Assembly (NCBI GenBank): GCA_950295325.1
Contig: OX485804.1
Coordinates: 42,024,429-42,088,428 of the forward strand
DNA: 64,000 nucleotides
DNA from: Polytrichum commune
Lineage: Eukaryota > Streptophyta > Polytrichopsida > Polytrichales > Polytrichaceae
Direction: 5' to 3'
Shown here: positions 1 to 64,000 of the stretch, in pieces
Position numbering within the stretch: position 1 is the first letter of the stretch
How the letters are laid out: the number at the start of each line of letters is the position of its first letter
Program-made: the position numbers and the translations under genes
The notes under the pieces: model-generated
What the model saw: only the letters and a program-made list of their open reading frames with translations
Databases searched by the model: none
Told to the model about the DNA's origin: nothing

Positions 1-229
1 TCCATGTTTATCACTTCAATCATCCAATGCTAATTAATAAACGACATCTTTGAATTATGCAAGAAAACTTCATAAATTAAATAACACCTACTAACTTAGA
101 AAACATTTTTTACACCAATCATTCATAATTTGTGCACTAGAAAGAGAATTAGTCATTTTGTGATATAGGTATGGGATCACAACCAATATCCTACATCACT
201 ATTAATTTCATGTAGATTTTTCAACAAAC

Positions 230-545
230 TCATTCAAGGAGTTCCCATCAACCGGATCAAACTCAAAGACATCCCTCTCTACAACAAATGACATAGTCAT
301 CGTGTAGATTACGCTATCTACATCAACCCAAATAGAATCCGAGTGTTTATATTTGAATTTGAAGTGTCCAAGGACTTTCTAAAATAATTAAGATAAATCA
401 TAAAACCGGATATGGTAATAATTTTATTTTATTTATTTTATTAATCTTTATTCACCTTCTAATTAAAAAGGTCAATGGAATGCCTGCAACTTTCCCACCT
501 TGTACCACCTTCCGTCTCATTTTTTGAACTCGTTATATACACCAC
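230..545 (-). repeat. Coding-like remnant, copy A of a dispersed repeat
   Basis: Translation on the minus strand gives the pattern KYK..S...WVDVD..I followed by D.VD.NSL.EF. The same spacing and residues occur in the minus-strand open frame at 50575-50961. Upstream, both copies also share a segment beginning VQK.R.KV. The family is not recognised. It could be a fragment of a transposon-encoded protein or of a duplicated host gene. Copy A is shorter and more decayed than copy B. Confidence 0.5.
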
Positions 546-2979
546 GTGCCCTGGTCAACTCCATTGAGGACACATGTAGTTTGCAAAATTTGGGAAGGTC
601 TTCCCCTAGTCATCCTAACAATTGATTTAACTGTAGATGAGATAGTTATTGTACTCCTCTGCATAAAATACACTCCACAATCTATCCCAAGACCCAACAA
701 CATTCATTTTGTAGAAGATGAAGCATTGATGTAATCATCAACATCTCATCTTTCTACATCTCACATTTAGGAGGGTATCGGAAATCAATTGCATGTCGTC
801 GAAAAACGATTAGTGAAAGGGGAAAATCAAAGAGTTGGAGTTTGAAATCGACTCTTACCGTACGAGAGTGGAGAAAGCCAAATCTTCGGCACTCGTGAAA
901 ACACCCTATGTGAATGCTATGGAGCAAAGAAGAAAGCTCCAAAAAATGTGTCTACCTACTGCCTTTACGCCGCTTCATTGTTTCACGCTTTACCAATGCA
1001 AGACCTCCTACCTGAACGCTTCACCGCCTTCACGCCACTATGCTTGCCCAAAACCCTAAGCAAGTCCAAGGGTTGTTGAGAAATCACAACATTTCTTCCT
1101 CCAAGAAAATCCACAACATTTCCTACCATACTAACGCGTTTCATTCAAATTTGGATAGAATTTACACAATATTCATTTAAGTAGTCAAACCCATAATTAT
1201 TCTATTGATCCTACTACACATATTTGGGGGGATCCAATATCTATGACCTTATTTTTTTTTTTCTATTGATTACTAAAATGAAGGAATTATTCACCACCCT
1301 ATTTTACATATAATCATGTAGGGGACATACTTCCAATGCTATGGTAGATCTAACGAATTTATAAATTTTACCCTCAATGGATTAAATTAACCCTATTTTT
1401 TTTATCTCACGTGGTTTCTAAAATTCCGATAGTCACCTCCCCGAGCATAGTGCATGCTTCATGGAAACCTTTAATGTTTGCACGTTATGTTTGTTGCTCA
1501 CTTCTTGTTGTTTCAATAATTTGCTTGCTTTCAAGTATTAGCAAGGCCATGCTAAGTGTTACAAATTTGATTCAAGGCATTGCAATGTTGTGCATTTCAA
1601 AGCGCCCATTAATTGCTACATTAACGATGTGTTTGAAATATATAAAGCACTCATGGCCCATCGACCTCTCTTTCTGGTGTTGGTCCTCATCCACTATTTT
1701 AAACTCCAAGGGAAAGTTTGAAGCTAATGGACCCAATGTGGTTTCTTAAGACTTATGCGGAAAGAATACATTGAGGTTGATGTCCCATAAGCTTATTGAG
1801 GATACTCCATCCCTTGTTGAGAGAAAATTCACAAACAATACCAAGACCCAAGATAGAGTTTGCAATGGCAATTAAAGGGCAATCAAGGACACCGACGTAT
1901 TTGTGTTGTTGCACTTGCTGATGAATGAAAGAGATATGTGTTTTATATCTTCTTCTTCTTTTCTAAAGGTTAACTTCCCAGTTTTTGACTAATATGTTGG
2001 ATGATTATTTGCGGTGCAGGTTACATATGTGATGCCTCCACTTTGATGACTATGGAGATCTAACACAAACATGCATGAGAAGGTCAAGAAAATGAAGGTA
2101 TTTGAAGTATTTCAATAGAATTTCCAGCTTTTAATATGAAGTAAAATAGTATGTATTATTGTCTGATATAGGAATCTTATGATATGGTGTTTGTAGTCCA
2201 ATATTTCATTACATTTTGCAACTAATGTTAAAAATGGTTTTACAGATTGAGGAAGAATGTGAGGCTTTTCATGATGGTAGAGCTTCTTAATGAAGATGAC
2301 AAGGACAATGCTATTATTCACAAGAATGGCAACCAACATGTTCTTTATCAAAGCTTTTACCATACAAGTGACAGAAAGCTAAGGAAATTTCATTTTAGAC
2401 CTCTCACGGAGGGAGGAACATGTGGGAAGAGATGATGAACCACATTGAGTGGAAGGTATTGTCCATTACTAATGTTGGGGCCAAACAATTTTCTAACCTT
2501 ATAAACTCCAACATTAACCTAACAATAAGATATTCAGTAGTGGCATTGGATCTATTGAAGATCTTGCAACCAAAAGGAGGATCATTCAAGTGATTTAAAC
2601 CTGAAAGTTGAATAGCTAGGAGATTAGCGCTACATTGAGTGACATTATAGTTTATGTGTTTATGAACAATGACAATACATTGATTATTGTATTGTGATAC
2701 ACGTATATAGAAATATCTTTAGATATTATTTTTCACTTTTGATGAAAACAAACAGTAGCTCTAGATACTAGCATTTAACCACAAAATTGTGTCATTATTT
2801 GCAAGTTTGAGCTCTCACCTCAAGCTCAAAGCTACTTCAAAAGTAGCCTAAGCGTGTGTGCCCAGAGGAGCAAGTTCACTACAAATCCGTACTAGAAAAA
2901 CTTCATGTCAATTTATATGTGTAAGTGTCATTCTCCTTGAACAGGAGTGGTCAAAGACTCGTGTAGAAAAAATGAAATC

Positions 2980-3205
2980 CCTCTTAATTGGACACCTATA
3001 TTTGAGTGGTATACGACAAGACTTGTAGTTACAAACAAACATCAGAAAGTCACGTGTCATGATGAGCTTCAATCATGTGCTCAAAATATTTTTACCATTT
3101 CCAATTGAGCAGGCCTATGTGATCACTTAAAGAGATAGAGAATCTTCACTTTGACCTCTTGTGACTTTTGCGTCTCAAATGTCAAAGGACGATCTTAGTG
3201 ATTTG
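2980..3205 (+). repeat. Interspersed repeat family R2, copy 1
   Basis: It shares landmarks with other copies at about 6110-6320, 6475-6670, 18585-18795, 33790-34060 (inverted) and 34130-34330 (inverted). The landmarks are 'cacctatatttgagtggt', 'gtgctcaaaat', 'cctatgtgatca' and 'cttcactttga'. The length of about 200 bp, both orientations and lack of coding potential suggest a non-autonomous transposable element. The ends were not resolved. Confidence 0.55.
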
Positions 3206-3681
3206 CCAAATGCTAACCAGGTGAGGCTCTTCCTGATCCAATCCAGTGGCTTGTGAAGTTGGAAGTGCTCACAATAGGGCCACATTCCTTATATGACCTC
3301 TCAGGATAAGTTGATGTATGTCCTACTTCGTGGTGACGAAGTAAGGAGAGGTTGAAAACAGTGTATGTAAACCAGTGATATGAGGACTTGTGAATCCAAA
3401 AAAGTGGAAGCCTGCACTTTGACAGTGGCCACCACAATTTAGGTGGTATATTGAAAAAACTACTGTGAAGCTGATGACAATAAGCACAAGAACAGCTATA
3501 TTTATTATGACAATCCACTTCACACTGCAGAGACTCTATCATGGAAGAGAGCCTTTGTAGAGACAACTTGCACGTAATTTACGTTCTAGTGAAAGTACAA
3601 TTTTGGTATAAGTTCCCACTTTTAGGACGATTCCTTGGAAAAATATGAGTAGGTTCAAAATCCAGTCTGACGGATTCAACA

Positions 3682-6600
3682 TTAACTCTTTCCAAAGGAG
3701 ATAGAATAACTTCCTGTATTTGGGTCTTTCACAGCCTTAAAGTCATCAACACTCATGCCAAACTTTCCCAGTACAGTGTTGCCAAGATCCTTCAACTTAC
3801 CTGGTCAAGCAAAGCCAAATACATGCATCAGCTAACCTTTCAAAATTTGTATTAAGCGTTCGTAAATGTTGCCTTAAACCCTAGATAATCCTCAACAAAC
3901 ATGTGAAGAATGTAGGAAAACCAGCTTACCGATCATTTCCTCCTTCAGTTCCTCCCTTTTTTGTGCAACTATTGGTTCCAACCGAATTATAGAAACCTTG
4001 GCCGTTTTGTTGCCTGGATCAAGCTCAATGACCTTCTTCACATCTGTAACAAACAGATTGATATGTCAGGTTAGCTTTGAAATTTACCATATGGACTTGT
4101 AGTTCCATAATACATACATATACATTGTGAACCGCTTTGAAATCCTCCATCAGAAAGCCTGCAAGGGACACTGATGCCTATATGTCCTTCAATGCCTACA
4201 AACTCAAACAAACTTCTACACTTTTCTGCTTGATTTGAGGAACACTGTGGACACAGTTCATTTGCACCAGGTCATTTATAATACCCACAATTGCAACTGC
4301 ATAGGGGTCTAATGCCATCCGACAAATTGAAGGTGCATTCACACACGACCACCACAATGGTTGAGTTGTGGTTTGGGCCCACTTTCAAACATGACTATTT
4401 TTTCCGTTTTCACACAACCACCCGTGATAGTTAAAGAGTGGATTTGTCCTCAGCAATAGTCTCTCCCAATGGTTCAATCCGCAGAGTGGGAACAAGCACT
4501 TTAATGGATTCTAGTGGGAAGATTGTCTAAGAGAAATTACCTCCTACAAATTCTCTCCCATTCTTTTGGCCTTGAACTTCTCTCAGTGCCACATAGTAAC
4601 TACAAACAAAATAGAGCCAAAGAAAGTAAACTACAACCATCGCAACTACTCCCAACTACACCATATATTGTAGGTGGGCAAGAGTAGTTGTGGTTGTCAT
4701 CAATACACCTTTTCCCTCCTTATCCCTCCAGATTAAAACTAAAGAAAGTAGACTACAACCATCAACCATCAAAACGGTAGTTGTGTGTAAACACACCTTG
4801 AGTTACACTAATTGTGACTTCAATCAGGTCAATGGACAAGTAGGACAACCTACAATTCACCAGCATGACGAGCAGTTGGGTCGAACGTTACTAAACTCAT
4901 TTCTAAATTCTTTCATGTGGAGAAACTGCATACCAGTAAGTGCTTCCTCAAACTTTTCAAGACTCTCATTTGCCTGAGCACGTCTCAGAAGAGCTTTAAC
5001 ATAATTTGGATCAAGTTCCAAAGCTTTGGAGCTCTCCTGCACAGCACCTTTATAGTTTTTCTGCAAAACACAATTAACAATGTATCAATAAACAAAACTG
5101 ATTTCAGGAATCAAAGGTAACTTCAGCATAACTATGGGATTCTGAAAGTCAGAGGAGCAGAATCTGATGTTTGCAACTTAAGTGCATGTGGACATGCTAT
5201 AAACCTAGTCGCATTTATAAGAGAACATCAATAAGAAAAAATTAGTGAACAAATTAGAGAACATCAGATGTTTCTGCCATTGAGTATTACTGGATGCTGG
5301 ACAAAGGTAGTAAAACCTAACCCTAACACCAGCCTTTCCTTCTAATTGAAGTGCTTAGAAGAATATGGAGATTACACACCAGATTGATTTCACAAATTGC
5401 TCGATTTGAGTAACACTGTGCACGCAGTTCATTTGCGCCCGGGTCATTTACAATACCCTCGATTGCAGCTGCATAGCAGTCTAATGCTTCTGTATATTTG
5501 CCCGCTGCATACAAGTTGTTGCCCTCCACCTTTGCTGCATTTGCTGCCGCGAGGGCTTTCTGCATTCAAAACAGCACACCAGTGAATTCAAGTAAAACTG
5601 GCCTAAGCTAAGAGAAGGCTGTCAAGACAACAAATGACTCATAATGCAAAACATTAACTAGTCTTAATGGATTATCATAAGAGCATCCAGAGATAAAAAC
5701 AGGGCACATGTATCCTTAACATCCACCCACCGATTTTAATTGTTCCTCTGTCAAGGCATCTTCAAAATGGTCTTCATGATGCCCTGATGTGGTAGTTCCT
5801 TTCCCATCCGATGAACTTTTAGCCTCATCGTCCAAGTCGCTACCCCCCTCACTCGCAGTCTCCCATCCATCTCCTTCAACTTCCGTATGCTGATCACCTT
5901 TCTTCTTTGCATTTGCTTGTTGTGAGGCCTCTACAATTTAACCACGCAATAATCAGTTAGCTACACCAAATGGTACCTATTTTGCAGAGGACCGCTAAAT
6001 TTCCAACAATGGTTACATAGGGAGCCCTGGATGATAGGTTTGATCGAAACATAGTATGTAAGTAAAACGATACACACCTCCCCTAAGCAAAGCAGACCTA
6101 ATTCAATTAATTATCTTAAACAGACACCTATATTAGAGTGGTGTGTGGTTAGGTGTGGATCTAAGAACAGACACCAAAAAGACATCATGTGTTTCAAAGA
6201 TATTGGACTACATGCTCAAAATTTGTTAAACATTTTATGCTCAATATTCAACATGATTGGGGGACCTATATGATCATCTGATAAGAGAGCGTATCTTCAC
6301 TGTCATCATGACTTAAAATATTCATACAAGCTCTGAAAATAATGAGGAATATGGCTACATGCACGAGAAGTGTTGATCAATGTGCACTGATTACGATATG
6401 TTCCATATCCTCCGAGATGTGGGTACAGAGCTAAAAGCATCCATAATTAGGCCCGCAGGCCTAATTTGCTTGCTTATCTTAAGTGGAAACCTTTATCTGA
6501 GTGGTAGGTGGTTAGGTGCAGATCTTAAAACAAACACCATAAAAACATGTGTTTAAAAGAAATTGGACTATGTGCTCAAAATTTTCTAACCATTCTAGGC

Positions 6601-7100
6601 TCAATTGTCAACATAATTGGAGGGACCTATGTGGCCTTCTTGTGCCTCACTGTCAGTGGACTTTCATGATTCATAACATTATAAGGTAGCAAACAAAAAA
6701 AAGGAATCAAATAAGGCTACCATCTATCTTACCCGCTGCTTTAAAATCCACACACGCAGCAGACTGAAAAAAGTGACAAAAAATGAACCAAACGACTATT
6801 CCACGTTACCACGGCATGCCCGTTCGACCAAGTAAATCCCCAAACAAACTCACCATCCCTCGCGGCCATCAACGTCTCGTCGCCACGGATTGCTGCCAAA
6901 ACCTCCGGTGTCTGAGGTTTTAGGTCTTGCAACGCATCTCCGCCAGATTGAGCAGGATCCTGTGCGTTGGAAGAGGGATTTGTTTTTTCGGTTTGGAGTG
7001 GAATCGCCTCCGGCGCTGTTGCTGCCTCCTTGCTCTTGTGCAGTGGCAATTTCGGCTCATACTCCGGAACGTCATCCTCCGCAAGCTCGATGATCACCAT
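3682..7100 (-). CDS. TPR protein of the TTC1 (tetratricopeptide repeat domain 1) type
   Basis: Exons on the minus strand are 7100-6854, 5930-5731, 5559-5380, 5060-4934, 4043-3930 and 3800-3682. All junctions are GT-AG and the phases add up to 328 residues plus stop. The N-terminal third is acidic and low in complexity, with the motif DGWETASEGG typical of plant TTC1 proteins. Three TPR units follow from about residue 150 to 265 (start KALAAANAAKVEGNNLYAAG, later KALELDPNYVKALLRRAQAN). The C-terminal tail LKDLGNTVLGKFGMSVDDFK is a hallmark of this family. TTC1 proteins are cytosolic adaptors that in animals bind Hsp90 and G-alpha proteins; the plant role is not established. The start at 7100 gives the usual MVIIEL-type N-terminus, although the frame stays open upstream to another ATG at 7430. 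Intron 1 holds two R2 repeats; intron 4 holds a relic of exon 3 and a small inverted-repeat element. Confidence 0.93.
4226..4317 (-). repeat. Relic of TTC1 exon 3 inside intron 4
   Basis: About 92 bp here align with 5395-5491 in exon 3 of the same gene at roughly 80 percent identity by eye. Shared landmarks are 'cagttcatttgc', 'ggtcattta', 'aataccc' and 'gtctaatgc'. Both are in the same orientation. The relic sits downstream of exon 4 in transcript order, so it is a partial duplication rather than a skipped exon. No intact splice sites were recognised around it. Confidence 0.75.
4330..4799. mobile_element. Small inverted-repeat element (MITE-like), family R3, copy 1
   Basis: The ends are inverted copies of each other over about 24 bp (4330-4353 and 4776-4799), both reading AAGGTG then an ACACAC core and a CACC/TACC tail. 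The interior is non-coding with repeated 'ctacaacca' and 'gtagttgtgg' motifs. A second copy in the opposite orientation lies at 54586-55000. No convincing target-site duplication was seen. It lies directly beside the exon 3 relic. Confidence 0.6.
6110..6320 (+). repeat. Interspersed repeat family R2, copy 2 (TTC1 intron 1)
   Basis: It contains 'cacctatattagagtggt', 'catgtgtttcaaagatattg', 'atgctcaaaat' and 'gggacctatatgatcat', matching the other R2 copies. It lies in the long first intron of the TTC1-like gene. Confidence 0.55.
6475..6670 (+). repeat. Interspersed repeat family R2, copy 3 (TTC1 intron 1)
   Basis: A direct neighbour of copy 2 with the same order of motifs ('gagtggtaggtggttaggtg', 'tgtgctcaaaatttt', 'gggacctatgtgg'). 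Two copies of the same family 150 bp apart may reflect a local duplication. Confidence 0.55.
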
Positions 7101-8243
7101 CTTCGTCCTCCGACAACAGAGAGTGAACAATTGATTCCAAACACCAACAGACAGAGCGAGACAGGACAGAGCGACAGAGGTTGAGAGAGAGAATTGGTTG
7201 GAGTTTCGAAATGGCGATGATCCTCCGATCCTGGATTCCGCAATCTGACCTAATTTGGGTTCGACACTTGGTGCCTCTCCTTCCAACACTCTCCAAGTCA
7301 CTCGAAGCCTCTGGACTTGTGGTGCATAACGTTTCTCATTCGTCACGTGACTCTCATCCAACAGTATTCTGTTCCTTTTCCCAACAGACCATGGGAAAGA
7401 AGGGTATGCGGCGTCCTTTATTGTGGGCATAACACTAAATTAATGCCCCCTTCCCACTTGACTTTACCATATAACCAAAGTCTTTCCTAAAAACCGGGTA
7501 AAGCTCTCTTGGTTATAGGGGAGGCATCCGGCTATCTCAATGCACCTACAAGTACTTGCTCCAGAGATTTTCGAGTAGGATTTAGTCAAGTAGTTTTCAC
7601 ACTTGTTCATTGTTTTTATCTACCAAGCAGTGAATGGTGGATAGTTTTTGGTCCAATCCCCAAACGCCTCATTACTGGTCGGAGATGACCTTAAACTACT
7701 AGATGATGGTGGAGAGATACCCAAATCTCAAGGGAGAGGTTGGCGGTTCGAATCCCGACTGTGAAATCTCATGAGTCTCTACTTGACATAAAACTTGTCA
7801 GGTGGTCAACTGCCTCTTGTGCTTTGGCAGTGGCATGTCGGCCTTCTCTCTAAAATTTAAAAATAAATAATAAAATATAATAAAACCTTACTACTCATTT
7901 GTCTTACCGTCAGTTTCTGTTAATGCAGCTCCTCGTGCCCTCATAGCTAAGAGTAAAAGCAACCAATCACAAGGGCGGTAGGCGACACTTTTAAAGGTCC
8001 TACATTCTTGCCTCATGTCTAGGTACCGATGGTGTTTGAGACTTAAAACCTCCACTTTTTAAACCATGCCACATCATTTGCCAACTAGGCTCGGCACTAG
8101 ATAATGTCGATGGTGTGAAGGCCGTGTTTTTAGAACCAATTTTCACGCTTAGCTTGAGCCCGAGTGGGAAGGAGGGATAAGTCCTAATTGTGCTATACCA
8201 ATCTTAATAGTAAAATGACCTAACTCTAGTTCGTGGTGGGATT
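7101..8243. other. Upstream region of the TTC1-like gene
   Basis: This stretch lies between the start of the TTC1-like gene and the CACTA transposon. Positions 7101-7430 stay open in the TTC1 frame and probably represent 5' leader and promoter. Positions 7677-7886 hold a SINE. The rest has no recognised content and ends at the ATT target-site copy of the CACTA element (8241-8243). Confidence 0.6.
7677..7886 (+). mobile_element. tRNA-type SINE, copy 1
   Basis: It matches the copies at 20067-20257 and 47765-47947 along its whole length of about 180 bp. It contains a perfect RNA polymerase III box B, GGTTCGAATCC, and ends in an A/T-rich tail. The target-site duplication is not clear, which fits an older insertion than the other two. 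Confidence 0.8.
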
Positions 8244-8493
8244 CACTATGCCAAAAACAAGCTTTTTTTACTACAACAAGTTGACTGAACTAGACTAACT
8301 AGTCACATGAGGACTACAACTAGTAAAAATAGATTCCCAGAAGATTCTCAGTCAAGTTGTAGTAAAAAATAAGAGGACCTCGAGGGGACCAGCTTTGGGA
8401 ACAAAATTTTACTCATTGGGTACGACCATGGTAACCAATTTGACTAGTTTTAGTCAACGTTGACTACATCAGTCGACGTCTCAAAAGACCACA

Positions 8494-11400
8494 CTATAAT
8501 TTATCTTCATTGTAATCTGGCTCTTCCTCTCTTTCTTGCATTGCTACATGAACGTCCTCAGCTTCTAGTACTGTGCATCCTTCTAGCACAGGTGCACGAG
8601 GTTGCACATCTTCGTTTAAAATATTAGATCTCAATCCACGGTAGTCTTCATCTCTGCCTAGAACTAAACTGAGTGGCTCAGGTCTCCTCTCGGATGTAGA
8701 TGCCACTCTTGCACCTCGAGCTTCTTTCCTCAGCATAACTTTCCATTCGGGATTCTCTACATCGTCCACAAAAAAAGACTTGTTGCACATGGAGGGGAAA
8801 TGCAAAGGAGTCTGTTGAATACAGGATGATACGATCGAATTTGATTAATGTGAAGCCGTAGTCGTCACGTTTCATTGTTGCTCCGACGCCCCGGAGGTTA
8901 GCTCTCACCCATGTGCAATACAAAACTATCAGCTCAAACTTTCCATAGTCTACCCCTATTATTTCTTCCACCCATCCTATGTATTCTAAATTTGTTGTGT
9001 GTACATTTCGTGAATTGTTGCTCGCACGACATGCTTACAAAAATGTAGTTGCCACACCACTATCACACGTATTCATGTTTGATTCTACGCTGCGAACCCT
9101 GATGTGGTTGCCGTACGCATACATAGACTTGTAGGATTTGGCGTTCCTTGAAGGTGGCATTAGCAATGCTTGAACATCCATGGATACATCAATCCCTTGG
9201 TTGATGTCATCTTGCACTACAACAGGAAACCAGGTTGTGAAGGCCTCCTCTTGCATGTTGTTTGGGTACTCCAATCTCCTACCCCGGTGTTGACGTCGCA
9301 TGTCTTCCTTTGACCTCTCCCTTCGGGTCATTTCTGCAGTGTGTCGTCTACACCACACACCCATTTTTTGGTGTCATTATTTACTTGGATTACCAAGACA
9401 CTATAACAGAGCTTCAAAAATGCAATGACTGAAATTAGTCATCCAAATAACAATGATGACTCCATTTAGTTTTGTGAAGCATATCTAGTATTGTTGTTAG
9501 TCACACTATGGATGCTTATGACTATGACTACTCAACAATGTAGTCACAGGAGCAACAACACATAGTACGTGGTTTTACTCTCTGTAAACTTGCAATGGCT
9601 CCGCATTGTTCAACACAAATTCATGTATCCAAAGACGTAGTTCGTCTGGCAACAATCGATGCCGTCCATTTCCTTCTATGACCTCGTTATTCATTGCAGG
9701 TTCTTCTTTGTCGTCCCACACACGACGCTCACTTTCACAACATTGTTGCATATATTCAATAAAAAATCCCATTGCTTCATCCATGATGTAGCCTTGTGCC
9801 ATAGAGCCCTCAGGATTGCTTCGAAGACGCACATATCCTTTCAGAGTTTTCAGGTACCGTTCCATTGGGTACATCCACCGGGTGTGCACTGGTCCGCAAA
9901 TGTCTAACTGTTGCACCAAGTGAATAGGCAAGTGAGACATGACATCAAAGAATGTTGGTGGTAAGACCCTTTCCAATATACACATAGTAACGGCTGTCTC
10001 ATTGAACAAATCAGTCATGCTTGAAGGATCCACCGACTTCACGCACAAACGGGCAAAGACTCGGCATATCCGTATAATGGCAATTCGGACATCCTTTGGT
10101 AAGAGCGTTCGTAAACACAATGGCAAGATTTGTTGCATTAGAATGTGGTAGTCATGACTCTTCATTCCTCGTAACTCTCCATCTTTGTGATTCTTTTAGA
10201 CAGTTGGCCCACGTAATTGCTAAGAGTCTTCAATCCACAAATGATGTTTGTAAACACAACATTCTTTGTTCTTGATAGAATATACGGAGCTCTTGGTATG
10301 AACAAGGTTCCCCTTGCACTGCCAGGAACTGCGTGCAATTCTGGCCTAATGTTTGCTTCCGCTAGATCCATCCGTATTTTGAGGTTATTCTTTAAATCCT
10401 AAATTGTCTTCATGATGTTCTCACATAAGTTTTTTTCACAGTGCATTGCATCGAGCACATGCCTTATTGTAAGAGACTGCATACAAACAGTGGCTCCCAT
10501 TAGTGGAATTATATTTGTACTCTTAGTCATCATACAGTCACTATTATATTAGCATTGACAATGTGTAGTCAATCATATTTGACTATAGTCAAGTTTGCAT
10601 GGATGTCACTAGAAGTTGACTACCGGTAGTCCTCCAAACCAATTTTTGAAGCTTTGAGTTATTTTTTGACTATTGTTAGTTTTATTTTAAGTCATGAGGG
10701 TATGACAATGGGTTTGGAACTAAACACTCACCTGCCAATATGGAAGTGCAAATAATGCAGACAGTCTTTTCACGCATGTGTCATGTATTGAATCGTTTAA
10801 CCCCCCTGGTCTGTTTCGTGGGGAGTCAGCCAACCAATTTTCTCTCCTCATCGCATAACGGACTATGTCACGGCCACTTAGCTGTCTTGGTGGTGGACAG
10901 GTCTCAGTTGATCCATCAAATGCTCTCTGCAATCTTCGATATGGATGGGTTCGGTTCAAGAAACGACGATGCCCTAAATATACATTATTCGTTAACGCTG
11001 CAGAACGTCGGGTTGTTACACTAGGACCACATTCGGTGCACTATCTGTACCCCTTTGTCACTTGCCCTGACACTAAGCCATATGTCGGGAAGTCGTGGAT
11101 GCACCACATGAGGATGGCCTTCAACGTGAAACTCCTATTCACACTCTCTGCAGATGCATCTACTGCATCAATGCCTTCCCAAAGTTGCTGCAATTCTTCA
11201 ATCAATGGAGCAAGGTACACGTCCACATTTTCAGATGTGACACTCTCTTTCCCAGGAATGATGAGGGCCAACATTAAGAAAAACCGCTTTGTCACCAACC
11301 ATGGTGGCAGATTGTAGTTCAGTAGTACAACTGGCCAAGTGGAATGACTTAGGGATTGGTTTGAGAATGGATTGACACCGTCTAGAGCAAGTCCTAGTCG

Positions 11401-12477
11401 TATGTTCCTTTCCTCCAACGCAAACCCTGGATATACAGAGTCAATGTGTTTCCACGCCTTTGAGTTAGGAATGCATTCCACGTTGCCATTACAGTTCTTC
11501 CGTTCGATATGCCACTTATTTAATTTTGCGAGAAATGTACATCGATACATCCTTCGTAGCCGTGGTATGAGTGGAAAATGCCGCAGAACTTTCATTGGTG
11601 TCATGCTTGACTCGGATTTGTACCTCAATTGTCCACATTTTGGACAATTCATTGCGCCTTCTAGCTCCTTTCGGAATAAACAACACCCATTTATACAAGC
11701 ATGTATTGAGACAAATGATAATCCGAGTTGCCTTAGATACTTACGAGCTTCATAGTAAGATTTTGGAAGAGTGTTTTTGATAGGTAATAGCTCCGACAGC
11801 AACTTCAACAATTCTGTAGCGCATGCATTGGAGACTCCAAAGACAGCAAAGCAATTTAAAAGGAGAATGACCGCAACTACTCAGCTTGTTTTGCTGCCCT
11901 CATGCAGTGGGACTGCAGATTCTTCTAGTAGATCCATTCCTTCCTCAACCATAAATTCCCGTTCATCTTCAAGTATGGTATCCTCCTGGCCATCATTGTT
12001 GTTGTTCTCAAACCGACCAAAACACTTTGTTATCATCCGCTGCACTTCAAACTCGCCTTCATCATTCTCATGCTCACTTGCGCCGCTGCTTTCCTCGTGT
12101 TCGGCGTCCATTGTGCTTGGAAGAACGTCATCAGTATTTGGTGTTCTTACTTGGCCAGTAAGACCAGTCTGTAGTCACAACATTGACATATGTGACTATG
12201 GATAGTCAAATACTGACATTATAGGGTTAGGGTTTAGATGCACTAATTCCAACCACATTTTAGGAATACAAACACGTACCAGTATAGACCTATGGAATTG
12301 TGGATCGCGCTTGTAATGCCTTAGATGTTTGCGAATGGTTTCTCTTGATAGAACCCTCCCACCCATGCAGTTTTTACATGGACATGGATATGATGACAGG
12401 AACATTCCATTTGCCTCCTTCTCCTCTAGGTCCCACAGTTGTAGGTGCATGAGTTCGTCTCTTGAATTCTTGTCCAT
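8494..12477 (-). pseudogene. TNP2-type CACTA transposase gene, mildly decayed
   Basis: In minus-strand order: a transposase-associated domain at 12477-12280 (YPCPCKNCMGG, then IRKHLRHYKRD); an acidic linker at 12168-11884; the TNP2 core at 11813-10732 (MNCPKCGQLRYKSES, FPLIPRLRRMYR, LGLALDGVNPFSNQS, STWPVVLLNYNLPPW, GHRRFL); a continuation at 10480-10162; a DUF4218 domain at 10165-9575 (MKSHDYHILMQQ, PPTFFDVMSHLPIHLV, GPVHTRWMYPMERYLKTLK); and a DUF4216 region from 9364 to 8494 (RGVGATMKRDDYGFTLIKF). This is the standard domain order of CACTA transposases. Breaks seen: an in-frame TAG near 11041, another near 10399, a frame change between 10200 and 10160 that might instead be an intron, and a frame change at a T7 tract near 8770. 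This copy is probably inactive. Confidence 0.9.
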
Positions 12478-13265
12478 CTGTCACATTCAAATCTGTAGCA
12501 CCTATTCACACTCTCCGCAGCAGCAGGTTGAGGAGTCTGGCACATCCTGTAGCAAAAGTAACATCTAAGTCATTAGAGGATCTTGAATATGGACATGGAT
12601 ATGATACTTTAAACACAACATGCATCAAGTAGAGAAGATACAAGTGTGTTTCACCTTGTTTGAATTCCCTCGTGAAGTACATGTTAGTTCATAGGAACAA
12701 TCTCGAAGATCATCCAGTCAAACAAGCAGTTGGATTGATTCCATTGGAAGCAACTTCTAATGTCTTGTTTTCAGCCCTCAAAATTCGAATATCACACATG
12801 ATCAGATGACGTGTGATATTATTCAAATTGAATTCTGAATAGCTCTAACTCATGATGACTGCATCATGTATATCCCACACAGTCACTCAACTGTGTTGAG
12901 AGTTGGGACTACAATCATACCGGGCCAGGCCATGTTAGTCTAACAGTCTCGGACTTATCATTTGTTAGTCGGTATTCAAAATGCGCAACAGCTGCCCTAA
13001 CGGTCCCAGACCCTAACCTAACCCTAACCCTCCCTGCCATGTAGAGCACCCTAACCCCCCCCCCCTCCCCGCCATCTTCAACACTTATTGCTTCGACGGT
13101 TACACTCTCCCCGACTGCCACCAAAGTGAACTACTTCTTGTGCATGCAGTGTAGGTGTAGGGTGTAGGTGGTTGGTATAGAAAACAATCGCTGCAGCAAT
13201 GGCGTTCCTTTTCTGGGCGGCCGCCACCACCGTGTCCTTCCTCTGCACCTTCGGGCTGTCTGGTC

Positions 13266-16200
13266 ATGGACACGGAAGAGGGCTTTGAGAATGCTAGCTT
13301 CGAGAGTAGTGAAGGCGACACAAGGAGCAAGAGTGAGAGCGGACCATGGAGCGAGAGCGAGGGCACCACAACTAGCAGCGGAGGTGAGGGCGCAGGTACA
13401 TGTACTGCAAGTGAGGGCGGCGAGTCACCAAGCAGGGATAGAAGGTGCCGGACAGAGAATTGCTCACAAAAGGAGTGCGACTCCCCTCCAGCATTGGACA
13501 AGGTTCCCCTAACAACATATGAGGCGTCTCGGTTGAGGAACATAGAGAGGAACAACAAGAGATTGGAGGACCTAGGCTTACCTGCGCTTGCATCTGAAGT
13601 TTGCAGTCAAGCGAAGAAGGAAAGGCGTGCTTCAAACCCTGGTCGTGGTCCTTTGCAACTACAACCAGAGGAGCAGGAGGTTACGAGGATTACGAGGTCC
13701 AGGAGAGCACCATCCCCGACGCCAGTAATAACTCAATCCCAGACAAAGGTGGGTTTTCCAAAAATTGTGTTCATTTTGGGGTTTTCTTGCCACAGCTTCT
13801 AAGCGGGGAGTGTTGATCGATTAGCGGGGGGGGGGGAACCTTAATTTCGAGGTAACTCAAGGGAATTGACTAATAGAGAAACCGGCTAATTGAGAAACCG
13901 GCTAATTGCCGAGGTTTCTGGATTAATTCTGGAATTGAAGCGCTGGGACTGTCATGAAGAAGAACCTCCTGAAAGGAAACATAAATAATAAGGAACTGAA
14001 GTATGAAAAAAGAGCTCTAAAACTTGCCATGCCACGCCAAGCCATGCCAGCGCCCGCGCCCGCGCCCGCTCCTTCTCCTTCTCCGTTTTTTTTTTGCTTT
14101 AAGGATGCCTCGTGGGTTCAGGGCAAGGGTTATGGGTTTACATGAGTTTAGGCCAATTTGTGTGCTATTCCAAATTGATGATATTCAAATCACAAACCTA
14201 ACAACAATATTGCTTCCAATCTAGCTTCAATTCATGCAATGTGAATTGTACATTGTACTAAACTAATTGTACATTGTGTCTAAGTATCTAACGTCCCTAA
14301 TACGTGCATAGAACCTGGAATAAGTCCATGAATCCACGTGTGCAGGGGAAACCTGTATTGTCAGAGCCGGCGAAGTGGCAAATCAGAAGGCATATTAGTG
14401 CGAAGATCACATCCGAAGAAGCTTGTTCACGGCCACCAAAACCCCCTGGTAACAAATTTGCGGTGCCACAATCAAGACAACAAGATTCGGCAATACCAAA
14501 GGAAACACGCAATATGTCGACTAGTGTGACGTGGTCATCCCACGATGAGGACGACCATGACTTTCTGGAGGAGGAAAGCGTATTTGAGGATTTTGCACCA
14601 CCGCCTGCAAGGAGGTTCGATGGTTCACATTATCCTGCAAGGACCTCTGAAGTTGGGATGGACGACTATGCAAGCATGGACCTAAAAATTATGAGCAAAT
14701 AGTTAAAGATGTTGAAGGTACAGAGGGCTCAACAACAACGTTAAACGGCTAAGGTCACCGAGGAGGCTGTTGCGGGAGTAGAATTCGATGGTAATCCATG
14801 CAACTTAGATTATGATAAGCGCCACCGAAGGCGACTGCATTCACGATAGCAGCAACAAGATGCACCGGTCCGAGAGTAACATGAAAGAAAACGATACACA
14901 GTATAAGTGGATATGAAGGGAAGTCCATGCGGGGCAAACCGTCACCTATGGTTGAAATGCCTACGAGGCCATGCAGTGGACCTGGACTTCAGTGTGGATA
15001 ATTACAACGACCACAATCCTTTGGCACTCTTGAATATCAAGAAGATGATGGATAATACCTTTGAATATGAAGGTGGCATTGGGCACGTTACGGAGTGGTC
15101 GTTTCATGCCAATTTGAAATCACAGTTAAACATGAAAAGGTATGTTATGAAAAAATTAATAGTCGCTGGCAGAAAGAAACCAAAGCACATCAGGCAAGAC
15201 CATTGGATCAACCTCTCGGCGCTAATCGCAGATGAGAAGAAGGTCAAGCAAGCAGAGACATTGACGCAGAATCGAGCTCAATTGAAGCGGCTGTCTCATG
15301 TTGGCAGGTCCGAGGGGGAGATCACGGCAAATCTGGTGAACTTCTTGTCGTGTTGTTTCCATATTGTAGACATGGTTTAGTCCACATCCAGTGAAGTCCT
15401 AGTAACACGACAGACAATATCTAGTGACTTTGTAGTCAAGTTATAGTCAACTTCCACTGTTGTAGTTGTAGTCAAGTTATAGTCAACTCCAACTTGTTTA
15501 CACGGACATATCATACACTGTAATTGGTTTATGTCTGATTAATGCAATGAAATGCAAGACGGTCTTACTGCAAGTAGTAGAGTTGCAACGGGATCCAAGT
15601 CGTGAGAAGATTGAGTATGAGATGCAACAACAAAAGGCTCGCAGGAAGCAACCGGTAGGCACTTCAAATGTGTCCCACATATCTGCTAGCGCAAGCGGAG
15701 CGCAGGTGTTGTCTCCATCCCTTGCAATAGAAGTAAAATCAATGAAGCGCGACTTTTATACCCGAATGGATGGGATAGAGGCAAGTGTGAAGGCAATCAT
15801 GACAGCCTTAAACATACCAGTTGTGGAAGACCGTAATACTTGCAATGTGCAGCGGCCTTCATCATTCGAGCAACGGCAGTCAACTCCGAACACGGATAGT
15901 ATGGCTCCGGATCAATCCACAAGAGAGAATATGATTACCTCACAGAGATTGGGCGGACTTTACTAGAGTACATCTGAGTACTTGCTGAATTTGGTAGCGT
16001 TTCTCAACAGAGTTTAACATGAATATGCTTTGGCCAATTTTTGTATGTGACCACCCTACACCCTAAACCTTGACTACATATTGTTGCCCATGTTTTATAG
16101 TTTCCCGTCCAGAAATTGGCCTCATCAAAATCCAAAGGAGATTCAAGAGTATAATGTCATGAAAATGACAACGCTCTTGTCGTACACGCACACACTACAA

Positions 16201-17420
16201 ATGAGCAAAAGGTAACATCTACAACACTCTAAACATAGATCTTGTGACCACAACATATCCAAATACATATAATGTTGGCATTAGAAGTTGATGATGTTGT
16301 TGTTCTTTCGAGTTTGAATTCTGAACTTCATTCTCTTGAATTGGCTTGCTTTGGAATGTTGTCTATTGTTGACTTAATGTTAGTCAGTTGGATTCTTGTA
16401 TAGGGAAAGAAACAGAAGGCAAAAGATGGAAGTCCATCACAACAGGAGGTTCTAGAATTGGACAAAGAAAATGATCAGGAGGTAAGCTCGGGCTCAAGGG
16501 AGAAGGTGGCCCCAGATGTTGCAGTTGACAAAGAGGGTGGAATAGGAACTCCGAAGAAGAGGCCGCGGGCCACGGAGTTGCAGAAGCTACAGATTGGAAT
16601 CCATGAACCACAAATGCCACGGAAATTACGAACTAAACACTATGTGGAAAATGATTCGGAGAAGATTGACGAAACTCAGGTGGAAACAAGGAGGGTTGGT
16701 AAAGAGAAGGTTGTGGAGGAGAAGCAACCACCTCCGAGAGCCAAGACAAGTGATGTGAAGGTACCCAAAGAGAAGGACGGCAAAGGAGATGATGCAGGAA
16801 AGCGTCCCCCCCCCCCAAAAAAAAGGTGTAGCCAAAACCACAAAGGTTCGACGTATCTATCACTTTCTCAAATTTTACATAGACATTGTTCTTGGAATTG
16901 TGACAGACTAGTCAAGTCTTGGAACAGTGTGATTAACTATAGTCACCATGTGGAAATAATGCACTTCATCATAGACACTTTAGTAGAAACTCTGACTATT
17001 AATAATCACTCTTGCGGTTTTTGCTTTGCTCGTTGATAGGTGTCAGCAAAAGACAAGTCATGTATCCACGGTCAGAACTATAACTAACCCCTAAAACTCG
17101 TCGATGTTTTTGTAGGAAAAAAACACATTGAAGGTGACAGAAGCAGTGCCACCCTTTGCATCAGGAGATATTGTAAAAATCATGGGAATAGGAGTCGACG
17201 AGGAGTCGCTCTTAGTAGGGGACGGGAGGGTCACGAGTCTTCCGGGGGGGACAGTGCATGGAGTAGTCATTTGTGAAGGGACTGTGTCCGTGGAAGTGTT
17301 GCGGAGCCAGATGATGCATATGTGTTATATCGGAGCATAATGTTAGATGATCCACCAGTCACGAAAATTGGCGACGCCGTTGGGCAGTTTATTTTGTGGC
17401 CAACAGAATGTTTGCACCAC
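13266..17420 (+). pseudogene. Second CACTA gene (TNPA/Ptta-type), multi-exon
   Basis: Open segments on the plus strand lie at 13266-13746, about 14345-14700, 14907-15380, 15547-15966, 16458-16840 and 17128-17420. The first encodes a Ser/Glu-rich, low-complexity N-terminus. The segment at 14907-15380 contains RQDHWINLSALIADEKKVK followed by NRAQLKRLSHVGRSEG, resembling the plant transposase_24 (Ptta/En/Spm) core where NK.NR.K is followed by H..GS. The 15547-15966 segment is probably helical (MKRDFYTRMDGIEASVKAIM). The last segment changes frame near 17300 and then reads DDPPVTKIGDAVGQFILWP, the usual C-terminal motif of such proteins. Exon limits are approximate. The product would bind subterminal repeats. 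Confidence 0.75.
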
Positions 17421-18584
17421 AGTCCGGAAGCTTAGCTCCTGTTATTATCTAGGAACCTCAGCTTGCTTATAGGAGGACTATACCCATAAATTTTTATTGT
17501 CAATATAACTTGGTCTTTTTACCCATGTATGGAATCCCACCAGTATTCGTTTCTATAGAATGGTTGAGATGCGCAGCTGAGCTTGTTACCACAAATAGTA
17601 CAGCCAAACATACAGAAATATGCATCTACTTCTATCACTAGTCATATTAATTTGACTACTTATAATAACAATATTAAAAATAAGGACCATAACTATTCAC
17701 ATGTAGTGACTAGAATCAGTCACCAATCTGGAATGTACAACTAAAGTGAATTAGTAGAAGTGACTTTGCGTAGTAATTTTCAATTGAAGTGAATTACTGA
17801 AATGATTGTTGGTGGTGGTGGTGAAGAAGATTATGTTTGATGACTACTGAATGCCAATAATGTGACTAGTTTTAGTCAAAGTAAACCCTAGATTGTCCAC
17901 CATGAACTACAACAACAAAATGCCTTGGGAATTGAACCCTAAATGTAGTGGAGACCACACATAGATATGAGCTTTACTAACCCGTTACTAATCCTCAACT
18001 ACTCTTTGACTAATCCTAGTCCAACTAATGTGACTAAATATAGTGGAATGTTGTACCAAAGATGACTATTTTTTTACGGATCATACACATTTATTATGAC
18101 TAGAGTAATTATTGGCATGACTAAGCATTTACTAGGTATAGTCAGTATATCGTGACTATCTTTAGTACAATGGGCACTACTTGTTTACTAATGTTAGTCA
18201 ACAGTGCGTGACTATATGTAGTGAAGACAGACGATGTCCCAAGGGCGGTGCCAATCGAGGTCCCAAAAGGGCCTTGGGAACGCGTATAGGGAACGAAATG
18301 CCAACAGAATAAACCATAGTCAGCTTGTTGCAAGCGACTGGTCCGACCTAACAAGCATTTTACTGACTTTGCGACTACAGTAGTCCTAGTCAAGTACCTT
18401 GATTTTCAGTCAAAAACCCCAGTCAAAAAAACTTGTTTTTGGCATAGTGATTTGTCTTCCAAATCGTAACCTTGCATTGGTTTAGGTCTTGAACTTGAGA
18501 AGAATGCTAATGTAAATAGCGTTCTTTGTGGCCTTGGATTGTTGTGTCAAATTGATGGCCTCTTTAGCTTTTCAACCAATCATT

Positions 18585-18795
18585 GGAGTGGTAAATGACA
18601 AGATTTGTTTGCGAACATACATCAAGCATGGCACATGTCACAACAAAGTTAGACACTACATCCTCAATGTATATTGACCTTTCTATGGTTAATAAGGAAC
18701 ATAATTGGGAGAATTTTCACTTTGATCTCTTATATCTCAACTTCCATTCCAAGACTTAGAATGTCGATCTATGTGATTTGCAATTGCAAATTGGA
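18585..18795 (+). repeat. Interspersed repeat family R2, copy 4
   Basis: It contains 'ggagtggtaaatgacaagat', 'cacatgtcac', 'ttttcactttgatctctta' and 'tgtgatttgcaa', in the same order as the copy at 2980-3205. Confidence 0.5.
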
Positions 18796-19119
18796 TGACA
18801 CAATTCCCGGTCCATTCCGACGATCGTAATATATACGTGGCTTAAATGATTTATTTTTTATTTTTTATTTTTTTATTTTTTATTTTTTGCCATGATTCCA
18901 AAGTTGACAATTTTGGGGGAATTTTATTGGACCCATGAATGTCATATGAGATATTAGCAACAATAATTGGAGTTTTTTTTTTTTTTTTTTCAATATCTCC
19001 CATGTCATTGTTGGCTTTGTCTGTAGGACAGAGACTATGCATCAACTTCTTCGTTTCAAGAGCAAATTTCCTAAGCACTTTGTGTTCACACTTTATGTAA
19101 TGTGGATGTTAACTATAGT

Positions 19120-19120
19120 T

Positions 19121-19177
<57 letters not shown>
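19120..19177. repeat. TA/TG microsatellite
   Basis: A run of TA repeats passes directly into an uninterrupted run of TG repeats. Ordinary microsatellite; it explains the Cys/Val-rich open frame that crosses it. Confidence 0.95.
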
Positions 19178-19178
<1 letters not shown>

Positions 19179-20049
19179 CCCTAAAATGCATTGAAAGAAA
19201 TCTAGTTAACTATAGTTATTTCAACAGTTCTTGATTATTTATTTTTAAAAATTTGAGTGATAAATGAGTAGGTTCAATCCTTGACCCGTATTTGAGAAGA
19301 AGGTGCACAAAACCCAAGAAAGGTTTGGTATAGTGAATAGCCATGGATTGGCAGGAGCAAAGTAATCAACTACAATTGTAGTCTTTCATAGCAAAGGACA
19401 TAGCCTCACAGTTCTACCGTTTTCTTGTTAGGATTTTGCAAAATCAAAAGTGCCAGAGTCATAAAACAACCAAGTAGGACCCCTCCCTTGGTAATTGATT
19501 AAGGCACGTTCACCTTAATTACATGGAGTTGGCATTACCCAACTCCATAGGGCCACGTACCTTAGCTAACTTGCTCCATAGGATTTGGCAAACAACTCAT
19601 ATTTGGTGTTGATGTCAAGTTTGGTCAAACACATCTAATAATAATAAATATACATGTTGTTATATAATTGACTGCATTTTCACCTCAAATGGGTGATACT
19701 GGTAGGGGCCAACTCAAAGAGGTGAGCGTCTAGTCCTGGCCTTTTATGATCATTTAAGAAGAAAGAGTTGACTCCTGTAGCACCATTGTAGCCAGTCTAT
19801 GCAAAAATAATTCCCCCCAAAAAAAGCCTCGTAAAAAACCAAAAATTATGAGCCAAGTCAAACAAATAAGTGGAATTTTATATTAGAAAAAAAATATTGT
19901 TGGACCTTACCAAAGAAAATGGAATTACTTTTTTAAACATAGAGTAGATGGGAAGTTCAAATTTTATACTTTTAGCTATTTTATTTAAATAAAACAAAAT
20001 ATTCATTTTGAGGTGCACGAACCAACTATGGTGCTACGGTCTTCACATT

Positions 20050-20066
20050 GATAGCGAATAGGATAT
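20050..20066 (+). repeat. Left target-site duplication of SINE copy 2
   Basis: The 17 bp GATAGCGAATAGGATAT here is repeated exactly at 20258-20274, just after the A-rich tail of the SINE. Confidence 0.95.
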
Positions 20067-20257
20067 GGTCCGAGATGACCTTGAACTACCGGATGATGCT
20101 GGAGAGATGCCCAAATCTCAAGGAAGAGGTTGGCGGTTCGAATCCCGACTGTGAAATATCCTCTCTACTTGACGGAAAACTTGTCATGTGGTCAACTGCC
20201 TCCTGTGCTTTGGTGTTGGCTTGTCGGCCTTCTGTCTCAAAAAAAAAAGAAAAAAAA
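20067..20257 (+). mobile_element. tRNA-type SINE, copy 2, with perfect target-site duplication
   Basis: A 191 bp element including a poly-A tail, flanked by exact 17 bp direct repeats (20050-20066 and 20258-20274). The head starts GGTCCGAGATGACC and box B, GGTTCGAATCC, lies at 20135-20145. Direct repeats of this length plus an A tail are the signature of LINE-mediated retroposition. This is the youngest-looking of three copies in the window. Confidence 0.95.
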
Positions 20258-22416
20258 GATAGCGAATAGGATATTCACAAGCTCCAAAAATCATGGAGAA
20301 TGTCATCTTGTACCTATAACCAATGACATGTTTAATACTATAGGAGAAGTGACTGGGTGCAATGCTCAATATATACGTTTAACTTAGCCCCCAATTTACG
20401 TTAACTAAATTTAGACACACCTTTGATGAATCTTTTTTTTCTCTACACACACTTCCTATAAGATATTAAACACTCAGTTAGTGCATGGCGATTGGCATAT
20501 CCAAATCATGCATGTAGTCATTTGCCTTGTGATTATATTTTTGAAGCTCGGATGAATACCTTATAGCTCGGATGATTCTTTATTTTTCAAAGTGAAAATT
20601 CTCATGATCATTAGGTGGTCATGTAGTTCCCCCCCCCCCACAATCATGTTGATTACTGAACCTATAACATTTAGCTTGGGAAAAAAAATAAAAATAAAAT
20701 AAAGCCTTTTTTTTTTGAAAATTAATGAGTTAGATGGCCTAAATGGAAGGAAAAAACATTAATCCAAATGTCTTACATTATGACATTGGGTGTGTTATGG
20801 AATGTGGCCAAAGTCAACAAACTCACATGCATTGACACCACTACTATACCTATCACACACATTCGCTCTAACATTCACAGGATACAAACTGAACATCTCA
20901 AAATTAAGAGTCCTAAAAGCTTGAGAGAAGCAAAGTCTGCTAGAGAAGTGTGGGAAAGTCTATATATGATATGTCTATAGATATAGATATAGATATAGAT
21001 ATATGTATATACATGATTGCCTAATGTTTCATAAGTGTATTTACAAACCGCCTAAGCCTTTTCCCCAAAATAAATGAATAATCGTACAATTTTTGCCCAT
21101 CCTGCTATCAACCTATGGTATTTGTCATTCCTTGTAAAAGATTTTGGGCATTACACATTTCAATGTTGCAATTACTACCACTTAAAAGCATTTCAAGCAT
21201 TCGCAAGATTAGTTCATTACAAAATTGTTAGGATGCAAAATATATTAAGCGTTGTTTCAATAATTGGCATAGATTTCGTCCAAATGGCAGTCATCCATGA
21301 CAATACTTGTAAACTTATTCATAAAATAATATCATCATCATAGTTACCACAATGGCATAATATGCCATATGACACTAATTACATATGCCCAGGGAGAGTT
21401 TTGATCATAATTGGTCGAAACCCTGATGTTTCCAAGTCCAACTGGTTACATGCTGACATCTTTCGATTTTCCTTTATTAAATTGGCTTATATTCTATAAA
21501 TTCCTCTAAAATGATGGGTAATTTTTCCTAAATTTTTGAACTTCAACCGGTTTTTTTTTGTTTCTCAAACTCAACCGATTCATCTGTAACTACACTAACA
21601 TGATATTCAAATGTCACCATGGTAAGTTTAGAATGACACTTCTTATAAATAAGTGAACAAATATTATCATGGATGATGGATGAGTTCATCCGTTGGCTAA
21701 AACCCTACTTTCTCTTGTGATCAACTTGGGATGAAATATTGTCATGGATGATTGAAATTTGGATGAAAAACTACTTGGTCAGTGACAGTAAGTGCAAGAC
21801 TATAAATATATAATCCCCCCCAAAATTAAAAGGAATGACAAATAATGTTAATGGTGGGTTAACATTTAGTGTTGGTGACACTACACCGTTAGTTTACAAT
21901 TAGTATTGAGCAAGACAATTAGAATTAGTGACACTAAATATCATATTTAGTGTAGCAGCCGGTTCTCCCCGGTCATGGGTTCGAATTTGGGCACGTCCAA
22001 CTTACCTTTTTATTGAGACTGAAAAGGGCTGGAAGCTGGGCTCACTGGAAGAGGATGAAAGTAGATGCGCATTATTTACCATCCATCCATCACACTTAGA
22101 CCTTACGACATTACGGCTCTGAATCCCATCTCCCCTTCTTCGTCCGCGTGATCGCTGTTGTTCGTGTTCGGAGCTACAGATAATATTGAAACTTATGCAA
22201 TCGAAACTTGTTCCACAGATTGGCGTCCACAAGGATGCACTAGGATTGCACTTGAAAAGAGAAGATGAAGTAAACCATTGTGCAGGTTCATAGAGGAAGA
22301 ATGTGGGGTTGGAGAGGTTCAGGCGGCAAGAATTGAATTCTTTTGAGGCTGTGTTTAGGCGCATTCCAAGTGGAATTAGGGTTTAAGGATTTTACCACAT
22401 ACATGGACAGGGAACG

Positions 22417-25400
22417 ATGATGGCCACAATGCGCATTGCGCAATTGCAACGGGCATGGCGGGCGACGTCCTGCTTAGAGCGCCTCTTGTGCTCCACACCT
22501 GCTGCCTGTGGCGCCCATGCGGCCCTCGAACTCTCGCAACCCTGGGGTAAGGCTCGTTCACATTGTTTTATTTAATAAAGTTTAAAATATGACTGGGAGA
22601 ATGTGTTGGTTGGTTGGATGCATTCAATCTCGAAGAGCCGAGGGGTAGATTGCATTGTCTCGGAATTGAAGAATTGCGAAAATGGGCAGGCATCATGGGT
22701 GTTCTTCATGTACATATCCCCCTTAAAGCCTAAAGCCTAAAACTTTGCGGGCCACTTTTGACAGCGAGTGATAGTTTGGATTCCAGCATTCACCTAAAGG
22801 TAGAAAGAAATTGCTGATTATGTAAAAGGACTTCCTCAAATATTTATTCTCGAAGACCTGAGGGTTAGATTGCATTGTCTCGAATCTGAAGAGAATGTAG
22901 AAAGCGGCAGGGATTATGGGTGTTCTTCATGTACATATGCCTCTTAAACCCTAAACCTTTGCGTACCATTTTTGCCAGTGAGAGATTTATTGGGTGGAGC
23001 ATTCGCCTAAATTAGAAAGATATTTCTAATTATGTAAATGACTCCCTCAATATTCCAGCCCTCGCTAGGTGTAAGTGAGGGATTTAGATTCAATTTCCAC
23101 AATTTCCACAATCCCCTGAATTGAAGAGAATTTAAAGAGCTACACATGCCCTTAAAACCCTATACCCAAAACCTTTGCATGCCAACTTTGACAGCGAGTG
23201 ATTGTTTGGATTCCAGCATTTCACCTAGGAAGAAATTGCTGATTTTGTAAAAGGACTTCCTTCAAACTCCCGCGCTGGGTGCAAGTCAGGGTTTTAGACT
23301 GAATTTCCACAATTTCCACAATTGCCGGAATCGCAGAGAATTTAGAGAGCTACTATGTGGCTGGCGTCCTGGCCTTGCCTTTGGGCAGGTCGAATGTGAA
23401 TGTTCTCGACTATTCCAATTCTGTGCAGAGATGTCGCATGAGGAGGAAGCATGTGCGTGGTAAAGGAACAGATTGATTGGGTTGACAGTTGTGAATTGGG
23501 AAATGTTGAGTGTTCTTCCTGTATATATGCCCCTTAAATCCTAAACTTTTGCAGCCCTAAACCTTTGCAGGCCAACTTTGACTGCAAGTGAGTGGGTTCC
23601 AGCATTCACCTAGAAAGAAATTGCTGATTATATAAAAGGACTAAAATTTAGATTGCAGCCGACTATAATATGGCCAACATCCTGGCCTTTGGGCAGGTCG
23701 AATGTGAAGGTTTCTGACGGATTGATCGGGTTGCCAGTTGTGAATTGGGAAAGGATGAGTGTTTTTAATGTAAGCATGCCCCTTAAACCCTGAGCCCTAA
23801 ACCCCTGCAGGCCAACTTTGACTGTGAGTGATTGTTTGGGTTCCAGTATTTCACCTAGATAGAAATGGCTAATTACATGAAAGGACTCCCTCAAAATTCC
23901 CCTGCATGGCATAAGCGAGGGGTTTAGACTGAATTGCCACAATTGCCACAACTGCCCAACTCGAAGATAATTTCGAGAGCTACACATGCCCTTAAACCCT
24001 ACATTGCAAACCCTTGCAGGCCAACTTTGACAGCGAATGTTTGTTTGGGTTCCAGTATTTCATTTAGTAATTATTGCTGATTATATAAAAGCACTCCTCA
24101 ATATTCCCTTGCTGGGTACATGTGAGGGTTTTAGACTGAATTTCCACAAATTGCGGCAATCGCCTGAATTGAAGAGAGTTTTGAGAGCTACTAGAGTTAT
24201 CCTTTAACTTAACAGTATTTTTGGTTGGGAGTTTTTGCATGCAAGACTTTCCATGTTTGGTAAGTTTTCAGTGCATGCTTGGAGAAAGTGTGGAGGTTTG
24301 AACGAAAATCCAATCTATATTGGCTCTATTAGGGTCAAACTCATGTTGGCATGCCAAGAGGTACTTAAATGGGTTTGCTCTCCATGCAATGAACTGAAAT
24401 AGGTTGCTCTCCATGCAAATTCAAAGACTACCTTTGAGCATGCACCACAAGTGGGAAGGAATTGTTGATTTTGTGTGCAAAGCAACCAATGGAAAATCAG
24501 AGGGGACCGTTCATGCACCTTAAACCCTAAATCCTACACCTTACCCTTTGCAGGCCACCTTTGACAGTGAGAGTGATTGTTTGGGTTCCAGCATTCACCT
24601 AGGAAGAAATTGCTTATTATATGAAAGGACGCCTTCAAAGTTTCCTCGGGTGACATTGGCTGGTCAAACTAAGTGCCAACCCAAATTCATAGCTGGGAGA
24701 ATGTAGCTACATTTCTACAATCGCCTGAAGTTTTGGCTTTGATTTTGTGGAGGGGTTACCCTGACTGATCAAACTAACTCCCAACTCAAATTCACAGCTG
24801 GGAGATTTTGTTCACAGGCTAGAGGTCAGTGCTACCTGTATTCTGATGAATATATCTACTAGATGAAAGCATCTTCATCTCTTTGTAAAACCCAATTATT
24901 TTCATCGAAGTGCAAAATCTGCTTGCACACTTTGGATTGGTTGTATATGGTTCATTATTTTTAATAAGACTGATACATTCGACTCTCATCTAATTGTGCA
25001 GAAACTGGTCCTAGTCAAGAATCATCAAGCATGAGGTACAATGACAAGGCAAGGTATGAGCGAGTGAGGTCAGTGATGAAACCGAAAGCTGCTGACCTCA
25101 TACAGGACCCGAGATTAGGGAAATTATTCAAGCTTTTGGAGCAAAAGAAGTTTGCGGAGCTGCAGGCGGCTCATGAGGAGTTGCGAGAAGCTCATTTTGA
25201 TGTGAAGCAAATGGATGTGTATCAGTATTCAAAGCTGATGACGCAGTGTGTTACACATTTGGGGCCGGAGACAGCTCTCCCAGTTTTTGAGCTGATGGTG
25301 CAGGTTGGAGTGGTTCCGAATGTGGTGCCGTACACGATTGTGATTCGAGCGCTCATGGAGCTTGCGGTAGGTTTGTTTGTTTGGAACCTTGTCGCTTGAA

Positions 25401-28400
25401 TTAACTCATATTTAAGTAACTGGGACACATTTTCAAAATTTGGACTGTTTGGTTAATTCATTTCCTATGGGCTGTTGACACACTTACAATAGAGTAATTT
25501 TGCATGCAATAACTGGATGTGACTTTTTGTTTGGAGTTGGTCCCTTATGATTTTCCATTGGTTGTTTTGCATACAACACCAGTAATTTCTTTCAACTTGT
25601 GGTGCATGCTTGTAGGTAGTGTTTGAATTTGAATGAGAAGCAACCTCTTTTGGTGCATTAGGGTCCACATTCATATTAGCACACCTTGGCATGCCAAAAT
25701 GGAATTGTCCTTCAATGGATCAATAAATAATATTCCTCATTCAAACCTCGAAGGATGCACCAAAAACTTACCAAACCTGGAGGGTGTTGGAAGCATAACA
25801 ACCAACTCTTGACCAAAGTCATTTCAAGTTAGGGGATTACTCTCAATACAATCGATATGTGAATCTTTCAGTGTTTATTTGAATGTTATAATATTGAATA
25901 TGTTATTTTAAATTTCTATTACTCGTTGATGAGAAATTTATAGAATAAATAAATGAATGAATAAATAATGACAACTCAATAAATAATAATAAACATAATA
26001 AATATTCTGTTTTCTAATCTTACCATAATCTTATCTGCATGTGCAAATTTTGTCAAAGGATCCTACTATGTACCTCAAGCATGTTGTAATGGACTAAGTG
26101 TTGGTCCAGTTTTACTTAAATATGAGTTTGAATGCATCTCTTACACCCGTTAGATGACTTTTGCTATCCTAGAACCATCATTCACACCATATGTCTTGTT
26201 GTTGTTGCTTTTTGTTGGATCCTTGCTTGAAACATGATTGTAGGACAATGAAAGGTACCATTGGCTTGGTTTAAAGGAGGTGGCAAAAAGGGAATCATAT
26301 GCATCGAAAGCCGTGGAACTCTTACGGGAGATGCGTAGCAAGGGGGTTAAGCCCAATGAACTGACCTACAAACCCATCATGGCGTGGCTTCCAGCGAAAG
26401 GACGTGAAGCCCAGTTCCAGGAATTCAAAGTGTTAATGGAAGAAGATGGCGTCGCATTCAGTGGAGTGTTTAAATACTATGAGATTCGTTTATCGTTAAT
26501 GGTGGGTGATGTCAAGAAGGCTGAAAGACTTTACCTGGAAGCCAAGGATGAAGATAATACTATAGCTACTTCTTTGGATGGTGAGAATGGTGTTAACTAA
26601 CCGGTCTCCGAGCTTGTGACACTAAATCCATGATGCCATCTTGGTTGTTAGAATATCTCTTACCCCAATGGTACATTTTGTTGGAAGTTGGTTTCTTATG
26701 ATCTTGCAGGCATGCCAAATTGAGTTTGACCCTGATTGAACCGATATAGAATGTTCCTTTGTCCAAACCTCTACACTATCTCCAAGCATGCACAGAAAGC
26801 TTACCTAATATTGAAGGTGTTGTAAGCAAAGCAATTAATTCCAGACCACAAGTCATGGTGAGGTATAGGATAAGTCTATTGATAGATAGATTTGCAAAAG
26901 AAATTTGCATGTTTTCTAGGTTGATTCTAAAAGTGGTGGGATAAAGGAGTTGGTTGAAAGTTGATCACTGATGGGGTATGGCCGATGTTTGGGGCAGGCT
27001 ATTTCCTGTGTATGTTTTCAAAAAGTGACAGAGTTGAAGAACTGATGGACTTGCTACCCAAAGTGCTGCCTTACACCAACTCAGATGGGACTACTGCAAC
27101 AGCATTTCAGTGCCTTGGCAAACATGGAAAACATGATACGGCTCTTCAATGCTTCTCAATTCTTAAAAAAAAGGGTATGTGCCTGCAAGAATGATCCATT
27201 GACTTGTGAATATAATATTATGATCTTTTCACACTGTTGTTGATCATAACGAGAGTCTTTGTAAATGTTTTTATGCCTAAATCCAGTTCTGGTTTTGTTT
27301 TTGTTGAAGGTGTCACCAGTGAAACTTGAGTGTTATGCTTAAAGTTGCTGCAGCTGAGTCTTTAGCTGGTCAAGGCCTTAAATAATGTGTTGTTGGTTGA
27401 GAATTGGTTGGTGACATCACCAAGTTTATGCCCTGCTTCTTACATAGATGATATATTTGCATCTGTTTTGTATCTTGACTGCTTCAATTTGTATGTCAGT
27501 TTCTACTTGCTAAAAATGGAACTCGACATCCACTTTCTGATAGTGCATTATCCTTTTGCTCTTGTGTCTGATCACAAACCATAATTAAGATTGCGGTTGA
27601 GTATTTTAATTTAATGATATTCCAGCTCACCAGCATGCAATAAGGTTTCTCGCAGGTTGTTCTGAAATTGGTAATTGTGGTTCTACATGTCTCTGAATTG
27701 AGTCATGTATCTCACATAAATATGTTCTATTATGGACCCTGAAGTAAACAAGCTGTAGGTTGTCACTTGATCTCCATGGGTGGCTTCAATATCGAATTTT
27801 CTTGTTCTTTTTAATTATGACAAGGCACACAAAAAAGAAAAGCTGCTTCTCTAATCCTTTGTGTGCCTTTGATCCTTCATAATATCCTTTACTTCCTTTG
27901 TATCTTGGTGTTCCTCATGGTAAATGTGGACCCTATTTACTAGCTACTCTTTATTTTGACTTGTTAGCTTTTGATTATGGAGATGTTTTAACAGCTCTCA
28001 GATTGTTGTGCATGTATCAATTACAGGAGGGAGTCAAGTCCAGCTGAGTCATGCTTTCACCGGTTACGTTTTAGGGTACTCAAAAGCTAATAAGGTATAT
28101 GCCCTTTGTGGCTGTTTATTGTTGAACATGTTTGTGTATTATAATGGTGTATCATTGTCATCATAAAGTTATAATGACAAGCCTTCCGGTATAAACAATG
28201 TGGTTTAGACTTGTCTGCAAGCTGAAAACATCTCTCATTTTCCAACTTGGTGTTAAGAAAATTGTGCATGAGCAATTTAGTGTGAAATTTTAGATCACCA
28301 AGTATTTATAGATTGACCAGGCTGACATCATGTTTGAGTCTTTTGTATTAGAAGCATCTAGTGTTTGTCTATTTTCTTCTCATATATTTTCAGAATAGTG

Positions 28401-31400
28401 GTACAAGAAAAGCTTATGTTGTTTCATGCAGTTGGATGATGCAATGCTAGTAAGGAAGCTGATTGAAGAGCAGTGTGAGATCCGTGCACCCTCTGAAGTG
28501 TTTAACATTCTTATCGATGGTTGCTGTAAACTTGGTCAGGTAGGTCATCAATCCTAAAAGGACTTGGGTGTGTTTATACAAGGAACATGAGAATTTGTAC
28601 AAACCCCCAAGTATCGAGATAATATCTTATCTAGTCTATGATATTGAAACCTATTCAGCACAACCTGTCAGAAAGAGGAAGTGAAAATCAAGTCATATGT
28701 GACAATGGTGAGTAGATATATGTGGTATATATTTGAGTCTAGGTCAGTTATAAAATCTTAAATCTCCCTATAAATCATTTTACATCTATGTATGCTCCAA
28801 TTGGAATAATGCTAATGATGAACGAGCTAGTTTAAGATTTGATCGTTTTTGACACTTTAGTTAAAACAATTCAAGAGGTAACTTAAAACCCTTCTGTATG
28901 ATACCTTGAGGCCCTTGATGGGCCTCTATAGGACCTTCAAGGGTTAAGCACTTTTCTTTATGTCTAGTTTCTTTACAAGCAAGCAAAATCTTGGTGTCTG
29001 CTTTCACAAGTGATTGGATGTCTTTCTGCTGCATCTATAAAATACTTGTGGATAAATATTGCCTAAAACCATAAAGTAGTGAGTAGGTCTTGAATGATTC
29101 TGCTGATGTTGTCAAAAGTGATGGCCTTTAATTTCTTTTGGCAGGTAGACAGAGGTCTTGACCTGGTGGATGAAATGCAGCAAAGGGGATTGACATTATC
29201 ACCTCCAACATTCAATCCGTTTATTCGTGACTTTGCTCGTTGGGGTATGCCTGATGAGGTACAAGTGCAAGCAGATTCATATATCCATTACATTCTTAAG
29301 CAGCCTATATAGGTTTGATTGCAAATGGAAATATTCTTAGGCAATCCAGGAAACCTAAGAATGACTCTATTTGGGACATACATCTTCAATTGAATTTTGT
29401 TAGATGGAAGAAGACTTTGTGTCCAAAGATTGGCCACAACGAGGTGTTGATCAATGAGAGCTTGCCACTTCACTATGCTCTATGCTCGGCATTCATGTAT
29501 TTTCCTACTCAAGGACCTTGATTCTTTAAAACTAATTCTTGAAGCTAGAATAGAAAGAGAACGTCCTAATATATGCTTAAGAATGCTTTGTCATGACAGT
29601 TGAATAGAAGTAGTCATTGATTAAATTCATATGTATATCAGTAGCCAAAATAATGTTTATCTTAATCTCCTTGAATGTGTAGTGGGTTCAAGTCTTAAGT
29701 GCTTCCAACTTTTTATATATCGTTTACCATATATATATACTGTATATATACACTATATATTATTCTTCAAATTACAATCAGGGAAACTTATACCTCCTTG
29801 TGCTTGTTGAGAACAGGCTTTTGAGATGAAGGCAGCCATGACCAGGCTTGGTGTGCGGCCCTCAGTAGTTACATACAGTACACTAATAAACGCCTGTGTC
29901 AAGCTTGGAAATGTAAGTTCTTTTCTACTGGTTCACTTCACCTGAAACTGTAAGATTGCATACACCAGGAATGGAACCTGAATTTCATACGTCCCTTTGT
30001 CTTCGAGGTAATAACCCTGTTATGGAATGAATTGGGATCAGAAAAACGAGACGATGATGATTCTCTCAGCAAATGACCGTCTGTTCAAACATTGTTCTGG
30101 AACACTCAAATATTGGTGCTGTGGTATATGCTCATCAGTATTGTGATCTCTTTTTTTTCTTTAAAGATGGAGAAGGCGTACAATTTGCTGGGAGAAATGA
30201 AGGAAGTTGGGGTTCAACCAAACACTCACTGCTTCAATCCCATTATTATGGGGTATGGTACACAGGTAATCATTTTACTAACTTCAACCCTCATCACTAC
30301 ATTTGGGACAAAGAATATCAGCCCAGAGAAAGCTGGTGGAAATATGCACATCATTGTTTCTGAACGAAGATGTCATTTTTTGCTAAATTTCTGGAAGCTT
30401 GGAAGGTGGACTGGCCCATGGCAATGTTGGGTACTAAACAACTTGAATCTCAAATACTTGTGCACTTTCAAGATTTTTGGTAATTATGGGTTTCATTTGC
30501 ATGTAGCTCAAACTTTTTTTTTTTTTTTTGACTTGGGCATGGGGCACAACAGGAAAGGTTAGACAGGGCATTGGCTGTACCAAATGAAATGCGAGCTGCG
30601 GGAGTTCAACCTGATGTTTACACCTATTGTATGCTCATATTTGCATGCTCTGCTGTTCGAAACGAGGAAAAAGCTTTTGAGGTGCGGCACTGTTTAGTTG
30701 CACATGAATTAAAGTGGCAAAACTGTCACTGATAACATGGAAGTCAATGGGATTTATCATTGGGAGTTGATCCCCTTTAATTCTCCATTGGTTGTTATGC
30801 ATAAGATACCAATATTTTTTTTCCACTTGTGGTGCATGCTCAGAGGTAGTGTTCAAAATTGAATGGAGAGCAACCTGTTTCGGTTCATTGAGAGCCAAAC
30901 TCAGTTTAAGCATCTCATGGCATGCCAAACTGAGATAGACCCTCAATAAATGAAAATAGAGCATCCTTTCGTTCAAACCTCTATGCTGCCTCCAAGCATG
31001 CACCAGATACTTACCGTACATGGAAGGTGTTGTATGCAAAATAACCAACTCCTGACCATCAGTCAAGTTGAGTTAGAGAATAACTATAATACACTGTTAA
31101 TATTGAGACCAATTGCTTTCAAATTTTTACTCACAACACTTGTTCGGCTTCTCTGTTTTGGATGAGCAGTTGTTTAAAGAAATGCAGAAGAATGGTATAC
31201 GACCTACGTCTGCCATATATTCTGCATTGGCTTCAGTGTCTGCGAAGTGTGGTAACCTTGGGCGAAGTATTGAGGTGATTCTCTCTTCCTCATATTGTTC
31301 TCAACCCATATGTCACTCGTTAACCTTTAAAGGACCAAGGGGCTCATTGTACAACCTGTATATACAATTTCTACCCGCCTCACCAAGTCCTAAAATAAGA

Positions 31401-34400
31401 ACAGTATTATATTTATGTTTGAAACTTGGTTAAGTTAGTTATCTAATGTCAAGGAGAAAATAAAAATATACTCATATATGACATTGATGATAACAACACT
31501 AAGTATGTATTTGTATTTCAAGGGCACCCAAGCTGTGTATTTGAACCCAAATCTTTGATAACATAAATGTATCCCACTGATTTGAAAAGTGCACTTGAAG
31601 AATGAGTTAGTTTAGATTAGGTCGTTTTTAACACATCTAGTTAAGAATGGAAGTGTGTAGTTCAATTACCCATTTTTGTGAATGCAGATGGTGAAAGAGA
31701 TTGAACAAAGTGGGGAGAAAGTGGGTCCTGCAGCAAGAAGTGCTATCCTTTCAGGCTTGTCTCTAGCAGGGCGTCTTGATGAAGCCTTAGCCTTGTATGG
31801 AGATCTAAAAAAAGAAGGCTCTTTCCCAGTGGCATATGCAGTTGGAGCATTAATGGTTTGTCATTGCTGACCTGGCTCCAGTGCATGAGTGAATGTCACA
31901 CGCGATTAATTATCATATTTATTGTGAATGCACGAAGTCATTCTTTAGATTTCTGGAGTTGCTAGCACTTCTGTGATTCTATTTACACAATTTGTTATTG
32001 TTGTAAATGCCAGGTGGCAGTGGGAAAAGCAGGTGATTTAGACCGTATGTTTGCAATCTTTGAAGACTGTCGTAGTAGGAGGCTATGGTTGGAATTGAGC
32101 CACCAACAACAGGCGGAGTTTTTGAATATACGCTGCATTAATGTTGTGCTTGGTTGTATACGACACAATCAGCTTGGGTGAGTGTATTGAAACTTGGAAG
32201 GAAGTACCCAACTTGAAAGGCAATGCAAAGAGAAGGGGGGGGGGGGGGGGGTGTTTACATTCTCAATAAACATGTTAATTAATCAATTTTGATGTCCGTG
32301 CAGGCGAGCTCTTGAGTTTTTGCACAGAGTGAAGGAGGAAAATATTGCAGATGTTGGTGTTCTCTTTGACAAGGCATGCCTCTCTTCCTTACCAGTAAAA
32401 CATACGTCGCACCAGTAATATTTGTCTGGACTTTCTGTTGGGAGTTGGTCCCCTATGATTTTCCATTGGTTCTTTTGCATACAATATCAACAATTTCTTT
32501 CCACTTCTGGTGCCTTCTTCGAGGTAGTGTTTGCTTTTGAACAAAGAGCAACCTATTTTGGTTCACTGAGGGCCAAGCTCATTTTAGCACCTCTTGGCAT
32601 GCCAAAATGAGTTTGCCCCTCAATAAGCCGATGTCCTTCGTTCAAACCTCCACACCACCTCCAAGTATGCACTATGAACTTGCCAAACATGGAAGGTGTT
32701 GTATGCAAAACAACTGACACCCAACCAAACTCATGTTGATTTAGAGGATAACTCTATTGTGGTGATGATGTCTCTTCTACTGAAATTCTTGATTCTATAT
32801 TCAGATTTTTCTGCATATTTCCAACGGAGGAAGAGACGAGAACGAGATGTGTTGGTTGGATGTTGAAGATGGCTTTGCTGTTGTGGAGGCAATGCGAGAG
32901 TTGGGCTTGCGGCCTTCTCGCATGGCATTGGAGGCTCTTCTTGATGGTTGTGCTGCCATGAATGACTCAGACCAAGCCAGGAGAGTTGTTGCGGAAATGG
33001 AGCGGGAAGGTCTTGCATTGAACGTATTCTCTCAAATCAGGTAGTTCTACTTATTCATTCACCTCTGCCTATTACTTATTGTTGACCTCTGCTTCCAATA
33101 GTAGACCTCCCATAAAATATTCTGTAAATATTCAAAGAACGAAAAATCTATATAGGTGCCATCTCATTGGAAATCTCACTATCTAACAAAAAAATCCGAA
33201 TTCTACCTTTCTTTTCTCCATTCCATCCCCCCTCCCTTCTGTGTTACATTCTCCCTTCTTACATTATGCATTACTTGGCCTTCCCTTACCCCTTCATATA
33301 CATTGTGTACATTAAAAGTTCCAGTAAGTTTCAAGATTATGACTGTTGTAAGGAACCGGTAAGATAACAACGTACAATAAGGCATGCAACTATTAGTTTA
33401 CACAAGAAATACAATATTCATGGCATTGATTGTCCAGTGTCCCAAGGAATGTGCACATGAGCTAGTAGGTCCCTTCCCCAACTCTTCTAGCCTAATCTCC
33501 ATTTTCCATACCTCTCATCACCCTTGCTTTCATCGGTTTCTGCTATTTAATTTCCAAATACGTATTGGGCTTCTTCCCAAACTAATGACCCCAACCGAAT
33601 TGCCATCATGTGTAAATGATAATCTAGTATGATGTGCCCACCTTTTCAGTTTGTAATATTAACATTTGCCCACAATTCACAATACCTCCTGAAGTTCTTA
33701 AGAGGTAAGTGGGCCTAAAATGGACACTTTGAGCTCTGCACCCACTTCTCCTAGGATGTGAAACATGTGATTAGCATGAGATCATTAGGAAATCCGAATT
33801 AAGGTTGTCGCCATTTTTGTCATTAGTTTTTGGAGCTCATATGAATATTTTATTCATTATCAAAGTGAATATCCTCTTTCTTTTAATGGATCATATAGGT
33901 CCCCCAATATTATTGACTATCAAACCTGGAACAGGTAACAAATTTTGGGCACATATTCCAATTAATTTCAAACACATATTGTCTTTTGGATTACTGTTTT
34001 TTGATCCACACCTAAGCCTACAAATTTCAAATACAGGTGTCCAATAAAGATAAGGAAGAGAATTAGGCTCGCTAACCTTGAAAGCTCATGGGTTGTGACC
34101 CCTGAATTGACACTCATGAATGTAGAGTACAGACTCTTTTGAGCATTCGTTGAAGATCATCTATAGAATCACCAAAAGGATCACATAGGTCCCCACAACT
34201 ATATTGCCTATTTAACCTACAACAAAAGTTTGGGCACGTAGTCCAATTTCTTTGAGACACATGATGTCTTTTTGGTGTCCATTCTTAGATCCACACACTC
34301 AAATTGCTCAAATCGCTCAAATATATTTGTCATTAAGTTAATTAACCGAATGCCCGTTTGCCTGACGGAGCTCCTGGTTTTTTTCTCTGATACCACTCTG

Positions 34401-35321
34401 GCATATATACAATGAGGATTTTATGTTTTTATGATAACCAGTAGAGTAAGGGTTTTTGAAGGCATTTTTGATTTTATACCATCCAGGTTCATGCAAGAAT
34501 CCAAATAATGACTCGGGTATACAATGATTCTATTATCTTGCAATACTCACCAATTATCAGTATATGATTGGTAATACAATTTTGAGATCAGTCAGGTAGG
34601 TTCTTTGCTGCCATTATTGTTAATGAGTGTTCACACCATGCATTCATCTATATACCAGTCCAACATTGGTTTTGACCAGTGGTGGTCTGGTATTGTCTTT
34701 CTTATGATACCATTTGATAATGAGGATTTCACATTTTTTAATACCAATAGAGTATGGGTTTTTGATTGTACTGTTGTTGTCACTACCATTGAGGTTTATA
34801 TACCATGCAAGAACCTCAGTATTTAGGAAAAATCGTGCTAGTATCAATATGGTTCAGAATAGTATTGATCCAAATAATGCCTTGGGTATACAAAGATTCC
34901 CTCACCATGAGATACCCACAAATATCAATATTTGGCCAGTATTACAATTTCAATACCCACAGGTAGGTTCTTAAATACTATTATTGATGTTGATTATTAA
35001 TCCATTCATTCACCTATATACCAGACCAACATTGGTTCTGACCATGAATTGGCACTCTTGAACGTGGACTGCAGGCTCTTTCGAGCATTTGTTGCCGCGG
35101 AAGACGAAGATGGAGCACTGGAGCTTCTGAGCCAGATTCAACCCTTTGATTTTGAGGACGCGCATGTACAAATAATTTTAACTCAGACTTTGCGGCCTCA
35201 TTGTGAAGCAGCAGAAGATTATCCTGAGGCTGCACAAGCCCCTGAAACTCTTCCAAAAGTACGACAAAAATTGCAGGAGCTTGTGGAAAGCCATCCTACG
35301 CGATACCATGCAGATGATTAG
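22417..35321 (+). CDS. P-class pentatricopeptide repeat protein, organelle-targeted, 16 exons
   Basis: Exons: 22417-22546, 25002-25366, 26244-26580, 26998-27174, 28027-28094, 28432-28539, 29145-29258, 29817-29912, 30167-30265, 30553-30681, 31170-31274, 31688-31855, 32014-32177, 32304-32394, 32805-33040, 35075-35321. All phases agree and give 877 residues plus stop. The acceptor at 26998 was chosen because it alone keeps phase; the donor at 32395 is the weakest. Residues 1-43 are rich in Arg/Ala/Ser with few acids, a plastid or mitochondrial presequence. PPR units run from about residue 340 to 660, for example FNILIDGCCKLG, VVTYSTLINACVKLGN and PDVYTYCMLIFACSAV. No E, DYW or SMR domain was seen. 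PPR proteins bind single-stranded organellar RNA for processing, stability or translation; the target is unknown. Most plant PPR genes have few or no introns, so 15 introns is notable. Introns carry five foldback elements and a tandem array. Confidence 0.92.
22700..24650 (+). repeat. Degenerate tandem array in PPR intron 1
   Basis: About seven diverged copies of a 200-500 bp unit occur near 22735, 22950, 23160, 23560, 23805, 24010 and 24545. Each holds 'ccttaaaccctaaa', 'tttgcaggccaactttgaca', 'tgggttccagcattcaccta' and 'attgctgattat'. Several also carry 'tgaatttccacaa' and 'agagagctac'. Spacing varies and one foldback element (24192-24512) interrupts the last interval. The short 'accctaaa' pieces resemble plant telomere repeat but are part of the unit. 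Confidence 0.8.
24192..24512 (-). mobile_element. Foldback element family F1, copy 1 (inverted, PPR intron 1)
   Basis: Opposite orientation to the other five copies. Landmarks are 'agttatcc', 'tttggtaag', 'gtgcatgcttgga', 'caaactcatgttggcatgcc' and 'caaccaatggaaaatcaga'. The two halves are imperfect inverted copies meeting at TTGGCATGCCAA-like sequence. Confidence 0.75.
25520..25846 (+). mobile_element. Foldback element family F1, copy 2 (PPR intron 2)
   Basis: A roughly 325 bp imperfect palindrome. Left arm: GGAGTTGG, then GTTTTGCATACAACACC, GGTGCATGC, GTTTGAA. The right arm repeats these in inverse order as GCATGCACC, GGTGTTG and CCAACTC. The centre is CTTGGCATGCCAAAATG. No coding capacity. 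Confidence 0.8.
26676..26882 (+). mobile_element. Foldback element family F1, copy 3, left arm shortened (PPR intron 3)
   Basis: The beginning 'gttggaagttgg' is followed almost at once by the central 'ggcatgccaa', then an ordinary right arm ('ccaagcatgcac', 'gaaggtgttgtaagcaaa'). Most of the left arm is missing, so it can no longer fold fully. Confidence 0.7.
30762..31094 (+). mobile_element. Foldback element family F1, copy 4 (PPR intron 10)
   Basis: Full-length copy: 'gggagttgatcccc', 'tccattggttgtt', 'tggtgcatgctcagaggtag', centre 'catggcatgccaaactgag', right arm 'ccaagcatgcacc', 'ggaaggtgttgtatgcaaaa', 'aaccaactcctgac'. Confidence 0.8.
32436..32760 (+). mobile_element. Foldback element family F1, copy 5 (PPR intron 14)
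   Basis: Full-length copy: 'tgggagttggtccccta', 'ttttccattggttctttt', centre 'cttggcatgccaaaatgag', right arm 'ccaagtatgcac', 'ggaaggtgttgtatgcaaaa'. It starts about 40 bp after the intron 14 donor. Confidence 0.8.
33790..34060 (-). repeat. Interspersed repeat family R2, copy 5 (PPR intron 15)
   Basis: Inverted relative to copy 1: 'caaagtgaatatcctc', 'gatcatataggtccccc', 'ttttgggcacatattccaat' and 'gatccacacct', ending 'acaggtgtcca'. Confidence 0.55.
34096..34160 (+). repeat. Relic of the last PPR exon and its acceptor inside intron 15
   Basis: This segment matches 35037-35100, the acceptor region and first 26 bases of the last exon, in the same orientation. Shared landmarks are 'gaattg.cactc.tgaa', 'agactctttt/aggctctttc' and 'gagcatt.gttg'. 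Identity is about 80 percent by eye. The acceptor region differs ('agtacag' rather than 'ctgcag'). Confidence 0.75.
34130..34330 (-). repeat. Interspersed repeat family R2, copy 6 (PPR intron 15)
   Basis: Inverted copy with 'gatcacataggtcccc', 'tttgggcacgtagtccaat', 'gacacatgatgtctttttgg' and 'tagatccacaca'. It follows the exon relic directly. Confidence 0.55.
34380..35070 (+). repeat. Imperfect tandem duplication in PPR intron 15
   Basis: Two units of about 330-370 bp. Near 34390 and 34705 both read 'ataccA...', 'aatgaggatt', 'agagta.gggtttttga'. Near 34590 and 34965 both read 'caggtaggttctt', 'tcacctatataccag.ccaa' and 'cattggtt.tgacca'. Together with the exon relic this suggests repeated local duplication next to the last exon. 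Confidence 0.6.
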
Positions 35322-38300
35322 AACTGAAAATTTGGATCATGGTTTTTGAGGTTGCCTAAATCCAACTCGCCATAAACATAGATGATTTAGATGAGTTTTG
35401 AGCCTATCTTACTTCCAAGTGCTTAAAGGTATGAGATCCTTGAGACTCAACAGAGTATGAAGGGAAGCCCTGCATTTAAAAATTAAAAATTAAAAATCTG
35501 GTTTCTGCCTGGAATCAACCTGTAATGTCCTGAACGTCCTAAAATGGGACTCTCAATTCCAAATGATAAAATTCTGCTTAGAATGGAAGTGATTTTTAGC
35601 AAATTTTCCTCTCAAACCTAGCGGTTGGAAATTGTCTGTTACCTTCAAAAGCTTGATCGTTCTATATACCTCACGAGGTGCTTACATCTTTTAGAGACAT
35701 TTGATAAGTTGATCACTTCAAGGCTATATTACTCATCACAATCCTTAGTTTTTTATAACTTGTTATGTAGAAGGGCCCACATGAGTAGGATGGTATTGAA
35801 AGAGCATTTGGTTGAGCACCTATCATGTCTTTCCACTACACCCAAAGGCTTGTGACCACTCAAAATTCAATTTCCATTGTCTTTTGTACAGCCTGTGGAT
35901 GAGTTTTTAATATCAATGAATCAATATCAATGCATTAAATAGTGTAGTGCCCTTGCCCTATTACATTCCACAAGTAAAAACCGGCTTGGACTCCCACCCA
36001 TAGGAGCTTTTCACTTGTAAAAGGTCATATGGTCTGATGCATTACCATCAAAAAAAATTTCTATTGGTCCTTGAGAAATAAGTAACGTGGACACTCTTTG
36101 CATGTCTTCAGCCACACAAAACAAGTCAACCGTATTGTAAAAGGTAGAAATTATTGTAAATGGGCTCATCTACTTCCAGTACTTTGGTTTGTAACACCCA
36201 GAAGATCTAACCTAAACTTGCTTCGAAAGCCGCAGTTGTAAGCATATCAGGGAGAAGCCAATGTGGATCATTCAATCCAGGTAATTGAATCAGCTCCAGA
36301 TGCCCAAATAATACACCTGCTCTTCGTGGGACAAATCTAGATTGCAATAAATAACCCCATCATCCAACAGGTTGCGCGCCTAGTTACTTCTCCAATTTCC
36401 AAGTGAGCAACAACGATCACACCGAGTGTAGATTTGGGATCCACCCAGTCCTCCCAGTATGAGGAATCTATGTACATCTGTACAACCAAAGAACTTTGAA
36501 ATCATCATGGTGAACAACATATGTTAAGAACTGAAATAAAACTCTTGCAATGAAGTTCAAAAGGAAACTGCAACTTATAACGATTCTGAGAGTGGAAGAT
36601 CTCATACACTTGCAATGTGTTTCCCCCGTTTTGCCAAACATTTGTGTCAACTATTACAGATGGGATTTTCTTTATTTGCAATGTGAAGAGATAGATATAC
36701 AACAATGACCCACCTTTATAACTCCATAGTCTATGTATCCCACATTGGTCCACTATGGAACATAACAACCAATGATGGAAGTCCATATTGCTGCATAGCA
36801 CCACGAGAGTTGTAGCGCTTGATGCATGCATCCATATGTTATTAATTTTCCATCATTAATATTTAAGCAAAATTGTTTTACATTTGAACAACTTTATAAT
36901 GTGTTTCTTTTGCATTTTTCTAGGTGCGCCTCCTCATGCTTGCAAGCGTAGTGGTCGTCGCCTCGTGGCATACGAGGCAGTTCCTCCCATCTTCCAAGTT
37001 ATTATATCTCCTCTATTTGATGCTACACCACTCCCATCAATTGCAAAAGACAGTGTGTCACTGGCTGACGATGATGACGCATCTATACAACAAGTTTCAA
37101 AGCACTCTTGTATTGATAAGTAAGTTTGCCATGTGTTGTATGGTACTAAACGCAACCATTACACACTCAACATCATTTAATTTTTTCTTCAACTAACTAT
37201 CACCGTTTGTTGTTTGCAGTAAAATGATAGATATTATGTCATCTCCTAGTCTAATGCTGCTGCTTCTACCATATGCTAAGAGTGTATTCATTATGATATT
37301 TAATGTAACACATTTTAGTACTTGAGATGATAGTTTTACATTTTACTATGCAAGAAGGTAATGCAACTACTTCAATGGCAACTTGCAAGTATTACAAGCA
37401 TTGCAAATTGGAAATCCAACAATGCACAATGAGAACATAACTAGGCCATGCACGAATTTCACCAACAATTTAGAAATAGAATGAATGACAAAGTCTTAAA
37501 AATAAAAATCCATTACAACCTTACGTACATTGCATCTATGCAACAATTATCATGCATGTAGTAAGTCCAAATTTTGTAGCATTCTATTCATGTGTACATT
37601 ATGTACAAACAAAAAACATCTCATTCATCACTCTTGATCCATGTGGTCAATGAACTACACAATTCCATTTTCTACAAACTGATGTGACTTGTCTTATGAC
37701 CAGGTTATGCAAGTGTTACCCAAGGAGGTCACTCTTTAAAAGATACTAAGGACAATTGTGAAAAAAAATATAGGATGGAGTAAAATCCAAAGGAGTAAAA
37801 TGTATAAAACTATTAGCATAAATATAGGATACTAGAAGGGAGTTTTGAGAATATAATGGGCATATTCTAAGAATAATCACCAAATATATAATCTACAAAA
37901 TATTCCAATGAATAAGCAGATTACTTCACAGGCCCCTGAAAATACCTGTTTATTGCACGTGCTTCATATTCCTACAAGGGGAGTTATACCACGGGAAGAT
38001 TTTATCTCGAGACCTTGCCAAACAGACGGTTTAACAGAAGGAAAATGAGATCCCTGACCCAAATAAGAGAACAATGAGGAGATCACAAGCCGAAATTCCC
38101 AAAGGATAAAAATCTCCACATCAAGCTTGCAATCAACACCCAAACTCCAAAATGTGTGGTAACATCAGTATTTTGGACACTGGTATTCTTAGCTTAGAAG
38201 TGTGGAAATCAGTGTTTAGAAACCATCAACTTGACATCAACATGATTCCAAAATCCATCTTACCTTGAATATTACCACTTCAAGCTTTACTACAAGCCAA

Positions 38301-38530
38301 TGGCTTTTGTACAAGGGTTTGTGAAACTAAAGGAAGATTCTCCACCTGCTTCACTGTAAGCACAAAAATATATAAATAGCTACACAACATATATTACCAC
38401 AACTGTATAATTTCCAGCCCTAGCACACTTTGCACAAGGGTCCTGATTGGAAGTGTATTTGTGGGCACCAACTTCTTGAGGACTTTCCTCAAATGGTGTT
38501 ACATAGGGTTCGTGGCTGAGTTCCACTCAT
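35322..38530. other. Intergenic stretch between the PPR and OAT genes
   Basis: The 3' ends of two convergent genes flank this stretch. No gene recognised. The plus-strand open frames at 36884-37196 follow an acceptor-like 'ttttctag' but resemble nothing I know. Positions 37270-37370 resemble 52240-52345, another dispersed repeat. Confidence 0.55.
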
Positions 38531-41500
38531 CTAATTGGGGCGTCCACAACGTTCACACGCACTTGGCTTTCTTTGTGGGAGGGGTTGGCCAGAATGTAAT
38601 TTCTTCATCCTGGGAATGTCCACCTCGAAGACATCTTGCAATGCCTTGCTTGCCTCTGCAAGTTGTTCTTGCCTGCAAGTTACAAATATAAAGATGAGAA
38701 TCTTGAAGAAACTTGCAAGGACATAAACATTAGTCTATTTTGAATGAGCAATCAACCACAATAGTATATGAATTCATTAATCTCGGGGACGACCAAGATA
38801 ATATAGAAATAGGGTTAAACTACTCATACCCATGGACATGAATCTAGTTGCCACAAATGAAATCGAGTACAAGTAGAGGGAACTCACTTAATTATAAGAG
38901 GGGGTGAGAGTCGAATTATGTTGCCATGAGTAGGCTTGGCTAAAATTCCTCTGTCCTTTAAGCCGATGCATACATCATATGCTGTTACATGTCCCAAACC
39001 TGATGTGCAAAGCTCCACAGCATTTAAAAGTCCACGACCTCGAACTTCCTTGATCATGTGAGGATATGACTCTTGCACAGCACGCAGTTGCTGCCTGAAA
39101 TCCTCTCCCATCTTATCAGCCCTGACAACACAAATCATGTTAGTAGGAAGTCACCAGTTGTCTACTTTAACTTCATTTGGTCCTGTACAGATGTAGAGCA
39201 ACAAGAATTTTTGACAGATTTGTTTATTATAACCATTTGTACCTTTCACAAAGGTTTTCTTCTGTGACAACTTCCAGAGCAGCAATTCCAACAGCACTCG
39301 CCAATGGATTCCCTCCGAAGGTACTGCAACAACGCATAGGAACCAACAGATTGTTATGGGCAGTATGTAATATCAACTTCCGTAGGTAGCAATCGAGAGA
39401 AACAAGTTTGAACTGTAGATTGATCATCTTGACATCTTTAGGGAGATGAGGGTGGAGTCTTGATGTCACACCTGCCATGCTCCCCTGCTTTAATGCACAA
39501 CATGATGTCCTTATCTGCAAGCACAGCGCTGACAGGCAGCACTCCAGCTCCAAGTGCCTTTCCCAGAATCTATACCACCCAGAGAAAAAAGCAACTGTCA
39601 CTTCCCTTGAATAGCTTGTCTCTTCCTATGGACACCCTTTCCATCATACGTTCCTCATCCTATCTGTATGGTTTTTTGGTGACTAATTTGCTAGGTAGCC
39701 AACAAATGCTTCCAATTTCAGAAAAGCACAAAGTGTTGTTGAAGGTTTAGGGACATCCCATAAGTGTGTCTCATCTAGATAGCAGATGAGAACTATCACC
39801 AAAATTAAGTCTAATATTCTGTAAGGCCATGTTAGATCTATAATTATCATATTAAAAAAGATGAAACAACAGACGCGCTCCAATGCACAAGTGAATGTGT
39901 TTGAGATGTGCATGCCGGACAGGCCAGAACTAACCACAACATCAGGTCGTATATCCTCCCAATCACATGCCAGAAGACGCCCAGTGCGCGCTATTCCTGT
40001 TTGAATCTCATCAGCTATCATCAGTACATTATGCTTTGTGCACAGCTCCCTAACTGTCTTCAAATATCCATCAGGAGGCAGTATTACCTGTAAAGGTTTC
40101 GAAGTCAGCATATTCCTTAATGTCAGCAGCTCCTGTTCTACATACACCAAGCTATAGCCTATTTTTATGCTACACTTTCAGTTGACTTGAAAGTTTATTC
40201 ATCCACCATACTCACACCATCCTCTATGAGCATTAAACACTAAGACCATGAAACCACTACGCACTTTAGAATCAAGACATACTCAAGATCATGCTACATA
40301 AATAGGATGTAGGAGCTTCTCTGATTTCAGGACTGATAAGAGTGCTGAAGTGAAGCATATTGAGCACAATATAAAGGAGAGCAAATGTGAAATGCTTACC
40401 CCAGCCTCCCCCTGAATAGGCTCAAACAAAAACGCAGCCACTTTATCCCCATGCTCTGTAAATGTAGATCAGGACCATACATGAATACTCAGCACTGACA
40501 GCTCTTGAATGGATGCTAAGGCACATGAGTCCAATTGACATATATTGCCTCCAGACAAATAACAGGCCCCAACATCAATTCTACTGGATGCCCAAATTCT
40601 CTGAAAGAATCTAACATTCAACAAAGAAGAAAATTGAGTGGCAGGTAATGTGCAGCATACAACCAGCAGCACTGACCTTTGAGAAGTATAGCAAGAGCAT
40701 TGGCATCACCAAAGTCGACCTTCGCATGACCACCAACTGCTGGTCCAAAATCGCGGGTTGCCTCACTATCACAACTCATGGAGATTGCAGCCATAGTTCG
40801 GCCATGGAAACAACCACAACATGAGATTATAATAGCCTGGAATACATGGTAAGCCCAGACTTGCTTAGAAATCAATTTTGAAGAATTTATAATATTGATT
40901 CATGTAAATGAGAAAGGAAATTTATGATATTATACCAGAGCCATGTTAGTCAATTTTGATATGACTAAAATCTTCTGTCCACATCTTTACCTTGAAGATT
41001 GAAGAGTAGGAAAAGTTACCTCATCTTTCGGAATGCCTTTCTTAGTGTAGCCCCATTTGCGGGCCAGTTTGATTGCTGTCTCTACACCCTCTGCACCAGT
41101 GTTCATTGGGAGCATCATATCATACCCAAACATTGATGTCAAGGTCCTTGCAAAGTCTGGAAACTTGTCATTATGAAATGCACGTGAGCTGAGAGTGAGA
41201 CGCTGTGCTTGCTCCACAAGTGCATTGATGATTTTCTGATTACCATGTCCCTGTCATTCCACCATACAAAATTTTGATATTAGCAGAGATGTCTCAAAAA
41301 TCACTCATTTTTTAGATTTTGTCAATACCCTGTACAAACACTACACACACTTGAACCCAATGTAATTGAACATTTTGATATCATTGGAGATCTTTGGGCA
41401 GATTTACAGGATGAACCTTTTCAATTTCTTACTAAATGTACAACGCCCTTGACTCCTTCCTACTTTCCTCTTGAAATGAATCCAATAATTAGTATTGAGA

Positions 41501-42416
41501 CATGTGCAGATAAACTGTTCCCAAGGTGCTTTCGGCAAATCAGAGAGCACGATGTCAAAAAAAGGAAGTACCTGGTTGACAGCAGAATATGCCGAAAGGA
41601 AATCCAAGTACTTGCGGCCTTCTGGATCCCAAACCTCCACATCTTTCGCTTTTGCAAAGACAACTGGAACGGGATGATAACTGTGACATTTACAGAATTG
41701 TTTTTATTAATACCTCGATGCTTTAAAACTAGCTCGGAAAGCGACACTCTATCCCGTAATGCACAGTGCTCTTTGTGCAGTTTTACAAGGCAGAACACTC
41801 CAAGCAGACATCCAATAGACATATATATACACAAAACATCAGATTGGATTATGAACATAATGACAACAGCAATGAGATAAATACACGGGTAAGGCCCAAA
41901 AATTCTCTAAATGGGCAAGCACCGAAAAGAGGAGCACAAAGAAACTCCTGATGGAAAATCCATGCGATTATCAAAATAGCATAGTCCCATGGTTGAATTT
42001 GAGGTCAATTTTGGGTGAAAACATTAACAACGAAAGTGGATGACTCTCGTTATTGTTGGAAAGGGCCAATGTCACGTCGCTAATAGGTACTACTACTTTA
42101 AGAACCAAGAGTAATTGGAAAGGAAAGCTTGAGACAAATCAAAAGGAATGTTCCGAACAGGATAATGAAGGTACGCCAGTCATCGACATAGGAAGGTAGT
42201 CACTCACTTGTGGGCGCTAAATTTGTGCTCTGCCTCGATGAGATTTGCCGAAGATGGCTCAGATGCTGGAAGATCAGAGGAATTTGCTCTGTGTGCGACT
42301 GTTTCTGTGCTGGCAGATAGATTGCGGGTTTGGAGGAAAAAGGAGGTGTTGACCCTGCAGCGCGAGGCAATCCCACGCAGGGCTGCCTTTTGTAACATCC
42401 GAGCTTTGGATGTCAT
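38531..42416 (-). CDS. OAT: Ornithine aminotransferase, mitochondrial, 10 exons
   Basis: Minus-strand exons: 42416-42208, 41680-41572, 41250-41020, 40836-40677, 40455-40400, 40087-39935, 39569-39472, 39323-39243, 39121-38888, 38672-38531. Phases are consistent and give 490 residues. This PLP enzyme converts L-ornithine plus 2-oxoglutarate to glutamate-5-semialdehyde plus glutamate in the mitochondrial matrix, linking arginine breakdown to proline and glutamate. The first 40 residues are Arg-rich with few acids, a targeting peptide. Family landmarks: [96 protein letters not shown] with the PLP lysine at about residue 310, [23 protein letters not shown] and a C-terminal CERCGRPN. The length is usual for plant OAT. 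The start is the first in-frame ATG. All catalytic motifs look intact. Confidence 0.97.
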
Positions 42417-42739
42417 GCTTTCTTGAATATATACACGCTTCAACTTCTTAGGTTGCCTGTTTCATGGACGTCTCTCCTCGTGCTCCTATACTCTATCCCC
42501 GCGTTGACTCCAAGGTTAGCTCGGCCTTCTTCAAAACCCGGATTGATTCGTGAAGCGAGTTGAGGTTGTGTACATACCTACAGTATATACTGTTTCTTCT
42601 CCTGGACCGCCAAGCACATTATTTTTTTCAATTCTTTAGCTCGAGTTCCTCCTCGCAAGGGACAACCAATTCTGACGTGACATAGAAGCTGTCTGCGCAA
42701 CTGTTCCAAAACTTCTCTCCAGAACCTCAGTGCAAAACT

Positions 42740-44060
42740 ATCAATGCAATATTCCTCCTCCACCTATCCTCTGCCTTATAGCATTATCTTTCTTCCTGAA
42801 CTTGAATGCAGAATACCTTCTTAGCCAAAGTGCCTCATGGATATCTCACCTGCCACGTAATCCTTGATCCAGCTTCGAAGCTTGAACCTCCTTATAAAAA
42901 GGAGAGGATGATTGCGATGTACCAGAGAATCAGAACATCTGCGTGATCAATCGAACCAATACTTCTGTTCTCAATCTGCATAGATCTGCTCCTCCACGCA
43001 ATCCTCGTTTCAGCTTCCAAGCTCTTTGCACTTCGTTCTGCAGAACGCCAGCAGATTGCGGTGTGTCAAACAATCAGAAGAAAAAACATCCGCGAGCAAT
43101 CAATGCATTATTCCTCCTGCTTCACCTATCCTCTGCTTCCTTGCAATGCTTCTCAATCAGCACGCACAACTGGCGGAGTGTCTCACGAACGTCTCACCTT
43201 CTGCTGTCCATGCAATACCCGTTTCGGCTTCGACGCCCTTGGACTTCCTTCTGGAAAAAGGGAAGAGAATGTGCAGTATCAAAGAATAAGAACAATTCCG
43301 TCATCAATCAATGCAATATTCCTCCCCTCCCTCTATGCTCTGCTCCAGCCTTTAAGCTTCGTTACAGAGAGGAGCAACAGATTGCGAATCAGAACAAATA
43401 CATGTTTCTTAAACCTGGAAAGTTACAGAATTTCCCCGGCCTCTTAGGCCAACCATCACGGATGTCTCACCTGCTGCTCCTCCACGCAATCCTCGGAAGC
43501 TCTTTGAACTTCCTTTGAATGAGTGCGGGAAATCAATGCAATATCCCTCCCCTTCCAATATCCTCTGCTTCAGCTTGAGAGCTCTTTAAGCTGCCTTACA
43601 AAAAAGAGCAACAAATTGCGAGGTATAAGAATCATCAGAAACATTTGCATGCTCATCAATCCATACAAAACTATACTCGTCTTCTTGAACCTGAATAAGT
43701 TACAGATTTTCCCCTGGCTTCTTAGGCCGAGTGTCAAGGGCATCTCCCCTGTTGCCCCCCCACGCAATCCAAGGAAGCTCTCTGAAGTTCCTTTGAGAGA
43801 GTGCGGGCAATCAAATACAGTATTCCTCCTTACAAGATATATGCGAGGTATCAGAATTAGAACATTTGCATGCTAAAACCATGCAATACAATACACAATC
43901 GCCTTTAAAATCCTGAATAAGTGACGGATTTCCCCCGGCTTCTCATAAGGCCGAGTGTCGCGGATGTGTCACCTTTTGCTCCTCCACGCAACAATCCTCG
44001 GAAGCTCTTTGAACTTCCTTGGAGACAGTTAGTGCGGGCAATTCTGTGAGAGATCGATGC
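42740..44060. repeat. Degenerate repeat array upstream of OAT
   Basis: About six diverged units occur around 42840, 42980, 43180, 43455, 43740 and 43960. Each contains 'ggccgagtgtc', 'gtctcacctgctgctcc', 'tccacgcaatcctcggaagc' and 'tctttgaacttcctt'. Linking parts share 'agagcaacagattgcg', 'atcagaa.aagaacat' and 'caatgcaatattcctcc'. Units are 140-290 bp. It begins about 320 bp before the OAT start codon. Several open frames of 60-190 codons here are by-products of the repeated sequence. Confidence 0.8.
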
Positions 44061-44569
44061 TTCTCCTCGGCCTCTCGAATCATGTGAACTATGAAATGCG
44101 AAGAGCAATTAGGGTTGTAGGCTTCGTGAATGATGGCTCGAGAAGCAAGCATTGAGCACGGAGCATCAACTTGCACTTTGTTGCATCGCGTTATTACTTA
44201 TGTAAGCACAGATTTCTTACGATTATGTGTTCGCGGTCTCGCTTATCCATCCACTCAGCTGACCCCACACACATAATACATTGAGTCATGATGCTCCGCA
44301 CATTTTCCCCGCCGCCTTCAAAATTCTATTTAACAATTCCTTTCTCCAAATTCCACTCCACCATAGGTGTTACCTTAACTTACTAGGTCCGATCATTGAC
44401 ATGCATCAAATCCATCTTTGAGATTTTCGCAATTCAAGTTTAAGTATCGCATTCTAAACGGACACTGATTATATAATCAGCAAGTGCATAGTGCTCTGTT
44501 TTCTAAAACAAATCCTTGTACCCGAAATTACTGAGCTGGGTGAGAAGAAAGAGCCTATATCGTTAGGGT

Positions 44570-44690
44570 CAAGCCTACTTAACTATAGTTAGAGCCTTTT
44601 TACTGTGGTTAGATCCTATTTTACTATGGTTAGAGCCCAGTTAAACAAGGTAGGAGCCTATATACTTAGGGTAGAGCCTATTTAACTGGA
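44570..44690 (+). repeat. Minisatellite of about 25 bp units
   Basis: Five to six imperfect units of the type 'ttaactatggttagagcct'. Two or three related units recur at 47265-47320, on the far side of the inverted-repeat structure. Confidence 0.75.
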
Positions 44691-44694
44691 GAGA

Positions 44695-47251
44695 GGGAAT
44701 TATTGTATACAAGCGTACCTCTTATTAATCCAACATAAAAGTGTGCAGCCCGGATGTGGTTGTTTTTAATTGATTTGTCACTGGAATTAGCTTTTAAGAC
44801 TCCATACTCGGGTGGGTCACTCTATAAGATTTTTGTGCATCATGTGCTGCGGAGGGGTGTTTGTTTAAGGGTTGTTTACCTCCAAGGTACAAATTATGAG
44901 CTCCCTATAATTACTTAATTCTCTAAAATGGCTTATTTTTTGGCACCCTATCATTACTTATACTACTCATGTCATTGCATTTTTTTGTAGTCTACATTCC
45001 TTTTAATTTTTTAAATAAAAGTTAACTTAAAAGTGCATGCAATGTAAAAGTGGTGGGAAAAAGCATGGCAACAAAAAGGCATAAGGCATACATACCATTG
45101 CAAAAAGTAAGAGCAATGACTTATCATACAGGTGAAAGGCTTGTGCTTCTCAAAACAAATTTTAACTTGTGCAAAATATGTGTGGGGCCATTCACAATTG
45201 GGGTACTACTTTTGGGACAAAGGAATTAAGGACTCTGTTGCATTGGATCTCGGCATTTATTATGATTTACTATTATTTGATTAATAAATTTTAAATAAAT
45301 AAGTAGATAGGTCATAGGACTTATCAAGAAAGATACCGTAGTTTAATAGCAGGTTCGGCACAAAATAATTCTAAAAATAGATGCCTAAATGTTGGAATAT
45401 TATTGGCATTTTTTGCCCAATATAAAATTAATTATTTTTCAAAATTGCCAAAAAGTAAGAAATTTTTACTTCTCACTAGAGTTTTACTTACAGTGGAAGC
45501 ATATGTGAATTTTGAAGGAGAGAAGGTGCTCATTTTGTAATAAGCTCACTTACATTAGTCCACAAAGAATATGGGTTAAGAAGTAGAAAGACTCTAGGTG
45601 AGGCTTTTCAAATGTGTTGTACACAAATTTTTGGAGTCCAATTGAGCATAGAAGATGAAGTTTTATAGAATTTTGTCCAACTAACAAAAGTTGAGAAATC
45701 AATCCTTCTTCCACCTCCAACAAGTTTTGTGTCAAAATAAGTCTTTATGCAAAAGATATGGACAAAACATTGCAGCCGTGTAAAGATCACAAAATTAAAA
45801 TGCGTTCATAACAGTTTTTCGGAGCTCATTTGTGCATAGAAGATCAACTTTTTTGGAATTTTGTTGTTCTAAGAAAAGTTTAGAAATCAAGTAATCTTTC
45901 ACCTCCAACAAATTTTATGTCATTTGAAGACTCCATTCAAAAGTTATGCGTGTTATAAAAATGAAGTCTAACTAGGTGCTTCACCTCAAAGTTTACATAT
46001 CCCATATGCATTGTTGAACACAACTCCACTCTACTTGCATAAAGCACAGAGCATTCTCAACTCTTCACTCACATCTTACTTGTCATTCAATGCAAGAGAG
46101 ATGTTCAAGATATAAGCTTAGATAGAAAATTTAAAATGAATTTAAGCTGAATTTTTAAAAATTAAAGAAGAAAATTGCCGAAAATGTGAATATACTATTT
46201 TTAGGTGCCGAACCTACTTTTTCAACTTTAATTAAATATTAGGCAGCAAGTTGCCGAACCTGCTAGTAAACTACGGTATTATTGATTATTAAATAATCAC
46301 CAATAATAGATAAATCCTTTATGAAATGAGTAGATAGGTCATACGACTTGTTTGGGCCACATCAATAGCAATTTCATCATTGGAATGTACTGTACATCAG
46401 AGGTGAATTATTTCTTGGTTTCCATCATAGTACCTTGGTGTAAGTGTCATGTGTCCATTCATGTATATTTTTTATGTCCAATTCTAATACTAAACATTTT
46501 TTTTTCATGTAGCCATGTTTGGTGTCATATGTAAAGCTATACAATTGGTATGCAATACATTTTTAGTTCTATTGGTACACAATCGAACGATAATTGTGAC
46601 GAAAAAATTTGGGATCATTTCAGTTAATTTTTGTTGTCATTTTCATTCCTTAATCCTGAGGTCAACAATTTTGACATCACCCATGGATGTCCGTTAAGGA
46701 ATCAAAATGACATCTTAGATAATCCTATTCCCTGTAAATTAACTTTGTCGGTGTACTCAGTATGAAATATTAAATGTAGGTATGATCCAAAATATGCTCC
46801 ATAATACAAATCTAAGCACACCAACTATGTAAAGTTATCTAATTTAGTCTTTCAACCGTCAGACACCCAGAAGTAGTACCCCGATCGTGAATGCCCATGT
46901 GTATCATTAACCACATCATGGAAGAACAAGTGTGATAACATGATACATCCTAGGATCCTTATTTCCCATCCCTATATTACTTTTACAAAAAAGATATCCC
47001 ACATTTTAAACTTATCTACCTTCCTTGTAATGGGGTTGTCTACTTTTAGTGGACCCTTCATTATTATGTCAAATGAATTTAATCCCCCTTATATTATGTT
47101 GCACATCATTTCCAAATTGCACTAAGTGAACTACCTGGGACCCCATATCAATCTACCCAAGCTCATTCCAGATGTTATGGTGACTGGTCAATAATGGATT
47201 GAATGTTTATGTTGGATGGATGAGAGGTACACTTGTATACAATAAATTCCC
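44695..47251. mobile_element. Candidate inverted-repeat element enclosing a second element
   Basis: 44695-44731 and 47214-47251 are inverted copies of each other at about 85 percent over 37 bp ('gggaattattgtatacaag' against 'cttgtatacaataaattccc'). Both are bordered by 'aactatagttagagc' minisatellite units. The 2.5 kb interior holds the element at 45334-46278 and no recognised gene. It may be a non-autonomous DNA element with a nested insertion. Confidence 0.45.
45334..46278. mobile_element. 945 bp inverted-repeat element with 27 bp ends
   Basis: The ends at 45334-45360 and 46252-46278 are inverted copies with one mismatch, beginning TACCGTAGTTTA and ending AGCAGGTTCGGCA. An inner copy of the GGTGCCGAACCTAC motif lies at 46204. 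The interior has an imperfect direct duplication (about 45620-45750 and 45815-45940; 'agcatagaagatgaa', 'cacctccaacaa'). If TA is the duplicated target the element proper starts CCGTAG. A 24 bp direct repeat, 'agtagataggtcata.gactt', lies outside both ends (45302 and 46328). Confidence 0.75.
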
Positions 47252-47764
47252 TGTCTCGTATATAACTATAGTTAGAGCTTAGTTAACCTTGAAGGTAAGA
47301 GCCTACATAATTAAGGTTAGAGCACAAAATCACACACCAACTCTTGCAAGAAGGAAAGATGTTGAAAATATGACGTGTCATGTTCAAATGATAGAGATGC
47401 CATGATTTTGCATTTAGTTCGTTTCTAAGTCAAGGTTCAATTTTTTTTCGTGTATTCATCTTCACAACTCCAAGATTTTGGTTGTTTTGGATCATTGGCA
47501 AACTAGGGTCATTGTTACAACACTACTTTGTCATTCTAGAACAAATTTTGGAATGATTCATAATTGATTGTGTATGAACCATGGGGAGTTGCCTCTTGCC
47601 AACTTTAAAATGTTAATTGGTGTTTCACAACTCAAAACGATAACAATCATGCTCTTTGTTCTCATTGCTAGGCTTAATTTTACGGAGACAAGTTTGAATT
47701 GTGACGATTGTGGTATTCTTTGATCGGTGCGAGATTAATGTGCTCAACAATAACATATATTTGT

Positions 47765-47947
47765 GGTCTGAGATGACCTTAAACTACCGGATGATGGTGG
47801 AGAGATACCCAAATCTCAAGGAAGAGGTTGGCGGTTCGAATCCCGGCTGTGAAATCTCCTCTCTACTTTACGGAAAACTTGCCAGGTGGTGAATTGCCTC
47901 CTGTGCTTTGGCGTTGGCATGTTGGCCTTCTGTCTCAAATAAAATAA
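47765..47947 (+). mobile_element. tRNA-type SINE, copy 3, with perfect target-site duplication
   Basis: 183 bp, starting GGTCTGAGATGACC and containing box B GGTTCGAATCC. It ends in an A/T-rich tail and is flanked by the exact 16 bp direct repeat AATAACATATATTTGT (47749-47764 and 47948-47963). It is highly similar to copy 2. Confidence 0.95.
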
Positions 47948-48708
47948 AATAACATATATTTGTCATCATAGGATCGGTTGTGTCACCATTTAGGCAACTA
48001 CAAAGCACCTAAGAATACATAGACATGTGACTCACATAACTTCCTTATTGTAGTGGAGGTGACGATAAATATCTTAACTTAGTCACCAAGTCATGAAAAC
48101 ACCTCATGGCGGTGTATTTACGATCATCTTCAAATGATGTGTATTTATTTATTCATTTTACTACTAATAATAAAATTCCTTTACAAATCTCAAAATTTTA
48201 AAAAACTTATAGATGAAACCAAAAAATAAGGTATGCAAACAAGGATTTGCTACTAATAATCATAAGCCGCTACTATTGAAAAAACTAACATATCAATGTA
48301 TTCTACAAATAAGCCACTACAACATATTTATACTCATGTGATAGAACCCTAATATAAGGCGTTTGATCTATTTTTGGCCATAGGGTGCACCTCTAATTTG
48401 TGATGTAACCATGTAATGCAACATAAATTGTAATGTCTATCAATAAGAGAGAGGGAAAATAAGAAACATGATCCACCCAACCTTGAGCTTCATATACTCG
48501 TAGGAACTAAGAGTTGAAGCTCCCCTCAACTAGTCCTCAAGAATATAATTAATTGGAACTCCCTCCTACACCTTTTTCAAGTCTTAATTATCCCAACATA
48601 ATCACTAAATATTGTATCATGGTGTTCAGGAACTAGAAAAAGACCTACTTATTGACCCTTGGAAGCACAAATTTACTAAATGAGCACGGTTTTAGGATAT
48701 ATATATGG

Positions 48709-49310
48709 GTGCAAGCACGGTAAAGTGGATAGCTCCTGATCCTTACCTAGTGTTAAGTGAAAGTGATTCAACTTTATGTACTAACTTTGAATTTTGTGAA
48801 GAGAAAATACCATAGAATTTTAAAAACATATTGACCTACAAAGCCAAGCAATTTATGATGACAAAAAAAAAAATCCAAGAAAAATCTACATATTTTAGAA
48901 GACGGTGCAAGTGGTGTGCACGTAGGTGATATTGAATAAGTGATTTTCTAAAATTTGTTTAAAGTACGATAAAATTACATTAAATTGATGGTTTTCTGCA
49001 AAGGTTTGTGATGATGTTGTCAAATAAATAATGAATTCAAGGAATATGAAAGAAAATTCCAACTTCAAAACAATTAAGGTCATGAAATCTACGTCCAAAA
49101 CCACACTCAATCATTTGCTTTTGAGCATCACTTTTGATGCTAAGTATTGAAGATCTCAACTTGATATTCTACATTTAACACAACAATAGAGGTCATCATA
49201 AAAAATCCAAATTAAATGATGCTTTGCTACTACTTTTAGGCCTTTGACCAAAAAGATCATGGTTTTAGTATACCAGAGCACTTTTTTGGTCCACTTTACC
49301 ATTCTTGCAC
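48709..49310. mobile_element. 600 bp inverted-repeat element (MITE-like)
   Basis: The left end GTGCAAGCACGGTAAAGTGG and the inverted right end at 49290-49310 match at about 18 of 20 positions. TA-rich sequence of the form 'gatatatatat' lies just outside both ends and could be a target duplication or a simple repeat. No coding content. Confidence 0.55.
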
Positions 49311-50574
49311 ACACATAGATATATATATACATGTGTGTGTGTGTGTTCTAAAATTAGTAATAGGCATTTATTCAATTTTAAAGTACTCACATTTTAATTA
49401 AACAAGAATGAAGGAAGCCTATTACCATGGATACTACTAAAATTATCAGTCCATTGTTGATTTGTATTATAACATTCCACACCAATACATATCACTCACT
49501 ACAAATCTCAAACATGCAGTCGAACACAACACTTGAAATAATACTCACACTTTATACCACTTGCAAGTTCAAGTAGCTACATGATCTTGTTTTTGGAGTA
49601 TGTTGGAGAATGAGTGAATTTGTCATTGTTGTAATTCACCTTGCACAAAATTCTAAATACATAATAAAGATGTTTGCAACACACCCATTTCCCTTTATTT
49701 CCCAAAGATGGAAATGATATTTTTTGTAAAGTTAGGGCATGTATAATATGGTAAGTTGCCAATTGTGATACGGTATGCAATATCCTCTTTGAAAACGATG
49801 TTAATTAACACTCCAAATCTTGAATATGAAATGGTAGTGACTCCAACCATATAGTAACTGTCAATGAATCCGACAATCTTCCGACTCGGGGGGGGCACTC
49901 CCTTGTATATTTTGCATACACCTACGATAATGACCTATTAAAATGGGGGCTATTTACCTATGAGAAAGGATTATAAGGGATGCTAATTTTTGAAATAATG
50001 GTAAATTGTTGTGATTATTTGCACCCTATTGGTAATTATAAATTCTTGGATGGTTGATTTTATGGTACCCTATATTACTTATATGTATTTTTTTCCCCTG
50101 ATTGCCCCCATTCCTTAAAGTGTATGATACAGTAGAATTCTTGTTAGAAGCACATGTGCAGAGTAAGAGAAACAAACATTTACTAGGGTTTAGGGTTTAG
50201 GGTCACACTGAAGTCCGGGCAAAGCAAAACACTAAACAATAACAACAAAAGATTGCAATTACATGTCATTAAGCAACACGAGCCAACGAATAAAAGTTGT
50301 GTTGGATAACACAGTTAGAAACCTTGAGGTCTTAGGGAATAGGCCATCCACATGTGTCTCAAAGTCACTTTTACAAGGTTTGCATAATCCCTACAATTGA
50401 TGCCTTGATCTTCCAATCCTACACATTGGAGGAAAATCCCACGCCATGCAAGCAAAATCCACCTAAACTAGCTAGGCTACCATTTACACATGTGGGAGAT
50501 ATGAGGGTACTCGAACTAAAATGACTACTACAGATTTCAAGGTATAATAATGATCATTCAGCCCTTTTTCCAAA

Positions 50575-50961
50575 TTATATCTCCACATGTGTGAGATAGT
50601 ACAAATTTAGCAGGTTTTGTTTTTTATTTGAAATGAACTCACTCAATGAGTTTGCATCTACCTCATCTAAGGTGTAGATTTTGCTAGTTGATTCATACAG
50701 TAGAGACGCAGTTGAGATAATAGCATCCACATCAACCCACACACAGCCACTCTCAACATACTTATATTTGTTGAGACCCGGCTGTTTTTTGAACCAATGG
50801 AGGTAAGCCATAGCAGTTGGGAAGAGCGTTTCTCTATTTCCGTTTTGGACTGCACGTTTCATCAAGTCAATGGGTTGCCAACAATTGCCCCACTTAGTAC
50901 CAACCTTCACCCTTATCTTTTGAACCCTTCCTATATAGAACATGCCATATTTTGGTGGCAA
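50575..50961 (-). pseudogene. Coding-like segment, copy B of a dispersed repeat
   Basis: An open frame of 128 codons on the minus strand with landmarks VGTKWGNCWQPIDLMKRAVQ, KYKYVESGCVWVDVD and DEVDANSLSEF. It resembles the remnant at 230-545, which lacks an intact frame. Downstream 50990-51200 also matches 1290-1440, including 'atataatcatgt' and 'acaaattttac'. The family is not recognised. Two copies with related flanks favour a transposable element or a duplicated gene fragment. Confidence 0.45.
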
Positions 50962-52239
50962 AGTATTTAATTTTTGAAACTATCGCTTTTTCTCCATGCT
51001 ATTTTATATGTACCACTTAGGTAATTTAATCATGTTTTGTCAAATGCTATATTACATATAATCATGTTTCACAATCCCAAAGCACCCTATACTACATCTA
51101 ATAATTTACAAATTTTACGCCAAATTTTTATACAAGACCCTATATTTTATCGCACGTAGTTCCTACGTTTTTCGCCAGTGTCCCCCCCGAGTCTTCCGAT
51201 TGGTTTTGTGAACTACCATCGATACTAGTATATTGCAGCGCACTGTTTTTCCCAAACCTACACGTTGGATGGGCATCTAGGTTTAGTGGTGATCTTCCGC
51301 CCATGGACAGGAGTTCATGGCATCTGCTAGTAGCTTTGGATCTCCACACTTGATAGCAACCTTCAATTTCAAGGACGTGAAATCAGGGCCTTTACGAATA
51401 GAATCACTTATCAACCACAACTTGTAATTTGCATGCAAGCACAAATTAAATCGTCCACAGTTGTTTCATGTTGATAAATCATCTTGCTTCGGGAATGTTG
51501 GAGCCATTTATTGTGCACCATATCGACAAGGTTACAAGTTGGCATTCCCGTACATTCATTTATAGTCATATCCTGCAAACAATATACAAATTATAGTAGA
51601 TTGTATATATATCATGGATACTCAAAATAAGATAACATTGCAAATTACATTATGGCGATGCATTTACAAAATCATATGACCAACCCATTGCTTATAACAG
51701 AAGTGCCATAATCCCAACCACTCGGAGGGCTAAGAATAATTTATTGTGTGGCACTTCCCGACAATAATTACTATGATCAAATGAAATAATAATTAGTTCG
51801 GCTTTGTCCATTTCTTTTTTTTTTTTTTAAGAAATTGGATCATAGAAACTAGACTATGAAGTCGGACAGTGAAAAAAGGCCATCTTCCATGGTCTGACTT
51901 CATGGTCCATGGTGTAAACCGGCCCTTAGGGGTGTTGGGATCATAATCAAATAAAGCATATCAAGCACATGGGTGCCTCCAACCTCATAGGCATGCACAA
52001 TATCTATTGGGTTGCGAGACCAATAGGACTTTTTTCATCTAACTTAGTCATTGTCCGAGCTAATATAACTACACTTGAGAATATATCATGGCATCTCACA
52101 GCAATCACTTTACACTCTATTATGGTATTTAGTGTCACACACACTATTAGCGAACAACTTGAAGTAGGTGGTTAGAGGTCTCAAAGTGTCACATTTGTTA
52201 ATTGCGTACTTAATACTATTCGTCACAATATGTAATTCT

Positions 52240-52345
52240 TTGATATGAAAAAATACATTCATTATGACATTTGGTGTAGCACATTGGGTTACTTGAGATG
52301 ATAGTTTTGCGTTTTAGTATGCAAGGGGAAGATGTTATTGAGCAT
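52240..52345 (+). repeat. Dispersed repeat shared with 37270-37370
   Basis: Both segments contain 'cattatgacatttggtgtag'-like sequence followed by 'tacttgagatgatagtttt' and 'tatgcaag'. Part of an undefined repeat family. Confidence 0.5.
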
Positions 52346-54585
52346 ACTAATGTCAAATGTTATGTATTTACATTTTAGCATGCAAGAGGAAAATGTTCTT
52401 GAGCATACTAATGCCAAGTGTCATTTATGTGCACTCTTAGTCAACTTGTTGACCATTATGTAAGATAGGCGTACACCTCTTAACATTATTTGAACGTACC
52501 CATACCAAGATATTCGTAAGCACACTCGATTGCCAAGTGTCCTAGCTGACAATAATGGTGAAGTTGTTTGTCATTAGTGTAACCTAGCATATGCCTCAAA
52601 CTAGGGTAAGTGATACTATTACGCATGTGACATTAACATCATCAACGGTCTAGTCCGCTGCACTTTATCTACATCATGCAAAACATACATAATATGTGCT
52701 TGCATTAATTCTATACCCGACATGACTTCTTACTTTGCTAGGCCAAAATAATTTCCCACACTCACACCAAATATATGTGCATTTTGGCAATCTTCAGCAA
52801 GGGTAGGTGGGCACTAATGCAATTATTGGTCCAAAGTTCCAAAAGAGCCGGTTGTTGTCAAATGATTGGGGGATGGCTTGGGATATTAACTCATATGCAT
52901 GTGTGCAATGGGCTAGGCAACATGGGTTCAACACAACTCCATGCACCAAAATGCCACAGCACATCACACCACAGTTCCCCACTCTGATGTTCATGACTTG
53001 CGTACATACTTAGTGATCATGCCAAGTGATGTTACTAATATGTCCAATCTTGATTGGATACAAGGAGGCATATTAAGGTGGAAAAACTGAAAACATTAAA
53101 TTACCATTATTGGTGCACTAGATTAGGGGTAAAATGATTCTAAAATGGCTAATTGTAAAAGTGGTGGCCCGAAAAAGATACAGTGATAGGCATGATGTAG
53201 TGATTGACCTGATAGGTGCTACTAAGTTACACACCCCTTGTGATCACTTTTGTGTGCCATTGAGTTAATTGTCTTGTGTGCATTCAAATGCAAAGTAGGG
53301 TATTTTAATGCTCAAATTAGGGAGACTCTACTATTCAAATAGAGAGTTTGACATACTAGCCTCTTTGAAAAGATGTAACTAATTATTTACATGGAACAAA
53401 ATCAAAAAACAACTTGCATTCATTGTCATTTCATCTACTCCATCTCCAAAAAATATTGCACAAATTTCAAGCCACTCTTTCTAGCCGAACCAACTTATTT
53501 TCACCATTTTCCATATTTCTACCTTTCACTCTTACTTAGCGACAATGTCACGGTTTGACCACTACATTTGGTGATAGACATATGTCACCCTACCATAGGC
53601 TATATTAGACTCCTAATACATACTTCACCACTATCACAATTTGGTTCGGTGGGTGCCTACTACAGCCCATGGAAGGGCTCCTTGCATCCATTACCTAGTT
53701 CATAAAGATACATATATACACAATGTGGAAGAAGCTCAATGACATGTAGAGGTCAATGACCCAGAGCCATTTGCAAAGTGTAGTGAATATTATCCCTTGA
53801 GATGATATAGGAAACACACTTATGTCAATGTGTTTCTTGTAGGCTGACAGAATGATGTACACTTCACAATCTGTAATATCGACCTCCTTAAGGTCACTCA
53901 TCTTATATGTTGAAACCATAAGGACCGGATATTCTTGGTTTAAACCTCACTACTTGTTATCATGCTTCCCTTCCATATATCACAGGTTTTGACATTAAAA
54001 TAAACCACCAAAGAATTCAAACCACCTGCTCACACACATCATGTTGTCATCATTGTAATTATTGTCATTATTGCAATGTTAACTTTGTGTTATTCCACAA
54101 TGTCACATGCTACACTAATTCTCTGTTATCAGGCATCCATGTTAACACTACAAAACTCCTTAGTATCACATGCACTTTGGTTGCAACAAGTGTGATAATA
54201 CAGAGTTTAGGGTGTAGTGACAACGGCACATGTGTTCTTTTAATCTGCATTTGAATTTACTATGCAAACTGGCTGTTAATATTAATACATCCTCTGCATA
54301 AGGAGCATGTTTGCCGTTTAACACTCTCTGTACACCATGTAATGCCAATTTGAATGTCACTTCTTCAAATCCGTAATTGGTCAGAGCACTGCGCCAACAC
54401 CAGAGGTCTTTTGGCACATGTTCCATATGAAATATGAATAATAACTGTTGAGAATGCTTCCTGTCAAATGTGCTGAACATTTATCCACTTCAGTATCACG
54501 GAGACATTCAAGTACTGACTTCATAAGACCAGATAGACAAATTGCAAACTTGAGATATTCAGATTTGAAGGGTCAATTAAGGTAT

Positions 54586-55000
54586 AAGGTGCACTGATGA
54601 AAACAATAACCACAACTACTCTTACTTCAGCAACTAAGATAGAAGGTTTAGTTGAGGGTGGTTGTGATGGTTGTAGGTTTACCTTCTTTGATTCTATTTT
54701 TTTCGTGGTTACTATGTGGCACCGGTAGGGAACTTCAAGGCTGAAACATGGGAGGAGGATTTCGAGGAGGCAATCACTCATAGGCAAACTTTACACTAGA
54801 ATTCATGATTTGTTTGTCTCCACTCCACAGATTGCATCAATAGGGACGGGTGATAATTGAGGTCAAATCCACTCTTCAATGACAATTACAGCTTGTGTGT
54901 AAACAACAAAAGAAACTGTAGTTGTTGTTGAAGGTGGGCCCAAATCATCCCCCGCATCCTTATCCACAGCCACTTCGGTAATTATGTGTGAATGACCCTT
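54586..55000 (-). mobile_element. Small inverted-repeat element family R3, copy 2
   Basis: An inverted relative of 4330-4799, sharing 'gtgccacatagtaac', 'tagagtagttgtggtt', 'gggcccac' and 'gagtggattt'. Its ends read AAGGTG..AC and GTGTGAATGACCCTT. It is shorter than copy 1, which has an extra stretch at one end. Confidence 0.6.
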
Positions 55001-55344
55001 CAGGGTGTACACTCATACACATAGAGGCTGAGAATACTTACATCTTGAACTTGTTCTGTTCAAGATGGTTTCTCTGTGCTTATGAGATTATTTGTATAAA
55101 TATCGGATCTGTGAGACTCACGAAAAACAACTCTGAAACCCATTAAGTCTAAAAACCCTCTAAAGACATACTATGAAAGTCAGCGGTATAGTTGCATACC
55201 TGCGATTCGAACTAGAGTTGACTCCTGTATTCTCAAAGCTCAGCTCCAGATTCATATAAAAAGGCACTTGCTCCTGAATGAGAAATTCTGATGACCCAGA
55301 AAGCTCAGATGTCTGTGCCATTAGTAGATACATTAAGAATCCAG

Positions 55345-57237
55345 CTACCCATCCAGTTGTGCAAGTCTGGTCTGCATTGATTCTGCCATTTGCAACTGTT
55401 CAAGTGACAAGTGCATGCCTGCTGTACCCAGTTTCAACAATCTCAACTTCTCTTGATCATATTCTAAGGCTGCCCTGCGACACGCACTCAAACTGCCTGC
55501 GACACCCATTTACAGTGCCAGATTTGAGTAACTCCACTCTACACCCTCATTGAGAATAAGGTCCACCAGTTTGTTATGCCTACTCTCAACTGGGAATATG
55601 ATATCAATCCACTCCACAATACATACATACATATAGCAAGCAAGCTCCTGCTTACTAAGGTTTCAACCTTTTTATGATGTTTCAATGGAGAATCGGGATG
55701 CCTTTTGGCAATGAGAAACAACAAGAGGCACATATCAAGCGTTACCACAGAGGTGCAGGAAGTTCAATCCACTCCCCACTATTACATACATATAGCAAGC
55801 AAGCTCCTGCTTACTAAGGTTTCAACCTTTTTATGATTTATATGTTTCAATGGAGAATCAGGATGCCTTCTGTGCATCTCATTCAGCAACAAGAAACAAC
55901 AAGAGGCACATATCAAGCATTACCACGGAGGTGCAGGAAGTTCAATCCACTCCCCACTATTACGTACATATAGCAAGCAAGCTCCTGCTGACTAAGATTT
56001 TGACCCTTTTATGATTAATATGCTTCAACGCAGAATAGGATGCCTTCTGTGCATCTCATTTGGGCAATGAACAACAACAACAACAACAACAACAACCAAG
56101 CGTTAACCACTGAGGTGCAGTAGGTTCAATCCACTCCCCACCACATATGTACATATAGGAAGCAAGCTCCTGCTTAGTATGAATTAGTATGTTTCAATGG
56201 AGAATAAGGATGCTTTCTGTGCATGTGATACAGCAATGTAGAACAACAAAAACACACAAACCTAGTATAACCACTGAGGTGCAGGAGGTTCGATCCATTC
56301 CCACCACATACATAGCAAGTAACCTCCTGCTGACTAAGGTTTTGACCCTTTTATGATTGATATGCTTCAATAAGGATGAATAACGATACTTTCTGTGCAT
56401 CTCATTCGGCAACAAAGAACAACAACAAAAATCACAAACCAAGCGGTTACCACTGAGGTGCAGGAGTTTCAATCCACTCCCACTACATACATACACATAG
56501 GAAGCAAGCTCCTGCTGACTTAGTTTTCGACCTTTTATGAATCAGAATGTTTCATTGGAGAATAAGGATGCCTTCTCTGGATCTCATTCGGCAATAAAGA
56601 ACAACAAGAATTAAAAACCGAGCGTTTACCACTGAGGTGCAGGAGGTTCAAGAACAAAGGCATGCTCCGCATCTCGGTGATGAAAGTGATGGCAGCCCAT
56701 ACGACTCGGTACTGGTCCCTGCTGCACCGTATCACGCATACACCTGTTCCTCCGTTCACATATTTCACTGCACCCATGGAGTCCACCCAAACAAAAACTA
56801 AGAAAACCGATGCTCTTGAGAAACAATGCTCTTTCACCTCGCTCGAGAAGCCAATCCTCTCCAAAAACCCTAATACGGTAACAACACCAAGGACGCATGA
56901 CTTCCGAGTTGCACGAGATTGTTTCATATGACCACAAAACCCTCAACAGCACAATCGACTGTGAACTGGTTTCTTGCGTAATGTTCTGGCTGTTCTTTAA
57001 GACATCATCATGGTTGGGAATTCTAATGAAAAGCGTGAAAAGCCTATGAAAGGAGGGAGTTCGTTTACCTTGGAGGGCAGGAAGGCTGGCTGCAAGGCCA
57101 TGTTCCCCGAAATTCCCAAGTAGGCTGTCGCGGATGGCATTGCTCAGGTCCTGTGGGCTTACACGAGCATCCGCCAACCTACGGCCTTGCGAGGCTACCA
57201 TCTCCATCACCAAGTACCTGTTCTTAAACAGAACCAT
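55345..57237 (-). CDS. POP5: RNase P/MRP protein subunit POP5, three exons
   Basis: Minus-strand exons 57237-57069, 56767-56630 and 55496-55345; phases agree and give 152 residues, the usual length. POP5 is a protein subunit of nuclear RNase P (tRNA 5' maturation) and RNase MRP (rRNA processing). Family landmarks: MVLFKNRYLVMEM at the start, LSNAIRDSLLGNFGEHGLA, VKYVNGGTGVCVIRCSRDQY, VVWAAITFITEM and LFLNLLHLSG, followed after the splice by SLSACRRAALEYDQEKL. The ATG at 57237 gives the conserved N-terminus; the frame is open further upstream without another ATG. Intron 2 (56629-55497) is almost filled by a tandem array built from the end of exon 2 and its donor site, so splice-site choice may be unusual. 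Confidence 0.95.
55580..56640 (-). repeat. Tandem array of the POP5 exon 2/intron 2 junction
   Basis: On the minus strand each unit carries the end of exon 2 (encoding LLHLSG), the donor 'gtaa' and about 150 bp of following intron. The junction motif, seen on the plus strand as 'ccactgaggtgcaggagg', lies at the true exon end near 56633 and again near 56454, 56275, 56111, 55926 and 55749, with spacing of about 165-185 bp. A diverged sixth unit may start near 55590. Other unit landmarks are 'agcaagctcctgct', 'tttatgat' and 'gcatctcattc'. The outer units are more diverged in the junction ('ccacagaggtgc'). Confidence 0.9.
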
Positions 57238-60148
57238 AGCCGCTATGTATAGCGATTGAGATCTGTATCTTTCTCGATACAAAAACAAGTTCTTCAGGTT
57301 TTCACATCCACCTAACGCTAACTTACAGCATTTCAGCTGCGAAGTGAGTATAGATAATTCGGTTGCTTCAACTAAAGTTAGAGATTCGGAAGTACGAAAA
57401 GCAAGACGTCATATGCAAGTGAGAGATGGCACATATAGGATGAACGTGACGGATGATGTTGGTTCCATCCAACGTGGCCAAAGCTCAATCCGTTGGTCCA
57501 ACCCAAGTATTAGGGTTTCCCTATTGTCTGGGACAGTTCGAAAATTCAAACTTCGCTGACTTTTGATTAAAATCGTGCGATGACAGGATGATTTTTGTTG
57601 AAGCATTGGCCCTGAACTACGGTAGTCTCTCTTACATGTACTTGACAATGTTGCACAAGAAGTTCCAGATTTTCATCCGTTGCATAAAGTAATTAGCTAC
57701 TGTACATGTGGAAACACTATTAGTGGTATGTCAACTATCAATGTCGCTTCATGCGTAACCGTTCCACTGAACTCGGAGCCAGTTGTACTCTTCAGTCTCA
57801 CAGTGGAGGGAGGGCAATGCTTGTCTAAGAGATAGTAAGCTGACCTAAGTTGTTGTCGTTTGAGACTACTACCTTCATCATGTGCCTCCAGAGTCTCCTT
57901 TGGTCGGGGATGTGGGGGTTGGTTAATTCGGGCTGACTCCGCATTTAGGCGTCCAAGAAGCTTCGAGGCAACAGGAAAGCACGCCTTGATTCATGTGTTG
58001 CACAATTTCTGGATGGTGAAAACCATGATGTACTACTACTCACAGCGGTTGCTCAACCCACCTCTTTGGGACCATTCGTCCCCATGACAATTCCCTCGAT
58101 CATACTTACATCCGATGCTTGGTCCTACAGAAGTCCTCTGTCTCCATGCTTAGGTCCATATTTCTCGTGCAATCATTGGTGCTCAATAAGCTGCTTTATA
58201 AGTAACAACAACGAGGTAGTTGGGGATAGGTTGAAGCTCGACAAGATGTAGCGGTGTAATGAGGGCGAGCTCCTCTTTTTGTCCACAGCAACTCTCCCGC
58301 AGATGTGAATGTTGCATGTTCACATACAGAAAATGAAAAGTGATAGCCTCTGCATTGTCGATTTACGGTGAAACAGAATCCGTGCATTCAGATGTTCCTT
58401 CCTTATGCTCCTTTGGAAATTGGTTATGTCGTAGGTCTCCTAACCTCTGATAGATGAACCAAGATACCGCCAATTCAACTTCAGGGTACAAGTTTCCAGT
58501 CCCTTTCACCGTACACGAGCTTTCAATGTACCAGAAGGCCATCATTTCATAGTAACGGGTGTGGGGAGGGGTTTACATGTAGATGGTCTTCGACAAGCTT
58601 ATCTTTTGAATGCAGGAAAATTCTTGGTAAGGCAAATCAAGGTCCACAAGGTGGACGCATGGACGCATGTAGGTCGAGGTGCCCTAATTCGTGAACTGTT
58701 GTGAATCTCCTCAACAGAGTATAACTGCTCAAAAATGGATTGCATATTTAAGTTTGGTGGAGCATGCTTATTTTGATAATCGGGAAATGTACATCTTTCA
58801 TCTGAAACAATTCAAAACCAACTGGATATTTTCTTTGCACCATTGGGTGGGCTCCCTGTCAAACCGAATTGCTCCACCTCACAAGCAAATCCTTGTCATC
58901 TTCAAACGCGTCCGAATCACTTAAGCCCAGAAGCAGAAGTGACATTCCTATCTCGGATTACTAGTGGATACTGGCATTTATCGAATGCCGCTGTGATGTG
59001 CAAAATCTGAGGAACGGCAGCAGCATCAACATCCGCACATGCATACTGGCACATTGGAATGAAAAAGTGGAGGCATAGGGTTGTGAACAAGAATGCCAAA
59101 TAGCCCATTCAATTCTTATCAAGTAATTTTGACAATTGACGTTGAAAACATATTGGCCACACTGGAGGACCCTGGAGGCCAAAAATGCCAAGGAAGGTAC
59201 AGAGACAAAAGAGAGGATATTCATGTCTTCAGGCGGTTATATGCCCAATGCTTAAGATGCATGGAACCAGTTCTGTTGACGTGTGTGTAGAGAGTTGGAC
59301 TATTGAGAAGGTTATGGTAAAAGGCTCCTCCGATGTGAGACAATGTAGAATGGAAGTGTGGATGGACTGCCTGTATGGCATAGAATATAAATTTGAGTTT
59401 GTGAGGACCCCTCCTCTGATCTATCAAGACTAAGTTTGTGCACGCGGGAATCCATAAGAATTGTTACGACACATCGGTGTAGGAGCTCACAACGAAATGA
59501 AGAACTTGAAAGAGATTCTGCGTTATGTATCACCAGAAGAGAGTGAAGGTACATAAGAGGCCATAGATGATTTTCTTCATTTCCCCTGCTTAAAACTCAT
59601 ATCAGATACACTATGAGAGCCAATTTGCACGTTGGCCTTTGATGCATCAACGTTGAATTGAGCCGCTAGTTGCAGGAACAACTACCCAGGACAATGAAGA
59701 ATTTTTTGATCATGGTTAAACAGAAAAGCAGAAGTAGATTAAAATTTCAGAATCCACATCAGTGTAGGGATCTTGAAAGAAGTAACCCTGTGCCCACCAG
59801 GAGAAACAACCGACCGAAATGAAGATCCCAGTCGGCGTACTCGGAGATGGCCCATCAGCAGGCGCTACATGGAAGCAGGTCTTCAATTCTTATGCACGTT
59901 AGGACTTGCGTCTCTTTGAAACTTTTCATTGCATGATCTGGTCAAGTTTCTTGTCCAAGGTAAGATGCTCACAAGCAGAAACCTAGGAACAAGGAGTCTC
60001 TCTGTTCAGTGTCTATGATCCCTGTCACCATATGCCAGGACAAATGTGCTTGCACCTGGAATGCTCAACCTATCCTCAACACTCAGATAAATGGGCACTT
60101 AACCTTATGATCAGTTTTACTATGTCAATCAATTAGTTTTTGCAATCA
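57238..60148. other. Intergenic stretch between POP5 and the LRRC9-like gene
   Basis: It separates two divergent genes, so both promoters should lie here. Base composition is less AT-rich than in the repeat island. Short open frames of 60-80 codons occur on both strands, for example 59185-59433 on the plus strand, but none resembles a known protein and no splice model joins them. No repeat structure was seen. Confidence 0.5.
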
Positions 60149-63100
60149 ATGGTTGGTGTGCATGGAGTAAGGGGTTGGACGGAAACAGCCTTGCAGGATA
60201 TATGTGAGTACAATGACATCAGTGAGGAGCAGCTAGTGTCAGCCCCAGAAACCATCACATCCATTGAGATGTTTCTATACAACTTCCCACACATTTGCTG
60301 CATGTCCTTCTTCCCCAACCTCGTATCTCTCTCTCTGGTGCAGCAGAACCTTGTCTCCATCGAAGGCTTGCATTACTGTCCACATCTTGAGTTACTTCGC
60401 CTCAGTGAAAACAGCATCCAAAGGTGTACCTTAAGTCCCACCATCTAATGCTACCAAATTGTGAAACTTAAGGTTACTGAACTTCAGTCATGAGGATGTA
60501 ATTGGTTTGGATTTTGAGAGGCTAGGAAAAACATTGTCTGTAGTGGTCCAGAGCTTTCCATTTTCCCGTAAACTGCACTGTGCGTATGCTTTTCATACTT
60601 AAGGACTTTATTAAAATTGTGTAGGATCGAAGGACTGGGGAATTGCCTGAAGCTGAAGGAGCTCTTTCTGCATAGTAATCGCATAGCTCGCATCAGTGGG
60701 ATAGCACACCTCACAGCCCTTGAGGTTCTCTGGTTGTCTAACAATGAGATTCGCTGGGTGGAAGGCCTTGGGGAACTCCCCTTAAAAGAACTCAGCCTGG
60801 CAAAGAATCCCATTAGCCAACTGGGTGAGATTCTTAACATGAAGTCGTTGGAATTTCTAAATGTTGCTGCCACCAACATTGGCTCCTTCAAGGTAATAAA
60901 ACTCTTTCAACCTACCCTTCCTCCAACAACCTGCCACGGCTTTCCAGGCCTAGTAAGTAGTAAGTAAAAGACTTTTAGGTGGATATAAGCTCGGGGTGTC
61001 TAGGATGATAAAATATAACTTAGAAAGATAGGTTCAAATCCCTTGATCCTTCTGCCTAAACACCAGAACAGTAAAACCTGTTTTCAACATATGTATGGCA
61101 GAACCTAAAACAGAAAAGGAGGAAAATATTTGAACTGAGAATCTTTCAAGCTGGTTGATATTTGAAAAATTTTGGATTGGTCAGAGGACCCAGAACATGT
61201 CTTGACATATAAAATCCCTTAAGAAAAGAAGAAAACCATAAATTTTAGGTACTTGAGAATGTGTTTGATGGCATCCAGGAAATAGGTAATTTGACAAGGT
61301 TGAAAAACTTGAAAGACCTCCGATTTGCAGACCCACAGTGGGGTGACAGTCCCCTTGCACTCCTTCACAATTACCAGGTATCCAATGTCTGGAAACCTAC
61401 CCCCATAATCTCGCAGTTACCAATTGCATCCTGCTGTCCTCATGTCGCTGAAAGCATGCTGAACTTCCTTGTCAAGCATATCAATGGAACCGCAGCTGAT
61501 GTATGACAACTTAACACCTTGATAATTTCTGGACACATGTTGCGAAGTGAGGATGTAAGGCTGTATATAAATTAAGTACAAGGTGTTGTTCATTCTGATG
61601 GCGTGATAAACCTACGAATGAGTTCTATGGTCAAAGTATCTTAAATGGCATACTTTACTGTAAAATTCTGTGAATCAAGATCAAAAGTCTTCACAGAGAA
61701 CTGACAAAAGATGTTGTTCCAGAAGGCCTGAAGAGGATGGGAAGGGCATGCAGACCTATATTCTGTTCCGCCTCCGCCAATTGCAGTCTGTGGACACAGT
61801 GGACATTACGGATGAGGCCAAACAAGCTGCAAAAGCTATGTACACTCGCAAGCGTGTGTACTACAACATGTGTATAAAATCTCTGCAACAAACCCGGAAC
61901 ATCAGCACCAACCCTTCGCTCAAAGCTGACGCCCGGAGAATCAAATGCTTGCAAAAGTAAGTTTTCTGATCATCTCTGTACTATTCTATATACATGCTTG
62001 AGACTATTATCCTCAAATAAATGGGGCTTTCGTCAGGAGTTGATCCCCCATGATTTTCCATTGGCTGTTTTGCACGCAAAATCAACAATTTCTTTCCACT
62101 TGTGATGCATCCTCGGAGGTAGTGTTGGAATTTGAATGAAGAGCAACCTATTATGGTTCCTTGAGGACCAAACTCAATTTAGCACGTCTTGGCATGCCAA
62201 AATGAGTTTGACCCTCAATGAAACAATATAGAATGTGCGCCATTCAAATCTGCACACCTACCTCCAAGCATACACCAAAAACTTACAGAATATATATGGA
62301 AGGAATGGTTTGCAAAACAACCAACTCCCAACCAAGAGTGATGTTGAGTTAGGGGAATACTCTATTACTTGACTTGGTTAATAAGTGAGGGTTAACTCCC
62401 ACTATGGTTGCAGAACATTGTCCAAGTTAACAAAAATTCGCAAGGACTTGGAGAAGGATATCGGTGAAGAATCAGAAGTGGATGATTCTGCATCAGGAGA
62501 TGTTGAGAGCGGCTCGCAAAGGACCAAGGAGTGGTGGGCACAGATGAAGGCAAAAATCACCACTGTTGACCAGCAAATCTTGCACCTGATGAAGCGCCTT
62601 GACATATTGCGCACCGATATGCAACTCGGAAAGGCAAAGGATCAGGCTGCTGTTGACCTAAATATCCACTGGCTCATGGTTGAACTTGATACAGGTTACG
62701 TATAGCAAATCACACTTGATACTTTGTGAACCAGAACTTTTAGTAAGTTCCGTGTTTCTGTGATATTTCAGCTTGATGTGTGTACCATGAAATGTACTTC
62801 ACTTCGCTAAGCCTTTCAGTTCCCTTAGTTTCGACCATGTCTGCTGTTCTTTCAATTCTGGTCAATAATTTACCAGGAAAGATTTCTCCTTCACTGCATT
62901 GCACACTCACAGGTCTTCTCCCTCCCTTGTCCCTCTATCTCAGGATGTTTGTTTCTGAGCTGTGAAGGAATGTCCCTCGTTCTCGATCATCCTACTAGGA
63001 AAATAACCCTAATATACTCATGGAATTCAATCCCCCTTTGCAGGTGGTAATATCCGGATGGAGGTGGGCAACTCCAAGGATGTATGGTTCAAGAGCTGCA

Positions 63101-64000
63101 CAGACCTAGTGATGTCACGATTTTTTCCATTAGACTTTCTTCCATTAGCTATCACGGGGATGCAAGTGCTCAAAGTGACACGCATCCACAACAGATTCCT
63201 CCAAGATCGTTTCGAGCGAATTCTTGAAGCTCAGGTGAGTTGGCAAAGCCACTCAAGATGGTCAAATTGTTATACTTTCTATTCCATAAACCTCAGGGAT
63301 CACTCTGATGGTATTTTTTGAGTTGGTCTTGCACATCAGCCAGTATGAAGGAGAGTCTTTATACCGAACACGATCAACTTCCTCACTAACTACATGACTG
63401 CAGGCGCAGAAGGGGAGCAAAATGCATGTGGAGTACCTGTTGTATGGGGAGACTCTGCAAGCTCCGGATGAGTTGCAGTGGATCATTGAAGAAGGATTTC
63501 CATTTTCGACTGACCATCTTCCTAATAATTCTCAAGGATCTGTTCTGCTCTCCAACTCTGTTGGCCTAGCTGATATCTCCCGATTACAGGTACATTATTG
63601 CCTTGGAACCATTACAATGTTAATCATCTCCTTGTAAGGCAAGAAGATATACTGTAAACTACCTGCAATAGCAGTAAAATTTGTATGTGTTATAAATGAT
63701 ATCAAATTATAGGAGTCCTTCATTCTTACTTTCATCTTCTTGTGCTGCACGTGGTTCTCCTTCAAGAACGCAAATACTTCACCTCTTGTCAAGTGGGTTA
63801 ATTTTATATGAGTTACGCATCACAAGTATTCAAATTCCTCTCCACTAGCATAAATTTCACATAATCTGCCTCTGAGCAGGCAATTGCAGAGCAGTCACGA
63901 GACGTTACCTGGAGAGGCAAAGCAACAGGGTGGTTGTTAGTTGTGAAGACCTGTTTGGGTGCTTCCGTGCGGGATGCTGGCCACTCTTTCACACAGAATC
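60149..64000 (+). CDS. LRRC9-like leucine-rich repeat protein, N-terminal part, runs off the window
   Basis: Exons 60149-60423, 60625-60892, 61249-61377, 61754-61956, 62414-62694, 63044-63234, 63404-63589 and 63880 to beyond 64000; all phases agree. An in-frame stop 13 bp upstream supports the start. Leucine-rich repeats of the SDS22-like type fill residues about 45-220 (IEGLGNCLKLKELFLHSNRI, LEVLWLSNNEIRWVEGLG, LKDLRFADPQW). Then come RKRVYYNMCIKSLQQ, a charged helical segment, and GGNIRMEVGNSKDVWFKSC, LAITGMQVLKVTRIHNRFLQ and VLLSNSVGL. This order and these motifs match animal LRRC9 (recalled, not searched). LRRC9 is linked to motile cilia. In plants cilia occur only on sperm, so expression in male gametangia is expected. 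Intron 4 carries foldback element copy 6. Confidence 0.87.
62034..62368 (+). mobile_element. Foldback element family F1, copy 6 (LRRC9-like intron 4)
   Basis: Full-length copy: 'caggagttgatccccca', 'ttttccattggctgttttgc', centre 'cttggcatgccaaaatgag', right arm 'ccaagcatacaccaaaaac', 'aaaacaaccaactccc'. Nearly the same length as the PPR copies about 30 kb away. Confidence 0.8.

Follow-up and report, generated by a model that had tools for sequence, protein, structure and literature searches.

The window, a 64,000-nucleotide stretch of Polytrichum commune DNA, sits on a 70-Mb contig of an assembly of 408 Mb in 64 contigs. On its minus strand, three exons were joined into a gene encoding a 152-aa protein that matched PF01900 (Rpp14/Pop5; E 1.1e-28) as well as the POP5 chains of solved structures, namely 6ahr_E (E 1.1e-19) and 6agb_E (E 2e-8), which we take to be human and yeast POP5, respectively. 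The gene model was built from homology and GT/AG signals. It comprises the coding part of exon 1 (57069..57237, 169 bp), assigned from the joined translation with its PF01900 and POP5-chain matches; intron 1 (56768..57068, 301 bp, AAG/GTAAAC ... GTGCAG), used as the comparison intron; exon 2 (56630..56767, 138 bp), which ends in phase 1 within an LLHLSG motif; intron 2 (56629-55497, 1133 bp); and exon 3 with the stop codon (55345..55496, 152 bp). Exons 2 and 3 were also placed by alignment to the POP5 chains, and across their join the LLHLSG motif aligned with TLHVGG of 6ahr_E. Searching the assembly with either the protein or the Pfam model found a single POP5 locus. Elsewhere in the window were tnp2-type transposon pieces, presumably CACTA-like, on the minus strand at 9575-11811 (Transposase_21, E 1.3e-52; DUF4218, E 1.2e-34); two open stretches with pentatricopeptide repeats (PF13812/PF13041) on the plus strand at 25031-26597, with further exons likely downstream; a class-III aminotransferase gene on the minus strand at 38900-41700, which we take to resemble ornithine aminotransferase (one exon, the one tested, matched PF00202, and five introns were inferred); and about two copies of a 61-bp unit at 52312-52428 (85% matches by Tandem Repeats Finder). 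The pentatricopeptide-repeat stretches and the transposase with DUF4218 are in keeping with a plant genome.

Most of POP5 intron 2 was found to be a head-to-tail array of six homologous units of 164-184 bp each, and the whole array was contained in this one intron of the gene model. Tandem Repeats Finder reported it at 55717-56651 (period 178, 5.3 copies, 77% matches, 10% indels, score 933), and repeated 12-mers occupied 383 positions in the array compared with a mean of 0.18 and a maximum of 6 in 500 dinucleotide shuffles. All units lie on the minus strand. Dissection of the array showed that unit 1 (56474..56652, 179 bp) combines the final 22 bases of the exon and a flanking base with the GT at 56629 that the gene model takes as donor, and with the start of intron 2, so that it holds the end of exon 2 itself, and that the 22 exon-like bases, which read TTGAACCTCCTGCACCTCAGTG in unit 1, recur in every extra copy. 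Unit 2 (56295..56473, 179 bp) carries a decoy donor GT at 56450 (GTG/GTAACC, the slash marking the junction), unit 3 (56131..56294, 164 bp) one at 56271 (GTG/GTTATA) and unit 4 (55947..56130, 184 bp) one at 56107 (GTG/GTTAAC), the latter two having a shorter U1 core; a perfect 27-bp AAC/GTT microsatellite lies inside unit 4 (56070-56096, Tandem Repeats Finder). The decoy of unit 5 (55769..55946, 178 bp) is at 55923 (GTG/GTAATG) and that of unit 6 (55604..55768, 165 bp), which closes with a breakpoint TTGA, is at 55745 (GTG/GTAACG). The non-repeated 3' part of the intron (55497..55603, 107 bp) leads to the acceptor GTCGCAG.

A 16-base junction core matched six times within the POP5 gene with up to 4 mismatches, giving five extra copies. 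The first-pass annotation had named the gene POP5, described intron 2 as an array built from the exon 2/donor junction with at least five further copies, and seen in each unit a decoy GT after exon-like bases. The domain match, Tandem Repeats Finder and the unit dissection agree with it on all of these points: five further copies were present, the annotated positions lying 3-4 bases above the actual GTs, and the GT followed exon-like sequence in 6/6 units. Copies 2-6 total 870 bp, and intron 2 minus these copies would measure ∼263 bp, near the 301 bp of intron 1. Pairwise identity between units was 0.72-0.94. Because LLHLSG aligns with the human motif, the repeated bases derive from the exon, not the exon from them. 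Length variation of the array between individuals is plausible, making the locus a candidate for such variation.

The array was not found outside POP5 intron 2 when the 408-Mb assembly was searched with the whole array, a 121-base intron part of one unit and the 24-base junction, in a search that scores the best candidates only, so that strongly diverged copies could escape it. The 121-base query matched all six units. The 24-base junction gave seven matches with up to 3 mismatches, and a dispersed repeat was rejected as six of the seven were the units themselves and the seventh, elsewhere, had 3 mismatches. A known RNA element was likewise rejected, since Rfam returned no match at the gathering score within the window. 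As a background sample, we ran Tandem Repeats Finder on 23 10-kb stretches (230 kb) at chosen, spaced rather than random, positions on six contigs. Arrays of period at least 60 occurred at nine distinct places (six in 20 stretches plus three in 3); three of the nine exceeded 900 bp and one had at least five copies, which puts the POP5 array above the common size in copy number. Scaled from those three cases, arrays longer than 900 bp would number, as a rough figure, in the thousands genome-wide, and some of them would be expected to fall on splice junctions. Another long array of the same genome was seen at L027:6191-7368 (period 75, 15.7 copies).

The edges of the array bear on its origin. 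Its upstream edge in exon 2 reads GTTC-TTGA-ACC and its downstream edge in the intron reads GTGGA-TTGA-TATC. Since both ends share TTGA, a tandem duplication of the junction through microhomology is the probable start of the array, four bases of microhomology being weak evidence of mechanism. Units 5 and 6 formed the youngest pair, with a K2P distance of 0.059 compared with 0.165-0.355 for the remaining pairs, and they were joined in the unit tree with a support of 0.994; weaker groupings were units 2 and 4 (0.811) and units 1 and 3 (0.785). This tree fits a stepwise expansion, and the pairing of units 1/3 and 2/4 is compatible with one two-unit step, as judged from the unit sequences. Assuming that neutral sites in plants change at near 6e-9 per site per year, the array would be, very roughly, ∼15-30 million years old and its last step would date to near 5 million years ago, values that are indicative only.

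The strength of the six donors was assessed mainly by counting fixed-register matches to the 11-base U1 complement, because the free-register U1 duplex energies allowed any register. The first donor scored 5 of 11, and copies 2-6 scored 5, 5, 4, 6 and 6; the contiguous U1 core was 5 for the first donor and 5, 3, 3, 5 and 5 for the copies. A contiguous G/GTAA core was thus common to the gene model's donor and to three of the five copies (2, 5 and 6), and none of the six junction donors had a G at +5. The donor of POP5 intron 1 had a U1 score of 6, and in the nearby class-III aminotransferase gene the five inferred donors scored 7, 8, 7, 8 and 7, with the reservation that six junctions had been sought there, one of which was omitted (donor score 4; its join skips residues expected from relatives), and that alternative donors at two junctions (scores 2 and 6) were dropped for adding unexpected residues. 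These scores mark the first donor as weak and copies 2, 5 and 6 as its equals. The fixed-register count is crude, 8 of the 93 GTs of intron 2 scoring 7-8, above all junction donors, with cores of 3-4. Free-register duplex energies were -5.3 kcal/mol for the first donor and -5.0, -2.6, -2.6, -5.1 and -5.0 kcal/mol for copies 2-6, and they ranked the first donor 16th of the 146 GTs in the POP5 gene. Base composition was 0.53 G+C in exon 2 versus 0.41 in intron 2. Over 60 bases on either side, the G+C content changed from 0.52 to 0.40 across the first donor and from 0.45 to 0.45 across that of unit 6; units 2-5 keep the contrast, so composition alone does not set the first donor apart. The other obvious distinction of this donor would be the longer real exon that precedes it. 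Intron definition is described in PMC11420051 as the general mode of plant splice site recognition.

Conservation was compared across the columns of the six units. Mean pairwise identity was 0.90 in the 22 exon-like columns and 0.69 at donor positions +1 to +6, against 0.79 in the remaining columns, and for copies 2-6 alone the corresponding values were 0.89, 0.60 and 0.80. Conserved donor bases would be expected if the decoys had been kept for splicing; instead, only the GT was invariant among the donor bases of the six units. Six of 129 other 22-column windows were as conserved as the exon-like part, and the best four other windows listed all overlapped one block around AGCAGGAGCTTGCTTCC. 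As the units are related and another block is equally conserved, the conservation of the exon-like part is not decisive. Complementary 7-mers occur in the exon-like block (CTCCTGC) and in the most conserved of the other blocks (GCAGGAG); in unit 4 the first of these reads CTACTGC, which disrupts the pairing. The idea of a conserved hairpin that would hide the decoys was rejected, the five decoy regions folding with z = -0.25, -1.27, 0.31, 0.00 and -1.35 relative to shuffles.

Among the six junction donors, 56629 alone yielded the 152-aa protein, whose alignment to human and yeast POP5 continues across the join. The first-pass annotation had proposed that transcripts could gain segments in one-unit steps. 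A gain of useful segments was not supported, for every extension of exon 2 to a decoy met one shared in-frame stop, ∼31 codons beyond the first donor, and gave the same 133-aa product (5/5); with all five extensions truncated, no full alternative isoform was obtained via a downstream donor. Decoys 2-6 would add 179, 358, 522, 706 and 884 nt, and the stop would lie 84, 263, 427, 611 and 789 nt before the junction, respectively. With every stop at least 84 nt upstream, the 50-55-nt rule of nonsense-mediated decay (NMD) makes the decoy transcripts predicted NMD targets. We also enumerated cassettes running from any AG that lies up to 140 nt upstream of a decoy donor. Of 35 AG-to-donor combinations, three were open and in frame (81 nt before the unit 2 donor, and 33 nt before each of the unit 5 and unit 6 donors), a number within chance expectation.

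We consider the likely explanation of the locus to be intron growth that was near-neutral, the first donor (56629) being the one spliced (probability of about 0.72); here we infer the duplication mechanism, first-donor use in vivo, degradation and neutrality. A tandem duplication would have fused a TTGA located 22 bases ahead of the donor in exon 2 to the TTGA of intron 2, so that the exon tail and the donor were copied together with ∼155 bp of intron. The number would then have risen to six units by slippage or unequal exchange, one or two units at a time, the last two being the newest. Intron 2 would thereby have grown from ∼263 to 1133 bp with the protein unchanged, because the copies lie downstream of an intact first donor. 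POP5 would normally be spliced from 56629, with the five copied donors silent or used at a low level, and any transcripts from the copied donors would meet the early stop and then be degraded. In favor of this reading are the finding of the array in this intron alone among the best candidates of the searches, the TTGA at both ends, the single POP5 locus found, with 56629 as the one junction donor giving the full protein, the truncated product of all five decoys, the lower conservation of donor bases +1 to +6, the stepwise shape of the unit tree and the frequency of long-period arrays in the sampled stretches. Several observations count against it: fixed-register U1 matching does not favor the first donor, free-register energies put it only slightly ahead, and if the donors are equal the copies should see some use; repeat units of human IFI6 do act as donors; one of the nine sampled arrays reaches five copies; and, as weak evidence, conservation of the exon-like bases is above average.

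Some of these observations lend themselves to the alternative that the array is a splicing trap, in which the copied donors compete and divert a regulated share of POP5 into early-stop products, NMD setting the POP5 level. The match of decoys 2, 5 and 6 to the first donor in contiguous U1 pairing would allow such competition, all decoy products carry their stop 84-789 nt before an exon junction, the exon-like bases are relatively conserved, and by analogy the repeat units of IFI6, which act as donors, suggest that the copies may be used. A role as trap or regulator had also been raised in the first-pass annotation, and it gained no positive evidence here: donor bases past the GT vary, making positions +1 to +6 the less conserved part, the +5 G is missing, decoys 3 and 4 have a shorter core, and folding of the decoy regions is ordinary. 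Furthermore, the array was found in no other gene among the best candidates of the assembly searches, and the sign of selection is limited to the exon-like block while another block is equally conserved. We therefore regard a trap as unlikely. More of a long shot is a gene-private, length-tunable splicing rheostat, in which near-identical tandem donors compete for U1 and the unit number sets the decayed share of POP5; if true, the supply of RNase P/MRP would vary between individuals with the repeat number.

Other readings have less in their favor. Single units could serve as small cassette exons, spliced from an AG in one unit to the next donor, as in the 33-nt in-frame segments of units 5 and 6. 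The three open combinations (one of 81 nt and two of 33 nt) permit this, but three of 35 is unremarkable, the AGs of the 33-nt segments are preceded by purine- and AT-rich bases with no pyrimidine tract, and very short exons are difficult to splice in, so that cassette use appears very improbable. Scarcely credible, too, is an origin of the array as a fragment of some dispersed satellite or transposon inserted at the junction: the unit of about 178 bp resembles plant satellites in length, but the lack of any further copy in the assembly largely refutes such a source within the limits of the search, and the exon-like part is POP5's own conserved motif, which makes the exon the source. An artefact of the assembly, finally, has nothing direct to recommend it beyond the fact that one assembly was examined, and its probability is close to negligible; the units differ by 6-28% and in length, which makes false expansion of identical units unlikely.

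The closest known case is the minisatellite of human IFI6 (6-16), whose repeats are short and lengthen a coding exon. Two of its downstream repeat units serve as donors and give rise to three mRNAs, according to the part of PMC4526556 that cites Turri et al. 1995. Like the IFI6 repeat, the POP5 array is a tandem repeat with candidate splice donors in its downstream units (a GT follows exon-like bases in 6/6 units, judged from sequence only), whereas the POP5 units are longer (164-184 bp) and mostly intron, and each extension of exon 2 hits the same early stop. Since IFI6 units are used as donors, use of the POP5 copies should not be dismissed. Tandem duplications that create introns (ATP2A1; 24-bp AGGT repeats in fission yeast), and a potato case in which an existing intron-exon structure was copied as well, are described in PMC4974935. 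They resemble the POP5 array in that exon/intron material with splice signals was tandemly duplicated, pointing to a related origin, but in those cases, as presented there, a new intron arose, whereas the POP5 gene model implies the growth of an intron already there and not the birth of another. The CeRep25B intronic minisatellites of C. elegans, linked to alternative splicing in PMC4039745, share with POP5 the possible effect of intronic tandem repeats on splicing; that repeat is 24 bp and is described from many places, whereas the POP5 array was found in one intron, is longer and derives from its host gene's own junction. Among the literature matches listed, no title or opening of an abstract describes an array in a POP5 intron.

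The locus offers a natural test of how the plant spliceosome chooses among tandem donors of near-equal U1 pairing in an essential gene. Use of the first donor alone would mean that the choice depends on context and not on the sequence of the donor; use of the copies would mean that the number of repeats could adjust the gene's output.
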